This document shows, piece after piece, positions 1 through 64,000 of a stretch of 64,000 nt of DNA. The translations under genes and the position numbers were made by a program. The notes beneath the pieces were generated by a model that saw nothing but the letters and a program-made list of their open reading frames with translations, searched no databases and was not told where the DNA came from. Source of the DNA: Candidatus Latescibacterota bacterium (GTDB lineage: Bacteria > Latescibacterota > UBA2968 > UBA8231); contig SLHA01000019.1 of NCBI GenBank assembly GCA_007136405.1, positions 1 to 64,000 of the forward strand, read 5' to 3'. Every line of letters starts with the position of its first letter. The first letter of the stretch is position 1.

Positions 1-41
1 CGACTCCAGACGACGATTATCCTGTTTCGCACTGCGCGACT

Positions 42-2927
42 TCAGACGACGATATTGACGATTTTTCCAGACACATACACGAACCGCCTGATGTGTGCGG
101 GATCGGCGACATACCGTCGAACGTTGTCCATCGACATCGCCGCCTGACGGACTTGCTCTTCGGTGGCATCGGGGCTGATGCGCAGCGTTCCCCTGACCCT
201 GCCGTTGACCTGGACGGGCAGCTCGATCTGTTCGGCCACTACGCGCGACGGGTCTGCCTGGGGCCACTGCTGGACGAATATGCTGCCGGTCTGAAAACCT
301 GCCCGTTCCCAGATTTCCTCGGCCATATGCGGTGCGAACGGTGCCAACATGAGCAACAGGTTACGGGCCAGCTCGGCTGGCACATCGGTTTCGCCGACGA
401 GTTCGTTATTGAGCTCGATCAACGCCGCGATCGCCGTATTGAGCCGGAGGCCCTCCAGATCCGCACTGACGCGCTGAATGGTGCGATGCATCAGACGATC
501 GAGCTCCGGAGTCAACTCTCCCCCGATTCGAAGCTCACCCGCAGCGTCCACCAGGTTACGCCAGACGCGCTGCAGGAAACGCTGCATGCCGCGTATGCCT
601 TCCATACTCCACGGGGTGCTGGCCTCCAGCGGACCCATGTACATTTCGTACAGGCGCAGCGTATCCACCCCGTATTCCGTACCAACCTCCTCGGGAGGCA
701 GCCCGTTTTTGAACCGTTTGCCCATCTTGCCACCGGAACGGGTCAATCGCTCTCCAGTGGTGGCATGGTACGGTTCTCCTTCCCGCACCTCCACCTCCCG
801 TATATCGACGTACACCCCTCTGGAGTCCTGGAATGCGTCGGCGGTGATCATGCCCTGGTTGAACAGCTTGTGAAAAGGCTCGGGCGAGGAGACATGGCCC
901 AGATCGAACAGCGCCTTGTGCCAGAATCGCGCATACAGCAGGTGCAGAACGGCGTGTTCCGCTCCGCCGATATACAGATCGACCGGCATGAAATATTGCT
1001 GCCGGGTTTCGTCGCAGAAGGTCGCCTCGTTGTGCGGATCGATGAAACGCAGATAATACCAGCAGGATCCGGCCCACTGGGGCATCACGTTGAACTCGCG
1101 TTGCGCCCACTCCCCGGCCACTTTTATGGTACGCCATGATTCGGGGGCCCGGCTCAAGGGGGGCTGGACCGGCGTATCCGGGTCATCCGAGGTCTGCGGC
1201 CTGAAGTCCTCCATTTCCGGCAGGAGCACCGGAGGCTCTACCGGTAGAACCGCGCCATCTTCGGCTATGGCCAGGGGGAACGGTTCTCCCCAGTACCGTT
1301 GGCGCGAGAAGACCCAGTCCCTCAGCCTGTAGTTGACCATGAAACAGCCCAGACCGGCTGTTTCCAGCGCCGCGGTGATCCGCTCCTGGGCCTCACGAGT
1401 AGGTAATCCGTTGATGGCGAACGGGCTAGCACCGCTTCCCGGTGAATTGACCGATGTGCCTTCTCCGGTAAAGCAGGTCTGGTCTTCTCCAGGAGGAGCC
1501 TGGACCACAGGACGGATTTCCAGGCCGTACCGGGTCGCAAAGGCAAAGTCGCGTTCATCGTGAGCCGGCACGGCCATGATGGCTCCGGAGCCGTATTCCA
1601 TGCTGACATAGTCCGCCACGAATATGGGCAGGTGCTCGCCGTTGACCGGGTTGCGGGCGTACAGACCGCTGAACACTCCCGTTTTTTCCTTTTCCTCGGC
1701 GTTGTTCGCCACGGGCTCCGCCTTGGCTTGCGACTGGGCGGCATAGGCACTCAAGGCCTCGCTGACGGAGCCAGCCGGGACCTCTCCCTGCCAGCGTTCG
1801 TTGGTGTCAGCGGGCCATTGGGCGGGCACCAGGCAGTCCGGGTTTTCCGGATTCACGAGCGGGTGATCGGTTGCCAGCACCATGAAGGTGGCCCCGAACA
1901 ACGTGTCCGGGCGCGTGGTAAAAACGCGCAGGTCGGAAACCGGTTCGCCGGTGTCCGGGTGCAGAACCTGGAAGTCGACAGCCGCGCCTTCACTCCGTCC
2001 GATCCAGTTCCGTTGCATCAGCTTGACCGGCTCGGGCCAGTCCAGGGAAAACGTGCCGCCGTGTCCATCCGGCATTCCGGTATCGTCCAGATCTTCGAGC
2101 AGCCGATCTCCGTATGCCGTGATACGCATGACCCACTGCTTCAGCGGACGCCGGTATACCGGGTAATCTCCTCGCTCGCTTCTGCCTTCGTTGGTCACCT
2201 CCTCGTTGGCCAGCACCGTTCCCAGTTTCGGGCACCAGTTCACCATCATGTCCTGCTGGTACGCGAGCCTGTAGTTGTTGAGGATAGTCTGGCGTTCGGT
2301 CCGGTTCAGATCGGACCAGTCGCGATCTCCGGCTGTATCCCGGTCAACCGGGGTCATCTTCCGCGTTCCGGAGGCAAACTCCGCTTCCAGGGACTCGATG
2401 GCACGGGCGCGGCCTCGTGTCGTCCTGCCGGCAGCGTCAGTCCAGACCCGGTCCGGATCATACCATGCATGGTACAACTGCAGGAAGATCCACTGCGTCC
2501 AGCGATAATAGTCTGGTCGTGATGTAGCGATCTCTCGATCCCAGTCGTACGCCAGACCCAGAAACTCCAGCTGTGACCGTATGGTTTGGATATTGCTTTC
2601 GGTCGTCACCGCAGGATGGACGTTGTGCTCCAGCGCGTATTGTTCCGCAGGCAACCCGAAACTGTCGAAGCCCATGGGATGGAGCACGTTGTATCCCTGC
2701 ATCCGTTTGAACCGGCTGTAGATGTCACTGGCGATGTATCCTTTGGGGTGCCCGATGTGCAGACCGGCGCCACTCGGGTACGGGAACATGTCCAGCACGT
2801 AGCACTTGGGTTTCTGCGGATCGAATCCGGCATCACCCGGTCCCAGGGTTCGGAAAGTCTTCTCGTCCTGCCAATGCCGGCGCCAGCGTCGTTCGATGGC
2901 CTGAAAGTCGTAGGATCCCTGTTTCAT
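42..2927 (-). CDS. leuS: Leucyl-tRNA synthetase
   Basis: Charges tRNA-Leu with leucine in the cytoplasm (class I synthetase). The 961 aa product shows the HIGH signature as HIGH at about residues 57-60, a CP1 editing-domain stretch with TTRPDTLFGAT, and a KMSKS loop in the variant form KMGKR. The C-terminus ends in VNIVV, as usual for the family. The open frame extends 32 codons further upstream, but the ATG at 2927 is preceded by AAGGA at good spacing and matches the usual LeuS N-terminus. It lies 43 nt downstream of asnS on the same strand, so the two synthetase genes are probably cotranscribed. Length is somewhat above the usual 800-900 aa because of inserted segments. Identity is certain; only the start has an alternative. 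Confidence 0.97.
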   Translation of the reverse strand: MKQGSYDFQAIERRWRRHWQDEKTFRTLGPGDAGFDPQKPKCYVLDMFPYPSGAGLHIGHPKGYIASDIYSRFKRMQGYNVLHPMGFDSFGLPAEQYALEHNVHPAVTTESNIQTIRSQLEFLGLAYDWDREIATSRPDYYRWTQWIFLQLYHAWYDPDRVWTDAAGRTTRGRARAIESLEAEFASGTRKMTPVDRDTAGDRDWSDLNRTERQTILNNYRLAYQQDMMVNWCPKLGTVLANEEVTNEGRSERGDYPVYRRPLKQWVMRITAYGDRLLEDLDDTGMPDGHGGTFSLDWPEPVKLMQRNWIGRSEGAAVDFQVLHPDTGEPVSDLRVFTTRPDTLFGATFMVLATDHPLVNPENPDCLVPAQWPADTNERWQGEVPAGSVSEALSAYAAQSQAKAEPVANNAEEKEKTGVFSGLYARNPVNGEHLPIFVADYVSMEYGSGAIMAVPAHDERDFAFATRYGLEIRPVVQAPPGEDQTCFTGEGTSVNSPGSGASPFAINGLPTREAQERITAALETAGLGCFMVNYRLRDWVFSRQRYWGEPFPLAIAEDGAVLPVEPPVLLPEMEDFRPQTSDDPDTPVQPPLSRAPESWRTIKVAGEWAQREFNVMPQWAGSCWYYLRFIDPHNEATFCDETRQQYFMPVDLYIGGAEHAVLHLLYARFWHKALFDLGHVSSPEPFHKLFNQGMITADAFQDSRGVYVDIREVEVREGEPYHATTGERLTRSGGKMGKRFKNGLPPEEVGTEYGVDTLRLYEMYMGPLEASTPWSMEGIRGMQRFLQRVWRNLVDAAGELRIGGELTPELDRLMHRTIQRVSADLEGLRLNTAIAALIELNNELVGETDVPAELARNLLLMLAPFAPHMAEEIWERAGFQTGSIFVQQWPQADPSRVVAEQIELPVQVNGRVRGTLRISPDATEEQVRQAAMSMDNVRRYVADPAHIRRFVYVSGKIVNIVV

Positions 2928-2970
2928 TCCCCGTTTCCTTGGCGGTAGGCCTATGTCTTGTTGATGTTTG

Positions 2971-4263
2971 CTACGGATACAACCGGGACAACGTGCGCGG
3001 AAAAGGAATGGTCTCGCGCACATGATGCAGGCCGCACAACCAGGCGACCACGCGTTCGATACCCATGCCGAAACCCGCGTGAGGGACGCTGCCGTAACGC
3101 CGCAGGTCCAGGTACCATTCGAAGGGCTCTCTGGGCAGAGCGTGTTCCGTCAGTCTTTCTTCCAGCACGTGAAGATCGTCCTCCCGCTGTCCCCCCCCGA
3201 TGATCTCACCATACCCTTCCGGCGCCAGCATATCCACACAAAGCGCCAGCCGTTCGTCTGACGGGTCGGTCTTCATGTAGAAAGCCTTGACCTGGCGCGG
3301 ATAACGGTGCACCAGTACAGGCCGGTCGAATTCGGCGGAGAGGATCGTTTCGTCATCACCGCCCAGATCAGCGCCCCACTGGATGTCGCTGCCACGTTCG
3401 TGTAGCAGCTCGATGGCTTCCGTGTAAGAAATACGCGGGAATGGAGGAGTCGCTTTCTGTAGCAGGCCGGTATCCCGCTGCAACACCTCCAGTTCGGCAC
3501 TCCTGTTGTCCAGCACCCGCTTGATGACATAAGCCACCAGGGCTTCAGCGACCGTCATATCTTCAGCCAGATCGCAGTAAGCCATCTCCGGCTCGATCAT
3601 CCAGAACTCGGTCAGATGCCGGCGTGTCTTGGATTTTTCCGCTCTGAAGGTGGGCCCGAAGCAGTATACCTTGCCGAAAGCCAGAGCCGCGGCCTCGCTG
3701 TACAGTTGACCGCTCTGGGTCAGGTACGCCTTGTCGCCGAAATAGTCCACCTCGAACAGCGTGGAGGTGCCTTCACAGGCGGCAGGAGTGAAGATGGGAG
3801 CATCGATCAGCGTGAAACCCTGTTCGTCCATGAAGTCCCGGCAGGCTTTGACCACCTCGCTCCGGATGCGCAAGATGGCATGCGGCCGCGACGAACGCAG
3901 CCACAGGTGCCGATGGGCCATGAGGAAGCCCACCCCGTGTTCTTTGGGCGTGATCGGGTAGTCCGCGGCATGCTGTACCACTTCGATATCCGTGACTCCC
4001 ATTTCGTATCCTTGCGGCGAACGGGGTTCGCGGCGCACCGTACCGCGCACGATCAGCGACGACTCCTGCGACAGTTCACCGCACGCGGCGTATACCTTTG
4101 CCGGCACATCGTTCTCGAAAACCACAGCCTGTATGATCCCGGTGCCATCCCGGATCTGCAGAAAGTGGAGCTTGCCGCTGGAACGCATGTTGTACAACCA
4201 TCCACGTATTTCCACTGCCTCGTTCTCGTATGCACTGATCTGACTCACCCGCGCTCGTTGCAT
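2971..4263 (-). CDS. asnS: Asparaginyl-tRNA synthetase
   Basis: Class IIb synthetase that attaches asparagine to tRNA-Asn. The 430 aa protein starts with an OB-fold anticodon-binding domain (about residues 15-100). The class II core follows, with motif 2 ([12 protein letters not shown]) and motif 3 ([13 protein letters not shown]). The stretch [11 protein letters not shown] after motif 2 fits AsnRS rather than AspRS. The ATG is directly behind a terminator hairpin belonging to the upstream pnp gene, with AAGGA as a ribosome site. A dedicated AsnRS suggests direct Asn-tRNA formation; whether GatCAB is also present cannot be seen here. Confidence 0.96.
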
Positions 4264-4289
4264 GGATACCGATGTCCTTCCGGATAACG

Positions 4290-4320
4290 AAAAAGACTAC
4301 CGGCGGCTGCGCCGATAGTC
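4290..4320 (-). terminator. Intrinsic terminator after pnp
   Basis: On the minus strand an 11-bp stem (one G-U pair) with a 4-nt loop is followed by five T residues. Arms are 4310-4320 and 4295-4305; the T tract is 4290-4294. It closes the rimP-to-pnp operon. Only 26 nt separate the T tract from the asnS start, so it may also act as a leader element for asnS-leuS. Confidence 0.85.
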
Positions 4321-4378
4321 TCTTCTTCCCTGCTGCTGTGGGCGGCTAGCCGCGATCATGGACACACGGTCACATGAC

Positions 4379-6451
4379 CTATTTCTTCAACAGGGCCTTA
4401 TGGCTAAGTCGAATCTTTCCACCGGAGTCGATCTCCAGGACCTTTACGGCCACCGACTGCCCCTCCTCCAGGACGTCCTCCACCTTCCCAACCCGGTGAT
4501 GCGCCAGTTCCGAGATATGCAGCAGTCCCTCCTTGCCGGGGAGTATCTCGACAAAGGCGCCGAATGGCATGATGCGTTTGACCTTGCCTTCGTATTCCTT
4601 GCCGATCTCCGCCTCGGCCGTGATGGCTTCGATCATCCGTCTGGCCTGCTCCGCCGGCTCCGCCTCTACCGACGAGATGGTGATGGTTCCATCATCCTCG
4701 ACGTTGACGCTGGCGCCGGAGGATTCGATCTCACGGATCATCTTGCCGCCTGGACCGATTACCGCGCCGATCTTGGCTGGATCGATCTTGATGAACACGA
4801 TACGAGGCGCATACCGGGACAGCCCGCTCCGCGGCTCGGTGAGGCAGGCATTCATGGCCTTCAGGATATAGAGCCTTCCCTCCTTGGCCCGTTGCAGAGC
4901 CTCCTCCAGTATATCGAAGCGGATACCCTGGATCTTGATGTCCATCTGGACGGCGGTTATACCTTCTGCGCTGCCGGCTACTTTGAGGTCCATGTCCCCC
5001 AGATAGTCCTCGGCTCCCTGGATGTCCGTGAGCAGTTCCCAGTCATCGCCATCGGTGACCAGCCCGACGCCGGCGCCGGCCACGGCGGTTTTGACCGGTA
5101 TTCCCGCATCCATCAGGGCCAGAGAGCAGCCACACACCGTGGCCATGGAACTGGAGCTGTTGGACTCCGTGATATCCGAAACCAGGCGCACCGTATAAGG
5201 AAACGTATCGATACTGGGAATGACCGGTTCCAGAGCCCGTTCCGCCAGATGCCCGTGACCGATGTCGCGCCGGCCCGGACCCCGCTCGAAGCGTACTTCG
5301 CCGACACTGTAGGCCGGAAAATTGTAATCCAGGAAATAGGACTTGTAACTCTTGCCACGCAGATCGTCGACCATGCGTTCGTCCAGCTTGGTGCCCAGGG
5401 TGGCTACGCACAACGCCTGCGTCTGACCGCGCGTAAACAGTGCCGAGCCGTGGGTCCGCGGCAATATGCCGGTTTCACACGCCAGCTGCCGGACCTCGTC
5501 CAGACTGCGGCCGTCAATGCGCCTTTTTTCCCGCAGGATCATCGACCGCATGTCCTTCTTGATCAACTCATCCAGGACACCGGCTACCAGCCGCTCGGTA
5601 TCCGGGAACCGTTCCGCCAGGGCCTCCTGAACTTCCTCCCGAAGCAGGTCGAGCAATCCCTCGCGATCCTCCTTGACCGGTGTCCGGTTGGCTTCCGCGA
5701 TCCGGTCCGCAGCGAATTCCTTGACCGCGACTTCAAGCCCCTCGGGCGTGTCCGGTAGCTCCATCTCGATCTTGGGCTTACCGACGGCCTGGATCAGCTC
5801 CTGCTGCACCTCGACGAGTGTCTTGATGTGGCGGTGACCGAACTCGAGCGCTGCCAACAGATCGGCTTCGGAGATCTCGCGGGCGCCCCCCTCGACGCTG
5901 GCAATGGAATCCTGCGTCCCGGAGACGATGATGTCCAGATCGCTCTCTTCCAGCTGCGTGTGCGTGGGATTGATAACCAGTTCACCCTCAACCCGGCCCA
6001 CTCGTACCGCACCCATGGGCCCGGAGAACGGAATATCCGAAATGCACAGAGCTGCAGACGCACCGACCATGCCCAGAATGTCGGCATCGTTTTCCCCGTC
6101 AGACGAGAGTACGGTGATATACACCTGAACCTCGTACGGCAGCTTTTTGGGAAACATCGGACGGATCTGGTGATCCGTCAGGCGTGCGTTCAGGGTCTCC
6201 TTTTCGCTGGGGCGAGCCTCGCGCTTGAAGATGTTGCCCGGGACTCTACCTGCGGCGTAGTATTTCTCTCTGTAGTCGACGATCAAAGGCAGGAAATCCC
6301 GCTCTTCCGGCGTCTTGGTCCGACAGGCCGTGACCAGCACCACGGTGTCCCCGTACCGGACCCATACCGCGCCGTTGGCTTGCTTGGCGACGCGGCCTGT
6401 CTCGATGGCCAGCGTGCGTCCGCCCAGCTCTACTTCCAATTGATGCACCAT
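4379..6451 (-). CDS. pnp: Polyribonucleotide nucleotidyltransferase (PNPase)
   Basis: Phosphorolytic 3'-5' exoribonuclease involved in mRNA decay. The 690 aa protein has the full domain order: two RNase PH domains separated by an all-helical linker, then a KH domain (VIGPGGKMIREIE) and an S1 domain (GAFVEILPGKEGLLHISEL). An in-frame TTG seven codons upstream (6472) is possible, but the ATG at 6451 has a GA-rich site at normal distance and gives the family's usual N-terminus. It follows rpsO by 38 nt, the classical rpsO-pnp order, and a terminator lies just downstream. Confidence 0.97.
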   Translation of the reverse strand: MVHQLEVELGGRTLAIETGRVAKQANGAVWVRYGDTVVLVTACRTKTPEERDFLPLIVDYREKYYAAGRVPGNIFKREARPSEKETLNARLTDHQIRPMFPKKLPYEVQVYITVLSSDGENDADILGMVGASAALCISDIPFSGPMGAVRVGRVEGELVINPTHTQLEESDLDIIVSGTQDSIASVEGGAREISEADLLAALEFGHRHIKTLVEVQQELIQAVGKPKIEMELPDTPEGLEVAVKEFAADRIAEANRTPVKEDREGLLDLLREEVQEALAERFPDTERLVAGVLDELIKKDMRSMILREKRRIDGRSLDEVRQLACETGILPRTHGSALFTRGQTQALCVATLGTKLDERMVDDLRGKSYKSYFLDYNFPAYSVGEVRFERGPGRRDIGHGHLAERALEPVIPSIDTFPYTVRLVSDITESNSSSSMATVCGCSLALMDAGIPVKTAVAGAGVGLVTDGDDWELLTDIQGAEDYLGDMDLKVAGSAEGITAVQMDIKIQGIRFDILEEALQRAKEGRLYILKAMNACLTEPRSGLSRYAPRIVFIKIDPAKIGAVIGPGGKMIREIESSGASVNVEDDGTITISSVEAEPAEQARRMIEAITAEAEIGKEYEGKVKRIMPFGAFVEILPGKEGLLHISELAHHRVGKVEDVLEEGQSVAVKVLEIDSGGKIRLSHKALLKK

Positions 6452-6489
6452 ATCTCTCTCTTCTGTAAGCAAACCCTTGCCAAAGCGCT

Positions 6490-6759
6490 TCAGCGCCGGA
6501 GCCCGAGCTTTTTGATGAGTTCGGCATATGCGGCCGGATCCTTGCTGCGGTAATACGCCTGCAGCCGGCGCCGCTTGCCGATAAGCTGTAGTAAACCACG
6601 ACGCGAACTGAAGTCACGCGGATTGGCGCGCAGATGCTGCGTCAGGTAGCTGATCCTCTCGGTTAGAATGGCAATCTGCACCGGCGTTTGGCCCGTGTCG
6701 GTTTCTGTGCCGCTGTAGGCAGCCACCAGCTCCTTCGTTTTTTCTGCTGTTATCGCCAC
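6490..6759 (-). CDS. rpsO: 30S ribosomal protein S15
   Basis: Primary 16S rRNA-binding protein of the small-subunit platform. Starting at the GTG at 6759 gives exactly 89 aa, the normal S15 length, and this start has a perfect GGAGGT site. A longer frame upstream is just the end of ribF in another frame. Family sequence is clear: [14 protein letters not shown] near the N-terminus and [15 protein letters not shown] in the middle. The start overlaps the end of ribF by 10 nt, which implies translational coupling. S15 autoregulates its own mRNA in several bacteria; no specific structure was identified here. Confidence 0.97.
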
Positions 6760-7181
6760 TTCTCCACCTCCGTTAGGGTGTTCGCCGGCCGCCGCGCCAA
6801 CAGGGTCCGGGCCTGTTCGACATCCGCCTGAATCTGCTTGACGAGTGCCTCGATCCGATCGAAGCGGCATTCGTCACGTAGTCTGGCGACCAGCCTCAAT
6901 TCGAGAGTCCTGCCGTACAGATCTCCCAGGTAATCGATCAGATGCGCTTCTATGGTGCAAGTTTCGCCACCGAACGTCGGGCGCATGCCGACGTTGACCA
7001 CCGCCATGTACCAAGGGCCGTGTTTCCAGCGGGCCCAGCCTGCCCATACTCCCGGGGCAAGGGCATCGCCTCCGGAAACGGACTCGACCCTAATATTCGC
7101 CGTCGGAAAGCCCAGCGTGCGTCCTCGGGCATCCCCGTGCTGTACTGGCCCGCAAAGGTGGACCAGCCTTGATCCGGCCAT
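6750..7181 (-). CDS. ribF: Riboflavin kinase, single-domain RibF
   Basis: Phosphorylates riboflavin to FMN. The 143 aa protein carries the flavokinase core motif [11 protein letters not shown] at residues 20-30, the [10 protein letters not shown] stretch, and [15 protein letters not shown] with the likely catalytic Glu. Bacterial RibF is normally about 310 aa with an N-terminal FAD synthetase (nucleotidyltransferase) half; that half is absent, and truB fills the preceding DNA. The ATG overlaps the truB stop by one base and the end overlaps rpsO. The position between truB and rpsO is the standard ribF slot, so this looks like a domain loss or replacement and not a random fragment. FAD synthesis must then be encoded elsewhere. 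Confidence 0.88.
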
Positions 7182-8170
7182 CAGTCTCCGGTTGGTACAG
7201 CAGGTTCGCCTGCTGGGACGATCACCTTGCGCGGCAATACCTTGTCTGACGTCTCCGGAATCATGCCAAGGCCCCGGAACGCGCCGTTCCGGTCCAGCAC
7301 CAGACAGAGGTCGGCAGCACCTTCCGGAGGCGCCTCAAGGGCAACTGCTCTACCTTGTGTAAACGCTGTCAGCTCAGCCTCCGCCAGAGTCAACTGTGGA
7401 AAACCGTCCAGTGCCCAGGTGGCGGGTATCAGATGCTCGTGCACGGCATGCCGGCCGGAAGCCTCCTGAAGCTCCTCCAGCGTAAGAGCCTGTGACTCCA
7501 CTATGCGCCCCACCCGTGTCCGTCGCAGGGCTCTCAGGTACCCTCCTGTCCCCAGACATTGGCCCAGGTCATGGGCGAGTGACCGGATGTAGGTACCCTT
7601 GGAGCACCTGACCCGGATGCATAGGAACGGATAGTGGTAATCCACCACCTCGATGGCATGAACTGTGATCGAGCGAGCTTCAAGGGACACGGATTCACCG
7701 CGGCGAGCACGGACGTAACTGCGCACCCCATGCGTCCGAATGGCGGAAAACGGTGGTGGCACCTGCATGATTCGGCCGCGAAACCGGGATATGGCCGCAT
7801 ACAGCCGTTCCGTACCGGGGTCCTTCGCATCGGTCTGCGGAATGACCTGCCCGTCGCCGTCATAAGTGTCGCTGGTGGCCCCGAGCTGGATGGTGGCCTG
7901 GTAGTCCTTGTCTGCATTGCTCAACAGGTCCGCCAGCCGCGTATACCGCCCCGCACAGATCAGCAACAGGCCGGTAGCGGCTGGATCCAGCGTTCCGCAA
8001 TGCCCCACACGGCGTTGTCGCAGAATACGCCTGACGGATCTGACGACATCATGCGAGGTAGGCCCTGAACATTTGTCCACTGCCAGGATGCCGGTCACTT
8101 CATGGCAAGTTCTTGCGGAGAGGGTACCCCCCGCACCTGCACCGTTCATATCATCCTGAAGATCACTCAT
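7181..8170 (-). CDS. truB: tRNA pseudouridine(55) synthase
   Basis: Makes pseudouridine 55 in the T loop of tRNAs. The 329 aa product has the TruB catalytic motif GHCGTLDPAATGLL with the nucleophilic Asp, and downstream SKGTYIRSLAHDLG typical of the family. The open frame runs back across rbfA; the ATG at 8170 overlaps the rbfA stop by 8 nt and is the first sensible start, with another ATG at 8149 preceded by AGGA. It sits in the rbfA-truB-ribF-rpsO order common to many bacteria. Confidence 0.95.
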   Translation of the reverse strand: MSDLQDDMNGAGAGGTLSARTCHEVTGILAVDKCSGPTSHDVVRSVRRILRQRRVGHCGTLDPAATGLLLICAGRYTRLADLLSNADKDYQATIQLGATSDTYDGDGQVIPQTDAKDPGTERLYAAISRFRGRIMQVPPPFSAIRTHGVRSYVRARRGESVSLEARSITVHAIEVVDYHYPFLCIRVRCSKGTYIRSLAHDLGQCLGTGGYLRALRRTRVGRIVESQALTLEELQEASGRHAVHEHLIPATWALDGFPQLTLAEAELTAFTQGRAVALEAPPEGAADLCLVLDRNGAFRGLGMIPETSDKVLPRKVIVPAGEPAVPTGD

Positions 8171-8516
8171 GTTGCCGCCCATGAAGACCATCGAGCAATT
8201 CCGTGATACGGGCGGCCCGTTCACCCGTCTCGTCATACTCGATGCGCAGCTCCGGAACGAACCGCAGGCTGATCCGCCGGGCGATTTCCCGCCGCATGAA
8301 TCCCCGGGCGCTTTCGAGTGCCGCCAGGGTTTCCTGCTTCTGGGTTTCACTGCCCAGGACACTCACGTACATGGTGGCGTACTTGAGATCCCTGGAAATT
8401 CCGGTGTCGACCACAGTCACCATGCCTATACGCGGATCTTTGAGACGGCTGACGATGTCGCTCAATTCGCGCAGCAGGAGTTCCCGTACCCGGTTGACCC
8501 GATGGATGGACGCCAT
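8163..8516 (-). CDS. rbfA: 30S ribosome-binding factor A
   Basis: Small KH-fold maturation factor for the 30S subunit and 16S rRNA 5' end. The 117 aa sequence contains the family's features RVNRVRELLLRELSDI, DPRIGMVTVVD and the VLGSETQKQETLAALE region. It lies between the DUF503 gene and truB and overlaps truB by 8 nt, as expected in a nusA-infB operon. Confidence 0.95.
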   Translation of the reverse strand: MASIHRVNRVRELLLRELSDIVSRLKDPRIGMVTVVDTGISRDLKYATMYVSVLGSETQKQETLAALESARGFMRREIARRISLRFVPELRIEYDETGERAARITELLDGLHGRQHE

Positions 8517-8548
8517 ATGCCGTTACCGATGCTCTTCCGTGGTGTTGT

Positions 8549-8830
8549 TCAGCGTTGCTCGATGTAGTGATCCACTACCTCAACCCGCAGGTCTTCCTCC
8601 ATGAAGCGTACGACTCGGTTCATCACATCCTCGGCCTGCTTGAAGGAGCTGCTCACGGTTGCCACACCCAGAACACAACGCTGCCATAGATCCTGGTAAT
8701 CCACCTCGGCGATCGCCACGTGGAAACGACTGCGGACACGCTCCTTAAGGCTGTTGACCACTCTGCGCTTGTCCTTCAGTGATCGGCTGGAGGCCAGATA
8801 CAATTCCACTTCAGCACTCATTACGACCAC
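8549..8830 (-). CDS. DUF503 / YlxP-like protein
   Basis: Conserved 93 aa protein of the DUF503 (YlxP) family, found between infB and rbfA in many nusA operons and thought to be linked to ribosome assembly. The signature SLKDKRRVVNSLKERV and the DYQDLWQRCVLGVATVSSS block match B. subtilis YlxP closely. The GTG at 8830 is chosen because AAGGGG lies 7 nt upstream; the ATG three codons later (8821) is the alternative. Confidence 0.9.
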   Translation of the reverse strand: MVVMSAEVELYLASSRSLKDKRRVVNSLKERVRSRFHVAIAEVDYQDLWQRCVLGVATVSSSFKQAEDVMNRVVRFMEEDLRVEVVDHYIEQR

Positions 8831-8889
8831 TGGTCAACCCCTTTTTTGTGCCTATCGTGGTCGCGGCCGTGGTGTTCGTGTTCTTCGCG

Positions 8890-11304
8890 TTACAGAGTAC
8901 GTGCCGTTTCCACGACCTCAAGAGCCTGGATCAAGTCCCCTTCCTCCAGATCGTTGTAACCCTCCAGACCTATGCCGCACTCGAAGCCCTCGCTGACTTC
9001 CCTGACATCGTCCTTGAAGCGGCGCAGGGAAGCCACGCCTCCCTTGAAGACCTGGTCGCCATTCCGCAGCACGCGGACGGTGTGACTCCGGGTGATGCGC
9101 CCGTCCCGCATCATACAACCGGCGATGGTGCCGATCCGTGACGAACGGAAGATCTGCCGCACTTCCGCCTCCCCAACCACATTCTCTGCCACCGTCGGCG
9201 CCAGCATCCCGGACAGCGCCGCACGGATTTCCTCGATCACCTCATAGATGACCTTGTAGTTGCGGATCTCGACGCCCTCCCGCTTGGCGATCTCCCTTAC
9301 ATGGGGGGATATGGATACATGGAAGCCGATGATGACAGCGCCTGAAGCCGACGCCAACAGGACGTCCGCTTCCGTAATGGGTCCGACGCCGCTGTGGATC
9401 ACCTGAACGCGCACCTCGTCATGGGTAATGCTGCCCAGTTCCTGGGCGATGGCCTCCACCGAGCCGTCGACATCTCCCTTGATCAGGACGCGGAGCTCCT
9501 GCATCCGGCCCTGAGTGATCTGATCGTGGATATCACTCAGCGTGACAGTACGGATACGCCGGTGCTCCTGCTCGCGCTTTACCTGTTGCCGCCGTTGGCC
9601 GATCTCCTTGGCCTCCCGGTCCGAGGCTGTGATCACAAACTGGTCCCCTGCCTGTGGCACGCCCGGAAGACCGACCACCTGGGCCGGCATGGAAGGAGTC
9701 GCCTCATCCAGTTTCTGACCGTGCTCATCCAGCAAGGCGCGTACCCGGCCGCTGAGGACACCGGTAACGAAAGGATCTCCGACCCGCAGCGTGCCTTCCT
9801 GGACGAGGACGGTAGCCACGGGTCCCCGTCCCTTGTCCAGCAGTGCTTCCACGATGGTGCCCCGCGCTCGACGAACAGGATCTGCCTTGAGTTCAAGCAT
9901 ATCGGCGGACAGCAGGACGAGTTCGAGCAGATCGTCGATGCCTTGTCCCGTCTTGGCGGATATCTCCGCGCAGGGAACCTGTCCGCTCCATTCTTCGACC
10001 AGAACGCCCCGTTCCGCCAGTTCGCGCTTGATGCGTTCAGGGTCTGCGGTGGGTAGATCCACCTTGTTGATGGCCACGACTATGGGAACCTGCGCATCCT
10101 TGGCGTGGTTGATGGCCTCTATGGTCTGCGGCATTACGCTGTCCTCCGCAGCCACTATGAGGATGACGATATCCGTTACCCGGGCGCCGCGAGCACGCAT
10201 GGCGGTGAAGGCGGCGTGTCCCGGCGTGTCCAGGAAAGTCAGCGATCGCCCATTTTTGGTTTTGAGGGCGTAGGCCCCGATGTGCTGCGTGATTCCACCA
10301 GATTCGCCGGCCACCACATTGGTTTTCCGCAGCAGATCCAGCAGAGACGTCTTGCCGTGGTCGACGTGTCCCATGACGGTGACGACGGGTGGCCGTTCAA
10401 CAGGTTCGCCACCCTCGCTGTCGTCCACGACCTCCAACTCTTCGATCTCCTCGGCTTCCTCTGCGTCCAGCCGTTCCACGGTATACCCGAATTCGAGGCC
10501 CACCGTGGCCATGGTGTCCATGTCCAGGCGCTGGTTGATGGTAGCCATCAGGCCCAGCTGCAGGCATACTCCAATCACGTCATTCGGTTTGACGCCCATG
10601 GCTTCGGCGAATTCGGCCAAGGTGATGAATTCACTGAGTTGCAGCTGTTTGGTCGCTTCCACCTGTGCGTCTTCGCCGTCTTCCTCACGCACATCCCGGG
10701 TATACCGGCGCCGCGTCCGGCCCTCATTGATCTGAGACAACGTCTTGCGTACGCTCTCCTGCACGGCCCGGGCATCCGTACTCTTGCGCCGCTTCACTCC
10801 ACGACGCCGGCTGGTGGTGGGTGCAGGATCCGCCTTGGCTGTAACCTCCCGCTTCTCACCGAGGTTCTCCCGAACATCCTCCAACGTCTCCGGAGCTTTG
10901 GCCTTGCCCCGTTTGCGGCTGCGCCGTTGCCGTTCTTCCCCATCTTTGGGGGGCAGCACCAGATTGTCCGAGCGCTGAGCCTTGGCCGGAGCGGGTTCCG
11001 GCGTACTCTTGCGCCGGGCCTTGGGTCTTTGCTCCGCGGTTTCGCTGGTGGCGGCTGGTGGAGTCTGAACCGGAGCCGTCTCCGCCTCCTTGCGGCTCTT
11101 CTCCTTTTCCGTCTGCCGTTTGAGTTCGGCGATAGAACTCTTTTTCTCCGCCTCGAGCTTTTGCTCGACGGCCGCAAGCATTTCCTCGGTCACCACACTC
11201 ATGTGGCTTTTCACCTCGAAATTCATGCTTTTCAGCATGGAGATCAGGGCGTCGCTGGAGAGCTTTCGTGCCTTGGCGACCTGGTAGACTCTGCGCTTTT
11301 CCAA
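8890..11304 (-). CDS. infB: Translation initiation factor IF-2
   Basis: GTPase that recruits initiator tRNA to the 30S subunit. The 804 aa protein begins with an IF2-N motif ([21 protein letters not shown]). A long Lys/Arg/Glu-rich linker of about 280 residues follows, then the G domain with [16 protein letters not shown] and NKVD, and the usual beta-barrel and C-terminal domains. The start codon is TTG at 11304, preceded by AGGAGG at ideal spacing. It follows nusA by 91 nt. Confidence 0.96.
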
Positions 11305-11395
11305 AAGAACCTCCTCTACGCTGCAACCGGTGGCCGGAACGGGGGTTGATCATCATGTGCAGACAGATCACAATTCCCGAGGCCATTGCGATCGA

Positions 11396-13045
11396 TTACT
11401 GCTGGTGACTATCCCCGTACTCGGCCGGCCTGTCCGGCCCATACTCTTCCTCTGCAGGCGTGTCTTTCTCTGCAGGCGTGTCTTCTTCTGCCTGCGTATC
11501 CTCTTCCGCAGGCGTGTCTTCTTCTGCCTGCGTATCCTCTTCCGCAGGCGTGTCTTCTTCTGCTTGCGTATCCTCTTCCGCAGGCGTGCCGGGTGTTTCT
11601 GCGGCGCCAGCGGCTTCCTCCACCTCGCCGGCCGTGCCGGGTGTTTCTGCGGCGCCAGCGGCTTCCTCCACCTCGCCGGCCGTATCCTCCTCAGCCATGG
11701 GCTGGGAGTCATCATTGGATTCCCGCCCGGGGTCCTGCTCCTGCCTGTTGCTGATCACGACCTCGATAGGCTTACTGACGCCAGGCTCACTACTATGTTC
11801 AGCCAGATGCGATTTGGCTGCGAGGCGGACCCGTTCAGCCTGTGCGGGATCCTCCAGCCCCGGAACGCTGAGCAGAAGGTTGTTGTTTGCCTCGGCAATT
11901 TCCTTGGCGGTCAGAAAACCCGAGGTGGCCAGGCTTAGAGCGATCAACTCGCTGATGCCGGGGATCTGCCGGAAAACCTGCTGCGTGGCATCGATCCGGG
12001 CTCGCCGCTCCTGGTATTGCTTGTCCGTGATGATGTCCAGTCCCCACCGCGTCAGCTGAACGGCCAGCCTGGAGTTCTGTCCGGAGCGGCCGATGGCCAG
12101 GGAAAGCTGGTCCGGCTCGACAAGGACGATGGCGTGCTTGCGCCTGTTATCCAGGATAACCCGCCGAACTTCGGCAGGGCTGAGGGCCCTGGCGATAAAC
12201 AGTTCCGGCTCATCGATCCAGGGAACGATATCGATACGCTCTCCACTCAGCTCGCGCACGACAGCCTGCACTCGCGAGCCTTTCACCCCGACGCAGGCAC
12301 CCACCGGATCAACGCGCGGGTCCGAACTGCTGACCGCGATCTTGGCGCGTTCACCCGGTTCGCGCGCCACCGCATGGATGGTAACGATGCCTTCGGAGAT
12401 TTCCGGAACCTCGATGGCAAACAGTTTCTTGAGCAGTTCAGGGTGCGTGCGTGACAGCAGGACCTGGGGACCGCGACTGGCCCGCAGGACTTCATAGATG
12501 AAACCGCGGATCGTGTCACCCTGGCGGTACCGCTCCCGCCGTATCTGCTCTTTGTAGGGCACCGCGGCTTCAGCGCGCCCAAGGGTGAGGATGATGTCTC
12601 CGTGGCTGATCTGCTGAACGGTGCCGGACTCGATCTGTCCTACACGCCCGCTGAACTCCTCATAGGTGCGTTCCCGCTCTGCCTCTCTGACCCTCTGAAC
12701 GAGTATCTGCTTGGCGGTCTGGATGGCATTGCGTCCAAACTCGGCGAAATCCAAGGATTCTTGAACCACTGAGCCGACATAGGCCTGGGCATCCAGTTCT
12801 CTGGCTTCATCCAGATGGATTTCCTGTGCCTCGTCCTCCACCTCCTCCACGACTTTACGCAAGCGGAACACTTCCATGGCGCCGGTGGAAGGATCTATAT
12901 GGGCCTCGAAGTTGTCCGTATTGCCGTAACGCTTTTTGGCGGCCGACACAAGCGCATCCGCGAGGGTTTCGACAACCATTTCGCGGTTCACGTTCTTCTC
13001 TCGCGCTATCTGGCTAAGCGCCTCTACTATACTGAGATTGGTCAT
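11396..13045 (-). CDS. nusA: Transcription termination/antitermination factor NusA
   Basis: RNA polymerase-associated factor for pausing, termination and antitermination. The 549 aa protein has the NusA N-domain (SIVEALSQIAREKNVNREMV), an S1 domain, two KH domains (GVKGSRVQAVVREL and LAIGRSGQNSRLA), and a helix-hairpin-helix region around residues 400-430. It then carries an unusual acidic tail of roughly 100 residues made of repeats: two identical 16-residue units near residues 456-487, then 12-residue PAEEDTQAEEDT units to about 521. The ATG at 13045 is chosen over an upstream extension that runs into rimP. The acidic tail is probably disordered. Confidence 0.95.
   Translation of the reverse strand: MTNLSIVEALSQIAREKNVNREMVVETLADALVSAAKKRYGNTDNFEAHIDPSTGAMEVFRLRKVVEEVEDEAQEIHLDEARELDAQAYVGSVVQESLDFAEFGRNAIQTAKQILVQRVREAERERTYEEFSGRVGQIESGTVQQISHGDIILTLGRAEAAVPYKEQIRRERYRQGDTIRGFIYEVLRASRGPQVLLSRTHPELLKKLFAIEVPEISEGIVTIHAVAREPGERAKIAVSSSDPRVDPVGACVGVKGSRVQAVVRELSGERIDIVPWIDEPELFIARALSPAEVRRVILDNRRKHAIVLVEPDQLSLAIGRSGQNSRLAVQLTRWGLDIITDKQYQERRARIDATQQVFRQIPGISELIALSLATSGFLTAKEIAEANNNLLLSVPGLEDPAQAERVRLAAKSHLAEHSSEPGVSKPIEVVISNRQEQDPGRESNDDSQPMAEEDTAGEVEEAAGAAETPGTAGEVEEAAGAAETPGTPAEEDTQAEEDTPAEEDTQAEEDTPAEEDTQAEEDTPAEKDTPAEEEYGPDRPAEYGDSHQQ
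11481..11588. repeat. Three tandem 36-bp repeats in the nusA 3' end
   Basis: Three nearly perfect copies of a 36-nt unit at 11481-11516, 11517-11552 and 11553-11588 encode 12-residue Glu/Asp-rich blocks. A degenerate fourth copy precedes them at about 11445-11480. Each unit is itself two related 18-nt halves, so copy number may vary by slippage. Confidence 0.95.
11586..11681. repeat. Two perfect tandem 48-bp repeats in nusA
   Basis: Positions 11586-11633 and 11634-11681 are identical, encoding two copies of a 16-residue Ala/Glu/Gly-rich block in the NusA tail. Perfect identity at the DNA level suggests a recent duplication. Confidence 0.95.
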
Positions 13046-13070
13046 ATTGCCGTTAGGCTCTCTCTGATCC

Positions 13071-13529
13071 TCACAGCTCAGGTTTAATGGTAGCCTTGGC
13101 GATATTTTCGCGCTGCACAACCAGCTCCTGGCCGCTACCGTCATCTGTCTTCAGGGTGATGGCCGTTTCGTCCCACCGCTGCAAAACGCCGTTCAGAGTT
13201 TCTCCGGTGCGCATGACCACTTTGAGCCACCGCTGAGATGCTCTGGCAAAATCCCGATCCGTGTGCAAAGGTCTGCCGAGACCTGGTGAGGTGACCTCAA
13301 GCCGATAGCGTCCGGGGAGAGGGTCCTCGACATCCAGCAGGTCGGCGACCTCACGGCTGATCTGCTCGCACTGGTCCACCGTTATGGCCGGTTCCCGGTG
13401 CACCAGCAGACGTACCGTGGGGTTGCCGGGATGTCCCTTGATTTCGATATCGACGAGTTCAGCCCCATGGTCACAGACGACCGGGGATACCAGATCCGTC
13501 AATTTTTCCCGCAATTGGATTCTGTTCAC
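13071..13529 (-). CDS. rimP: Ribosome maturation factor RimP
   Basis: Assembly factor for the 30S subunit, first gene of the nusA-infB-pnp operon. The 152 aa product contains the RimP hallmarks ELVDIEIKG, CEQISREVADLLD and LEVTSPGLGRPL. The start is GTG at 13529 with a weak GGCGAG-type site. It ends 25 nt before nusA. The leader between 13530 and 13630 is very GC-rich with small palindromes. Confidence 0.94.
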   Translation of the reverse strand: MNRIQLREKLTDLVSPVVCDHGAELVDIEIKGHPGNPTVRLLVHREPAITVDQCEQISREVADLLDVEDPLPGRYRLEVTSPGLGRPLHTDRDFARASQRWLKVVMRTGETLNGVLQRWDETAITLKTDDGSGQELVVQRENIAKATIKPEL

Positions 13530-13564
13530 GGCATACTCGCCAGAAGCCGCCGATTCCTTGTAAA

Positions 13565-13592
13565 CCCGGGCCCGGGGCTGCCGGCTTGCCGG
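13565..13592. repeat. Palindromes in the rimP leader
   Basis: A 12-bp perfect palindrome of alternating CCCGGG units (13565-13576) and a 5-bp stem with a TT loop (13581-13592) lie upstream of rimP, in the 5' untranslated part of the operon. They could give a structured leader; no known riboswitch is recognised. Confidence 0.45.
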
Positions 13593-13630
13593 GTGGCGCG
13601 GCAGGCTTTCCAGAAGCGTCTCAATATACG

Positions 13631-13654
13631 AAAAAAGCGGGCCAAACCGCCCAC
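13631..13654 (-). terminator. Intrinsic terminator after merR
   Basis: On the minus strand a 6-bp GC-rich stem (arms 13649-13654 and 13637-13642, one G-U pair) with a 6-nt loop is followed by six T residues (13631-13636). It separates the DUF512-der-merR unit from the rimP operon. Confidence 0.8.
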
Positions 13655-13810
13655 TTGCTCACAGAAGATACGCGTTCGAACAACGTTGAGCAAGACCAAC
13701 TTAGTAAACCATATAAAATACGCGTACAAATGGCAGCGGCGCAAGGTCAAGCCGCGATCGGCCCAGCCCAACGGTTCTGCCTTTCGGGTGCCGGCCGCGT
13801 CGCCCGCGGA

Positions 13811-14296
13811 TCAGAGCATATCGAGGAGAATCCGCAGCTCCTGTCTGAGCTGCTGTATCAAACCACGCAACTCCGCCGGAGTCTGGGGCGGCCGGGTGGC
13901 AGATGCGTCAGGACGCTGGCGCCGATCGCCCGAAGAGGGTGCTCTGCCCGCGGTACGCTCTGCGTCAGTGGCATCTCCGGCGCCGGGCGCGGATTGGCGG
14001 GTGTCTGGTGGGATGGTGTAGCGATATTGGGCGGCCTGACGGATGAGTTCCGGTTCGTTGAGCAGACGTTGTTTGGCTCCATCAGAGGTGTAGCGTTCCT
14101 CGTGCAGCAGACGTCTGAGCATCAGGATGATGCCGATATCGCGTTCTCTGTAGGCCCGGTTCTTACCCCGCGCCCGTCTGGGACGCAGGCAGGCGAACTC
14201 CTTCTCCCAGGCGCGCAACGTATAGGGGGGCAACTCGGTCAATGCCGCGACTTCACTGATGGTATAGTAGAGCTTGGTGCCGAGAGGTTTTCTCAC
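13811..14296 (-). CDS. MerR-family transcriptional regulator
   Basis: 161 aa DNA-binding protein with an N-terminal MerR winged helix-turn-helix (YYTISEVAALTELPPYTLRAWEKEF, residues about 9-33; wing to about residue 75). A low-complexity Pro/Ala/Arg linker and a short C-terminal helix rich in Leu/Gln follow. No effector domain or cysteine pair typical of metal-sensing MerR is seen. The GTG at 14296 has a GAGAGGA site; longer frames upstream run into der. It follows der by 25 nt. Regulators of this type next to der or HU genes occur in FCB bacteria; the target is unknown. Confidence 0.85.
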   Translation of the reverse strand: MRKPLGTKLYYTISEVAALTELPPYTLRAWEKEFACLRPRRARGKNRAYRERDIGIILMLRRLLHEERYTSDGAKQRLLNEPELIRQAAQYRYTIPPDTRQSAPGAGDATDAERTAGRAPSSGDRRQRPDASATRPPQTPAELRGLIQQLRQELRILLDML

Positions 14297-14321
14297 GGGT
14301 ATCCTCTCCCGTTGAGCAGAA

Positions 14322-15704
14322 TCAACGGCGTGGCCTGCCTCGCCGGCTGCGCCATGCCGTACGGAGTGGCGTACCGCTGAAATCGAACTCTTCCCGCAGC
14401 CTCTTGTCCACGAATCTCCGGTAGGCGCTGTCGACCAGATCCGGACGCGATGCAAAGAAAACAAAACTGGGAGGCGATATGCCCGTCTGAGTGGCGTAAA
14501 AAACTCTGACCTCCCGGCCGCCACCGTACGGCGGATGGTGGCGTATCGTGTCTGCGACAAACTCATTGAGCCGCGCCGTTGAAATGCGCTGCCGACGCCG
14601 GTGGTCGATGCGCAGGATCCAGTCCAGGCAATGAGACACGCGTTTGCCCGTGAGCGCCGAGATGAAGATTACCGGATAGTCCATCAGGAACGGGAACCGC
14701 TGATGCAACTGCCTGGTCAGGGAGCTTCTGTCAGCGTTTCCGGCCGTGGCTAGATCCCATTTGTTCACGGCCACAACCAACCCGCACCCGGCCTCCAGCG
14801 ACTGCCCAATGATCCGGGCATCCTGCATGGTCCAGCCTTCGACCAGATCCATCAAAACCAGAACTACGTCCGCGTGCTCGATGGCATAGGCAGCACGCCG
14901 ATTGCTGTAGTATTCGACGGCATCGATGATGCGCGACCGACGCCGCAGGCCTGCCGTGTCCGTCAGTACGATCTCTCGTCCCTGGTAGGCCAGCCGCGCG
15001 CTGGTCGTGTCGCGGGTTGTTCCTGGTTGTTCGTGCACCAGCGACACCTGGTCTCCGGCCAATCTGTTGATCAAGGTGGACTTGCCGACGTTCGGCCGGC
15101 CGGCCAGTACTGCGTGGACAGCAGTGTCGTTCGTGTCCGCTGGCGTCTCAGCCACCAGACCCAGGCCCTCGACCAGCTGCTCCAGCAGATCTCCGCTGCG
15201 CCTGCCGGTGGCTGCGGATACCGGTTGAGGGTCTCCGAGTCCGAGTTCATGCAGGTCCGGGTTGACGCGGGCCTCGCTTTCCGGTGTGTCCAGTTTGTTG
15301 GCGACCAGCAACCAGGGCTTCCCCGTGCGGCGTATCATGTCAGCCAGCCGGCGATCGATGTCCGTAACCGCACCTGTAGCGTCGCAGATCAGGACGAGTA
15401 GATCCGCCTCACGGGCGATGTCTTCCACCTGGGCCGTGACCGCTTCGGCCAGACTGGAACGGGCCTCGGGCAGATAACCCCCGGTATCCACCAGAGTGAA
15501 CTGGCATCCGTCCCACGATACCTCCGCGTACAAACGGTCCCGAGTCACGCCGGGCTGGTCGTCCGTGATGGCCTGGCGGACCTTGGCCAGACGGTTGAAC
15601 AGAGTGGACTTGCCCACGTTGGGACGGCCGATGATGGCCACCAGCGGCCCTTGTCTGGCGACTCTGTGCAGCGTGCCGGGTTCCTGAGCAGTGAGGGAGT
15701 TCAT
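14322..15704 (-). CDS. der: GTPase Der (EngA)
   Basis: Tandem-GTPase ribosome biogenesis factor for the 50S subunit. The 460 aa protein has two complete G domains (GRPNVGKSTLFN near the start and GRPNVGKSTLIN near residue 200, each with DTGG or DTAG and NKLD or NKWD motifs) and a C-terminal KH-like domain. The ATG at 15704 has GGACGG upstream. An alternative GTG at 15737 overlaps the stop of the upstream DUF512 gene as GTGA, so the two genes are likely coupled either way. Confidence 0.95.
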   Translation of the reverse strand: MNSLTAQEPGTLHRVARQGPLVAIIGRPNVGKSTLFNRLAKVRQAITDDQPGVTRDRLYAEVSWDGCQFTLVDTGGYLPEARSSLAEAVTAQVEDIAREADLLVLICDATGAVTDIDRRLADMIRRTGKPWLLVANKLDTPESEARVNPDLHELGLGDPQPVSAATGRRSGDLLEQLVEGLGLVAETPADTNDTAVHAVLAGRPNVGKSTLINRLAGDQVSLVHEQPGTTRDTTSARLAYQGREIVLTDTAGLRRRSRIIDAVEYYSNRRAAYAIEHADVVLVLMDLVEGWTMQDARIIGQSLEAGCGLVVAVNKWDLATAGNADRSSLTRQLHQRFPFLMDYPVIFISALTGKRVSHCLDWILRIDHRRRQRISTARLNEFVADTIRHHPPYGGGREVRVFYATQTGISPPSFVFFASRPDLVDSAYRRFVDKRLREEFDFSGTPLRTAWRSRRGRPRR

Positions 15705-15733
15705 CGATGGCCGTCCGTCCAGGCAGAGGAAGC

Positions 15734-17062
15734 TCACCTGCCGGATATAAGGTTGTCGCTCATATTTGGCAAGCCGTTCCGCATGAAATCAGCCAGAGAA
15801 CGGGCCAAGTGGTAGGTTCCCACCACCAGTGGGAGCTGCAATTTGGCGCTGAGTGCGGAAACACTCCAATCATCCAGCGTGAACCCGTCCGTGTTGATGC
15901 AATTGGGCGGCAGAAAAGCGACATCCAGGTCACTCCGCCCGGCCAGCGTCTCCAGTATATCCTGCCCCGTCAGCAGTCCGGATACGGTGATGCCATGACC
16001 GAAGTAACGGTTGGGGACGACGATCAACTCCGCAGTCAGCGCACTCAGGCGGCCGATCTGCTCGACCACCGGTGCCAAGAAGGAGGCTGCCAGCTGCCCC
16101 GTCACCACACCGACGCGAGCGCCACGAGCCACATGACGGGAAAGCAGGTGTGATTCGCCGCTCCAGGAATCAAGGAATGACCGTGCCATGCCGACACCGT
16201 TCTCGAGCTGCGGATACGCATGATAGTAGTCCGCTGCCGGAATTGGACGCCCAGCCAACAGGAACATCTCGTCGCTTCCGTACACGAAACGTTCGCCGAA
16301 GCGCCTGACACAGGTTGCACCATATCGGGCTGCCAGGTCCAGACAGACTGCGGCATTCTCCGGTGTGACCGGGGTGATATCGGGAAGCTCGTCGCGAAAT
16401 CGCGTCAACCCGACGGGAACCATGGCCACAGAGCGCATGGCCGGGTAAAAAGCGGCCAGATCCGATATCGTTCGTTCAAGCTGGGCGCCGTCGTTCCAGC
16501 CTGGACACAACACGATCTGCGCATGCATCTCGATGCCGTTGTCGGCCAGGCGCCGGATCTGCTCGAGGATGTCCGGTGACGGCTTGCGCCGACCGAGAAG
16601 TCGTTGCCGCAACTGGTGATCTGTGGCATGAACCGACAGGTATTGGGGCGACAGCCGCTGCGAGATGATACGCTCGAGCTGGGATTCTCCGACGTTGGTC
16701 AGTGTTACGTAGGATCCGTGCAGAAAAGAGTGGCGGTAATCATCATCTTCGATGTACAGGCTCCTGCGCATGCCCGGCGGCATCTGATGGATGAAACAGA
16801 ACACACACCGGTTGTTGCATCGCATGAGTTTCATGTCACCGAATTCAAGCCCAAAGGCCGCACCTGGGCTGCGCGTGACCTCTACGTCATAGTATTCACC
16901 GTCACGCTCCACCTCAAGACTCACGTAGTTGTCGGCGGCGTGAACCCGGAAGTCGATAGGATCCATGATCGGTTGGCCGTTGACGCGATGAATCCGGTCC
17001 CCCACTTCGAAACCAGCAGCCGCTCCGGTGGTGCCTTCTTCCACCTTCTGGACGATGATCAT
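15734..17062 (-). CDS. DUF512 radical SAM protein with N-terminal PDZ-like domain
   Basis: 442 aa protein with a PDZ-like N-terminus (about residues 1-65). A radical SAM cluster motif follows in the form CxxxCxxC (CNNRCVFC, about residues 81-88) with an FIHQMPPGMR continuation, then a C-terminal DUF512 domain. The biochemical role of this widespread family (often beside der) is not established; a 4Fe-4S, SAM-dependent reaction is expected from the motif. Start ATG 17062 has GGAG at 9 nt. First gene of the der-merR unit. Confidence 0.88.
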   Translation of the reverse strand: MIIVQKVEEGTTGAAAGFEVGDRIHRVNGQPIMDPIDFRVHAADNYVSLEVERDGEYYDVEVTRSPGAAFGLEFGDMKLMRCNNRCVFCFIHQMPPGMRRSLYIEDDDYRHSFLHGSYVTLTNVGESQLERIISQRLSPQYLSVHATDHQLRQRLLGRRKPSPDILEQIRRLADNGIEMHAQIVLCPGWNDGAQLERTISDLAAFYPAMRSVAMVPVGLTRFRDELPDITPVTPENAAVCLDLAARYGATCVRRFGERFVYGSDEMFLLAGRPIPAADYYHAYPQLENGVGMARSFLDSWSGESHLLSRHVARGARVGVVTGQLAASFLAPVVEQIGRLSALTAELIVVPNRYFGHGITVSGLLTGQDILETLAGRSDLDVAFLPPNCINTDGFTLDDWSVSALSAKLQLPLVVGTYHLARSLADFMRNGLPNMSDNLISGR

Positions 17063-17319
17063 GGCTATTGCTCCAGGACCCGGTCTACCGCTCCACACGG
17101 ACTGAGGCGATGGAATGCTGCGTGACTCTGAGGATGTATACCTGCAGTGAACCTGGAGCAGTGGCAGCGAACTGTCGGGCCCGGTGACAACGGACAGATG
17201 GGGACCTATGACCTACAACGCCTGATCCACTGACGTACTACGCCGGATCTACGGGGGGTCAGGTGACCAGCTGTCCCACCCCGGCCAGCAAAGCACATAA
17301 GGTCACTCGAAGGATAAAC

Positions 17320-17394
17320 TGGAGCGGGAGACGGGAGTCGAACCCGCGACATCAAGCTTGGGAAGCTTGCGTTCTACCCCTGAACTACTCCCGC
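17320..17394 (-). tRNA. tRNA-Gly (anticodon CCC)
   Basis: Complete cloverleaf on the minus strand: 7-bp acceptor stem GCGGGAG/CTCCCGC, D arm, 5-bp anticodon stem CAAGC/GCTTG with loop TTCCCAA, T arm with TTCGACT, and an encoded CCA end at 17320-17322. Discriminator base U. The three Cs at positions 34-36 give a CCC anticodon reading GGG. Confidence 0.95.
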
Positions 17395-17450
17395 TCCCAA
17401 GAGTGCAGGTAGCACCCCTCTCAGGAGGGCCATGCCTGACTACGAATTCT

Positions 17451-17479
17451 AAGTTAGTGTGCCTATCCCGCTCTGTCAA
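17451..17479 (-). promoter_or_regulatory. Promoter of tRNA-Gly
   Basis: Minus-strand TTGACA (17474-17479), 17-bp spacer, TAACTT (17451-17456), about 50 nt upstream of the mature tRNA 5' end. Perfect -35 and a four-of-six -10. Confidence 0.7.
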
Positions 17480-17514
17480 GCGAACAAGCGCCAGCCCGGC
17501 GACTGACGCATCAA

Positions 17515-18471
17515 TCAGCGCTGGAGCTGCTGCAGTATCCGGTGCACAACCCCGGAGGTACCGAGCCACTCCGCATTCAGCCAGCGATACCTGCGATCTC
17601 GCCCGAACCAGGTCAACTGACGTTTGGCGAAATGGCGTGTCCGTATACGGATCCGCTCGATCAGTTCATGGTGCCCTATTCCATCCTGCAGAAAACACCG
17701 TGCCTCGGCGTATCCCAGAGTCTGCAGTCCAGGGCAGTCGGGAGCGTATCCCAGATGCATGAGTTCCGCCGTCTCATGCAGGAGGCCGCTTCCTATGATC
17801 CGCTCCGTGCGCCGGTCTATGCGTTGGTACAATCTGTCGCGGGGGCGGGTGATGCACAAACATGCACCTATGGGTATGGCTGGGGAACCATCCGCGATGG
17901 CCCAGTTGCCGGTGTGCCGGTACCCCAACACGGCGCGCTCGATGGCGCGCTTGATGCGTTGGACGTCGGTTCGGCCGATGCGCCGGGCAGCCTGGGGATC
18001 GACTTCATACAATTTGTTATATAATTCTTCTAATCCATTATCGTACGGTTTGTTAAATAACTGAACCCGAATCTCTTCAGTCGCTTGCTGAGCAATGGGA
18101 CAAAGGCCATCCATCAAGGCCTGCAGATACAGCCCCGAACCACCGACGACGATAGGCACGACGCCTCTGGCCTGCATGCTGGTGATGGCGCGGCGGGCAT
18201 CCAGGGCAAACTCTCCGGCGCTGTACTTCTGGTCTGGTGCGCGTATATCGACAAGATGGTGCGGGGTGCGGCGGCGTTCGGCCAGGCTGGGTTTGGCCGT
18301 ACCGACATCCATCTGCCGGTAGATCTGGCGGGAGTCCGCAGATATGATCTCAGCTGTGACGTGGTCCGCGGTGAGGCGCTCTGCCAGCGCGCAGGCAATC
18401 TCGGTTTTACCAGTGGCGGTGGGTCCACCTATGATGATGGGTTTGCGTGTAAGGTATAGCAGATTATCCAT
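17515..18471 (-). CDS. miaA: tRNA dimethylallyltransferase
   Basis: Transfers a dimethylallyl group to A37 of tRNAs that read UNN codons. The 318 aa protein has the P-loop GGPTATGKTEIA near residue 15, the ISADSRQIYRQMDVGTAKP motif and QTLGYAEA near the C-terminus. The frame is open further upstream through the tRNA genes; the ATG at 18471 gives the normal N-terminus. It lies downstream of three tRNA genes and may be cotranscribed with them through a strong hairpin at 18532-18566. Confidence 0.94.
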   Translation of the reverse strand: MDNLLYLTRKPIIIGGPTATGKTEIACALAERLTADHVTAEIISADSRQIYRQMDVGTAKPSLAERRRTPHHLVDIRAPDQKYSAGEFALDARRAITSMQARGVVPIVVGGSGLYLQALMDGLCPIAQQATEEIRVQLFNKPYDNGLEELYNKLYEVDPQAARRIGRTDVQRIKRAIERAVLGYRHTGNWAIADGSPAIPIGACLCITRPRDRLYQRIDRRTERIIGSGLLHETAELMHLGYAPDCPGLQTLGYAEARCFLQDGIGHHELIERIRIRTRHFAKRQLTWFGRDRRYRWLNAEWLGTSGVVHRILQQLQR

Positions 18472-18517
18472 AAACGAAGCACGATCTTCCCTGCTGCGCG
18501 AACCCCGATCCTCTTGC

Positions 18518-18566
18518 CTGTCGCAAAGCGACAGCCCCTGTGAGCGTAAAGGGCTCACAGGGGCTG
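18518..18566 (-). promoter_or_regulatory. Two overlapping hairpins between tRNA-Pro and miaA
   Basis: A perfect 14-bp stem (18532-18545 with 18553-18566, 7-nt loop) lies just after tRNA-Pro, and a perfect 7-bp stem (18518-18524 with 18528-18534, 3-nt loop) lies after that. They share 18532-18534 and so compete. There is no good T tract, so this could be an RNA processing or attenuation element instead of a classical terminator. Confidence 0.7.
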
Positions 18567-18572
18567 CGGTAG

Positions 18573-18650
18573 TGGTCGGGGTGGGCGGATTCGAACCGCC
18601 GACCCCCTGCTCCCGAAGCAGGTGCGCTAGCCGGGCTGCGCTACACCCCG
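18573..18650 (-). tRNA. tRNA-Pro (anticodon CGG)
   Basis: Minus-strand cloverleaf with acceptor stem CGGGGTG/CACCCCG, anticodon stem CCTGC/GCAGG, loop TTCGGGA (anticodon CGG), T arm with TTCGAAT and encoded CCA at 18573-18575. Reads CCG. Confidence 0.95.
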
Positions 18651-18726
18651 TCTTGAGCCATGTAAAGCCATGACTCGGTAGATAAATCTGCTTGCAACGT
18701 ACCTGGTTGGTGACAAGCTGGAAGAA

Positions 18727-18804
18727 TGGTCGGGGTGACTGGATTCGAACCAGCGACCTCTTGCACCCCAAGCAAGTGCGCTAGCCGGGCTGCGCTACAC
18801 CCCG
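18727..18804 (-). tRNA. tRNA-Pro (anticodon GGG)
   Basis: Minus-strand cloverleaf with the same acceptor stem as the neighbouring tRNA-Pro, anticodon stem CTTGC/GCAAG, loop TTGGGGT (anticodon GGG) and encoded CCA at 18727-18729. Reads CCC/CCU. Confidence 0.95.
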
Positions 18805-18823
18805 ACCCTGTGCTTCCAACGTA

Positions 18824-18900
18824 TGGTGAGCTATGCAGGATTCGAACCTGCGACCTCCAGTTCCGGAGACTGGCGCTCTATCCAACTGAGCTAATAGCCC
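18824..18900 (-). tRNA. tRNA-Arg (anticodon CCG)
   Basis: Minus-strand cloverleaf with acceptor stem GGGCTAT/ATAGCTC, anticodon stem CCAGT/ACTGG, loop CTCCGGA (anticodon CCG) and encoded CCA at 18824-18826. Begins only 17 nt after the stop codon of the tiny ribosomal-type gene, so it is probably cut from the same transcript. Confidence 0.95.
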
Positions 18901-18917
18901 AAAAAACGGGTTCCTGA

Positions 18918-19013
18918 CTACAGCGCCTTCTTTTTATGACGGTTTTTGCGCAGGCGTTTCTTGCGTTTGTGTGTTGCGATCTTATGCCGCTTTCTCTTCC
19001 GGCCACAGGGCAT
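18918..19013 (-). CDS. Tiny AURKAIP1/COX24-type (mS38-like) ribosomal protein
   Basis: A 31 aa frame, 18 of whose 31 residues are Lys, Arg or His. It begins MPCGRKRKRHKIATHK and ends KNRHKKKAL. This pattern matches the very short AURKAIP1/COX24-domain proteins of FCB bacteria, related to mitochondrial mS38 and, more loosely, mycobacterial bS22, which sit near the decoding centre of the small subunit. The ATG has GGAG 9 nt upstream, and the first 32 nt overlap the 3' end of the HU gene in another frame, so translation is probably coupled. Assignment rests on remembered family sequence; function is inferred. Confidence 0.85.
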   Translation of the reverse strand: MPCGRKRKRHKIATHKRKKRLRKNRHKKKAL

Positions 19014-19311
19014 TCTTGTTGTCTCCTCTCTTCTTGCCATTTTCCACGCGTCCACGCAGTTCCCTGGACGCTTTGAACACAGGTGCCTTGCGGCTGGTGA
19101 TCTTCACCTCTGCCCCCGTGCGCGGGTTGCGGCCCGTGCGCGCGGCACGTTCCACGACCTTGAATGTGCCAAAACCGCGAATCTCGATGTGCTCACCCCG
19201 TTCCAGGGCGTCTATCACCGCCTCTATAAAACCATCGACCACCGCTGTGGTATCTGTTTTGGTCAGACCCGAGTCCTGGGCGATGAGACGCACGATGTCA
19301 GCCTTTGTCAA
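18982..19311 (-). CDS. HU/IHF-family DNA-binding protein
   Basis: Nucleoid protein that bends DNA. The 109 aa product has the normal HU fold sequence (MTKADIVRLIAQDSGL, EIRGFGTFKVVERAARTGRNPRTG, APVFKASREL). A C-terminal extension of about 15 charged residues beyond the usual 90-95 aa follows, and the DNA for its last ten codons overlaps the next gene. Start is TTG at 19311 with a perfect AGGAGG site. Which HU or IHF subgroup it belongs to cannot be settled from sequence alone. Confidence 0.92.
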   Translation of the reverse strand: MTKADIVRLIAQDSGLTKTDTTAVVDGFIEAVIDALERGEHIEIRGFGTFKVVERAARTGRNPRTGAEVKITSRKAPVFKASRELRGRVENGKKRGDNKNALWPEEKAA

Positions 19312-19376
19312 GGCATCCTCCTAGCGTCGGTACACAGACTGAGTGAGCATCAACTTATTCGGACAAAACGTCTTAT

Positions 19377-19405
19377 AGGTTAAGCCATGGGACCTGGCTT
19401 GTCAA
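19377..19405 (-). promoter_or_regulatory. Candidate HU promoter
   Basis: Minus-strand TTGACA (19400-19405) followed after 17 bp by TAACCT (19377-19382); a TATAAG lies slightly further on (19372-19377). It is about 66 nt upstream of the HU start. Perfect -35, weak -10. Confidence 0.5.
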
Positions 19406-19470
19406 GGCCACGGCAAGCAAGAAACACCGGCAACGGCCGCTCTTTCCGGGCAGCGCTGCCCCGGCCGGTA

Positions 19471-20244
19471 TTACCATCGATGCACGGGCGACATCACGAA
19501 GACCTCTTCCAGGCGCAGGAAATCAACCCTGGACTCCAGAATGACCTCCAGGAAAAGGGGATCACGATCCTGTGTCTGCACCTCGACCACTATACCGATG
19601 GGAATTCCCTTCGGGTACCGTCCGCCCAGACCGGAAGACACCACATGCGCTCCGGTTTGTACCAGGCTGCCGGCCTCGACGAACCGCAGGTGAAAATAGT
19701 TGCCGCGCAACCAGGACACGATTCCCTGGGTACGGCATTCCTGCACGATGGCACTCACGGGTGCCCGCATCAGCAATTCGACCACCGAGCTGGAAGCACC
19801 AACCGATGCCACGTGGCCGACCAGTCCGGCAGCGGTTATCACAGGCCAGTCCTGTTGGACCCCGCGGTTCCGACCCGCGTCGATCACGATCGTGTCATAC
19901 AGTTGATCAGGATCGCGACCGATAACCGCCGCAGCGATCAGATCCCTGTTCGCCTCGGCACGCCGGAACTCCAAAGCGTAGCGCAGGCGCTGATTCTCCA
20001 TGGCAGCCTCGCGCAGGCGCATGTTCTCCAGCGCCAGCTGCACGTTCTGGGCCAGCAGAAAACGGGATTTCGCCTGGTGGCGCGCATACCGGATGGCGGC
20101 GGAAAACAGCCACTGACCACTGGTCAGCAACCTGGAGCGGGTGTTGACGGCCACAGCCTCTTTATGGTGTTCCGGCAGGGCCATCAGGCTCAAGCCCAGC
20201 ACGAGCACCGCACCCAGTGTTCCCAGACTGCGATTAGGCGGCAT
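19471..20244 (-). CDS. mreC: Rod shape-determining protein MreC
   Basis: Periplasmic scaffold of the elongasome that links MreB to peptidoglycan synthesis. The 257 aa protein has an N-terminal membrane anchor (about residues 7-25), a coiled-coil stretch (about 60-95) and the beta-rich MreC core with IVIDAGRNRGVQQDWPVI and GLVGHVASVG. ATG has AGGGG upstream and lies 15 nt after mreB. No mreD-like gene follows in the window; the next minus-strand gene is HU. Confidence 0.93.
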   Translation of the reverse strand: MPPNRSLGTLGAVLVLGLSLMALPEHHKEAVAVNTRSRLLTSGQWLFSAAIRYARHQAKSRFLLAQNVQLALENMRLREAAMENQRLRYALEFRRAEANRDLIAAAVIGRDPDQLYDTIVIDAGRNRGVQQDWPVITAAGLVGHVASVGASSSVVELLMRAPVSAIVQECRTQGIVSWLRGNYFHLRFVEAGSLVQTGAHVVSSGLGGRYPKGIPIGIVVEVQTQDRDPLFLEVILESRVDFLRLEEVFVMSPVHRW

Positions 20245-20259
20245 TCAACCCACCACCCC

Positions 20260-21279
20260 TCAGTACAGGACCTTGCGGTACCGGTCGAAATCCTCCAGCA
20301 CCTTGGCATTACCGCGTACAACAGCGGTCAAAGGATCGTCCGAGTCTACATACGTGGGGAGGCTGGTTCCCTCGATCAGGCGTTCGCGCAGTCCCTTGAG
20401 GATGCCCGCGCCGCCGCTGAGGACCATGCCGCGGTCCAGAATGTCGGCCGCAAGCTCCGGCGGCGTCTGTTCCAGCGTCCGGCGCACACCGGCAATGATC
20501 TGCGCCACGGGTTCGGCCAGTGCCTCACGGATCTCGCGGGAGTCCACCATCAGCGTCTTGGGTATGGCGGCAACCAGGTCCCGCCCGCGGACCGGTGCCT
20601 CCTCTTCCGGATTCAGCTCCATGGCCGACCCGATCTGGCACTTGATCGCCTCGGCATTGCGGGGTCCGATCAGGAGATTGTACTTTCTGCGCATCCAGTC
20701 TATGATGGCGCGGTCCATGGCATCACCGGCCACACGGATGGACTCTGAGGTCACGATGCCGGAAAGAGCCATCACCGCAATCTCCGTAGTCCCTCCCCCG
20801 ATGTCGATGACCATGGATCCGATCGCCTGCTGGACAGGCAAACCGATGCCTATGGCGGCAGCCATGGGTTCGCTGATCAGGTAGACCTCGCGCGCTCCGA
20901 CACGCTCACAGGAAGTGCGTACCGCCCGCTTCTCCACCGCTGTGCTGCCCGACGGGACCGAGACTACGATGCGCGGCCTGACGAACAGCTTGTTGCGTTG
21001 GACGGTGCGGATGAAATGACGGATCATCTCCTCCGTTACCTCGAAATCCGCGATCACACCTTCCTGCAGAGGGCGGATGGTCTCTATGTCCGTATTTTCC
21101 CGCCCCATCATTTCCTTGGCCTCACGACCCACGGCGATGACCTTCTGGGTAGCCTTGTGCCGGGCCACGATGGAGGGCTCATTCAGGACGATGCCCTCAC
21201 CTTTGACATATATCAACGTGTTGGCTGTCCCCAGGTCTATGCCGATGTCGTTCGTAAAGAAGCGCGAGAGGAATCCCAT
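20260..21279 (-). CDS. mreB: Rod shape-determining protein MreB
   Basis: Actin-like cytoskeletal ATPase that directs lateral wall growth. The 339 aa protein has the phosphate-1 motif DIGIDLGTANTLIY at residues 11-24, phosphate-2 VIDIGGGTTEIAV, and the adenosine motif LSGGAGILKGL. Standard length. A small uncharacterised gene lies 74 nt upstream on the same strand. Its presence suggests a rod-shaped cell. Confidence 0.97.
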   Translation of the reverse strand: MGFLSRFFTNDIGIDLGTANTLIYVKGEGIVLNEPSIVARHKATQKVIAVGREAKEMMGRENTDIETIRPLQEGVIADFEVTEEMIRHFIRTVQRNKLFVRPRIVVSVPSGSTAVEKRAVRTSCERVGAREVYLISEPMAAAIGIGLPVQQAIGSMVIDIGGGTTEIAVMALSGIVTSESIRVAGDAMDRAIIDWMRRKYNLLIGPRNAEAIKCQIGSAMELNPEEEAPVRGRDLVAAIPKTLMVDSREIREALAEPVAQIIAGVRRTLEQTPPELAADILDRGMVLSGGAGILKGLRERLIEGTSLPTYVDSDDPLTAVVRGNAKVLEDFDRYRKVLY

Positions 21280-21353
21280 GGGCTGGCTGTCCTGTATGGA
21301 CTGGATGGTGGAAGTACGGGGCTAATGCCCGCGGATTTACGTGTGCAAAGACA

Positions 21354-21539
21354 TCAACTTCGACGTTGCCGGTGATCGGTCCCGGCGCCGTCACGCCGCA
21401 TCCACATCTGCAATACTCTGGCAGCGTTCTCTCCCTGGCTGGCTATCAGCTGGCGAATCCGCTGGAGCCGTTGTTCACGGCACTCCGGTTGCTTCCTGGC
21501 GTCTCCTGCGCCGGTAGAGGTCCGGTCCATTGCATTCAT
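21354..21539 (-). CDS. Small protein with FliF-tail-like C-terminus
   Basis: 61 aa product from the ATG at 21539 (AGGA 7 nt upstream); an earlier ATG at 21560 would add seven residues. The region IRQLIASQGENAARVLQMWM resembles the extreme C-terminus of the flagellar MS-ring protein FliF, the part that binds FliG, but the ring domains are missing. No flagellar genes are seen nearby; mreB follows. It could be a FliG-like-partner peptide, a fragment, or chance resemblance. Real coding is likely but not certain. Confidence 0.45.
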   Translation of the reverse strand: MNAMDRTSTGAGDARKQPECREQRLQRIRQLIASQGENAARVLQMWMRRDGAGTDHRQRRS

Positions 21540-21608
21540 GGATTGATCCTGGCGAGACATATTCCGGTGCGCGTCGGGTGAACCAAAGATAAGGATTCGT
21601 ATGGGGGA

Positions 21609-21638
21609 TTGCCATTCCCCCGCCGCACTGTGTATCTT
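21609..21638 (+). promoter_or_regulatory. Candidate promoter of the 21736 gene
   Basis: TTGCCA (21609-21614), 18-bp spacer, TATCTT (21633-21638), about 90 nt upstream of the next plus-strand start. The -35 lies inside a small inverted repeat (GGGGGA/TCCCCC). Confidence 0.45.
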
Positions 21639-21735
21639 ACTAGATTAGCGGGATGGACCGGAGGGAGCATTGTGAAGGTCCGGCATCCCGCCCGTCCGCA
21701 TAATGTCCGGCCCCGTACCAGGAGGAATTGACCCA

Positions 21736-22227
21736 ATGAACAGAGCGGCCCGCTCGGTGCTGCGAAAACTGGGGACTGACCAGCACCTTGATGAAGAACG
21801 CCGGGAACTGGTAGCGCGCGACGCCCAGGAGGAACGCGCTCGCGCCCATGCCCGGGAAGGCGTAACGGGGGACGCAGCAGCCCTGGAACAGATCCCTGAT
21901 GAATACCTGTCGGAATCGGAGAAGCGCCATGAACGCTACCGGCGGCAACAAGCTGTCGCCGGGCGCTTCACTCCGGCGGCAGAACGGCTGCCCATCATGA
22001 CAGCGGAACAGCGCGAACAAAGAGACAGGGCGCGGCCGAAATGGTCGCAGACCCAGTTCGAGGGCCCCATAGAGAAACTGATCGAAAAATACCAGGATCT
22101 GGCAGAAGTCAGGAAGCACCTCTCGCTGGGCCAGTCCATGAAGTACCAGTTCACCGAAGATGGTCAGGTGCTGGATAAAGACGGCAATCTGATCTATGAC
22201 GGAACTCGGCTGGTCGATCGATCCTGA
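21736..22227 (+). CDS. Hypothetical charged protein, 163 aa
   Basis: Not recognised. From the ATG at 21736 (AGGAGG 10 nt upstream) the product is strongly charged, with an Arg/Glu/Ala-rich first half likely helical (DEERRELVARDAQEERARAHARE) and a C-terminal part ending in QVLDKDGNLIYDGTRLVDRS. No signal peptide or membrane segment. The region GPIEKLIEKYQDLAEVRKHLS looks like an amphipathic helix. It precedes a lipoprotein gene by 135 nt. Confidence 0.75.
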   Translation: MNRAARSVLRKLGTDQHLDEERRELVARDAQEERARAHAREGVTGDAAALEQIPDEYLSESEKRHERYRRQQAVAGRFTPAAERLPIMTAEQREQRDRARPKWSQTQFEGPIEKLIEKYQDLAEVRKHLSLGQSMKYQFTEDGQVLDKDGNLIYDGTRLVDRS

Positions 22228-22362
22228 CACCAGCCGCCGTCGTCGCACCCTGAGATGGTTTCCGGTCGTCACCGGCGCGGCGTTCGGGGCTGCGGCCGCA
22301 GGTGCGCCTCAAACCAGCCATCGAGGTCCTGTGGTGAGCCCGAGTTGAACAGAGGTGAACAT

Positions 22363-22905
22363 ATGAAGCGCCTGGTTCTGTATGCGTTACTGTCGCTCCT
22401 GTTGGCCTGTGGGCGGCAACAGGAAGACGATGTTCAGCCAGCGTCTCCTTCCACTCCGTTCGGCAGTGTGGCGACCGTGCTCGCGTACCGCGAGCGCATA
22501 GAGCCCCACATCCGCGCCGTTACGGAAGCTCAGCTGGTCGTGGAACAGCAATTGGGCTCCACTGGCCAGGCCACGGCATCCAACCTGGCTGCAGCCATGC
22601 ACCAGGCCCGTCCCCCGCTGCAGGCAGCTCATGACGAACTGCAGCAGATCGATCCACCCGCTCGGTTAGCCTCGCTGCATGCCAATATCGCCAAGCTCAT
22701 GGCAACCCGGTTGGCGGCCTACCAGATCACCATCGAGGGTTGGGAGCAGGAGCAGACAGGCACTCAGGCAACACCGGCTTGGCAGCAGCAGGCGGAGGCC
22801 AAACTGACCGAAGCCAACGAACTCATAGCCGAGTTGAATGAGCAACTGCAGGCGGTGGATAGCGCTGTTCACGCGGCTTTGTCGCAACAGGCTGCCTCAC
22901 CGTAG
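22363..22905 (+). CDS. Putative lipoprotein, 180 aa
   Basis: N-terminus MKRLVLYALLSLLLACG is a short lipoprotein signal with lipobox LLAC, so Cys16 would be lipidated and the rest exported. The mature part is Gln/Ala-rich, predicted helical (coiled-coil-like, for example QQQAEAKLTEANELIAELNEQ), with no catalytic motif. ATG at 22363 has GAGGTG 6 nt upstream. No family recognised; a periplasmic structural or adaptor role is only a guess. Confidence 0.75.
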   Translation: MKRLVLYALLSLLLACGRQQEDDVQPASPSTPFGSVATVLAYRERIEPHIRAVTEAQLVVEQQLGSTGQATASNLAAAMHQARPPLQAAHDELQQIDPPARLASLHANIAKLMATRLAAYQITIEGWEQEQTGTQATPAWQQQAEAKLTEANELIAELNEQLQAVDSAVHAALSQQAASP

Positions 22906-23039
22906 TGTCCTGTAATAAGCCCCACCCCCGAAAGCCTCGAGTCGCCCGGCTCACAAGGCGCGCGAGTGGAGCGTCGCAAGATAAGGCCAGTGAGCGCAAT
23001 GTAGCGGGCCGGAGGGCATCGGCGCTGGGATAGGGACGT

Positions 23040-23064
23040 GGATGAATCGCGTCGCGATTCGTCC
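23040..23064. terminator. Hairpin between convergent genes
   Basis: A 10-bp near-perfect inverted repeat (one mismatch) around GAATCG/CGATTC lies between the ends of the lipoprotein gene (+) and the acetyltransferase gene (-). It could terminate both; no clear T tract is present. Confidence 0.4.
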
Positions 23065-23113
23065 AATCTGGCATCACGATCGGAGTATCTGTCGTACCGG
23101 ATACGGTGGCTGT

Positions 23114-24223
23114 TCAGAATCGGTCTGCCCAGCTCAGGTGCGCCTGCTGCAGCGGAAAGAGACCCTCGGCCAGCTCCCGCTGTGCTGTCGGAACGCATAT
23201 TCTGCCCCAGTTTTCCAGATCAGAGGGTCGCACATAACCGAAGATCAACTGGGTCAGGTCCTGTTGGGTCAGGCAAATGCCTTCTCCACTCGGTCCTTCC
23301 TCCCATACCAGCATGTCGCCGTCCATGCGGAGCCGGCCAGTCCCGATCTCGGTCCGCAGGCCCAGGACAGCCTGGGGCGCCCCGGAACGCCGCCAGCGGT
23401 TGGCAAGCTCGGAACACAGCTGTCGCATACAGCTGTGCAGGTCGATAATCCGTCCCATGCCCTTCTGGGCACGCGGGTACAGCGTATGGGAACGCAAACC
23501 GAACCGACGGCAATATACGCTGAAGGAATGATCTTCGGGAAGGTGAACCCAGATATTTTCCCGGCGCAGCCGGACCGCCCGTCGCCACAAGTATTCGATC
23601 ATGGTGGGATACACCCCTTCCCCGCCGCCTCCTACCTCGGACACCCGGCAGGCTGCGGGAGTATCGTCGACCACCACATACCCGGCAATTGCGCCCTGAC
23701 GATCGATCACCACCTGGGCCCTGGCAGGAACCGTCCACCAGGTACCCACAGTGAATCCGTGCCATTGACCGGCACGCCTGACGGCGCTGCCGGTCCGCTG
23801 GTCAGCATCGCGGTTGGCTATGTCGATCACCTGCGGTAGATCCGAACGTCGCAGCCGCCGTGTCCGCAGAGGACCGCGGGTACGTTCCGCTTCCCGTGTC
23901 TCCAGCCACGACTCGTATTCCGCCATACAGGTCACAAAACCGAATTTGCAGTAAAAATCCTGAATACCGTGCAGGAATGACAGGTCATAACCAGACTGGG
24001 CCATGGTTGACACGGCATCTTCCAACACCCGGCGGGCATATCCGCGTTTCCGGAATTCGTCGAGCGTGCCCACGCCGCCGATGCCACCCACATTCAGCCT
24101 TGCCGTACCAAAACGCATGGTTCGTTCGACTATGCTGCACCACGATACGGGCAGCCCGGCTCTGACGAGACTGATCTTCCATCCATTGGCGGTGCGTTGC
24201 CGGTTGATGTCCATTGTTGCCAT
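23114..24223 (-). CDS. Eis-like GNAT acetyltransferase
   Basis: 369 aa protein with an N-terminal GNAT domain (GGVGTLDEFRKRGYARRVLEDAV holds the acetyl-CoA R/QxxGxG/A-type loop as RKRGYA; LHGIQDFYCKFGF), a second GNAT-like part, and a C-terminal segment resembling the sterol-carrier-like domain of Eis proteins. It probably acetylates an amine substrate, but the substrate is unknown. Start ATG 24223, alternative ATG 24214. Transcribed divergently from purB. Confidence 0.8.
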   Translation of the reverse strand: MATMDINRQRTANGWKISLVRAGLPVSWCSIVERTMRFGTARLNVGGIGGVGTLDEFRKRGYARRVLEDAVSTMAQSGYDLSFLHGIQDFYCKFGFVTCMAEYESWLETREAERTRGPLRTRRLRRSDLPQVIDIANRDADQRTGSAVRRAGQWHGFTVGTWWTVPARAQVVIDRQGAIAGYVVVDDTPAACRVSEVGGGGEGVYPTMIEYLWRRAVRLRRENIWVHLPEDHSFSVYCRRFGLRSHTLYPRAQKGMGRIIDLHSCMRQLCSELANRWRRSGAPQAVLGLRTEIGTGRLRMDGDMLVWEEGPSGEGICLTQQDLTQLIFGYVRPSDLENWGRICVPTAQRELAEGLFPLQQAHLSWADRF

Positions 24224-24365
24224 GATCTATGCCGCACCTTTCGCAGTCACTGTCCCAAAAAAGCCAACCCCGTTGTCGGATCCCCCGCCACGTGCAGCCG
24301 CAAAAAATCAGCGGCGAACGGATCGATAGCAAGGTGCTGTCCAACCCACACCGCCAGTGCCGGCA

Positions 24366-24395
24366 TTGGCGCATCATCCTGTTGTTGCTTATGCT
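24366..24395 (+). promoter_or_regulatory. Candidate purB promoter
   Basis: TTGGCG (24366-24371), 18-bp spacer, TATGCT (24390-24395), about 42 nt upstream of purB. Four of six matches in both boxes. Confidence 0.35.
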
Positions 24396-24437
24396 CTTCC
24401 CTCGCAAGCCGTAACCATAGTCAGACAAGGCCATCCG

Positions 24438-25865
24438 ATGAACACGGAAATAGCCGACATTCTCGCTCAGCGCTACGCCAGTTCCGGAATGAAAGCCCTC
24501 TGGTCCGAAAGCGGACGCATCATCGCCGAACGCGACCTGTGGATCGCCGTCATGAAAGCCCAGCGGGAACTCGGGGTCGATATTCCCACAGAAGCCATTC
24601 AAGCCTACGAACGGGTTCGGGGGCAGGTCGACACGGACTCCATTACCAAGCGGGAAACCGTCCTGCGTCACGATGTCAAGGCGCGTATCGAGGAATTCTG
24701 TGCTCTGGCGGGCTGGGAGCACATTCACAAGGGCATGACCAGCCGGGATCTTACCGACAACGTGGAGCAGTACCAGACGCACCAGTCGCTGCAGTTGCTG
24801 CGGGACAAGTACGTTGCCGTCCTGGTCGCCCTGGCAGATCGGGCCGAACAGTGGAAGGAGCTGGTCATGGCTGCCCGTACGCACTACGCGGCCGCACAGC
24901 CCACCACGCTGGGCAAACGTCTGGCGATGTTCGGCGAGGAGATGCTGCAAGCCTTTCAGGCCCTGGTGCAACTGCTGGAACGTCTGCCACTGCGCGGCAT
25001 CAAGGGCGCCGCAGGCACCAGCCAGGATCAGCTGGATCTGCTCGACGGTGACCATGAACGGCTGCACCGGCTGCAGGAACGGATTCGCCGGCACCTGGGT
25101 TTTGGCGCCGAACTGGAAGCTGTGGGTCAGGTGTATCCCCGTAGTCTGGACTTCGCCGTTCTGTCCACCCTGTTCCAACTGGGATCCGGAGTAGCCAACC
25201 TGGCGCGCAACATACGCTTGATGGCAGGCGCCGACATGGTCACCGAGGGCTTCAAACCCGGACAGGTCGGTTCGTCGGCCATGCCGCACAAGATGAACAC
25301 GCGCAGTACGGAGCGGATCAACGGTCTCCAGCACGTACTGGGGGGCTATGTCCACATGGCCGGCAGCCTGGCCGGAGACCAGTGGTTCGAGGGTGATGTA
25401 TCCTGCAGCGTGGTCCGTCGGGTGTGTCTGCCGGATGCCTTCTTCGCCCTGGATGGGATGTTGGAAACCGCGCTGCACGTGCTGGCGGATATGGGCGTGT
25501 TCGGATCGGTCGTCGAACGGGATCTGGAGCGTTATCTCCCCTTCCTGGCCACCACGGCGCTGCTCATGGAAGCCGTACGGGGTGGCGCCGGGCGCGAAAC
25601 CGCACACGAAGCCATACGCGAGCATGCTGTAGCGGCAGCCCTGGCCATGCGTGAACAGGGAACGTCGACTGGCGATCTGGTTCAGCGGCTGGGCGCAGAC
25701 CCCCGTCTGCCACTGGACACGGATGCCGTGGCTGAAATCGTGGCCAGATCACGCCAGTACACCGGTGAGGCTACGCATCAGGTCGACCGGTTCACGGAGC
25801 GCGTCCGGATCCTGCTGCAGGACTACCCTGCAGCCGCAGCGGTGCGACAGGAACGCCTGCTCTGA
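24438..25865 (+). CDS. purB: Adenylosuccinate lyase
   Basis: Cleaves SAICAR and adenylosuccinate in purine biosynthesis. The 475 aa protein has the fumarase/aspartase superfamily signature GSSAMPHKMNTRSTERI near residue 280 and the TSRDLTDNVEQ motif. The ATG at 24438 with AAGG upstream is chosen; the frame is open 27 codons further. pyrH follows after 24 nt, linking purine and pyrimidine nucleotide supply. Confidence 0.96.
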   Translation: MNTEIADILAQRYASSGMKALWSESGRIIAERDLWIAVMKAQRELGVDIPTEAIQAYERVRGQVDTDSITKRETVLRHDVKARIEEFCALAGWEHIHKGMTSRDLTDNVEQYQTHQSLQLLRDKYVAVLVALADRAEQWKELVMAARTHYAAAQPTTLGKRLAMFGEEMLQAFQALVQLLERLPLRGIKGAAGTSQDQLDLLDGDHERLHRLQERIRRHLGFGAELEAVGQVYPRSLDFAVLSTLFQLGSGVANLARNIRLMAGADMVTEGFKPGQVGSSAMPHKMNTRSTERINGLQHVLGGYVHMAGSLAGDQWFEGDVSCSVVRRVCLPDAFFALDGMLETALHVLADMGVFGSVVERDLERYLPFLATTALLMEAVRGGAGRETAHEAIREHAVAAALAMREQGTSTGDLVQRLGADPRLPLDTDAVAEIVARSRQYTGEATHQVDRFTERVRILLQDYPAAAAVRQERLL

Positions 25866-25889
25866 GATCTGCGGATCGAGGGGACAGCA

Positions 25890-26651
25890 ATGAGAGGAGC
25901 CATCTCTGAGATGCGTTACAAGCGGATACTGCTCAAGCTCAGCGGCCAGGCCGTCTCGGGTGATCAGGATTCAGGGTTCTCTCCGGATGCGCTGGACCAC
26001 ATAGCGGATCAGGTACTGGACCTGCACCGCCTGGGCATCCAGATCTCGCTGGTCATCGGCGGCGGAAACATCTTCCGGGGCACGATGAGTTCGAAATGGG
26101 GCATCGAGCGTGCCGAGGCGGACAACATCGGCATGATGGGCACGGTGATCAACAGCCTCATGCTGCGCGGCGTTCTCACCGGCCGGTCCCAGGGCCAGGC
26201 CGAGGTCCGCGTCATGACGGCGATACCCATCAACACCATCGCCGAGCCCTACATCCGCCTGCGCGCCATTCATCATCTGGAAAAAGGGTACATCGTGATC
26301 TTCGCGGGAGGTACCGGGAACCCGTACGTCACCACGGACTACACGGCCGCTCTGCGCGCCATGGAGACCCGATCCGACGCGCTGCTGTTTGCCAAGAATC
26401 AGGCTCGCGGGATTTTCACCGCGGATCCGCAGCAGGATCCAACCGCCCGCCTGTACCGCCGGGTGCACTACAACACGATCATCCGGCGGAATCTCAAGGT
26501 AGTGGACCAGTCCTGCATACTGCTGGCCAGAGATCACAGTTTGCCATTGCACCTGTTCGACTTCGGAGAACGCGACACCATGCGTGACATCTGCGCTGGT
26601 GATGACCCGGGCACTCTGGTGACCAATGTTGCCGAAGATCAGCTGGAGTAG
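25890..26651 (+). CDS. pyrH: UMP kinase
   Basis: Phosphorylates UMP to UDP; hexameric amino-acid-kinase-fold enzyme. The 253 aa protein shows RILLKLSGQAVSG, the glycine-rich VIGGGNIFRG, MMGTVINSLML and the IFAGGTGNPYVTTDYTAALRA signature. The ATG at 25890 has GAGGGG at 6 nt; an ATG at 25911 is a possible alternative. pyrH normally sits with tsf and frr; here it follows purB instead. Confidence 0.96.
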   Translation: MRGAISEMRYKRILLKLSGQAVSGDQDSGFSPDALDHIADQVLDLHRLGIQISLVIGGGNIFRGTMSSKWGIERAEADNIGMMGTVINSLMLRGVLTGRSQGQAEVRVMTAIPINTIAEPYIRLRAIHHLEKGYIVIFAGGTGNPYVTTDYTAALRAMETRSDALLFAKNQARGIFTADPQQDPTARLYRRVHYNTIIRRNLKVVDQSCILLARDHSLPLHLFDFGERDTMRDICAGDDPGTLVTNVAEDQLE

Positions 26652-26714
26652 CCTCTCTGACCGTGGTTGTGTATTTCACGGCATTGGACGGATTGCACGG
26701 GGTTGGGTTTTCAC

Positions 26715-26735
26715 GGCAATGGCCTGACCATTGCC
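26715..26735 (+). terminator. Perfect 8-bp hairpin after pyrH
   Basis: GGCAATGG/CCATTGCC with a 5-nt loop, between pyrH and the flippase-like gene. No T tract, so it is terminator-like or a leader structure. Confidence 0.45.
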
Positions 26736-26772
26736 GCTTCGTTGGCGCCGCTTCGTATCCAGCTACCGAAAC

Positions 26773-27816
26773 GTGACCGATAAACTCAAGCGTGTGCTGC
26801 GCTACCTGCTGAGCCTGGGGCTCATGGGTGGACTGCTGTACTGGGCCTTCCGCGACGCCCACCTCAGGGATGTGGGTAGCCGAATCGTCACTCTGCCCCT
26901 GCCCTGGGCCGCGGCGATCGTGGTGACAGCACTGTTTACGCTGGTGATGAGGGGCTGGCGGTGGGCCGTGCTCATGCGCCCATTTGCACCCCAGGTCACC
27001 GTGCTTGACACCACATTGGCCCTGGGTATCTGCTATACAGCCAACGTGCCCGTACCACGCTCCGGCGAGTTCGTGCGAGCACTCAGTCTGCGCTGGGTTC
27101 GCGGGATCAGGGTGACCTCAACGCTGGCTACCGTCGTGGTGGAACGGATACTGGACGTCGTCGGTCTCGTGGTCTTTCTGGGCGTGGCCGTGTTGCTCGT
27201 GCGGGGGCGGCTGCAGGATCTGATCCCGGGCATACGAGTCCTGAGCCTGTTGCTTTTTCTGGCGAGCGTGATCACTCTCGGCCTGCTGGGACTCGTCTCA
27301 CTGTACCAGGACCGGGCCCTGAGCTGGCTCCAGCCCCGGCTGGCGCGCGTATCGCCCAGGATCGCCAGCCGGGCGATCGAACTGCTTCGCACGTTCATAC
27401 ACGGTCTGCAGGCTCTTCACCGCCCGGGCGCCTACCTGGAAATCGTGCTCAGTACTATCATGCTGCAGCTCGGTTACCTGGGCATCATCTGGGCTGCGTT
27501 CTACGGATTCGGTTTCGTCGAGCAATACGGCCTGGGACCGCGGGAGTCCCTGGTGATCTGGGTGTTCTCGTCGTTGGGGGCCACCATCCCCACTCCGGGT
27601 GCGGCGGGCTCGTACCATGCCTTCTTTGCCAAGCCCCTGGTACACTGGTATGCCGTTGAGCCGAGTGCCGCGCTGGCCTGCGCGACCGCGGTTCATGCGC
27701 TCACCATGGTGACGTATGCCGCCATCGGGCTGCCCGCTTTTGTCTTGCAGCGGCGGGCAGCCCGCAGACACCGGAGCGAAGGCGTTTCTGCCGGCTGTGA
27801 GATTGCCCCCCGGTAA
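26773..27816 (+). CDS. Flippase-like integral membrane protein (LPG synthase TM/YbhN family)
   Basis: 347 aa protein with about eight hydrophobic segments. It matches the transmembrane region of lysylphosphatidylglycerol synthases and AglD/YbhN-type flippase-like proteins (NVPVPRSGEFVRALSLRW, ATIPTPGAAGSYHAFF). Such proteins are thought to move lipids or lipid-linked sugars across the inner membrane. The start is uncertain: GTG at 26773 fits best, since an upstream TTG at 26731 lies inside a hairpin. A G/C-rich hairpin (27807-27827) covers the stop codon. Confidence 0.85.
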   Translation: MTDKLKRVLRYLLSLGLMGGLLYWAFRDAHLRDVGSRIVTLPLPWAAAIVVTALFTLVMRGWRWAVLMRPFAPQVTVLDTTLALGICYTANVPVPRSGEFVRALSLRWVRGIRVTSTLATVVVERILDVVGLVVFLGVAVLLVRGRLQDLIPGIRVLSLLLFLASVITLGLLGLVSLYQDRALSWLQPRLARVSPRIASRAIELLRTFIHGLQALHRPGAYLEIVLSTIMLQLGYLGIIWAAFYGFGFVEQYGLGPRESLVIWVFSSLGATIPTPGAAGSYHAFFAKPLVHWYAVEPSAALACATAVHALTMVTYAAIGLPAFVLQRRAARRHRSEGVSAGCEIAPR

Positions 27817-27827
27817 AACCTCGGGGG
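27807..27827 (+). terminator. Hairpin at the end of the flippase-like gene
   Basis: Six-bp stem CCCCCG/CGGGGG with a 9-nt loop spanning the TAA stop codon. Weak T tract; located between convergent genes. Confidence 0.4.
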
Positions 27828-27951
27828 TTGCTCGAGAGAGGCAGAGCGCAAAAACCTCAGTGCCGGCAGCACCGCGACAGACGCGAGTGCCACCCGGCAC
27901 CCCCGGCGGAGAGCATGTGCTTCTGGGCTTCAGTGCAGACCTGCCCTGGCC

Positions 27952-28716
27952 TCAGTGCAGACCGAGTTGGCGCAGGTTTCGGAAACTGATCGCCAGACTC
28001 TCAAAGGGATCCCGCTGGCAGACATCCTGCTCGATCAGGTACCACTCCACGCCGGCATCACGGCAGGCCTGGATGATCTGCGGCCATTCCAGGTTGCCCT
28101 CGCCCACTTCAGCGAATGTCTGTTTGCCATCGACTATGGCCATGTCCTTGAAGTGCACGATCTTCATGCGATCGCGCAGTCGCTGCAGCCAGGTCACTGG
28201 ATTGGCGCCGCCGTGCTGGATCCAGTAGGTATCGATCTCCGCCGAGAACATGGCCGGATCCGAATCATCGTACAGGATTTCCAGTCCCAGGCGATCACCG
28301 AAGCGTTCCAGCTCGAAGCTGTGGTTGTGGTAACTGAAGGACAATCCGGCTTCTATCAATGGACGTACCGCCTTTGACGCTTCTACCGCGAATCGGTGGA
28401 ATCCCGCCGCATGGCGGAATTCCTGCGGCATACCACCGATGGCCACGTGCGGACAATCCCACAGCTTGTGCTCGGCGATGACGGCGTCCGGCTCTTCGGC
28501 GATGCGCTGGTACGAGATGTGCGTGGCAACGATTTTTAGCCCGGTAGCCTGGGCGATCTGGGCCACTGCCTCCGGCTCGATAGGACCGAAGCCGGACACC
28601 TGGACCGCCTCATAGCCGATGTCCCGGACTTTCTCGAAGGTTCGTCGCACGTCTTCCGGGGTTTTGGTGAATTCGCGCACGGTGTACAGTTGAGCTCCCA
28701 GAACCGAGTCAGCCAT
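27952..28716 (-). CDS. Sugar phosphate isomerase/epimerase-like TIM-barrel protein
   Basis: 254 aa AP-endonuclease-2/xylose-isomerase-like barrel. Metal-ligand-like residues are visible in SYHNHSFELE, SAEIDTYWIQHGG and KIVHFKDM, and the C-terminus has WYLIEQDVC. The substrate is unknown, probably a sugar or inositol derivative. The ATG at 28716 has AGAGGA at 7 nt. The GC-rich 232-nt gap upstream to ftsH contains small direct repeats. A related partial gene lies at the right edge of the window. Confidence 0.85.
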   Translation of the reverse strand: MADSVLGAQLYTVREFTKTPEDVRRTFEKVRDIGYEAVQVSGFGPIEPEAVAQIAQATGLKIVATHISYQRIAEEPDAVIAEHKLWDCPHVAIGGMPQEFRHAAGFHRFAVEASKAVRPLIEAGLSFSYHNHSFELERFGDRLGLEILYDDSDPAMFSAEIDTYWIQHGGANPVTWLQRLRDRMKIVHFKDMAIVDGKQTFAEVGEGNLEWPQIIQACRDAGVEWYLIEQDVCQRDPFESLAISFRNLRQLGLH

Positions 28717-28870
28717 CTGTCTATCCTCTGTCAATGGGTTGCTGTTCCAGCCCTGGCGGCAGGGCCTGCGCCTGGGACGCGGTAAATCCGGAGTAGGTGC
28801 GGCGGAGCTTGGCACCAAGCGAGCGGAGGTACGTTGCGTGGGTCGTCAACACAGGCTATCCGGCAGACTG

Positions 28871-28931
28871 CGCGTCCACCGTAGATGTGCATCCATCGCA
28901 GATCGGCACCCATCGCAGATGCGCGTCCACC
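28871..28931. repeat. Short direct-repeat cluster
   Basis: Between ftsH and the TIM-barrel gene, an 11-nt unit (CCATCGCAGAT) occurs at 28893 and 28910, flanked by two copies of CGCGTCCACC at 28871 and 28922. No gene or known element seen in this gap. Confidence 0.6.
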
Positions 28932-28948
28932 CTCGTTTTCCATAACGG

Positions 28949-30910
28949 TCAATCCGATGGGCGGTCCACCTCCCCAGGAGATGCTCCGGCAACCCCGGAC
29001 TGCATGCGGGAGTGATCTGTGTTGCCGCTTGCATCCTGGTTCGCATCCTGTTCCAGCGGCCGACCGTCATCAGCCGAGGAGGCCCTGGCATGAGTACCGG
29101 CAGTACCGTGCCCGTCCACGCTCTGCAGCAGAACGCGCAATTCCTTGCCGTCCATGACTTCTTTTTCCATCAACACCTGCACCACGCGGTCCAGGGGCTG
29201 GCGGCGGGCAGTGAGTGTCTCTTTGGCCCGCGCGTAGGCTTCATTGATGAACCGGCTGATCTCCTCGTCGATCTGGCGAGCCGTGGACTCACTGTACGCG
29301 CGCTCCTGGGCGGGTATACCGAGGTATTGCTGCTGCGAACGGCTCTCGCGGCGCGCCACCAGGCCGATTCGATCGCTCATACCGTATTCCTTGACCATGC
29401 GCTCGACCATCTCCGTTGCCTGCTGAAGGTCGTTGGCCGCTCCGGTGGAGATCTCGTTCAGGACGATCTCTTCGGCCGCGCGCCCGCCCAGAATCCCGCA
29501 GAGGGTATCGAGCAGTTCGCTACGGGTCATCAGGTAACGGTCTTCCAGCGGCATGTTGAGCGTGTAGCCCAGCGCCGCCACACCGCGTGAGACGATGGAG
29601 ATCTTCTGCACCGGATGGGCGTTGTCCAGCACTTCGCCCACGATGGCGTGGCCCGCCTCATGATAGGCCACCGTGCGCCGTTCCTTTTCGTTGAGGACGC
29701 GGGTCTTGCGCTCCAGCCCGGCCACCGCGCGTTCGACGGCTTCTTCCAGTTCGCTCATGCCGATACTGGTCTTATCACGACGCGCCGCCAGCAGGGCCGC
29801 TTCATTGACCACGTTGGCCAGGTCAGCGCCTGCAAAACCAGGCGTCCGCGCCGCCATAATGGCCAGGTCCACTTCAGGACTCAGTTTCACCTCACGGGCG
29901 TGGATACGCAGGATGGCTTCGCGTCCTTTGATATCCGGCCGGTCAACGGACACGGTGCGATCGAAGCGCCCCGGCCGCATCAGGGCCGGGTCCAGGATCT
30001 CCGGCCGGTTGGTGGCCCCCATCAGGATGACCCCGGCGTTGGGGGCGAAGCCATCAAGCTCGCTCAGCAGCTGGTTCAGCGTCTGCTCACGCTCGTCGTG
30101 TCCGCCGAATGATCCCACCCCCCGCGCTTTACCCAGGGCATCCAGTTCGTCGATGAAGACGATGGCCGGAGCCTGCTTGGTAGCCTGTTCGAACAGATCC
30201 CGCACCCGCGCGGCACCCACCCCGACAAACATCTCGACAAAATCCGAACCACTGATGGAGAAAAACGGGACCTGGGCTTCTCCGGCCACCGCCTTGGCCA
30301 GCAAGGTTTTACCCGTGCCTGGAGGTCCCACCAGCAGGACCCCGCGGGGTATGCGGCCGCCCAAAGCCTGAAAACGTTCCGGGGTACGCAGAAATTCAAC
30401 GACTTCCTGCAACTCCTCCTTGGCTTCCTGAATCCCGGCCACGTCGGCAAAGGTAATGCCCGTGCCCTTCTCCATGTACACTTTGGCTTTGCTCTTGCCG
30501 ATGGACATCAGGCCGCCCGACCCCCCGCCCATGCGGCGTGCCATGAGCATCCAAATACCCACGAAAAACACCGCGGGCAGGATCCAGGACATCAGTGTGG
30601 TAAACCAGGTATGGTCCGGTTGTTTGGCGTACCGAACGCCGCTTTCTTCCAGTAAAGGTATAAGTTCCTTGTCAGCGTCCACCCGGGTGGTTACAAAGCT
30701 GCGCTCATGCCCGTTTTCAAAGACCGTGCCCCGGATGTGCTCACCTCTGAAGGTCAGTTCCGAGACGCGGCCTTCCCGGACCCATTGCCGGAAATCACTG
30801 TAAGCGACACTGTCGACCTGTCTGCCGAAAAAGTTCTGCATACTCAGCAGCACGAGCAATGCCATGATGGCGTAAGCGATCGACAGTTGCGTTTTCTTGT
30901 CTATCTTCAT
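28949..30910 (-). CDS. ftsH: ATP-dependent zinc metalloprotease FtsH
   Basis: Membrane-anchored AAA+ protease for quality control of membrane proteins. The 653 aa protein has two transmembrane segments (about residues 10-26 and 106-123), Walker A GPPGTGKT (195-202), Walker [11 protein letters not shown], the second region of homology, and the zinc site HEAGH. A hydrophilic tail of about 60 residues extends past the usual C-terminus. The ATG at 30910 gives the normal N-terminus. A consensus promoter lies about 140 nt upstream, and the leader carries two palindromes. Confidence 0.97.
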
Positions 30911-30951
30911 CACACGGTCAGATGGATCGAATTGGAGGTGTTGCTTCGACT

Positions 30952-31006
30952 GTCCGCCGGACCGGCGGACCAGACCAGATCCACGCTGTTTATGCATACA
31001 TATGCA
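30952..31006 (-). promoter_or_regulatory. Palindromes in the ftsH leader
   Basis: A 19-nt palindrome with 9-bp arms GTCCGCCGG/CCGGCGGAC (30952-30970) and an AT-rich one TGCATA-CA-TATGCA (30993-31006) lie between the promoter and ftsH. They may be an operator or RNA structures; no CIRCE element is present. Confidence 0.6.
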
Positions 31007-31047
31007 CATTAGTTCAGCCGTACACGCGCAGACCAGCCTAGACTGCG

Positions 31048-31076
31048 AAGATAGTGGGTTGTGCCAGAGGGGTCAA
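31048..31076 (-). promoter_or_regulatory. ftsH promoter
   Basis: Minus-strand TTGACC (31071-31076), exactly 17 bp, TATCTT (31048-31053). Start of transcription would be near 31041, giving a leader of about 130 nt. Confidence 0.65.
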
Positions 31077-31137
31077 GACAGACGGAAAACCATCGGCAGC
31101 AACTGCCGCTGTGTTTCTCACAGGAAAGTCGGCCAGG

Positions 31138-31893
31138 CTATTTACGGGCTACGTAGAATCGCTCCCCATCCTCCCAGATGCCGCGGGTTCCCCATGGCCG
31201 CCCCTGCTCCAGGCGCCGTCGTGTGTTGAACAGGAGCACCTGAAAACCGGCGGCGCGCAACAGGCTCAACCATATGGCAGGCGGCAGTATTTGTATATAC
31301 TTGACCTCCTCCTGCGGATCATCGATGACGCGCTCCCCCAACTCCCGGGCCCGGGAAGGGAGACCCAGCAATCGCGCCAGACCTACCTTGATCAGGTTGA
31401 TCAACCGCGCGGGTGCATGCCGATTGATGGCATACAGCGAATGGGTGCAGAATATCAGACATCCCCCTGGCCGCAGAACCCGATGGATCTCCGCCATGGC
31501 CTCCGCCTTGCCTGTGCGTCCGGGGACGAGTTCGAAACCGTTGTACGAAAACAGCGCAGCATCGAAGGAAGCATCCGCGAAACTCAGGCGACGCGCGTCC
31601 ATGCGGCGGACATCGACCTGCACACCCGCCAGGCTGGCCTGCTGACGAGCTACACGCGTCATGGCCTCGCTGATGTCGATGGCCGTTACCTGCAGTCCCA
31701 TCTCGGCCAGGGGAATGGATGTCCGGCCCGCACCGCAGCCCAGATCGAGGATGTGCCCCTGCTCAGGGACATGCTCCAGCAGCAGTATTTCCTCGGACAG
31801 CCATAGACCGATCTTCACGTACCGGGCCACTACGCGAGGATCCTCGTAGGTGCGGTTGACGAGACTGTAGATATCCTGCTGCCGCGAGTTCAA
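31138..31893 (-). CDS. Class I SAM-dependent methyltransferase
   Basis: 251 aa Rossmann-fold methyltransferase with motif I ILDLGCGAGRTS (about residues 48-59), acidic motif II around TAIDIS and motif IV-like FDAALFSYNGFELVPG. Substrate unknown. The start is a TTG at 31893 without an obvious ribosome site, so the true N-terminus may differ slightly. It follows the one-TM protein gene closely and precedes the ftsH promoter. Confidence 0.88.
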   Translation of the reverse strand: MNSRQQDIYSLVNRTYEDPRVVARYVKIGLWLSEEILLLEHVPEQGHILDLGCGAGRTSIPLAEMGLQVTAIDISEAMTRVARQQASLAGVQVDVRRMDARRLSFADASFDAALFSYNGFELVPGRTGKAEAMAEIHRVLRPGGCLIFCTHSLYAINRHAPARLINLIKVGLARLLGLPSRARELGERVIDDPQEEVKYIQILPPAIWLSLLRAAGFQVLLFNTRRRLEQGRPWGTRGIWEDGERFYVARK

Positions 31894-31913
31894 AGCTCAG
31901 GATTGTACCGTTG

Positions 31914-32177
31914 TCAACGCTTGCGTTTCCTGCCCCGACTGCTCCCGCTCACGGTCCGGCGCTTCTGCCGCTCAGACGCCTCTTGCGCAGAGTCAGCCGT
32001 GCGGCCGCCCGACCTGTCAGCTGGCCCGTCGGACCTGTCGGACGGGCCGGGATTCCGGCCCGTGTCGTTGCCGCCGTCCTGGAGATAGCGGTGGTAAAAA
32101 AAACTGCCCCAGATGACCACCAGACCGATGATCGATACGATCATGATGGTGCGATCGGGTTCGATCATTTCCGCCAT
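31914..32177 (-). CDS. Small single-TM protein with basic tail
   Basis: 87 aa; one clear membrane helix (IMIVSIIGLVVIWGSFF, residues about 11-27), then a Gly/Ser/Asp linker and a C-terminal RGRKRKR cluster. ATG has AGGGG at 7 nt. It lies 20 nt before the methyltransferase and 60 nt after the GT9 gene. No family recognised. Confidence 0.7.
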   Translation of the reverse strand: MAEMIEPDRTIMIVSIIGLVVIWGSFFYHRYLQDGGNDTGRNPGPSDRSDGPADRSGGRTADSAQEASERQKRRTVSGSSRGRKRKR

Positions 32178-32237
32178 GGATTACCCCTCTACCGTTAACG
32201 CCGCTGAAGTGTCGACTCCGACTCCCCGCCGTGCGGC

Positions 32238-33290
32238 TCATCGCTGCCTGCCGTTGCCGCTCCTGCCACTGAACGCTTCCTCCAATTCCCGGTCGACCTG
32301 ATGTACGGATATAGCGCGAAGATCAGAAGCCTGGATGATCTTGACCCGTTCATTGCCGTACCGGATCCAGCGTCGAACTTCCTCATCGAACAGTCCGATC
32401 ACCGGAGTCTCCAATGCGATACCCATATGCAACAAATCCGTATTGCCCGCAATAAGCGTATGACAGCTGGGTAAAAGCGAAGCTGCATCGGCGGGATCTT
32501 CCGGCTCGAACGGTGTTATCCGGTCGCCATACTGGTTCAGGAGCGCAGCCACCAGCCGGCATTCTGACTGCGTGTGCAACACCAGAGCCCGCCCGCCCCG
32601 CCGGCAGATTCGGTCGAGGATATTCTCGATCTGCCCTGGGGCCAACCCATCGCCTTCACCACGGCTGAGATCCAGTGCCACAATCCGGCCGGGACCCCCC
32701 CGGTCCAGGTAGCGTTCGCTCATCTGCCGGACCTTGGCGGCGTTCACGGGCCAGCGTACCGAGCTGTCACCCTGCATGCCCAGCATGTCCAGCAGAAGGA
32801 CGATCCTGTCGGCTTCGTACCGGATCGAATCGTTGGGCGAGATCTCGATGGTGTGCGGTATATGCCCCTCCCGTGAAAATCCGATGGGTACCCGCGCCGA
32901 CGCGTACCGGAACAACTGCGCCAACCTGAAGCTGCAGTCACTGCCCAGACAGAACGCCAGATCGAACTCCATGGAAACAAGATCCTGCTGAACCGCGAGA
33001 AATGCCGCACTTCCCACCGGTTTACCCAGGTCTGCTTCGATCACCGTGTCAGGATACGGGAGCTGCCGGGCCAGTGTAGCCCAGGGAGCCCTGACGAGGA
33101 GTGACAACCGGGCATCCGGATACTGCTGGCGTAACAGCCTGCAGGCCGGTACGCAGAAGAAGAGGCCACCCACCCGATCATTGGGCACGATCAGAATGTT
33201 CCGCGCGTTCTGCAAGCAGCTGAACAGGTCCAGAGGCTCACTGCTGCGTGTCAGCCGCCTGGACAGCCAGCGGGCGCCCAGGCGATCCAT
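32238..33290 (-). CDS. GT9-family glycosyltransferase (heptosyltransferase-like)
   Basis: 350 aa protein with the GT-B fold pattern of ADP-heptose:LPS heptosyltransferases: NILIVPNDRVGGLFFCVPACRLLRQQ at the start of the N-terminal lobe, and SCHTLIAGNTDLLHMGIALETPVIGLF in the C-terminal lobe (the usual D-s-g-p-x-H-x-A motif is altered). Likely adds sugar to a surface polysaccharide or LPS core. The start is uncertain; ATG at 33290 gives a normal length, while an ATG at 33425 would overlap the ATPase gene. Confidence 0.8.
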   Translation of the reverse strand: MDRLGARWLSRRLTRSSEPLDLFSCLQNARNILIVPNDRVGGLFFCVPACRLLRQQYPDARLSLLVRAPWATLARQLPYPDTVIEADLGKPVGSAAFLAVQQDLVSMEFDLAFCLGSDCSFRLAQLFRYASARVPIGFSREGHIPHTIEISPNDSIRYEADRIVLLLDMLGMQGDSSVRWPVNAAKVRQMSERYLDRGGPGRIVALDLSRGEGDGLAPGQIENILDRICRRGGRALVLHTQSECRLVAALLNQYGDRITPFEPEDPADAASLLPSCHTLIAGNTDLLHMGIALETPVIGLFDEEVRRWIRYGNERVKIIQASDLRAISVHQVDRELEEAFSGRSGNGRQR

Positions 33291-33393
33291 GATCGTACCG
33301 TTGATCCAGGAACGTCTCACACCGCCTCCGAACCAGGAACGGATCCGCGTAGGTTTTCCGGGTATGCAGGTGTCCGGGGGGAAGCTCCTCCGC

Positions 33394-34467
33394 TCATTTC
33401 CGCGCGCCCTCCCTGGCGCACTCATAGGTGCCAGACGCCCTGGTATGGGCCCGGGCGATGTCCGCCATCTTGCCGTCATTGACGGGTCCGAAACGCTGGA
33501 GTCGATCGGCGACACCCAGGCCGTTCAGCACCAGACTGCTGATATCCTGGGCGGCCGGCGACCCTGGATTGTCGAGTAACAGAGGACGCCGCCGTTCACA
33601 GGCTTGCACGATGTTGATGTCAGCGCGCACGTAGCCGGCATATTCCATGGAAACCGACAGATACTCCTCCACGAGACGAATGAACCGGCCGGCGTCCTCC
33701 AGCTGACGGCGGTTTCTTACCTGATTGAGGACCAGGCGCGGCCGCAAGCAGCGCAGGTCTGCGGCGGCCTGTTCCGCTGCCCCCACATCCACTGCGGCGA
33801 GTTCATCGATGAGTTCCCGGATGCGCCCGCTGCGGCGTCCGGACGTCCGGGCGAAATGATCGATCCGATCCAGCACTGCCTTGTTCCGGCTGAACGCCCG
33901 TCTCAGTTTACGGTAGACCACATTCTTGATGAAGCCATATGCATCCACTCGAGCGTGCGGTTGGGGCGTGCATACCACCAGTCCGTGGTTCGACATGGAG
34001 AACAGATCCAGGGTATTGAACGCCGTACCGGCGCCTAGATCGAGAACCACGAAATCAGCTTCCAGGCCCCGCACATGGCGCATCAGCTTTTCCTTGACCA
34101 GGAACGGCAGGTTGGCCGTGCCGATCAGCTCGTTGCCACCGCATATCAGCTTGAGGTTCTGATGCGAAGTGGACAGCATCACATCTTTCAACGAGGATGC
34201 CTCGCGGGTCAGAAAACTGCTCAGACTGCGTGATGGTGCAACCTGGTCGAAAAAAAGATGCAGGTCCGCCCCACCCAGATCCCCATCGACCAGAATGACG
34301 CGGTATCCCAGCAAGGCCAGTCCTACGCCGATGTTGGCGGTCAGCGTTGATTTACCGGTACCCCCCTTGCCGCCGGCCACGGGTATAACGCCCTTCTCCG
34401 GCACCTTACTGTCCAGAGCAGTCCTGTCCGGGGCGGTGTTATGCTCCATCACCGGCTGTGCACTCAT
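33394..34467 (-). CDS. MinD/ParA-family ATPase
   Basis: 357 aa protein with the deviant Walker A KGGTGKST (residues 34-41), VDGDLGGADLH (Walker A' type), and VVLDLGAGTAFNTLDLF (Walker B). Such ATPases position cell-pole, chromosome or flagellar structures; this one resembles the FlhG/MinD side of the family. About 150 residues of basic, helical sequence follow the core. The ATG at 34467 has AGGA 5 nt upstream. No ParB, MinC/E or flagellar partner is in the window. Confidence 0.85.
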   Translation of the reverse strand: MSAQPVMEHNTAPDRTALDSKVPEKGVIPVAGGKGGTGKSTLTANIGVGLALLGYRVILVDGDLGGADLHLFFDQVAPSRSLSSFLTREASSLKDVMLSTSHQNLKLICGGNELIGTANLPFLVKEKLMRHVRGLEADFVVLDLGAGTAFNTLDLFSMSNHGLVVCTPQPHARVDAYGFIKNVVYRKLRRAFSRNKAVLDRIDHFARTSGRRSGRIRELIDELAAVDVGAAEQAAADLRCLRPRLVLNQVRNRRQLEDAGRFIRLVEEYLSVSMEYAGYVRADINIVQACERRRPLLLDNPGSPAAQDISSLVLNGLGVADRLQRFGPVNDGKMADIARAHTRASGTYECAREGARK

Positions 34468-34619
34468 CATGTCCTGAACATGGAAAAGTCCATCACCAAA
34501 GCGCCGGAGAGCGCCGTGCAGATGTGACCGCTGCCCGCAGACGGCCCGCGGCTCCGTTGCGGCCGTTGAATGGTACGGTGGAGCCGAGTTGCATGTCAAG
34601 CGCTTTCGACTGCTGGTTC

Positions 34620-34642
34620 GGCGCCTTTAGGGCGCCTATATT
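34620..34642 (+). promoter_or_regulatory. Inverted repeat abutting a TATATT -10 box
   Basis: GGCGCC-TTTAG-GGCGCC (34620-34636) directly followed by TATATT (34637-34642), upstream of the Nudix gene. The repeat fills exactly the 17-bp spacer region, a typical place for an operator; no good -35 is seen. Confidence 0.4.
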
Positions 34643-34670
34643 AGGTCTATCGGCAGGCCGTCCGGCCCCG

Positions 34671-35153
34671 GTGAACCCTTTCTTGACCAGGACCGTTTTG
34701 CCCACGCGCGATTTCGCTGCCACCACGTTCATCGTCCAGGATAGTAAAACCCTTCTGCTCTGGCATCGAAAAACCCGGGCATGGTTGCCTCCGGGCGGAC
34801 ACATCGAGCCCGGAGAGCTGCCCGAGGAAGCCGCGGTCCGGGAAGTTTACGAGGAAACCGGTCTGGATGTGGCGCTGGCGGGAAGCACCCGGCACTGGGG
34901 ACCGGTCAGGGTGCTCGTGCAACCGGTTGCCATTCTGCTCGAAGATATCTCTCCAGACCATCAGCACATCGACCTGATCTACTTCGCGCGCGTGACCGGA
35001 GGGCGTCTGCAGATTGACCCGGCGGAATCCGAGGCTGCCCGCTGGTACGGGGCCGAGGACCTTCTGGGTAGTGAAATCGCAACGGACATCCGCATTCTGG
35101 GGCAACGAGCCATTCGCGAGATCGCCGCATGGTCTTCGGCCTCGCAGGCATGA
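34671..35153 (+). CDS. Nudix hydrolase
   Basis: 160 aa protein with a complete Nudix box: GHIEPGE, seven residues, then REVYEETGL. It hydrolyses a nucleoside-diphosphate-linked compound; substrate not predictable. The start is unclear. GTG at 34671 lies 29 nt after a TATATT box; an ATG at 34593 would give a longer, less typical N-terminus. Confidence 0.85.
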   Translation: MNPFLTRTVLPTRDFAATTFIVQDSKTLLLWHRKTRAWLPPGGHIEPGELPEEAAVREVYEETGLDVALAGSTRHWGPVRVLVQPVAILLEDISPDHQHIDLIYFARVTGGRLQIDPAESEAARWYGAEDLLGSEIATDIRILGQRAIREIAAWSSASQA

Positions 35154-35227
35154 GGAACGCCTTGCGGTGAGCTTCGCAGTCAGGCGGGACCGGTCACGCA
35201 ATCGTGGTGAACCGCCTGTGTTTCGGC

Positions 35228-35327
35228 CATCCGCGCCAGGCTTTACGCCAAGCCGTCGGCGCCGTTCGGCCTGGTTCACGAACCGATCGCCCGAAGTGGT
35301 CATCCGCGCCGGGTCATCCGCGCCAGG
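35228..35327. repeat. Three copies of CATCCGCGCC
   Basis: Copies at 35228, 35301 and 35315 in the 211-nt gap between the convergent Nudix and methyltransferase genes. The first and third share three further bases (AGG). No coding frame is supported here. Confidence 0.55.
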
Positions 35328-35364
35328 CCTCCAGGCCAAACCCTCTCCCCGGGCTCCACGCCGC

Positions 35365-36084
35365 TCAGCCGCCCTCACGAACCGGTTTCTCAAACACATG
35401 GATGTCGATCGAGTAGGTCTGTGACCGCCATGGCTGATCCACGCCATGGCGGGTATGCTCGTAGCCCCGGTCCTTGAGTTCAAGCACGAACCGCTGCGTG
35501 GGTTGGCGCCCCGGATCTGACGTATAAAATCGGCCACCCGGCAGCAGCATGCGTTGCAATAGACGGCGGAGACTGGGATGATTTTTACGTTCGTAGAGGA
35601 CATCCGCGGCCACCATGCACTTGCATGCTGGACCGACCGGGTTGTGCCAGTCCAGGTAACCGACGTGATGTTGTCCGGTCACCCGGTTCAACGCGGCGTT
35701 ATGACTGGTGAAAACCAGCGCATCCTCGACGAAATCCGTTGCCTCTACCCGCCAGCCCAGCCGGGCCAGGGCGATCCCCACCAGCCCCAGACCACAACCC
35801 AGTTCCAGGACGGGTTCTCTCGGCGGCGGCAAGTCCGCCTCGCACAGCCATCGCGCCAGCGCCACCGAAGCCGGCCACAGCTCCGCCCAATAGGGAAACC
35901 GCTCCACCTTCTGCGTCCGCCGCTCCATCTGAGAGATCATTCGGTCCAGCAAGACGTAGGGATCCTTCACCTCGACCATGCGCAGGCGCATGTCGTCAGC
36001 GACAGCGACGTCGGTCTCCACCCGCTGGTGTTTGTTCAGCGTTTTCCGTACTTGCTTCGGGGTGTAATGCCGGTGCCGTGACAC
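35365..36084 (-). CDS. Methyltransferase of the METTL/NTMT-like class
   Basis: 239 aa; SAM-binding motif VLELGCGLGLVGIALARLG (about residues 90-108) with upstream FPYWAELWPASVALARWL, which is typical of the lysine-methyltransferase-like METTL group. Target unknown. The GTG at 36084 has GGGGAGG at 9 nt and overlaps the nitrilase region by its ribosome site only; the nitrilase stop is at 36089. The pair is probably cotranscribed. Confidence 0.85.
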   Translation of the reverse strand: MSRHRHYTPKQVRKTLNKHQRVETDVAVADDMRLRMVEVKDPYVLLDRMISQMERRTQKVERFPYWAELWPASVALARWLCEADLPPPREPVLELGCGLGLVGIALARLGWRVEATDFVEDALVFTSHNAALNRVTGQHHVGYLDWHNPVGPACKCMVAADVLYERKNHPSLRRLLQRMLLPGGRFYTSDPGRQPTQRFVLELKDRGYEHTRHGVDQPWRSQTYSIDIHVFEKPVREGG

Positions 36085-36088
36085 GGTG

Positions 36089-37168
36089 TCATTCCTCCCC
36101 GTTGCCGGCGGACTCCGCGTTCGCAGCAGCCTGTTCGGCACAGTCTCGCGCGCAATGCGGGAAGGAGCGGGCCATGGCCACCGCCGTGGTGCGTTGGTTG
36201 GCCGCTACGGTATGGTCCGCAGCATGGGTCAGGGTGTGGGCCGGGTACCAGCTCTGCCGGTATACGCTGTACGCCTCGGAACGCAGATGCGGCAGACCCA
36301 GGTGTCCCATCCGGCGAGCTCGTTCGTGCCGCAGGGCTCCAAGATCGATGGGAGCCACCACGATCTTCTCACCCGGCCCGGGATCCGCCTGCGCCAGTAT
36401 TCTGCCATCGTAGTCCACCACCATGCTGCCTCCCGGCCAGGAGAAAGGAGCATACGCCCTGAGTTCGGCCCCCTGGTTGGCCGCGACCACATAGGCCAGG
36501 TTTTCCAGGGCCCGGCAACGATTGACCAACGTCCACCAGTCCATGGGCGGTGTTGCTCCCCATGGGTCCATGTATGCCGAGACGCGCAGCAGCAACTCTG
36601 CTCCATTGGCTGTCAGTTGCCGTAGCACCTCGGGGAACAACCAGTCGTAGCACACGGCAACGCCGATCTTTCCCAACGGCGTAGAGACTACCGGGAACAA
36701 CTCGTCGGCATAGCCCTCCAAATCATGCGGGCTGGCGTGCACCTCCCACGGGACCCAGGGGTTGACCTTGCGATACTTGGACAATATTCCCTCCGGTCCG
36801 ATCAGACAGGTCGTGTTGAACACCATACCCGGCCATTGCGGATCCGCCTCCAGGAACGTGGCGGTCTGCACATATACGTCCAGCTTTCGGCATTTCTCCA
36901 CGTACCGTTCGGTGTGCTCGTTGGGCACCGGTATGGCCAGGTGCCGCAGAATCGCACTGGCCGTAGGGTACACCGGCGCTGCATGCCCGAATTCGGGAAA
37001 CACCAGAAGCCGCACATCCATGAATGGAGCATATCCGGTGACGGCATGATCGATCATCTCGAGCAGACGCGATGTATTACCAGCTATTTCATTGCGATGG
37101 AGTGGGTTAGAGTTACTTACCTGACACGCCGCCACAGCGTACCGGGTGCATTCTGTCGATGTGGACAT
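36089..37168 (-). CDS. Nitrilase-superfamily amidohydrolase
   Basis: 359 aa carbon-nitrogen hydrolase with the full catalytic triad region: Glu in LLVFPEFGHA, Lys in LSKYRKVNPW, Cys in GVAVCYDWLFPE. It hydrolyses an amide or nitrile; closest in feel to formamidase/carbamoylputrescine-type members, but the substrate is not assigned. A Cys/Ala-rich tail of about 30 residues is extra. ATG at 37168 has AGGTG upstream. Confidence 0.88.
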   Translation of the reverse strand: MSTSTECTRYAVAACQVSNSNPLHRNEIAGNTSRLLEMIDHAVTGYAPFMDVRLLVFPEFGHAAPVYPTASAILRHLAIPVPNEHTERYVEKCRKLDVYVQTATFLEADPQWPGMVFNTTCLIGPEGILSKYRKVNPWVPWEVHASPHDLEGYADELFPVVSTPLGKIGVAVCYDWLFPEVLRQLTANGAELLLRVSAYMDPWGATPPMDWWTLVNRCRALENLAYVVAANQGAELRAYAPFSWPGGSMVVDYDGRILAQADPGPGEKIVVAPIDLGALRHERARRMGHLGLPHLRSEAYSVYRQSWYPAHTLTHAADHTVAANQRTTAVAMARSFPHCARDCAEQAAANAESAGNGEE

Positions 37169-37194
37169 ACACACCTGCCGTCAAGGGTTGGGCG

Positions 37195-37875
37195 CTACGC
37201 ACGGAAATCAGCGTCTGGGCTGTCACTGCCGGATGAACGCTCCCGGGTGTCGTGCCGGCGCAGGAAGGCCTGGTAATCCAGAGGAGTATCCATATCCAGC
37301 AGGATTTCCTCATCTTCTACAGGTACCAGCTTTCCCGCGGCGGCATGCCGCCGCGTTACCGCGTTCAATCCCTCATGCGCCGGCAAGGCCAGGATTTCCT
37401 CGCGCAGACAGCGGCTCACGAGTATCGGGTGACCGCGGCGCCCGCCATAACTGGGCGTCACCAGGGGCACCTTGCTGCGACGCCAGGCGGCGACAATCGC
37501 AGCGGCCACCTGTCGCGAAACACCCGGCTGGTCCCCCAGGCAGATGAGAAAGGCCGCCGCATCACCGGCGGCGCGGATGCCGGCCTGCACCGAGGTGACC
37601 ATACCATGGCAGTAATCCGGATTGTCGACACAGCACGCCCGGCTACCAGCCAGAACCGCGCGTACCGCCTCCGCCTGGTGCCCGACGACGACCACCGTGC
37701 GGTCGACTACCGGCTGGATGGTCTTCACCACCTGTTCGATCACCGTGCCTGAACCCAGGGGCAGTAATTGCTTGGGCGTTCCCATGCGGGTGGATGCTCC
37801 CGCGGCCAGGATGACGGCTGCGGTGACGTTTTCCGGTTCGGCGCCATGGCGTTCCGGGTACTGCCGTCGTCTCAT
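37195..37875 (-). CDS. MobA/MocA-like nucleotidyltransferase
   Basis: 226 aa NTP-transferase (GT-A-like) with AAVILAAGASTRMGTPKQLLPL near residue 18, ICLGDQPGV and GHPILVSR. This matches molybdenum-cofactor cytidylyltransferase (MocA) and related proteins that load CTP or GTP onto a cofactor. The ATG overlaps the stop of the flavoprotein gene as ATGA, so translation is coupled. Confidence 0.85.
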   Translation of the reverse strand: MRRRQYPERHGAEPENVTAAVILAAGASTRMGTPKQLLPLGSGTVIEQVVKTIQPVVDRTVVVVGHQAEAVRAVLAGSRACCVDNPDYCHGMVTSVQAGIRAAGDAAAFLICLGDQPGVSRQVAAAIVAAWRRSKVPLVTPSYGGRRGHPILVSRCLREEILALPAHEGLNAVTRRHAAAGKLVPVEDEEILLDMDTPLDYQAFLRRHDTRERSSGSDSPDADFRA

Positions 37876-39101
37876 GGCTGAACCGCGGCACTCTGCCCGG
37901 CCACCCAACCGCTGGACCAGGCCCACTGGAAGTTGAAACCGCCCCAGTCACCGTTGACGTCCAGGGCCTCGCCAGCCAGATAAAGGCCCGGTACCAGGTG
38001 CGACTGCAGGCTGAACGGATCAACCTGCCCGGTGCTGATGCCGCCGATAGTAACCTCGGCATGCTCGAGCGAATGAGGTTCGGTCACCCGTATGGGCCAG
38101 GCATGCAGTCCCTGCGCCAGAGTCCAGCGCTGAGCCCTGGTCATGCGACGCACAACGGCTTCCCCAGGCAGGCTCAGGCTCCGCAGTAACGGCACGGCCA
38201 CCCGCGGCGATATCCATCCGGCAAAACTCCGCTCCACCGTGCGGTGTGGATTGGCGCTCCACCGCTCCTTGAGTTGCTCGCTGAGCTGTTCAGGGCTTTT
38301 ATCCGGAAAGAAGTCGATCTCCAGCAGCCGGGGGCCCTCGGCCAGCAGAGGCACCAGGTAGGTGCTCAGGTATAACACGGTGGGACCGGACACCCCATAC
38401 GAAGTAAACAGGAGGTCACCGGTATCGCTGGTTTCTCCCCGCTGCCCGGTCCGGGTACTCACACGCGCCTGCACGCGACTCCCCTGCATGCGGCGTACGT
38501 GGGGATCCGGGCTCACCAGCGGTACCAGTCCGGGCATGAGCCCGGTACGCTCATGTCCCAGCGATTCGACCAGATCCAGACCGCTGGTATCAGCGCCCAG
38601 CTGCGGCGCACTGCATCCTCCGGTGGCCACGACAAGCGCCGGCGCCTGGAACCGTTCGCCATCAACGCTGCGTACCACGAACGCCTCGCGTTCCCGTTCC
38701 AGATGCACCACGCGAGCCCCTGTGCGGATCTGTACCCCGGCCTGTTGCAGAGCGTCCTCCAGCACCGCAACGATGCACCGTGCCTGATCGGAAAGGGGGA
38801 ACAGCCGTCCGCGCGTCTCTTCACGGCATTCCACGCCCAGCCGGCGGAAAAAAGCCAGCGTGTCTTTCACTGCGAAACGCTCCAGCACCGGCCGGACGAA
38901 ACGGGGATGGGTTCCGTGGTAATGGCGCGGATCACCGCCCTCGAGATTGGTCAGGTTACATCGACCATTGCCGGATACGAGGATCTTCCGGCCCAGTTTG
39001 GAGCCTGCTTCGAGCAAAATGACCCTGCGGCCGAGGCGCGCCGCCACAATGGCGGCCATCATGCCGGCCGCGCCGCCGCCCACTACGATTATATCCGTCA
39101 T
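37872..39101 (-). CDS. HI0933/YhiN-family FAD-binding oxidoreductase
   Basis: 409 aa flavoprotein with an N-terminal dinucleotide-binding motif DIIVVGGGAAGMMAAIVAARLG, the family's SGNGRCNLTN and GGVSTGQVD-type GGISTGQVDPFS, and a C-terminal FAD motif GLYLAGEALDVNGDWGGFN. The reaction of this family is unsettled. A consensus promoter lies about 45 nt upstream, divergent from the glycosidase-like gene. Confidence 0.9.
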   Translation of the reverse strand: MTDIIVVGGGAAGMMAAIVAARLGRRVILLEAGSKLGRKILVSGNGRCNLTNLEGGDPRHYHGTHPRFVRPVLERFAVKDTLAFFRRLGVECREETRGRLFPLSDQARCIVAVLEDALQQAGVQIRTGARVVHLEREREAFVVRSVDGERFQAPALVVATGGCSAPQLGADTSGLDLVESLGHERTGLMPGLVPLVSPDPHVRRMQGSRVQARVSTRTGQRGETSDTGDLLFTSYGVSGPTVLYLSTYLVPLLAEGPRLLEIDFFPDKSPEQLSEQLKERWSANPHRTVERSFAGWISPRVAVPLLRSLSLPGEAVVRRMTRAQRWTLAQGLHAWPIRVTEPHSLEHAEVTIGGISTGQVDPFSLQSHLVPGLYLAGEALDVNGDWGGFNFQWAWSSGWVAGQSAAVQP

Positions 39102-39150
39102 GTCCCTGCGCCGTACCGCATCAGCCCTCTTGATCTATCTGAAAATGTTC

Positions 39151-39179
39151 AAGTTATGACCGCGCTTTCCTGGTGTCAA
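39151..39179 (-). promoter_or_regulatory. Promoter of the HI0933-family gene
   Basis: Minus-strand TTGACA (39174-39179), 17 bp, TAACTT (39151-39156). Perfect -35 box; -10 identical to that of tRNA-Gly. Confidence 0.6.
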
Positions 39180-39196
39180 ACAGGTGGTCGGGTCGC

Positions 39197-39225
39197 TTGA
39201 CAGCTCTGCTTCCAGGTCGTATTTT
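39197..39225 (+). promoter_or_regulatory. Promoter of the glycosidase-like gene
   Basis: TTGACA (39197-39202), 17 bp, TATTTT (39220-39225), with the likely start near 39232 and a leader of about 90 nt. Back to back with the promoter of the flavoprotein gene. Confidence 0.65.
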
Positions 39226-39321
39226 GGTGTGAATCCATATATGACGCAACCGCATATGGAGAGCGGGGTTATCTGCTTCGCTCGTTTCCTTGAGTGTCAT
39301 TCTCAGCTAACTGGAGGCCTA

Positions 39322-41685
39322 ATGGGTGCAGCAGCGGCTACTCCGCAGGCCGGGCAGTCACAGCCCTCACCTGGCGTCGGCAACGCGCCATCCGGCCCGC
39401 AGACCGCCCCGTCTCTGTACATGCCCCTCACTACGGATGAAGAAGTACATACCCAGATAGTCAAGGACGGCATCTCGTACGTGTTAGAGAGCCGTTCCGT
39501 GTCCACAGTGTCCCGGTTCATCTACACGCCCATAGACGGAACCTTCGCTGATCTCGAAGTCGAGATCAACAACATGGATCCCCTGCTACCGGGAGACGGT
39601 GGCGGCATCACCGTGCAGATGGCAGGTCAATGCTGGGACGCCACCACAGAGGACATCGAACGCCACTTCGTCTCCTGCGAGCAAGTAGGTGACACGGTTG
39701 AAGCCCGCTGGCAGTGGAAGCATGGAGAGGAACTGGCGGATTTCCTCTTCCGGTTCAGCATAAGCGGAAAATCGTTGATCGTGGAGTTGGAAGGGGGAAG
39801 CGGAAAAGCTACCGGCGTGGATCTTGGATGCGTCTCCGGCCTGGCCAGCGGCCGGCTGATCGAGATCCCGTACCTCGCATTCGGTACCGGCGCTCCGCGC
39901 CTGCTCTGTACGCACGGGGTCTTTGTCTCCAGTTTCCTGGACTGGCAGACCACCCATGCCAGCTGCCTGTACCCTCCAGATCCCACTGACGCCGGCGTGC
40001 CGGCCTTCCGCTTGAACGGCGGCTGCACCTACCTGGAGCGGTCGGACGGGCGGCGCCATTCCCTGCGCGAGCGCTGGATCCTCTCCGCCTCCCGTCGCCT
40101 GGAAGAAGTGTTGCCGGAGTTTCAGGCGGATACGCGGCAGGTACCGGAGGAACTCAAATCGCTGCTCTGGTTCAACATCAACTCCATCGCTCCCAGCGAA
40201 GAAGGCTACGTGGAGATCTTTGAGCAGCTGCGCGAATTCAACAACCTGGGCCTGGACAATGTGCTCGTCAATCATCCTGACGACGTCTGGCATGACGGTG
40301 ACGGCAATGCCACGTTACACCTGACCGGCGCTCCGGAAAAAGGCGGGGATGACGCCCTGGAAGAGTATCTGGATGCCATCCGGGAGCTTGGGTACACCTT
40401 TTCACTTCCCACTGACTACACCCGCATCGGCACTGCCCACCCTGAATGGGAAGCGCAGATGGCCGCGCAGATGCCGGACGGCACCCCGGCACCGGCCGGA
40501 GCCGGCCAATATGTGCTCAGCCACCGTAAGGCGCTTGACGCGTGTGCCGCGCACACGCGTGAACTGGCAGAAAAGTTCAAACCGCCGGTTCTGTACGTGA
40601 GCCGGCATGCCGCTCGGCCGCCGTGGACATTCCTGGATTGTGCCGCAGACTCGGAGGGCGCTGCATCTCTACGCCAGGCGCTGCGTGTTCAACGACAGCT
40701 CCTGGCGGACATCACCGCCAGCTTCCACGGACCGGTGATCGGCGACGGAGGGATGCATTGGTTGTACCCGGGACTGCTGCACGGGCACCTGGCTCGCTTG
40801 TCCGGCATCGCGCCCAGTCACCAGCCGCTCTTGTTGGACTTCGCTTTGCGAAACCTGCACACGGGCCAGGTCAACGCCGGGCTGGGCTCGCCCGAAGATT
40901 TCCACGGCAGCGAGCTCAAGGAAGAAGACCGCAACAGCCGCAGCGCGCTGCTGGACCGCTATCTGGCCACGACGATCGCCTTCGGGCACGTCGGTGTGCT
41001 GCCGGATCCCAATGACTGGGGGCTGGCAGCCGCGGCCAAGGTATACTATATGCTGAATCAGCTCCAGGCCTGTTACGCTGGAGTGCCAGTGGAGTCCATC
41101 CACTATCACCGGGACGGCAACCTGCTGCCGGCCACTGAGGCCGTGGTTTCGGGAGCCTACCAGACCAGTCAGGTCGCCGTGGTATACGCCAACGGTTTGC
41201 AGGTCTTTGTCAACGGTTCGCATGAAGGCGTCTGGCAGATAGAGCACGCAGACCGGTCGTACCTGTTGCCTCCGGCCTCCTTCCTGGCCAGCATGCCGGA
41301 CGGTCCCCTGGTCTATTCGGCGGATACCGGTCTGGGCCGGATCGACATGGCCCAATGCAACGGATACATCTACTGCGATACCCGCCTGAACCGGGTCCAG
41401 GCCGGACCAGTCAAACTGGAGGGCGCCGCCGTGGTCTTCCAACGTGACTGGGAGATCGATGTCCTCCCCGTACAGTGTGCCGGAGAGATAGAGGTCGACG
41501 TTTCCCAACTCTGGCCTGAGCGCAGGCTTCCACCGCTCCGCGTCCTCGCCTTCAAGCCGGAGGAAGAGGAAGGAGAGCCTTTCCGGTCCACCTCGGAACG
41601 GGGGCGGGTAGCCTTCGAACACGTTGATACGTATTGCCGGTACCGTATCACGCTGCCGGAATGGATGGTGGAGCCGGGGCGGTAG
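39322..41685 (+). CDS. Large glycoside-hydrolase-like protein
   Basis: 787 aa, no clear signal peptide. The N-terminal 300 residues look like beta-sandwich carbohydrate-recognition sequence. A TIM-barrel-like core follows, with DNVLVNHPDDVW, PPWTFLDCAAD and GPVIGDGGMHWLYPGLLHG, resembling uncharacterised glycosidase-type barrels from uncultured bacteria; then a beta-rich C-terminus. Probable acidic catalytic residues are the Asp in FLDCAAD and in GDGG, but this is inferred. The ATG at 39322 has GGAGG at 4-5 nt. Confidence 0.7.
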   Translation: MGAAAATPQAGQSQPSPGVGNAPSGPQTAPSLYMPLTTDEEVHTQIVKDGISYVLESRSVSTVSRFIYTPIDGTFADLEVEINNMDPLLPGDGGGITVQMAGQCWDATTEDIERHFVSCEQVGDTVEARWQWKHGEELADFLFRFSISGKSLIVELEGGSGKATGVDLGCVSGLASGRLIEIPYLAFGTGAPRLLCTHGVFVSSFLDWQTTHASCLYPPDPTDAGVPAFRLNGGCTYLERSDGRRHSLRERWILSASRRLEEVLPEFQADTRQVPEELKSLLWFNINSIAPSEEGYVEIFEQLREFNNLGLDNVLVNHPDDVWHDGDGNATLHLTGAPEKGGDDALEEYLDAIRELGYTFSLPTDYTRIGTAHPEWEAQMAAQMPDGTPAPAGAGQYVLSHRKALDACAAHTRELAEKFKPPVLYVSRHAARPPWTFLDCAADSEGAASLRQALRVQRQLLADITASFHGPVIGDGGMHWLYPGLLHGHLARLSGIAPSHQPLLLDFALRNLHTGQVNAGLGSPEDFHGSELKEEDRNSRSALLDRYLATTIAFGHVGVLPDPNDWGLAAAAKVYYMLNQLQACYAGVPVESIHYHRDGNLLPATEAVVSGAYQTSQVAVVYANGLQVFVNGSHEGVWQIEHADRSYLLPPASFLASMPDGPLVYSADTGLGRIDMAQCNGYIYCDTRLNRVQAGPVKLEGAAVVFQRDWEIDVLPVQCAGEIEVDVSQLWPERRLPPLRVLAFKPEEEEGEPFRSTSERGRVAFEHVDTYCRYRITLPEWMVEPGR

Positions 41686-41783
41686 GGCCGTCCCGCAGCG
41701 GGTCCACCCCCCAACGCCATGCCTCTTGCGTCCAGCCGCCGCCGGGTCGGTGCCGGCTGTCCCAAGCATACAGGAATACCTGC

Positions 41784-42872
41784 ATGCCGTACACCACCTC
41801 CTCGTCCAGTCCGTTTCTCCAGGCCTGTGCCGGCCAGGTACCGTCGCGCAAGCCCATATGGCTCATGCGCCAGGCCGGCCGGATCCTACCCGCATACCGC
41901 CAGTTGCGCAGCCAATACCAATCCGTCAGTGAACTTTTCGACTCCCCGGAGCTGGCTTCCCGCATCACGCTGATGCCGGTGGAGCAACTTGGGGTCGACG
42001 CCGCCATCCTGTTCACCGATCTGGTCACGCCATTGAAGGCCCTGGGCGTTCATTACCGGTACCAGCCTGGACCGGTTCTGGAGCGGCCCATCCGCCACCG
42101 CAGCGACATGCAGACCTTGACCGCCCGGTCCCTGGATGCATCGCTCAACCATGTCCTGGAAACGGTTCGGCGGGTACGTGCCGGACTCCCGCCAGAGGTG
42201 GCCCTGATCGGCTACGCGGGAGCACCGTTTACTCTGGCCGCGTGGCTGGTGGAAGGACAAGCCACCCGTGATCTGTCCGTTCTTAGACGCCTGCTGTTCT
42301 GCAACCCCGTTCTGGCTCATGAGTTGCTCGAACGGCTGGCCGTCCTGGCCGCAGAATTTCTGCAGGCCCAGATAGAAGCCGGCGCCCAGGCGGTGCAGCT
42401 TTTCGACACCTCGGTGGGCATGCTTGGACCCGTGCATTTCCGTGAGTTCGCCCTGCCGTACGTGTGCCGGGTATTCGAGCAGCTGGACACTGCCGGTGTG
42501 CCGCGCATTTACTTTCCCCTGGCTGCTCCACACCTGTTACCGTGGCTGCCACCGAGCGGCGCCGACGTTCTGAGCCTGGACTGGCGTACTCCGCTGGACA
42601 CCCTGTATGCCCGGCTCGATCCGGCATTCCCGCTTCAGGGCAATCTGGATCCGTGTGCGCTATTCGCTCCGGTGGCGCAGCTCGATCAGGCGATCGACGC
42701 CGTCCTGGCATCAGCCGCGGACAGGCCGCACATCTTCAACCTCGGGCATGGAGTCCTCCCCGACACCCCCCTGGCCCAGGTGCGCAGGCTGGTAGAAAGG
42801 GTGCACAACAGCGGCACCGGCGCAGCTGGGAACCAGACGCCAGAGCTTTCCGGAGACGCTGCCCATGGATGA
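41784..42872 (+). CDS. hemE: Uroporphyrinogen decarboxylase
   Basis: Converts uroporphyrinogen III to coproporphyrinogen III in heme synthesis. The 362 aa protein has the HemE N-terminal signature IWLMRQAGRILPAYR, TDLVTPLKALG and the C-terminal FNLGHGVLPDTP. This separates it from the URO-D-fold methyltransferases. The ATG at 41784 has AGGAA at 7 nt. No other heme genes are next to it. Confidence 0.94.
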   Translation: MPYTTSSSSPFLQACAGQVPSRKPIWLMRQAGRILPAYRQLRSQYQSVSELFDSPELASRITLMPVEQLGVDAAILFTDLVTPLKALGVHYRYQPGPVLERPIRHRSDMQTLTARSLDASLNHVLETVRRVRAGLPPEVALIGYAGAPFTLAAWLVEGQATRDLSVLRRLLFCNPVLAHELLERLAVLAAEFLQAQIEAGAQAVQLFDTSVGMLGPVHFREFALPYVCRVFEQLDTAGVPRIYFPLAAPHLLPWLPPSGADVLSLDWRTPLDTLYARLDPAFPLQGNLDPCALFAPVAQLDQAIDAVLASAADRPHIFNLGHGVLPDTPLAQVRRLVERVHNSGTGAAGNQTPELSGDAAHG

Positions 42873-43092
42873 GTTTACCCAGGGAATGGTACGTCGACAC
42901 ACCTTCTTCTGTGTCAACAAGGAGCGTCACACCAGCAATGAAAGCGTGGTTGAGGCCGTTCCCATGGACATCACGGTGTTCGGCAGAAGCGTACACGGAT
43001 GGCTGATCACCACGGAAGAGTCGGTGAGCGACAAGATCATCCCCCTCCAGGAGTCGTTATCCGGAAAAGGTATCCCCTCAGATCCGGAATGA
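42865..43092 (+). CDS. Small hypothetical protein overlapping hemE
   Basis: 75 aa; the ATG lies inside the last codons of hemE (8-nt overlap) with GGAGA about 8 nt upstream, suggesting coupling. Composition is mixed, with no membrane segment, cysteine cluster or known motif. Not recognised; moderately likely to be real because of the start context. Confidence 0.5.
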   Translation: MDEFTQGMVRRHTFFCVNKERHTSNESVVEAVPMDITVFGRSVHGWLITTEESVSDKIIPLQESLSGKGIPSDPE

Positions 43093-43143
43093 CACCGGCG
43101 TAGCAGACACAACACACGGCCAGGAGCAGACGGGGCCGGCGCC

Positions 43144-43635
43144 TCAGGGTTGCCACGTGAACCGGTTTTCCTGCCAGGCGCCGATGGTAACCGGCGGGTC
43201 GTCCCATTCTGGACCCGGCCCCCGGAATACTCCGATGAAGTCCTTGTCGGGCTCATACCGGTTCCACAGCGCCGGAAAATCCTCCTCCAGCAGGCGCTCC
43301 ACCTGGTTGCGTATTCCCTCGGCGTGGTAGGTCATGATCTCCTCGGCCTGTTCACGATCGACCGTCTCGGTCAGATGATCCGCCAGACCACTGCTGGCCA
43401 GAAATTCAAAGGCTATCCGGCGGTCTTCGTCCAGGGCGACATAAACGCGGTACGCAGGAAAGCTGAGGCGCTGACCCAGCACCTCCAGGCGCAGCTTCAA
43501 CCAGTCGGCGTGGGTGAGTACGCGAGTCGAATCCAGCCCCTCCCAGTCAAGATCCGCCCGCACTGCGGCAGGCCACCCGGTGCCGAGAACCAGTATACAG
43601 CAAACCGCACCCCGGAACGTCCATTTCCTAATCAT
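43144..43635 (-). CDS. Secreted hypothetical protein, 163 aa
   Basis: N-terminal signal peptide (MIRKWTFRGAVCCILVLGTG, predicted cut after AVRA). The mature part is Asp/Glu/Arg-rich with WNRYEPDKDFIGVFRGPGPEWDD near the C-terminus. AGGAGG precedes the ATG at 7 nt. No family recognised; likely periplasmic. Confidence 0.8.
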   Translation of the reverse strand: MIRKWTFRGAVCCILVLGTGWPAAVRADLDWEGLDSTRVLTHADWLKLRLEVLGQRLSFPAYRVYVALDEDRRIAFEFLASSGLADHLTETVDREQAEEIMTYHAEGIRNQVERLLEEDFPALWNRYEPDKDFIGVFRGPGPEWDDPPVTIGAWQENRFTWQP

Positions 43636-43784
43636 CGTATTCCTCCTGAAGCGCCGTCAACAGGCCGCTCTGCCCGATGTGAACGTGTGCAGCGTCGTTC
43701 GCTGGCCGCCGTGACCGGCAAAACCTTTGCAGGGTAAACCTGACACCCATGGAACACCACCTACAGCCCTGGCCCGGGCAGGCG

Positions 43785-46022
43785 CTATGCCGCCGCGACC
43801 GGGCCGCCTTGCAGGACCGGTGAACAGCCACTGGAGAATTCGATCAGGCAGTCAGCTGCCTCCAGCAGCAGTTGGTCATGGTCTGCTACGACAACCGTGG
43901 CGCCGGCACAGGTGCTGGCGCGCAAGGCGGTAATCAAGGCCTCCACGTCCTGTTCGTGTTCACCGGCTGCCGGTAGATCGAGCGTGATCAGATCCCGCCT
44001 GCCCAGACGCGGCAACTCGCGGGCGAGTTGGAGTCGTAGGCGCTCGGCCCGTTCCAGTGAACCCGTGCCGGAACCCAGAGGCAGATGTCCCAGACCGCAA
44101 CGCAGGGCCGCGTCCAGCCTCTTTCCCAGGCTGCGCTCGCGCTGTAACCACTGTGCTGCGGTTTCCACCGTCTGGACCAGCACCTCGCTGATGCGGTAAC
44201 CTCGCACCGTAGCCTCGTCCACGTCCTCCCGGAATCGGCGCCCCTGACATTGCGGGCAGCTGATGGTCAGATCCTCGAGAAAGTCCATGTCGTAGTGCAG
44301 CACTCCCATCCCTTCGCATCGCGTGCAGCGCCCACCTGGAGCATCGAGGCGAAACCACTCCAGCGGATATCCGCGACGTTGCGCCACCGGCGATGCGGCG
44401 AACAGGCGGGCGATGCCTTCTCCCAGCCCCAGATGCAACAACACCGCGACATCCGGGCGGCTAGATGTATCATCGATACAAAGGGCGCGGACCAGGCCGC
44501 GATGTCCCCTGAACACCAGGCTCTGTCCGTGTCGCGCCCGCCCCTTCAGCGCCGGTAGAAGCAGATCGTCGATGAACCGGGTTTTACCGCTGCCGGACGG
44601 ACCGGCCAGGGCGATGAGCGTCCCCATAGGCAGCAACAGGTCAACAGGCCCTGAGGGCGGCAGGGCCGGTGCCGTCAGGTGAAGCAGGCCGGCGCCGGCA
44701 TTCCGGCCCGACACGCACCCGCCGGCTGGCGCCACTTCCGGGGACCCCACGGTCTGGTTTGCGGCGAAGTCAACCACCTGGTCGGCCGCCTCACGGATGG
44801 CTTTACCCCCATTCACCACGACCACCGTGTTGCCGTGATCCACCAACTGACGCAGGGCCTGCACTAGATCGGGAAGGTCCAGCGCATGCATCAGTCCGCC
44901 CAATCCTTCGAAAACATACAGCATACCCATCAACCCGGTGCTCAGACACCGAGCCAGCGCCATGCGCACGCGCTCGCCGTCAGCCATGTGCGCCACCTGG
45001 CGCTCCAGGGGCAGCCCGCCCAGTCCCAATCTGCCGGCGATGTGCATTCGATGCCGCAGCTCCGCCGCCGGTCCGTCGGCACGGGTCCACCGCTCCAGGT
45101 GTGCCTGCAGCTCATCCAGGGTCATGCGGCGCATGCCCGTGATACTGGTATCTCCCAGCAGAACACCATCGCTGAGCGGGTGCCGGTCCGCATGGCCCGA
45201 CAGCAGATCATCGGGAGTCGGCCGAGGGTGGATGGTGGCGCAGCCGGTGCAGGTCAACTGCTGGTTCAGCCAGAGCTGCCGCCCCGTATCGATGGCCTCT
45301 ACCAGGCATCGACCACCGGATACGGCCCGTGCATTGCGAACCGCCTCCAGCAGACGCGATGAAAGCGCAGTCCCCGGTTGGAGGCGATCGACGACGATCT
45401 CCATTTTCGAGCACGCCGTTACCGCCGCCTCGACGTTCGGACTGTCCAGACGGACCACCTGTCCATCCAGGCGCAGACGGGCAAACCCGGCCCCTCGTAT
45501 CTCCGCCACCAGCTCCCGGTCGTCGACGGTTCCGCGGCTGTAGGGCGCCAGAAAAAGGCACCGTTCCTCCGGCATCTCCGCCGCCACCAGCCGGGCCGCG
45601 GCGTCCGCGCTCAACGCACGACAGGACTCCCCGCAGAGCGGACACTGGATGCGTCCCTCGTCATGCAGCAGCTGGCATAGAGATTCTTCGAGCTGTAGTG
45701 CACGGCCCAGGTTCCCGTCTCTCCGGTGTGAACGGCAGTCCACATGGACCGCCGGCGGCAAGCCGGAGATGGATTCCACCGCGACCTGTTCGAGTCCCCC
45801 CAGACCGGCGCGTTCGCCGGGTGCCAGGGCGAGCAGGTACTTTCTCCGGCTTTCCGCTACCAGCACATCCACGGCCATGGTGCGAGCGCCCGCTCCTGCC
45901 GGTCCACGCAGGCAGATCAGGGCGTTGCGTCGGATGCGTATGCTGGCTCCCCGCAGCACGCCTTCGTTGGCGTCCAGGACCTGAATGGATGGTATGCTCT
46001 GGTCATGCGTTGGCGACATCAC
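43785..46022 (-). CDS. Degenerate UvrA-like ABC protein
   Basis: 745 aa protein that aligns along most of UvrA (usual length about 940) but with damaged ATPase sites. First Walker A is GPAGAGART (40-48), where the Lys is Ala and the Ser is Arg. The first signature is MADGE (346-350) and its Walker B is YVFEGLG. The second Walker A GPSGSGKT (474-481) is intact and a C-X2-C pair set (566/569, 589/592) keeps the UvrA zinc finger. The second signature is replaced by GTGSLERAE and the catalytic Glu after Asp682 is Leu683. His715 of the H loop remains. Start GTG 46022 lies 2 nt after the HTH-MBL gene. A role in DNA repair is doubtful; it may bind DNA without hydrolysing ATP normally. Confidence 0.85.
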   Translation of the reverse strand: MMSPTHDQSIPSIQVLDANEGVLRGASIRIRRNALICLRGPAGAGARTMAVDVLVAESRRKYLLALAPGERAGLGGLEQVAVESISGLPPAVHVDCRSHRRDGNLGRALQLEESLCQLLHDEGRIQCPLCGESCRALSADAAARLVAAEMPEERCLFLAPYSRGTVDDRELVAEIRGAGFARLRLDGQVVRLDSPNVEAAVTACSKMEIVVDRLQPGTALSSRLLEAVRNARAVSGGRCLVEAIDTGRQLWLNQQLTCTGCATIHPRPTPDDLLSGHADRHPLSDGVLLGDTSITGMRRMTLDELQAHLERWTRADGPAAELRHRMHIAGRLGLGGLPLERQVAHMADGERVRMALARCLSTGLMGMLYVFEGLGGLMHALDLPDLVQALRQLVDHGNTVVVVNGGKAIREAADQVVDFAANQTVGSPEVAPAGGCVSGRNAGAGLLHLTAPALPPSGPVDLLLPMGTLIALAGPSGSGKTRFIDDLLLPALKGRARHGQSLVFRGHRGLVRALCIDDTSSRPDVAVLLHLGLGEGIARLFAASPVAQRRGYPLEWFRLDAPGGRCTRCEGMGVLHYDMDFLEDLTISCPQCQGRRFREDVDEATVRGYRISEVLVQTVETAAQWLQRERSLGKRLDAALRCGLGHLPLGSGTGSLERAERLRLQLARELPRLGRRDLITLDLPAAGEHEQDVEALITALRASTCAGATVVVADHDQLLLEAADCLIEFSSGCSPVLQGGPVAAA

Positions 46023-46024
46023 GA

Positions 46025-46870
46025 TCAGCGAAAAAACGGATTGTTCGCTTTCTCTTCTCCGACAGTGGTGGCCGGCCCGTGTCCGGGATACAGCACTACA
46101 TGATCTTCCAGCGAAAGCAGATAGCGGGAGACGCCGTCGATCTGCCCGAAATAGCGCTCCCGGCTTCGCGTGCCGCCCAGGGAACCGGCGAACAGAATGT
46201 CTCCCACAAAAGCGGCCTGCGCGTGAATCAGGCAGATGCAGCCAGCGGTGTGTCCGGGAATACTGCGCACAAGCAGACGCTGGCCACCCACGGTGATGGT
46301 CTCGTCTGCGGCGATTTCGCCGTCAACCAGGTCTTGCAGCCCTTTCTGGGCAGCCAGGTCAGCCGGGTGTATCCTGGCCGGCGCGCCAGTGGCGGCGCGA
46401 ATGGCGGCCAGCGCCCCGGTGTGATCCTGGTGGCCGTGGGTCATGAGAATCTGGTCGATCCGCAGCCCCGCACGGTTCACGGCCTGCATGAGGCTGTCCG
46501 CGTCAGCACCGGGATCTATGACAGCGCCGGTTCCTGTTTGACGACAACCGATGACATATCCGTTGACGTTGAAGGACTGGCCCAGATTCAGCATCTGTAC
46601 CATCAAAACACCATGGTCGGTGCCGCATGGCGCCGCGGGGAAGAAGGTCTCCTGAGCGCTGCCCTGCAGTTTGGCCGCATCCAGCCCCAGAGCATCGGCC
46701 AGGCGGCGAACAACCTGCGAATCCGGGATCGTCTCGTACCGTTCGATGGCCGCCAGCGTTGCCGTGCTGATGCCGGCTCGAGCAGCCAGGTCATCCGGCG
46801 TGATCTCCTGCCCGCGACGCGCCTTGCCGACGACATCGCCGAACTCATCCTCGAGTGTCTGCCAGTCCAT
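46025..46870 (-). CDS. HTH-metallo-beta-lactamase fusion protein
   Basis: 281 aa: an N-terminal XRE-type helix-turn-helix (about residues 23-65, LAARAGISTATLAAIERYE) fused to a glyoxalase-II-like metallo-beta-lactamase domain. The zinc motif is THGHQDH (144-150), with further ligands in IPGHTAG, FVGDILFAG and LYPGHGPAT. It probably hydrolyses a small thioester, lactone or related bond, and may regulate its own operon. The ATG at 46870 has AAGGAG at 6 nt. The UvrA-like gene follows after 2 nt. Confidence 0.85.
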   Translation of the reverse strand: MDWQTLEDEFGDVVGKARRGQEITPDDLAARAGISTATLAAIERYETIPDSQVVRRLADALGLDAAKLQGSAQETFFPAAPCGTDHGVLMVQMLNLGQSFNVNGYVIGCRQTGTGAVIDPGADADSLMQAVNRAGLRIDQILMTHGHQDHTGALAAIRAATGAPARIHPADLAAQKGLQDLVDGEIAADETITVGGQRLLVRSIPGHTAGCICLIHAQAAFVGDILFAGSLGGTRSRERYFGQIDGVSRYLLSLEDHVVLYPGHGPATTVGEEKANNPFFR

Positions 46871-47093
46871 AGCCAACTCCTTTTCGGCAGATCATCGCGC
46901 CGCGCCACTTCCCGTACCATGAGTCTGCCTATGGTGAAGGATCTTGCTCGGCAATACCGGGTGTGCATAGGTTGGAAACAAGGCCCGCCGCTCAGGGCTC
47001 AGGGCCCTGGACAACGCTGTCCCGGTGTGCGAACCGTTGCCTTCCGGCCCTGCCTGCCCGGGAAAGAGTCTCTTCCGGCATCGTTCCGGCGGC

Positions 47094-48215
47094 TCATTGC
47101 ATGCCGAACATCTTTTCTTTCAGATCCAGGTAGTACAGGTAGTCGTCAGGCTTCACATCCGGCGGACAACGATGGTCGCAGAACGGGATGTATCCGCCGC
47201 GCTCCACCAGCGGCACGAGAGATTCCATGTACCGGCGGATGGCTTCTTTGCCTTTGATCATTTCGATCTTATCGAAGCCGCCCATGATGCGCAGATCCTT
47301 GCCATATTCTTTCAACAGTTCGGCGGGATGCACGCAGCTGTTGACTTCGTACGGGAACAGACAGTTGATGCCGGCCTCCATGAATCCGGGCAGCAACGGT
47401 CTCACATCCCCGTCGCAATCCGTGTACCAGAGATCGATCCCGTGCGCGTGCAGCTTGTCACCGATACGCTTGTAGCGCGGGACGATGACCCGGGTGAAAT
47501 AATCCAGGCTGACGATGGGCCCGTTCTTGAAACAGATATCCTCCCAGCCGGTGGCAAAATCCACATCGACATGCGGCAGAATCTGGTCCAGCGCGTCTTC
47601 CACCAGAACACAGCAGGTTTCCACCATATCCTCGACCATGTCCGGATAGTCGTGGGTGGCGTAGGCCAGCCCCTCGAAAGTCAGCATGTTGCGTATGCGG
47701 CCGATCATGGAGCCGCAGTCACAGCCCAGCGGGTAATCCCGGTCCGGCGGGTGATGGCGCCTGATCCGCTCCACGTCCACCCGGCGCACCGGATCATCCC
47801 GCTGAAATCTCTCCGCTTTGACCCGCTTCCAGTCCTCCGGAGTGACCACTGAGGCCTTGATGTAATGCGGAATGGTGTCGTGTCCGTCCCTGGGGATCTC
47901 GGCGGTAAGACCATCACCGTTCATGATGATCTGCATGGTTTCGGTTTCCTCCACCACCGTGGAGGGGAAGGCAGGATGCATCCAGGTATTCCCACCGATA
48001 CCGGCGATACGGTCGAAGTTGAAAAACCGGTCAGCGGCCTCGTTGCTGGCCACTCCGTTGTCGACGAACAAGGGCCACAGAGTGAAGTTCTCCTGCCAAT
48101 AGCCGAATTCCATGTTGAAGCAGCGATCTACGGGACGGTAGTGCATCTGGTTGTTGAAACGCTCCCTGTCCGTCATGGTGCCTGGCCACTTGTTCCTGCA
48201 CGGCTTGATATCCAT
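47094..48215 (-). CDS. URO-D-fold protein, putative methyltransferase
   Basis: 373 aa protein of the uroporphyrinogen-decarboxylase superfamily but without the HemE N-terminal RQAGR motif. Sequences such as LWYTDCDGDVRPLLPGFMEAGINCLFPYE and GGFDKIEMIKGKEAI, with a Cys near the C-terminus (FCDHRCPPDV), fit the corrinoid-methyltransferase-type members common in uncultured bacteria. Substrate unknown. ATG at 48215 has GAGGTC at 6 nt. Confidence 0.82.
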   Translation of the reverse strand: MDIKPCRNKWPGTMTDRERFNNQMHYRPVDRCFNMEFGYWQENFTLWPLFVDNGVASNEAADRFFNFDRIAGIGGNTWMHPAFPSTVVEETETMQIIMNGDGLTAEIPRDGHDTIPHYIKASVVTPEDWKRVKAERFQRDDPVRRVDVERIRRHHPPDRDYPLGCDCGSMIGRIRNMLTFEGLAYATHDYPDMVEDMVETCCVLVEDALDQILPHVDVDFATGWEDICFKNGPIVSLDYFTRVIVPRYKRIGDKLHAHGIDLWYTDCDGDVRPLLPGFMEAGINCLFPYEVNSCVHPAELLKEYGKDLRIMGGFDKIEMIKGKEAIRRYMESLVPLVERGGYIPFCDHRCPPDVKPDDYLYYLDLKEKMFGMQ

Positions 48216-48363
48216 CTTCGACCTCTATGCGGGTTTGACGGTTCACGGACAACCCAAAACTGGACGACGGTCCGCAGGGAACTGTCGACAAGTCCGTTGC
48301 AGGCGCATACGGACGATGCACGAGTTGCTGTCGCGGACCTGCAGTCCAGCTCAGGCTGGAGTG

Positions 48364-48419
48364 CCCCAGCAGCGAGAATTCGTTGGCCTCAGGTTATCCT
48401 CCCCAGCAGCGGGAATTCG
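48364..48419. repeat. Direct repeat, 19 bp
   Basis: A 19-nt unit starting CCCCAGCAGCG occurs at 48364-48382 and 48401-48419 with one difference, in the gap between the small Cys-rich gene and the URO-D-fold gene. No gene is seen in the rest of this 218-nt gap. Confidence 0.6.
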
Positions 48420-48433
48420 CTCATTGGCTCGAT

Positions 48434-48565
48434 TCAGGCTGCGATGGCCTTTTCTTTAGCTTTCTTCTTCGATTTCTTCCGTTTCTTTTTGCCCACTCCA
48501 TCCAACCTGGGACAGTCTTTGCAGTATTTGCCTTTCCGGGCGTGTTTCCCGCAACACTGGGCCAT
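48434..48565 (-). CDS. Small Cys/Lys-rich protein
   Basis: 43 aa protein with MAQCCGKHARKGKYCKDCP, a CC...C-X2-C cluster suited to bind zinc, followed by a Lys-rich tail (KKKRKKSKKKAKEKA). Similar very short CC...CxxCP proteins occur in many bacteria without known role. The ATG at 48565 has GGGGAG at 9 nt; the frame is open upstream but overlaps the permease end only. Confidence 0.65.
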   Translation of the reverse strand: MAQCCGKHARKGKYCKDCPRLDGVGKKKRKKSKKKAKEKAIAA

Positions 48566-48591
48566 AGCGTACGTCTCCCCGTTGGTCTCGA

Positions 48592-49617
48592 TCAGCCCAC
48601 CATATCGCGACGACGGCTCAGCAGCCAAAGGAAAAACGGGCAGCCTAACACCGCCGTGATGATACCGATAGGAATCTCGGCTGGTGCCATGATGGTACGC
48701 GCCAGAATGTCAGCCGCAAGTAGCAGGATCGCCCCCCCCAAAACGGAGACGGGAAACAGGCCCCGGTGATCTGGCCCTACGATCAAACGCATCACATGAG
48801 GAACGATGAGCCCGACGAAGCCGATGATACCGCTCACGGCCACGGCCGATGCTGCCAGAAGCGCGGCCACGACCAGCAGGATCCGTTTGACCCGTTCGAC
48901 CTCCACCCCCATGTGCTGTGCCGTTTCCTCGCCCTGCAGGATGATGTTGAGATCACGGGCGAAGAACTGGGTCAGCACGATGGCGCCTATGATGGGCGGC
49001 CAGACCAGGCGCACGTGATCCCAACGGCTCGCCGCCAAGCTGCCCATGATCCAGAAGAGGATCTCGTGCAGATCTCTGCCGCTGGTGATGATCAGGAAGG
49101 ACGTGAGGGCCGAAGCCAGCGAACCCACTGCGATACCGGTCAGCAGTACCATGCCTACCGGAAGACGTCCGCCCCGCATGGATATGGCATATACCATTCC
49201 GGTTACCAGCAACGCCCCGCAGAACGCACTCAATCCCATCCCGCCAAGACCCGCGAACCAGCTGTCCAGACCCAAGGTGGCGGCCAGTGCCGCGCCCAGT
49301 GCCGCACCGGCCGACACGCCGATGATGTAGGGGTCGGCCATCGGGTTCTGGAAGAAGCCCTGCATGACCACTCCACTTTGCGCCAGTGCGGCGCCGACCA
49401 GAATCGCCAGCAACACACGCGGCAAGCGGATACTGCGGATGATAGTGGCTGCTGCCTCGTCACCGGGTACCGCATCCAGACCCAGCAACAGGCCGGGAAC
49501 CCGGCGGGCGGCGATCGGTACCGGACCGGCGCCCAGAGAGACGACGGCCACCGCGCCCAGCAGGAATACCAATAGCGGAATCGCCAACCGCATGCGCATG
49601 AACGGTGCCCGGCTCAC
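48592..49617 (-). CDS. BtuC/FecCD-type ABC permease
   Basis: 341 aa inner-membrane permease with about ten hydrophobic segments and the family's RLPRVLLAILVGAALAQSGVVMQGFFQNPMADPYIIGVSAGA-type signature (seen as RLPRVLLAILVGAALA and NPMADPYIIGVSAGAALG) and GFVGLIVPHVMRLIVGPDHR. It would import iron siderophores, heme or cobalamin together with a BtuD-type ATPase and a binding protein; neither is adjacent. Start GTG 49617. Confidence 0.92.
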   Translation of the reverse strand: MSRAPFMRMRLAIPLLVFLLGAVAVVSLGAGPVPIAARRVPGLLLGLDAVPGDEAAATIIRSIRLPRVLLAILVGAALAQSGVVMQGFFQNPMADPYIIGVSAGAALGAALAATLGLDSWFAGLGGMGLSAFCGALLVTGMVYAISMRGGRLPVGMVLLTGIAVGSLASALTSFLIITSGRDLHEILFWIMGSLAASRWDHVRLVWPPIIGAIVLTQFFARDLNIILQGEETAQHMGVEVERVKRILLVVAALLAASAVAVSGIIGFVGLIVPHVMRLIVGPDHRGLFPVSVLGGAILLLAADILARTIMAPAEIPIGIITAVLGCPFFLWLLSRRRDMVG

Positions 49618-49729
49618 GCCTGTTCATCCATGCAGGTACCTCGCAGAGCCGCGCCTGAGCCCCATCTCCTGTTCAGACGTCCGATCATCCCGATGATCCG
49701 ATGACCACGATGCCCCATTGAACCCCGCC

Positions 49730-50548
49730 TCAACTTCGGCGCCTTTGCAGCCGCGTCAGGAGGACATAGCCCAGCAAGCCAAGGGAAACAAGCCCCAGTC
49801 CCACCAGGCCTTCCTTTCTCCCCATACTCCGCTGCATGGTTCTGCCTCCCCGTCTACCGGTGAAAATCTCGTAGTTCGAGCTGGGCGCCATGGCGCGAGC
49901 TGCTTCCAGGGCCTCTTCCATGTCATCCCAACGTTGTTGTTGGCTGAGCAGGTTGAGCAGGTTGAAGTGGGTTTCCACCAGTTCGGGGTAAAATTGTATG
50001 CCGATCCGGTATTGCTGCTCCGCCTCGACCAGCTTGCCGTCGCGCTGGTAGCAACTGCCCAAGCCGTTGCGCGCCAGGGCTTCGGAATGTCTGGCCAGTT
50101 CCTGACCCGACGGGCTGCGGCGTTGTTCGCCGAGTTCTCTGGCAGCGCGGACAGCCCTGATGAAGTAAACTTGTGCTTTCTGGTTTTGTTTGAGCTCCGC
50201 ATGGATCAGCGCCGTGTTGTACAATACGGCAAAGGGCCGGGGATACCCTTCGGGGTAGACGCTCAAGGCTTGGGCATAGAAGGTCAGAGCCCGCCGCAGG
50301 TTCCTTCCGGTGCCGTCGCCTGTCTGGTATCGGTACCCCGCCTCGAAATAGCCGGCGGCCCGCTCCAGGGAGAGGGCCGCGGCTGAACCGGACGGTACAG
50401 CATCTGTCTGGAGTGCTGTGCTCAGATACAACGCCGCGACCAATACCTGGATGGGTGCGAACCCGTTGCCGATGGTACGATGAAACCCGATGCGCCTGAT
50501 GCGTCTGATACGGCTGATGCGGCAGTTCAACCCCGCCCGGAATAACAC
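49730..50548 (-). CDS. TPR-repeat membrane-associated protein
   Basis: 272 aa; an N-terminal basic stretch (RISRIRRIRRIG, encoded by 9-nt repeats near 50490-50520) and hydrophobic region (PIQVLVAALYLSTAL) form a signal or anchor. Three to four TPR motifs follow (for example ALSVYPEGYPRPFAVLYNTALIHAEL, GLGSCYQRDGKLVEAEQQYRIGI), and a C-terminal TM helix (GLVGLGLVSLGLLGYVLL) with an Arg tail. GTG at 50548 has GGGAGG at 8 nt. Probably a periplasmic scaffold. Confidence 0.78.
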   Translation of the reverse strand: MLFRAGLNCRISRIRRIRRIGFHRTIGNGFAPIQVLVAALYLSTALQTDAVPSGSAAALSLERAAGYFEAGYRYQTGDGTGRNLRRALTFYAQALSVYPEGYPRPFAVLYNTALIHAELKQNQKAQVYFIRAVRAARELGEQRRSPSGQELARHSEALARNGLGSCYQRDGKLVEAEQQYRIGIQFYPELVETHFNLLNLLSQQQRWDDMEEALEAARAMAPSSNYEIFTGRRGGRTMQRSMGRKEGLVGLGLVSLGLLGYVLLTRLQRRRS

Positions 50549-50610
50549 CCATCGACCTCCCTGGACCCGTGGCGCTTACGTTTTTTGGCGCAGCAACGCC
50601 ACCATAGGCT

Positions 50611-51240
50611 TCAGAAGACAAACTGTATACCGAAACTCAATTCATTGTGCTGCACTGTCTTATCGTCTATCATATCATCAGGAAGATCAAGTCCAGCGTG
50701 CTCCGCGGCCCGATCCAGCGCCATGCTTGTCACGTCGAGCACGACATACTGACGCCAGTCCGCGCGCAGATTCAGGCGTCCATTGAGCGCGTACCGCACT
50801 CCCGCTCCGTAGCTCAACGCCATACTGGTCTGCAGATCCGATACTGCCTTCAGTGCAGCGGCCACGGCCTCGTCCTGACTGTCCGGCACCGTGGTGGACG
50901 TGATGGTCACAGCGCCCAGACCGACGCCGGCAAACGGTCGCCACGAACCCAACGGCACACCGACCAGGAGACGGCCCTCGTAGAAAAGAGCGGTGGCCGT
51001 CTGTTGGCCGAACGCACCGAGTTTACGCTCTGGTCGCGCGATCATCAGCGCCGTCTCCCCCCCGAAGATTCTGCCGGAGCGGCCCCAGCGCAGGCCGAAC
51101 CCCAGACCACGATCCAGGTGGGCTTTCGAGTCAAAACCTACCGTTCCCACGAAGGCGCTGGCGTCGGCCAGAGCCGCGCTCGCCGCCAGGCATGTGCCCA
51201 GGAGCGCGCTGACGAAGACCATTGAACGATATGCCTGCAT
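50611..51240 (-). CDS. Outer-membrane beta-barrel protein
   Basis: 209 aa with a signal peptide (MQAYRSMVFVSALLGTCLAASAALA), alternating beta-strand pattern (GFGLRWGRSGRIFGGETALMI, PFAGVGLGAVTI, SYGAGVRYAL) and a C-terminal FGIQFVF with terminal Phe, typical for BAM-dependent insertion. ATG at 51240 has AAGGAG. Upstream of the TPR gene, likely same unit. Confidence 0.82.
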   Translation of the reverse strand: MQAYRSMVFVSALLGTCLAASAALADASAFVGTVGFDSKAHLDRGLGFGLRWGRSGRIFGGETALMIARPERKLGAFGQQTATALFYEGRLLVGVPLGSWRPFAGVGLGAVTITSTTVPDSQDEAVAAALKAVSDLQTSMALSYGAGVRYALNGRLNLRADWRQYVVLDVTSMALDRAAEHAGLDLPDDMIDDKTVQHNELSFGIQFVF

Positions 51241-51310
51241 GGCGGTGCTCCTTTGTATCGAGTGGATCATGCGTTCATCCTGCAGTCCGTGGCAGCGCCT
51301 GCCGTCCGCC

Positions 51311-52213
51311 CTATTCCGCCCCGAACGGCGCGACCTCGATCTGATCGGCGATGGCTTCCAGTAATATGGTGATTTCCCGGCGGTCGTGCTCATCCAGAAC
51401 GGGTCCGGGCGAACGCTCGGCCATGGAGGTGAAAATGCCGCGACGTTTGAGCATGTACCGGAAGAAGGTGTGGGACTCCAGGTTGATCAGAGGCAACACA
51501 CGCCGGTGCAGGTCCCGGGCTGCTTCCTGATCCCCGGCCCACCACAGTTCATAGATCCGGGCCAGCACGTCCCCCAGCTGGCAGGCCGGCATGCAGCCAT
51601 TGCCGCCGCGGCGCAACTCGTCCGGTATGAACTTGCCCCCAGCGCCGCCGAAAACCGTATGTACCTTGCCTGCGGTCTGCTGGGCCACCTCGCCCACGTG
51701 GCGGGGACACGGATGCCTTTCCTCCTTGATGTATTCTATCTGCGGCACCTGTTCCACCAGCTCGAGGATCTGCTCTACGCTCAGCGGCGAATAGCCACCG
51801 GCATTCTGCAAGAAGATCGGCCCGTCAAAAGCATCCGGCAGCTTCCGGAACATGTCCATGGCGATCGGCGCGTTGGTGCGGGCCGGCGCCATGGCGATGA
51901 TCGCATCGGCTCCGGCCTTGCGGGCCGCCCTGGCAAACTGGACAACCTGGGGTACGGAGATCCCCGAGCACCCGAAGACCACCGGCAGTCTGCCGTCCAC
52001 CGTCTGCAGCACGGCGTCCAGGTTTCTTACCCGTTCTTCCTCGGCCAGGAAGTAGAACTCGCCCACCATCACGGGCCAGACGATACCATGCTGGCCGCTA
52101 TTGCAGCAGAAGTCGGCTGCCGCGCACAGGTCGCGGGTGTGGATCTCGAGATCGTCGTCGTACGGCGTAGGCAGAAGCCCGAACAAGCCTTTGAAGGGAG
52201 CGAAGGTCGGCAT
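51311..52213 (-). CDS. DapA-family aldolase
   Basis: 300 aa TIM-barrel of the dihydrodipicolinate synthase/N-acetylneuraminate lyase family. Lys163 in EYIKEE is the Schiff-base lysine. The usual YNxP catalytic Tyr is not in place (region reads FLQNAGGYSP), and the GTTGE motif reads VMVGE, so it is unlikely to be the lysine-pathway enzyme and more likely a sugar-acid or keto-acid aldolase. ATG has AAGGAG at 7 nt. Confidence 0.82.
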   Translation of the reverse strand: MPTFAPFKGLFGLLPTPYDDDLEIHTRDLCAAADFCCNSGQHGIVWPVMVGEFYFLAEEERVRNLDAVLQTVDGRLPVVFGCSGISVPQVVQFARAARKAGADAIIAMAPARTNAPIAMDMFRKLPDAFDGPIFLQNAGGYSPLSVEQILELVEQVPQIEYIKEERHPCPRHVGEVAQQTAGKVHTVFGGAGGKFIPDELRRGGNGCMPACQLGDVLARIYELWWAGDQEAARDLHRRVLPLINLESHTFFRYMLKRRGIFTSMAERSPGPVLDEHDRREITILLEAIADQIEVAPFGAE

Positions 52214-52261
52214 GAAGCTACTCCTTTGGTGGTATTTGGCGTTGCCGGTCCGCGAAAGGCA

Positions 52262-54577
52262 TCAGCAACGAGATGGGTGACGGTACAGATCCGCCATGGT
52301 ACGCCGCTGCCGTAGCTGGCGCAGCCGCCGACGGAGAATCGGTACTTCCAGAAACCAGTCCGCTTCCGGGCGCTCCAGCACCAGGACGGACGTGTCGCGA
52401 CGGCTTTCGACCTGGTAGTGGTCGGTCTGTGCGGATCCGGTCATAAAACCGGATTCACCGTATACCGGCTCGTCGCACAGCGGCACACCCGTGCCGTAAT
52501 CCGACGGAGTCAGCTTGAAAGCGCCGGCATCGGCGCCGATATACAGCGAGCCATTCAGCGGCAGCAAATCTCCCTGACCGAACCTTTGCTCGCGGGCGTA
52601 CCGGGCGATCCGGTTGTGCAGATGAACGGGAACACCGACGTCGAACAACCGGCATTGCTGGAGTATCTGGCGCAGGCGCCAGGTCCGGTGCAGAGTGCCT
52701 TCCCGGGCTTCTTCCCCGCCATACCCCCCCAGCAATGCGACAATCTCTCGAAACAGGAAGCCGGGCATACGCAGAATCCGCATGTAGGTGTCCGACTGTA
52801 CGCACGTGGTGCGCGGCACCTGCAGCAGCGCCTCCATCTCCCCGATGAGATCTCCGGCGTAGACTTCGGCCACCTTATGCCAGATGGAGCCATACTGTGC
52901 CCATGCGCTGCCCTTGCCGCTGATCGCCATGTCGACGCAGGCGGCCTCTCCACCCGGCTCGAGAAAAAGAGTATCGGGTTGGACCGTCAGTATGTCGCAG
53001 TCAGCCATGATGCGCTCATCGCCGAGCACCTGCTGGCGCTCGAGCTGTCCGCCGGAGATACGGTTACCGACGAGGTCGAACAGAGAATCGGCCAGGTAGG
53101 CCAGCACCCGTTCCCGGTACTTGTCCCGACACGACTCCGGCGACTGAACGCCTACTTCGCGGGCCGATCCGGCAATGGCAACCTGCCCCACAGTGACCGT
53201 CGCCCGCGGGTCCAGGCGTTCCCTCTGAATGTGGGCCAACACGATGCTTGCCGACGTGTCTTTTTCGAAATCACCCCAATAGCCATGCACGGAGCATTGT
53301 TGTCTGGCTTCCACGGCTCCCACGTCGATCTTCTTGACCGTGGTGGGCGCGAGGACGAAATCCCGGTACCGGTCAAAGCGTTCCGGCGAGAGGTAGCCCG
53401 CTTCGATCAGTTGGCGACACCGCCGGAAGTTCAGGATGTCGCTCATATGTCCGTAACTCTTCCACTCCTGCCCCACGATACCCCGCAAGCGGTAGATGGC
53501 GCAGGGCACCGAGTGAATGGAGGGATGAGCCAGGATTCGCAGCCCGGCATAATCGTACTCCTCACCATACCGGAGAGCCACGTAGTTGAAGTAACTCTCC
53601 AGTTCGTCCACCTCCATACCGAGCATCAGCGCCCCCTTGAGCAGGATGGTCCGCCAGACGATCCGCGGGCACAGCACCGTCGGCTTCCGGTCCATCTGCA
53701 ACAGCATGCTCAGTTCGCCGATATGGTCGTCGTGATTGTGGGTGAACAGGACCGCATCGATTTCCGCGGGTGAGACACTGACCTGCTCCAGCAGGTAGGG
53801 CACGTTCATCGGCAGATCGATGCAGATGAGGCGATCCCGCCATTGAACGAGCGTATGCATGCAGCTGCGCGGTGAGAAACCGTCTTCCTCGCCCGTGTCT
53901 ATGATTTGGAAGAGCTTGTGATCGATGTGCTTGATGTCCAACTCGAGCGGTGGCACGTAGTCCCTGCCCGGAGGCAGGTTGCAGTCCACCTGTACGTGCT
54001 CGTCTCCATAACTGACCAGAAAAACATTGGGGGCTTCCTTGCGGATACGCAAGCCCCGTACCTCCGCTGCAGGCGCTACCGAGCCATCCCGCGGCAACGG
54101 CGGCAGCGTGATGCAGTCAATCATGGAATCGGCGGGTTGGATGCCGTCGACCGGCGACAGGCCTTCGATTTCGCGCAGCAACTGCCGGCAGGATGAGGGG
54201 TCCAGGTCGCACCCCTCCATCTCGCTGACGTCGTAATATCCGAACATGCCCCGCTTGAAGCTGTCGGTGGCCGGCGCGAGTTGCTCCGGGGTTCCCAGCA
54301 GGCAGGGTTTCTCCCCCCGGGACAGCATGCCCTGGTTGAACAGTGCATGCAACAGCGGGAATTCGATGAGATTGCAGCTGGTATCCATGCGTCCCTGTGA
54401 GCGCAGATCCGTACACACGATACCATTCAGCTGCAGGTTCCGCTGGATGAGCATCTTGATGGAGTCCGGCCAGGCATTGAACAACCAGGAGATGCCCAGT
54501 GCGGGAACGCGGAGCAGGTGACCGGCGGGACAGAGCTGGATCAACTCCATGCGTCCACGGGATGCGTCTTGGGGCAT
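52262..54577 (-). CDS. Metallo-beta-lactamase protein with cyclic-nucleotide-binding domains
   Basis: 771 aa. An N-terminal part of about 230 residues is not recognised. It is followed by a metallo-beta-lactamase domain with FTHNHDDHIGEL (zinc motif at 279-285). A cyclic-nucleotide-binding domain then shows a phosphate cassette GEMEALLQVPRTTCV (within 575-593), and a second, degenerate cassette lies near 705-723 (GESGFMTGSAQTD, no Arg). A plausible role is a phosphodiesterase or hydrolase switched by cAMP or cGMP; this is inferred. The ATG at 54577 has AAGGTG at 7 nt. Confidence 0.8.
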   Translation of the reverse strand: MPQDASRGRMELIQLCPAGHLLRVPALGISWLFNAWPDSIKMLIQRNLQLNGIVCTDLRSQGRMDTSCNLIEFPLLHALFNQGMLSRGEKPCLLGTPEQLAPATDSFKRGMFGYYDVSEMEGCDLDPSSCRQLLREIEGLSPVDGIQPADSMIDCITLPPLPRDGSVAPAAEVRGLRIRKEAPNVFLVSYGDEHVQVDCNLPPGRDYVPPLELDIKHIDHKLFQIIDTGEEDGFSPRSCMHTLVQWRDRLICIDLPMNVPYLLEQVSVSPAEIDAVLFTHNHDDHIGELSMLLQMDRKPTVLCPRIVWRTILLKGALMLGMEVDELESYFNYVALRYGEEYDYAGLRILAHPSIHSVPCAIYRLRGIVGQEWKSYGHMSDILNFRRCRQLIEAGYLSPERFDRYRDFVLAPTTVKKIDVGAVEARQQCSVHGYWGDFEKDTSASIVLAHIQRERLDPRATVTVGQVAIAGSAREVGVQSPESCRDKYRERVLAYLADSLFDLVGNRISGGQLERQQVLGDERIMADCDILTVQPDTLFLEPGGEAACVDMAISGKGSAWAQYGSIWHKVAEVYAGDLIGEMEALLQVPRTTCVQSDTYMRILRMPGFLFREIVALLGGYGGEEAREGTLHRTWRLRQILQQCRLFDVGVPVHLHNRIARYAREQRFGQGDLLPLNGSLYIGADAGAFKLTPSDYGTGVPLCDEPVYGESGFMTGSAQTDHYQVESRRDTSVLVLERPEADWFLEVPILRRRLRQLRQRRTMADLYRHPSRC

Positions 54578-54689
54578 GACCGTCACCTTCCCGGTTCCGG
54601 ACTCCGTGTAAGCGGCCGGCAGCCCTCAGGGTGGCCGGCCGCGGCGCACGCTGATGCCACACCCGGCCGGTGCGAGCGCGTATTCGGTC

Positions 54690-55421
54690 TCACCGGAGCG
54701 GCGTGGACATCAACAACGACAGAATGACGCCCACCTTGGTGTCATGCCTGATGTCGTCGCCCGAGTGGATGCTGAACCGGATACCGCCATTGAGCATCAG
54801 TCCGGGAATGATCTCGTAATCCAGATTGGGGACCAGTATTACACTGGAGCGATCCACCAGTTCCTGCGAATCCGAGGTCAGAAGAATGTCCAGATAGGCA
54901 AAAACTCGATCGCTCAGCGGCAGCACGGGTTGGATCATCACATCGATCAACGTGCCGTTGGGGGTGTAGCCGTCCAGAAAACCGAACAGGATGTGGCTGT
55001 TTACTCCGATATCGCCTACGAGCATCGAGTGCATCAGACCGGCCGATATCCCGTAGTTGTCCGTTTCCCGCTTGGCACTCAAGTTGGCCGTGGCAGCGGT
55101 ACGCGACCCCAGGGAGTATTTGGCTCCAAGAGTGATGGAGGACAGGGCCTTGGCATCGTCGCGCAGAACGCCCAGCGTGGCGCGCGCACCAACCTCGAAC
55201 CAGTCAGCAAGCGCGTATTTTGCCATGATGTCGATATCACCGAACTCGTCGATTTTATCGATGTCGGGCGTGAGAAAGCCGATATCCACCCCGCCGGTAC
55301 CAGCCGCTTCCGGCAGTACATAGTGGATGTCGTATGTCAGCGGATAGGTCAGGGGTTGAGCCTCCACCATGTAGCCCCCCATGACAAGCAGACCTGCAAC
55401 CGCCGCGATCAACGTGCTCAT
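54690..55421 (-). CDS. Outer-membrane-type beta-rich protein
   Basis: 243 aa with a short signal (MSTLIAAVAGLLVMGGYMVEA) and strongly alternating beta strands (DIDIMAKYALADWFEVGARATLGVL, SITLGAKYSLG, YGISAGLMHSML). The end LSLLMSTPLR is not a classical Phe terminus. ATG has GGAGG at 8 nt. It resembles transporter-like or DUF3187-type barrels; family not firmly assigned. Confidence 0.75.
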   Translation of the reverse strand: MSTLIAAVAGLLVMGGYMVEAQPLTYPLTYDIHYVLPEAAGTGGVDIGFLTPDIDKIDEFGDIDIMAKYALADWFEVGARATLGVLRDDAKALSSITLGAKYSLGSRTAATANLSAKRETDNYGISAGLMHSMLVGDIGVNSHILFGFLDGYTPNGTLIDVMIQPVLPLSDRVFAYLDILLTSDSQELVDRSSVILVPNLDYEIIPGLMLNGGIRFSIHSGDDIRHDTKVGVILSLLMSTPLR

Positions 55422-55821
55422 GGCTCAAACCTCCGTGATTTATGCGCCGCCACCTGGCTCGAACAAGGGTCGGCAGCACCAATGTAGTGTCGCCGGTGAG
55501 TTCCTGGCCTTCGACCAGGAATGCCATGCCGGACATATCGACTGTAGATCCACAACACAAACGTAGCTACGTCCGCCGGCTCAGGCCAGATCAACCGCTG
55601 ATCGAGCAACCGGAACCGCGGCTTGGAAACACGGTTACAGCGCTCAGTTGCACCCTGGAAAGCGGCCCAGTGCCTGCCGTCTTCCAGAGAGCAACGGATA
55701 TGCTCTACGGACCGGTGCAGATCGACTCCGGCAGGACGGGCCCGCCGCGGCCGGCGTCTTCCAGTACAGAACGAAAAGAGCGCAACCCGCTTTGCTGTGA
55801 ACGAGTTGCGCTCTCCGTTTC
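55422..55821. other. 400-nt gap upstream of the beta-barrel gene
   Basis: No gene is supported here. The part next to 55821 holds the tRNA-Asn terminator; the rest is GC-rich without recognised repeats or promoter boxes. Confidence 0.6.
55774..55814 (-). terminator. Intrinsic terminator of tRNA-Asn
   Basis: Minus-strand 10-bp perfect stem (55805-55814 with 55777-55786), 18-nt loop, followed by a TTTT run (55774-55777). Starts 8 nt after the tRNA 3' end. Confidence 0.75.
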
Positions 55822-55897
55822 TGGCTCCGGCGGTAGGACTCGAACCTACGACATGGTGGTTAACAGCCACCCGCTCTGCCAGCTGAGCTACGCCGGA
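55822..55897 (-). tRNA. tRNA-Asn (anticodon GTT)
   Basis: Minus-strand cloverleaf: acceptor stem TCCGGCG/CGCCGGA, D arm GCTCAGCTGGCAGAGC, anticodon stem GGTGG/CCACC with loop CTGTTAA (anticodon GTT), T arm with TTCGAGT, encoded CCA at 55822-55824. Confidence 0.96.
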
Positions 55898-56009
55898 TCA
55901 CGATCCATCAACTGCTGTCTCGAAATGCCCGCAAATGTGCCGGAGCTCATCCGATCAGGACGGCAGATGAAGATAGGCGCACCTCGTCGATCTGTCAAGA
56001 TTGCGCCGA

Positions 56010-56855
56010 TCAGGCGATGTAGTGTTCCATCAGGCAGTCGCTTCTGCCGGGATGACGGAGCTTTTCCAGGGCCTTCTCCTTGATCTGGCGTACGCGCTCG
56101 CGTGTACGGCCGACGAACATGCCGATCTCTTCCAGCGTCATGGATTCGCAGTCGTCAAGGCCGTAGTACATGCGCAGCACACGCGCCTCGGTCTCCGTCA
56201 GGTGATGCATGGCCCGGTTCACCTCGTCCTTGAGTTCGGACTCCGAGACCAGATCATCACTGCCCTGCTGCGCCGCATCCGGGAGAAGGTCGCCAAGGCA
56301 CCGGTCAGGGTCGTTCTCATCGCACGGGGCTTCAAGTGATATGGGGCGTTGCGCCAGGCGCATCAGCATTTCCATATCACCGGGCTCCAGCTCCAGCTCT
56401 GCGGCGATTTCCTCGGCTTCAGGCGGTCGTCCCAGACGCTGCTCCAGGGCATTGAGTATACGGTTGATGCGGGTCAACTCGCCGATCCGGTTCAACGGCA
56501 GTCTGACGACCCTCGATTGCTCTGCCAGAGCCTGCAGGATGGATTGTCGAATCCACCAGACGGCATACGAAATGAATTTGTAGCCTTTGTCTCCGTCGAA
56601 ACGTCTGGCGGCGATCATCAAGCCCAGATTCCCCTCGTTGATCAGGTCAGACAGGGGCAGGCCCAGATTCTGATACTGTTTGGCGACGCTGACGACAAAG
56701 CGAAGATTGGCCTGGACCAGTCTGGATAACGCCCGGTCATCGCCATCCCGGATCTTCCTGGCCATTTTGATCTCGTCTTTAGCCGACAGCCCGACCGAGC
56801 ACTCGATCTCGCGGAAGTACCTGTCGACGAGCGAATCCGTTTGCAATGTTGCCAT
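56010..56855 (-). CDS. Sigma-70 factor, RpoD/RpoS type without region 1.1
   Basis: 281 aa RNA polymerase sigma factor with region 1.2, region 2 (GNLGLMIAARRFDGDKGYKFISYAVWWIRQSI), region 3 and region 4 (EEIGMFVGRTRERVRQIKEKALEKLR). Length and lack of region 1.1 fit the short primary sigma factors of FCB bacteria, but a stress-type group 2 factor is possible. The ATG at 56855 has GGAGG at 9 nt. An AT-rich promoter and tandem repeats lie upstream. Confidence 0.92.
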   Translation of the reverse strand: MATLQTDSLVDRYFREIECSVGLSAKDEIKMARKIRDGDDRALSRLVQANLRFVVSVAKQYQNLGLPLSDLINEGNLGLMIAARRFDGDKGYKFISYAVWWIRQSILQALAEQSRVVRLPLNRIGELTRINRILNALEQRLGRPPEAEEIAAELELEPGDMEMLMRLAQRPISLEAPCDENDPDRCLGDLLPDAAQQGSDDLVSESELKDEVNRAMHHLTETEARVLRMYYGLDDCESMTLEEIGMFVGRTRERVRQIKEKALEKLRHPGRSDCLMEHYIA

Positions 56856-57001
56856 GACGCGCAGCCCTCCTCGCATATATACATCCGACCACAGCGCTGA
56901 TTTACCATGGGGAGTTCGCCACAGCCGGCCGTATATCTCAGCCGACCAGACCACAGGGGATTGGACACGCAGGGAGAGTTTGAGTGTCAGGGGAGATCAG
57001 A

Positions 57002-57055
57002 GCGTTACAACGTCAAGCCAGCGACCTGGCGTTACAACGTCAAGCGAGCGACCTG
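57002..57055. repeat. Tandem 27-bp repeat upstream of the sigma gene
   Basis: Copies 57002-57028 and 57029-57055 differ by a single base. Each contains TTGACG on the minus strand. They lie between the candidate promoter and the sigma start, within the expected leader. Confidence 0.95.
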
Positions 57056-57090
57056 TCGGGGGAAGGCGAGCAAGCCGCACGATGGAGACC

Positions 57091-57118
57091 AATATAATTC
57101 AATTATTTGTGCAGACAA
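57091..57118 (-). promoter_or_regulatory. Candidate sigma-gene promoter
   Basis: Minus-strand TTGTCT (57113-57118), 16 bp, TATATT (57091-57096) in the only AT-rich block of the region. It would give a leader of about 230 nt. Confidence 0.55.
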
Positions 57119-57298
57119 GACATGAACACGTCATTCGACAAAAAAACACAAAAAAACAATGCATTACCAGCGCAGGGGGGCGCCAGTCCCTACGGGCAAG
57201 GCGCAACTCCGCCGCGTCACCATGCCGTGAACTCTGCACTCCCTGCCCACAGCGCGCATTGGCCGCACTCCGAGAACTCATCACTCGGCGTACATCCA

Positions 57299-57580
57299 TC
57301 AGCGGGAAGATGAACGCCGCTGCTCCGCGGAGTCCGACCCCAGCTTGTGTTCCAGTTGACCCCGATACATCCAGATCCCAAGAGATCCGACGGCACTGAT
57401 GACGATGATCCAGTACAGGATCTTGCCCAGATGCTGGACAAACGGTCCGGTGGATATGGTGGTGCTGACGATGATCAGTACGAACGCTCCCAGAATGAGA
57501 ACGGTGGTCAAGCGCAGCAGGCGGTTACACTTGGTTATCGCGGCGCGGACAGACGCGGCGTCATGCTCTTGATCGTTCAC
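57299..57580 (-). CDS. Small two-TM membrane protein
   Basis: 93 aa with two hydrophobic helices (LTTVLILGAFVLIIVST, residues about 24-40, and ILYWIIVISAVGSLGIWM, about 54-71) and a basic tail. GTG at 57580 has GGGAGG at 6 nt. It follows dxr by 65 nt. Not recognised. Confidence 0.72.
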   Translation of the reverse strand: MNDQEHDAASVRAAITKCNRLLRLTTVLILGAFVLIIVSTTISTGPFVQHLGKILYWIIVISAVGSLGIWMYRGQLEHKLGSDSAEQRRSSSR

Positions 57581-57645
57581 AACGGTCCTCCCGTTTGAGC
57601 CGGCTGATGGGGGCGCCAGCGGTATGGGCCTGAGGTGCAGTCGCG

Positions 57646-58797
57646 TCAGTCAAGGCGCTCGATTCGCTCAGCCGCATACGCCCGGGCCCAGGTGTCGATT
57701 TCCAGCACATCCTCCAGGCTGGCCGGCTTCCCGGCAGGTGCTGCGGCCATGACGTCCGTGTTGATCCGTTCGATGTCGAGAAAGCCGACCCGCCGGTTCA
57801 GGAAAGCCTCCACGGCCGCTTCATCGGCGGCATTCAACGCCACCGGCGCGGCGCCACCTTGCCTGGCAGCATGGTAGCACAGATTCAGGCACGGAAATGC
57901 TTCGTGGTCCGGTGCGGCAAAATGGATGCTGCCCAGCGCGACCAGATCAAGACGCGCTACCGTGGAGGGGCGGCGTTCGGGCTGTGTCAGAGCATACTGG
58001 ATGGGCAAAGCCATGTCCGTCTTGCCCAGGTGTGCGACGATGGTGCCATCGCAGTACTCCACCATGGAATGCACGACCGATTCACGATGGATGACGACGT
58101 CCACCTGGTCCGGTGCCACTCCGAACAGCCAGCAGGCCTCGATCACCTCGAAACCCTTGTTCATCATGGTGGCCGAATCCACGCTGATCTTCGCTCCCAT
58201 CGACCACGTCGGATGCGCTAGCGCGGCGCCGGGATCCACCTGGCGCAGCGCTTCCCGGCGACATCCGTAAAACGGACCACCGGACGCAGTCAGAAGCAGC
58301 CGCTCCAGGCTGCGCGGATCCTCGCCGCGCAGGCATTGCCACAGGGCATTGGGTTCGCTGTCCAGGGGTAAAAGCTCCGCACCGCCAACCGCGGCCGCGT
58401 GCATGAGAAGGTCGCCGGCCATCACCAGCGGTTCCTTGTTGGCCATGGCCACGCTTCTACCCGACTGTAGCGCCGTCAGCGTCGGCCGCAGTCCGACCGC
58501 ACCGACCAGGCCGTTGATCACCAGCTCCACCGCGGGATCGCCGGCAACCTCCTGCAGCCCTTCTTGACCGCCGACAACCCGCGTCCCCGGCAGCGCGGCA
58601 GCCACTTCCCCGATGCGCTCGGTAGCGCCCACGCTCACGATGCGGGGCTGCCAGCGCCGGGCCCGGTCGACCAGTTTATCCACCTGGTTGCCACCGGCCA
58701 GGCCGATCACCCGGTAGGCGTCCCCCAACCCCTCCAGGACGCGGAACACCGTATCACCGATGGAACCCGTACAACCCAACACCGCGATACTCGGCAA
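57646..58797 (-). CDS. dxr: 1-deoxy-D-xylulose 5-phosphate reductoisomerase
   Basis: Second step of the MEP isoprenoid pathway. The 383 aa protein has the NADPH motif VLGCTGSIGDTVFRVL, LLTASGGPF and the metal/substrate loop PTWSMGAKISVDSATMMNKGFEVIEA, all intact. Start is TTG at 58797 with GAGGAG at 8 nt. The MEP route therefore operates here. Confidence 0.96.
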   Translation of the reverse strand: MPSIAVLGCTGSIGDTVFRVLEGLGDAYRVIGLAGGNQVDKLVDRARRWQPRIVSVGATERIGEVAAALPGTRVVGGQEGLQEVAGDPAVELVINGLVGAVGLRPTLTALQSGRSVAMANKEPLVMAGDLLMHAAAVGGAELLPLDSEPNALWQCLRGEDPRSLERLLLTASGGPFYGCRREALRQVDPGAALAHPTWSMGAKISVDSATMMNKGFEVIEACWLFGVAPDQVDVVIHRESVVHSMVEYCDGTIVAHLGKTDMALPIQYALTQPERRPSTVARLDLVALGSIHFAAPDHEAFPCLNLCYHAARQGGAAPVALNAADEAAVEAFLNRRVGFLDIERINTDVMAAAPAGKPASLEDVLEIDTWARAYAAERIERLD

Positions 58798-58934
58798 ACC
58801 GTCGTCTCCTCGCGCGACCGCTGATTGTGAGGCCGCGGGCGCGCATCACCCACACTGCGCTCCGGCGCTGCGTCCTCACCCCAGCGGTTATCTATTGGTC
58901 TGTGCCCCCAGGCTGTCGTCCCAATCGAGCTGCC

Positions 58935-60590
58935 TCAGTTCTCACTGATACCGGACTGCGATCTACGGTTGCCTCGAACCCGGCGCGCGCCGGTACGCTG
59001 CAAGCCGCGCTTGTTGCGCGATCGTCCGGTGAACCGGACGGCCCGCGTTTCCCGCACCACCATGACTTTCACCTGACCGGCGAAAGTCAGCTCCTGGCGC
59101 ACTCTCTCGGCGATGTGGAAGGCCAGCATCTCGGCATCGTCATCACCCACCCGCTCGCCTTGGACCATCACCCGGATCTCACGCCCGGCGTTGATGGCGT
59201 ATACATCCTTGACACCTTCAAAAGAATTGGCGATTTCCTCCAGCCGCATGATCCGGCGCGCATAGCCTTCCAGGTCCTCGCGGCGGCCGCCCGGGCGAAT
59301 GGAGGAGATCGTGTCCGCGGCTTTGACCAGGAAGCCGACGGGTGACAGGCGTTCGCTGTCTTCGTGGTGTTCCGCTATCACCGCGCTTATGTCCGGATGT
59401 TCGCCGAAACGCTCAGCCAGTTCCACCCCGAGCTCGACATGCGAACCTTCCACCTGGCGGCTGACCGTCTTGCCGATATCATGCAACAACCCGGCGCGAC
59501 GGGCCAACCGTACATCCATGCCGATCTCCGAAGCCATCAGCCCGGCCAGCTGCGCCACCTCCAGCGAATGCTGTAGAAGATTCTGCCCGTAGCTGGCCCG
59601 GTACTTCAACATGCCCACATAATAAGGAAGCTCCTCATGGTATTCGGTGGCACCGATGGCCGCCAGCGCGCCCGCTCCCTCCCGGACCATGTCCTCGTTC
59701 AACTCGGCCTGACATTTCTCCACCACTTCCTCGATACGATTGGGTGTGAACCCGCCATCTTCGATGAGGTACACCATGGCCCGGGCAGCCACCTCACGCC
59801 GCGCCGGATCGTAGGAGGACAACAACACGGTATCCGGGGTGTCATCCACTACTACCTTCACCCCGGTGGCCAGTTCGAAAGCCCGGACATTGCGGCCTTC
59901 CTTGCCGATGATGCGGCTCTTTATCCGTTCGTCCGGCAGCGCCACGCTGGATGTGGTCATCTGCACCACTTCCTCCACCGCGCACCGCTGAATGGCCTGG
60001 GCGATGATTTTCTGCGCCTCCCGCTCGGCTTCCTCGCGGGCGCTGCTGCGCTCGGCCCGGACCATGGCCGCCATGCGGGCCTGCACCTCCGCGGAAACCT
60101 GCTCCATAAGCTGCTCGCGCGCCTCTTCAGCGCTCAGACTGCTGGCCATCTCCAGGCGCTGCTGGTAGTCGTCCACGATTTCGCTCAGTGCCGTTTCCTT
60201 CTCCTGCAGGTCACGCTCGCGGCTCTTCAGCCGCCGCTCATGGTGGCGTAACCGGGTCCACTCCTTGCGGCATTCCTCCTGTTGATTGTTGAGTTCCCGG
60301 TCGCGCGCCGCTACCGCCTTTTCGCGTCGTGCGACCTCCTTCAGCTGTGTTTCAAGGGTGGTTTCCTGTTTGTTACGCTGTTCGTACCAGTCTTCCTTTT
60401 CTTCCAGCAAGGCCAGCCGCTGGGCGCGTTCGGCATCGGCCATCTGCCTGGTCAACCGTTGCTCGGTCTCCCCCTGAAGCCGCTCCTGGGTCTTCTGGCG
60501 GGACAGATGGTAGATGGCCAGACCCAGTCCGCCACCGACCAGTATGCCACCAAGGCCGGCAAGGACGAGGTATAGATGGGTGTAGGTCAT
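58935..60590 (-). CDS. rny: Ribonuclease Y
   Basis: Membrane-anchored endoribonuclease that starts mRNA decay. The 551 aa protein has an N-terminal TM helix (residues about 5-27), a long charged coiled coil (about 30-200), a KH domain (RIIGKEGRNVRAFELATG) and an HD domain (HSLEVAQLAG and LLHDIGK). An Arg-rich tail of about 30 residues follows the normal end. ATG has AAAAGGA at 6-7 nt. With pnp in the same window, RNA decay is of the RNase Y type. Confidence 0.95.
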   Translation of the reverse strand: MTYTHLYLVLAGLGGILVGGGLGLAIYHLSRQKTQERLQGETEQRLTRQMADAERAQRLALLEEKEDWYEQRNKQETTLETQLKEVARREKAVAARDRELNNQQEECRKEWTRLRHHERRLKSRERDLQEKETALSEIVDDYQQRLEMASSLSAEEAREQLMEQVSAEVQARMAAMVRAERSSAREEAEREAQKIIAQAIQRCAVEEVVQMTTSSVALPDERIKSRIIGKEGRNVRAFELATGVKVVVDDTPDTVLLSSYDPARREVAARAMVYLIEDGGFTPNRIEEVVEKCQAELNEDMVREGAGALAAIGATEYHEELPYYVGMLKYRASYGQNLLQHSLEVAQLAGLMASEIGMDVRLARRAGLLHDIGKTVSRQVEGSHVELGVELAERFGEHPDISAVIAEHHEDSERLSPVGFLVKAADTISSIRPGGRREDLEGYARRIMRLEEIANSFEGVKDVYAINAGREIRVMVQGERVGDDDAEMLAFHIAERVRQELTFAGQVKVMVVRETRAVRFTGRSRNKRGLQRTGARRVRGNRRSQSGISEN

Positions 60591-60733
60591 CCGGTATCCT
60601 TTTGAGGGTATCGTTCAAGGTCAAATACTCCGATCTCAGCCGATCGTACAGAGACGTCCACCACAGGAATGGGCGTTCTCGCTCCTGGTGATGAATATAC
60701 ATACAGATCGGTGCGACGAATGGACAGGACATG

Positions 60734-60778
60734 AGTCCGCCGTCCACCGGTGCGACCCGATTGCGGCGGACTAGTCCG
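60734..60778 (-). terminator. Hairpin after the KamA-family gene
   Basis: Perfect 9-bp inverted repeat AGTCCGCCG/CGGCGGACT (60734-60742 with 60764-60772, 21-nt loop) covering the stop codon, next to a 12-bp palindrome CGGACTAGTCCG (60767-60778). No T tract. Between the KamA-family gene and rny. Confidence 0.4.
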
Positions 60779-62144
60779 GAGGGGCAGCGTTCCGCGCTGC
60801 CTGAACCAGCGTGGCCCGGGTAGCTGGATCCTCCCAGCGGCGGCGCGCGTCATCGCTGAGCGCATGGAGTGGGTCGAAGTACAGGAACCGCTTGCCAGGC
60901 TTCACCGCGGGACTGGTGAAAACCGATATGCCATGTTCGCGGTCGTAGTGCGTATAGGAATGGACATCACGTTTTCCGCCGCCCCCCGGGGTATCCACCA
61001 CAAAGGTGGGCGAGTTGAAACCCGAGGTCAGGCCGCGCACTTCCTTTTCCAGTTCCATGGCCGTGAACAGTGACGTGCGCAGGTCTTCGACACCGGTTAC
61101 CAGATCGTGGGCGAAAACATAGTAAGGCTGGACATTCAGGTAGCCCAGGCGTTGAACCAGCAGGCGCATGGTATGGATATCGTCGTTGACACCACGCTGC
61201 AGAACCGTCTGATTGCGTACGATGACGCCATTTTCCGCCAGACGGTCCAGGCCCACCCGGGTAATCGCAGTGATTTCGGTGGGGTGGTTGAAGTGGGTGT
61301 GCAGAACCACCTGTTTATGCTGACGGCGACCTTGCTCGACCACCCGCAGCAACGCCGTCATCCAGGCATCGTTGGTGACCATGAGCTGGGGAATCACCGC
61401 CGGTCCCTTGGTGCCGTAGCGAATTCGGCGCACGTGGTCGATGTCCAGCAGACAGGTACCCAACCGCTCGATAGACGCAGCCCCGAGGTTGGCGACATCC
61501 CCGCCGCTCACCACCACGTCTTCGAGCTCCGGCCGTGAGCGGATATACTCGATAGCCTGATCCCAGCGCTGCCGCTGGGCACCGAAGTGCAGTTTTGACA
61601 GGCCTTCCGTATCCAGCCCCACCGCATACGATCGCGTGCAGCAACGGCAGTAGACGGGGCACGTGTCCAGCGCCAGAAACAGCGCCCGGTCGAAATAGCG
61701 GTGGGTCAATCCGGGCGCAGGAGAATCCTGTTGCTCACCCAGGGCATCCCGGGTGACCTGCGGGTGGTCCGGCAACAGGCGCGAAGCCAGGGGGACGAAC
61801 TGGATGCGCAGCGGATCCTCGTACGGTTGCTGCCAGTCGATCAGACTGAGGATATAGGGGGTCAACCGGAAGCTCATGGTGGACCGGGAGATGCCCTGCT
61901 CCACGTCCTCCATGAACCGGGGAGGAACCAGACGGCCCACGATGTCCGCCAGCCGTCCCGGCGAGGTGACACTGTGGCGCACCTGGAACCGGTAGTCATG
62001 AAACTCCGCCGCGTCCGTATTGCGATAGGCCGGAATGCGCCGCCAGAATTCATCTTCACGGAGATCCCTGTGGGCCAGTGCCTCGCTCGGTACTGGCGGT
62101 CTGCTGATATATTCCGGAGAAGCTGCGGTGGTATCGACGGCCAT
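60771..62144 (-). CDS. KamA-family radical SAM aminomutase-like protein
   Basis: 457 aa radical SAM, PLP-dependent protein of the lysine 2,3-aminomutase family. CPVYCRCCTR holds the 4Fe-4S CxxxCxxC; RGVND and a following HDL carry the two Asp that bind the substrate amino group; DTPGGGGK carries the PLP lysine. All key residues are present. Substrate could be lysine, glutamate or another amino acid. ATG at 62144 has AAGGTG at 6 nt. Confidence 0.9.
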   Translation of the reverse strand: MAVDTTAASPEYISRPPVPSEALAHRDLREDEFWRRIPAYRNTDAAEFHDYRFQVRHSVTSPGRLADIVGRLVPPRFMEDVEQGISRSTMSFRLTPYILSLIDWQQPYEDPLRIQFVPLASRLLPDHPQVTRDALGEQQDSPAPGLTHRYFDRALFLALDTCPVYCRCCTRSYAVGLDTEGLSKLHFGAQRQRWDQAIEYIRSRPELEDVVVSGGDVANLGAASIERLGTCLLDIDHVRRIRYGTKGPAVIPQLMVTNDAWMTALLRVVEQGRRQHKQVVLHTHFNHPTEITAITRVGLDRLAENGVIVRNQTVLQRGVNDDIHTMRLLVQRLGYLNVQPYYVFAHDLVTGVEDLRTSLFTAMELEKEVRGLTSGFNSPTFVVDTPGGGGKRDVHSYTHYDREHGISVFTSPAVKPGKRFLYFDPLHALSDDARRRWEDPATRATLVQAARNAAPPD

Positions 62145-62273
62145 GAGGTCACCTTGGTTTATGCTGCCTTGCAGAGTACGTCATTGCCGGGAGGCCGGGA
62201 CATTGGCGGTGTGGGCGAACAGGGTTGCGTGCTTGCGGCCTTCAGCCCGAGCTGTGGTCAAACGGGCCACGAT

Positions 62274-62594
62274 TCAGGCGCCTTGATCCGCGTTCTGGCC
62301 CTTGTTGTGGCTGCTGTCCCGCCAGTATTGTCGCACCATCTGCAGGACTTCCCACATGATGGTATCCCGGGTCACCCGGTCGATCAGCTTGTTGACCTGA
62401 TCCGCTTTCTGGGGCTCGATCAGACCCAGCCCCGCCATCATGGTCAGCTGCTGCACCATGCCGATCTGTAGCAGGGTCCGGTTCATGTCATCCAGCGGAA
62501 TGCTGGTCTTGGCGTCGAACTCCTCCACCACCACGGAGTATAATTCCGCCAGATCGTGAGCGATGGTGGTCTCTACGTGAAAAACCTTGTCCAT
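62274..62594 (-). CDS. Hypothetical 106 aa protein
   Basis: Mostly helical, with no Cys or membrane segment; MNRTLLQIGMVQQLTMMAGLGLIEPQKADQVNKLIDRV is the most structured part. ATG at 62594, AGG about 5 nt upstream. It is between the transaminase and KamA-family genes. Not recognised. Confidence 0.7.
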   Translation of the reverse strand: MDKVFHVETTIAHDLAELYSVVVEEFDAKTSIPLDDMNRTLLQIGMVQQLTMMAGLGLIEPQKADQVNKLIDRVTRDTIMWEVLQMVRQYWRDSSHNKGQNADQGA

Positions 62595-62764
62595 GGAACC
62601 TGTCTTTCCCGGCTAGAGCGTCCGGTAGGTTCGCCTGCGCCCGGCCGCAGCACCTCCCCCGGTGTCCCGGTGTCCGGTTGTGTCCGGTTACATGCACGGT
62701 CACGCCATAGTACCGGGCCCGTAACGTGGTTGCGGCTGCGCTCACACCACTCCGTCAGCCGGTC

Positions 62765-63613
62765 TCAACCGTCAACCGTTTCCAGGAAAGCCTGCCGGAG
62801 CGCCCGCGTCACCGGGCCGGGTGTGCCGGTACCGATCTGTTGACCATCCAACTGGACCACGGCCAGCGCCTCTGTCGTCGTACCGGCCAGAAGGACTTCC
62901 TCAGCCTGGAGGTATTCATCCAACAGGCAGTATTCCTGACGCACGGGTATAGACAGATCGGCGGCCAACTGGATCAACACGGCGCGCGTGATGCTGGGGA
63001 GAATGTGGTTCCCCGCGGGCGTGGTCCACAGTACGCCGTCGCGGACACAGAAGGAGCTGGTAGACGAGCCTTCGGTGACCCGGCCGGCATCGTCCACCAG
63101 CAGGGCCTCGAAAGCACCGGCGGCCACCGCGTCTTCCTTGGCCAGGATGTTGGGCAGCAACGAGACGCTCTTGATGTCACACCGTTTCCACCGCTGGTCC
63201 GGACGCGAGATGACCGCCACACCGCGTGCGTAGGTCTCCGGCGACAGCCGTTTCAACGCTTTGACAGTCATTACTATGGTAGGGCTGGCCGCGGGCCGCG
63301 GAAATTCATGGTGACGTGGAGCCGTACCTCGGGTGATTTGCAGGTAGATCAGCGCGTCGGCAAAACCGCTTCTGCGGATGCCTTCCATGATGATGGACTC
63401 CAAACCATGAGCGCGTACATCCAGCGACAGGCGCAGTTCGGCCAGACTGCGCTCCAGGCGTTGCAGGTGCGGTTCCAGTGCATACGGCTTGCCCCCGTAT
63501 ACAGCCACCACCTCGTACACCCCGTCGGCAAACTGGAAGCCGCGGTCCTCGATGGAAATCCGGGCTTCCGGGAGCGGCACGAAACTACCGTCCACATAAG
63601 CAACTTCCGGCAT
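62765..63613 (-). CDS. dat: D-amino-acid transaminase
   Basis: 282 aa fold-IV PLP aminotransferase. YVDGSFVPLPEARISIEDRGFQFADGVYEVV at the start and RCDIKSVSLLPNILAKEDA with the PLP Lys fit D-alanine transaminase (Dat) more than BCAT; EGSSTSSFCV and LLAGTTTEALAV are also typical. It may supply D-amino acids for the wall. ATG has AAGGGG at 9 nt. Confidence 0.88.
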   Translation of the reverse strand: MPEVAYVDGSFVPLPEARISIEDRGFQFADGVYEVVAVYGGKPYALEPHLQRLERSLAELRLSLDVRAHGLESIIMEGIRRSGFADALIYLQITRGTAPRHHEFPRPAASPTIVMTVKALKRLSPETYARGVAVISRPDQRWKRCDIKSVSLLPNILAKEDAVAAGAFEALLVDDAGRVTEGSSTSSFCVRDGVLWTTPAGNHILPSITRAVLIQLAADLSIPVRQEYCLLDEYLQAEEVLLAGTTTEALAVVQLDGQQIGTGTPGPVTRALRQAFLETVDG

Positions 63614-63628
63614 GGTGTCTTACCCCTT

Positions 63629-64000
63629 TCAGGTGTGGGATTCCGAGAGTGCCAGCCAAAGGGCGCGATAGTAACGCATCAGCCGCAGCGGTTCAGGGCT
63701 TTCCGGTATCTCGGCCAGCGTGTAGCCCTGGTAGCCATGGGTCTGCAACAGCTCGAACAGACGCCGCCAGGGGTATTCATTCCAGAGTTCGGTGATATGA
63801 ACCAGACGGATCCTGGGTTGCAACAGCGCGAAATTGGCGTCGATGGATCCGTCCACCATGTCCTGCATGTTGGAGTTCCAACACACGTACACATTGGGAT
63901 GATCCGCATGATCCATGATCTGCCGGATATGCGGCGGCTCACACGTCACTCGCCCATGGACCTCCAGGCGGATCTGCACACCCAGATTGCCGGCGAACTC
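63629..64000 (-). CDS. Sugar phosphate isomerase/epimerase-like protein, 3' part
   Basis: Open frame to the window edge; the N-terminus is off the window. Visible 123 residues end a xylose-isomerase-like TIM barrel: VYVCWNSNMQDMVDG, IRLVHITELWNEYPW and YTLAEIPESPEP. It ends 15 nt before dat, so both may be one unit. It belongs to the same broad superfamily as the 27952-28716 gene. Confidence 0.78.
   Translation of the reverse strand, partial: EFAGNLGVQIRLEVHGRVTCEPPHIRQIMDHADHPNVYVCWNSNMQDMVDGSIDANFALLQPRIRLVHITELWNEYPWRRLFELLQTHGYQGYTLAEIPESPEPLRLMRYYRALWLALSESHT

Follow-up and report, generated by a model that had tools for sequence, protein, structure and literature searches.

The window, the whole 64,000-nucleotide stretch of the Candidatus Latescibacterota genome analysed here, carries on its reverse strand a gene whose product is a UvrA-derived paralogue (Table 1). 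When its full frame was read, the gene proved to be an uninterrupted open reading frame of 745 amino acids, in agreement with the earlier note, and the upstream gene ends only a few bases ahead of the ATG that follows the GTG start. The protein matched the NCBIfam UvrA model TIGR00630 with 314.4 bits (E = 1.8e-93; cut-off of 729.8 bits not reached) and the Pfam UvrA_inter model with 51.3 bits (over its cut-off of 23.3), and a UvrA fold with two ABC modules is present, as indicated by the TIGR00630 match and by top PDB matches that are all UvrA (TMq up to 0.74). The UvrA layout that had been described is kept in part, with a UvrB-binding domain present but the whole insertion domain absent. The zinc-finger cysteines said to be retained are likewise those of Zn1 and Zn3, but not those of Zn2.

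Table 1 Positions in the window of the UvrA-like gene, its motifs and domains, and neighbouring genes. Residues are those of the window protein; fractions are counts among full-length orthologues unless stated otherwise.
Feature	Position	Strand	Observation
UvrA-like gene (pseudo-ATPase by motif)	43785..46022	-	745 codons; GTG start, second codon ATG; orthologues in 25/25 family genomes
Degenerate Walker A1, residues 40-47, GPAGAGAR	45882..45905	-	K37 equivalent is A46; K in 0/24 orthologues vs 44/44 other UvrAs
Zn1 first half, C127, C130 and family-specific C134	45621..45644	-	24/24
UvrB-binding domain, residues about 138-255, PF17760	45258..45611	-	Pfam E 1.2e-13; 3fpn/4dfc fold match TMt 0.76-0.79; pLDDT mostly 77-89
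UvrB/Mfd-facing helix, residues 221-235	45318..45362	-	R223 (=R216), E226, R229 (=E222), R232 (=L225), each 24/24; helix predicted
Zn1 second half, C258, C261	45240..45251	-	24/24
Short linker, residues 269-318, replacing Zn2 and insertion domain of UvrA (E. coli 277-409)	45069..45218	-	domain absent 24/24; alignment to solved UvrA
Signature I, MADGE, residues 346-350	44973..44987	-	G349 23/24, E350 24/24, S 11/24
Degenerate Walker B1, residues 368-374, LYVFEGL	44901..44921	-	D 2/24, E 1/24
Intact Walker A2, residues 474-481, GPSGSGKT	44580..44603	-	K480 (= E. coli K646) 24/24
Former DNA-binding arginine segment, residues 538-556	44355..44411	-	A538 = R712, W556 = R730; R712 to A 24/24, R730 0/24
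Zn3 module with acidic hairpin, residues 566-592	44247..44327	-	4 Cys 24/24; P757 to E/D 24/24
Degenerate signature II, LERAE, residues 656-660	44043..44057	-	S831 0/24
Walker B2 without catalytic Glu, LDLP, residues 681-684	43971..43982	-	D/E at D857 23/24; E858 2/24
XRE-type/metallo-beta-lactamase fusion gene	46025..46876	-	directly upstream of UvrA-like gene
Small protein gene	43144..43635	-	likely signal peptide; no confident family match
833-aa protein gene	39184..41685	+	no Pfam match; adjoins hemE

Gene order around the paralogue was compared across 23 loci, where korA was found at 17, hemE at 15 and korB at 13; korA and korB encode a 2-oxoacid:ferredoxin oxidoreductase and are syntenic with the paralogue in relatives. 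In the window, hemE lies near the UvrA-like gene and korAB is not adjacent. In relatives, korAB sits between the UvrA-like gene and a small protein gene resembling by eye the one listed in Table 1, the interval from which korAB is missing in the window. The gene directly upstream encodes an XRE-type helix-turn-helix fused to a glyoxalase-II-like metallo-beta-lactamase domain, and its cluster recurs at 11 of the compared loci, while that of the 833-aa protein recurs at 12. The neighbours examined included no recognisable gene for NER, other repair or intercalator synthesis.

Using a profile of 16 orthologues at the same threshold throughout, the paralogue was found as a single copy in all 25 genomes of the host's taxonomic family (one copy being cut by a contig end) and in none of 39 other genomes of the phylum. 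When placed in a tree alongside 44 further UvrA sequences, the full-length members (n = 24) formed one group with 100% support and evolved faster than the other UvrAs. We take the paralogue to stem from a UvrA duplication that is old in this family. The family alignment, used as a profile against IMG/VR, returned no relative; the canonical-rich alignment A1, also used in a scan, returned 13 loci encoding UvrA relatives, whose sequences were added to deepen the alignment. No description of such a UvrA form was found in the open-licence literature searched. The host genome (G000; 4.29 Mb, 87% complete) encodes one other UvrA that was found, at contig C21, with intact Walker motifs. This 920-aa protein (L042) has a signature I of LSSGE and a Zn3 hairpin that is unusual relative to other UvrAs of the phylum, and its form was seen, among the sampled genomes, only in the host's family. 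Genomes of the host's class encode several kinds of UvrA side by side, of 920 aa, of 960-1000 aa and as tandem proteins of about 1900 aa.

The paralogue is under purifying constraint. Pairwise dN/dS between close species was 0.09-0.25; in those of the genomes for which the 920-aa UvrA could also be compared, that protein gave 0.084-0.136. The earlier note had described maintained degeneration as opposed to a decaying pseudogene, and had proposed checking that the lost residues are also lost in orthologues at dN/dS below 1; both hold, apart from two orthologues described below, as the same pattern recurs, not by chance, in the 24 full-length orthologues and the gene is present once in every family genome. 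The opposite explanation, a decaying gene or an assembly artefact, could draw on the many lost catalytic residues and the faster evolution, but is refuted for practical purposes by the 25/25 presence in one copy each, the intact frames in all full-length members and these dN/dS values.

Motifs were read against E. coli K-12 UvrA (NC_000913), whose numbering is used for equivalent residues, and counted in the 24 full-length orthologues, leaving aside the truncated 25th copy. The Walker A1 stretch of the window protein reads GPAGAGART, and the first Walker A lysine is lost, as had been claimed; it is also absent from every other full-length member of the family. The second Walker A motif is intact, again as claimed, and its lysine is followed by Thr or Ser in all 24 orthologues; the loss is therefore selective in the sense originally meant. 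Relative to E. coli UvrA, LSGGE has become MADGE in signature I and LERAE in signature II, so the consensus is gone from both, but the earlier statement that both signatures are lost goes too far for signature I, which still has its Gly-Glu. Similarly, the first Walker B acidic pair (DE513/514) is represented by E372-G373, in which the catalytic Glu is gone but one acid remains, as Glu for Asp. The second pair (DE857/858) is represented by D682-L683, consistent with the reported loss of the second catalytic Glu. In two orthologues (L007 and L008), signature I reads LSGGE and Walker B2 reads LIDEP, so both motifs are intact there. Intact motifs, which the earlier note had named as evidence against its reading, are thus found in part, but the Walker A1 lysine and the signature II serine are retained by none of the 24.

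Two competent ATP sites are not present in this family, given the Walker A1 lysine (0/24), the signature II serine (0/24) and the Walker B2 Glu (2/24). Judged by these residues, the proximal site, formed by ATP-binding domain I and signature II, is dismantled, while at the distal site, formed by ATP-binding domain II and signature I, the P-loop and the acid that binds Mg remain, the catalytic Glu is missing from most members (2/24 retain it) and the Q-loop Gln is found in none of the orthologues. One site without binding residues alongside another with its P-loop, maintained across orthologues, is the pattern of a pseudo-ATPase, and by motif the protein is a conserved, selected, single-copy, UvrA-derived member of that category. 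In Geobacillus stearothermophilus UvrA, the K37A mutant shows normal nucleotide binding at the distal site and almost no ATPase activity (PMC6486640). Because the distal binding residues are kept, and given the behaviour of this mutant, we infer that the UvrA-like protein should hold nucleotide with little turnover.

The DNA-binding side is also altered. In addition to the invariant Ala at R712 and the universal loss of R730, the DNA-binding arginines R722 and R724 are kept in only 5/24 and 9/24 orthologues, and the mean net charge of this segment is +0.9, compared with +6.3 in other UvrAs and +3.4 in the 920-aa type. The Zn3 module retains its cysteines (C566, C569, C589 and C592), but its hairpin is acidic at two positions, with Glu or Asp replacing H754 in 23/24 orthologues as well as P757 in all. 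Loss of the insertion domain would not be decisive alone, since a G. stearothermophilus UvrA devoid of it reportedly still functions in vitro (PMC3025350), although Ecm16 lacking this domain does not bind DNA (PMC10192343). In E. coli, the quadruple mutant of R712, R722, R724 and R730 has undetectable global and transcription-coupled repair (PMC3025350). Taking the insertion-domain and arginine losses together, ordinary UvrA-type DNA binding appears unlikely, and the DNA-binding sensor suggested by the earlier note is not supported: the deleted insertion domain, the lost R712 and R730 and the acidic Zn3 hairpin speak against it.

The side facing UvrB and Mfd has been retained in altered form. 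R216 and E222, the two residues mutated in E. coli to disrupt the UvrB face, have different fates here: R216 is kept in every orthologue, whereas E222 is replaced by Arg in all of them, as is L225. Together with E226 (E. coli E219) and R191, the resulting R229 and R232 form a set of invariant charges, all within the UvrB-binding domain, that the 920-aa type does not share and that other UvrAs do not have as a rule. A first AlphaFold model, built from a 5-sequence alignment, had a pLDDT of 57 and unreliable domain packing; a second, built from 15 sequences, had a mean pLDDT of 73, placed three of these four residues on helix 221-235, and found its best PDB match in the UvrA of the UvrA-UvrB complex 3uwx (TMq 0.73). 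These features suggest a partner interface that was kept as a contact surface but remodelled. In the host genome, PF17757, the model of the UvrA-binding domain, matched one UvrB-sized and one Mfd-sized protein and no others. In the readable UvrB domain-2 sequences there was no obvious change compensating for the charge-swapped helix, and UvrB of the family keeps its usual RVRG segment. As a separate observation, R216 is replaced by Gln in 9 of 32 non-920 sequences, a number equal to that of the 960-1000-aa sequences (n = 9), one of which was seen with Gln; that UvrA form may also be UvrB-independent.

Constraint was further compared by domain between the paralogue and the 920-aa UvrA within one genus, using pooled pairwise counts that are descriptive and carry no formal test. 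Values of dN/dS were 0.147 versus 0.033 from Walker B1 to the H-switch, 0.228 versus 0.056 from Walker B2 to the H-switch, and 0.087 versus 0.020 in the DNA segment preceding Zn3 (signature II region). Signature I gave 0.165 versus 0.096, the UvrB-binding domain 0.135 versus 0.124, Zn3 0.073 versus 0.062 and ATP-binding domain I 0.071 versus 0.078. Constraint on the UvrB-binding domain and Zn3 is thus not relaxed, whereas in the Walker B and DNA-contact segments it is weaker by a factor of about 4; relaxation is therefore concentrated at sites of catalysis and DNA contact. The UvrB-binding domain was also considered as the most conserved part of the protein, an idea dropped because percent identity favours Zn3 and gives the UvrB domain a modest edge only, for which reason the domain dN/dS is relied on here. 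The normal constraint on the UvrB-binding domain and Zn3 fits a scaffold, the other role that had been proposed, better than a sensor.

The combination of domains, as read from the alignment, is unlike that of either recognised UvrA class. With class I UvrAs (E. coli, G. stearothermophilus) the paralogue shares the fold, two ABC modules, UvrB-binding domain, Zn1, Zn3 and Walker A2, but it lacks the insertion domain with Zn2, the proximal ATP site and the DNA-groove arginines, has lost the distal catalytic Glu in 22/24 members, and carries Arg at E222 of the UvrB face. ABC proteins with one degenerate site, of the TAP and CFTR type, are similar in having one dead composite site and another with a P-loop; however, the better site of the paralogue also lacks its catalytic Glu in most members, and the protein is not a transporter. 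Class II UvrAs (Deinococcus radiodurans UvrA2, Ecm16, DrrC) are likewise UvrA folds shortened by one domain, but they keep the insertion domain and lack the UvrB-binding domain and Zn1 (PMC10192343), the reverse of the arrangement seen here, and Ecm16 is an active ATPase while the ATPase motifs of the paralogue are degenerate. The laboratory mutants K37A and delta290-400 of E. coli UvrA offer another comparison, as this family naturally carries both losses at once, in addition to lacking the DNA-binding arginines and Walker B acids.

The explanation we favour, with a confidence slightly short of even, is that a duplicated UvrA has become a nucleotide-binding, hydrolysis-dead and DNA-blind pseudo-ATPase that acts through protein contacts, most likely with UvrB and/or Mfd. 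Such a protein would retain ATP or ADP in its distal site while hydrolysing little or none of it, and would not itself bind lesion DNA. As a regulator, it would most likely dock on UvrB, Mfd or both, or else on a specialised protein sharing that fold, and might serve as a decoy, holdback or recruiter that tunes the timing of UvrB handover. Against this, the canonical surface for UvrB contact carries new charges through E222R and L225R, and the partner may therefore be a protein other than UvrB; the conserved neighbourhood also contains no recognised NER gene.

Two alternatives with different partners are each rather unlikely. In the first, the paralogue would form an obligate heterodimer with the family's 920-aa UvrA via ATP-binding domain I. 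The resulting damage sensor would be asymmetric, an active half being joined to an inactive one in the manner of ABC proteins that have a single degenerate site. ATP-binding domain I is as constrained as in the active UvrA, the 920-aa form is itself diverged and restricted to the host's family in our sample, and these are the only two UvrAs found in the host genome; however, further UvrAs may be missing from that incomplete assembly, and half of the heterodimer's DNA groove would be neutral because the arginines on the paralogue side are lost. The second, to which we give a similarly low probability, places the partner outside NER, with the UvrB-type interface now directed at some other protein that may be connected with the korAB/hemE block. 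The invariant E222R and L225R, the further family arginine R191 and the conserved synteny with korA are consistent with this, but korAB is not adjacent in the window, synteny in a slowly rearranging block need not imply function, and PF17757 matches in family genomes number at most two each, of UvrB and Mfd size.

A UvrA dedicated to transcription-coupled repair is less probable again. The insertion domain and proximal ATPase are less needed in E. coli for Mfd-dependent than for global repair, the K37A and delta290-400 mutants favour the template strand more strongly (PMC3025350), both losses are universal in the paralogue family, and Mfd is present. This candidate was nevertheless demoted, as DNA binding through R712, R722, R724 and R730 is essential for both pathways (PMC3025350) and R712 and R730 are lost in all 24 orthologues. 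A role as DNA-binding sensor, or as a drug-resistance UvrA resembling UvrA2, DrrC and Ecm16, for which the conserved UvrA fold and zinc modules could speak, is very improbable given the reversed class II architecture, the absence of the domain that Ecm16 requires to bind DNA (PMC10192343) and the lack of recognised intercalator biosynthesis genes nearby.

In its broader form, the pseudo-ATPase explanation would make this family a third UvrA architecture, DNA-blind, hydrolysis-dead and nucleotide-binding, that would regulate UvrB, Mfd or both, or else UvrA itself, through protein contacts and has gone to fixation in a single family belonging to a small phylum, a proposal we advance only tentatively. 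In E. coli, loss of K37 or of the insertion domain shifts repair toward the transcribed strand (PMC3025350), and this family, in which both losses are combined, offers a direct way of testing what the proximal ATP site and the UvrB/Mfd face do. If the proposal is true, the paralogue would be a natural 'separation of function' UvrA in which partner binding has been split from DNA binding and ATP turnover, and bacterial excision repair would have a conserved regulatory pseudo-ATPase.
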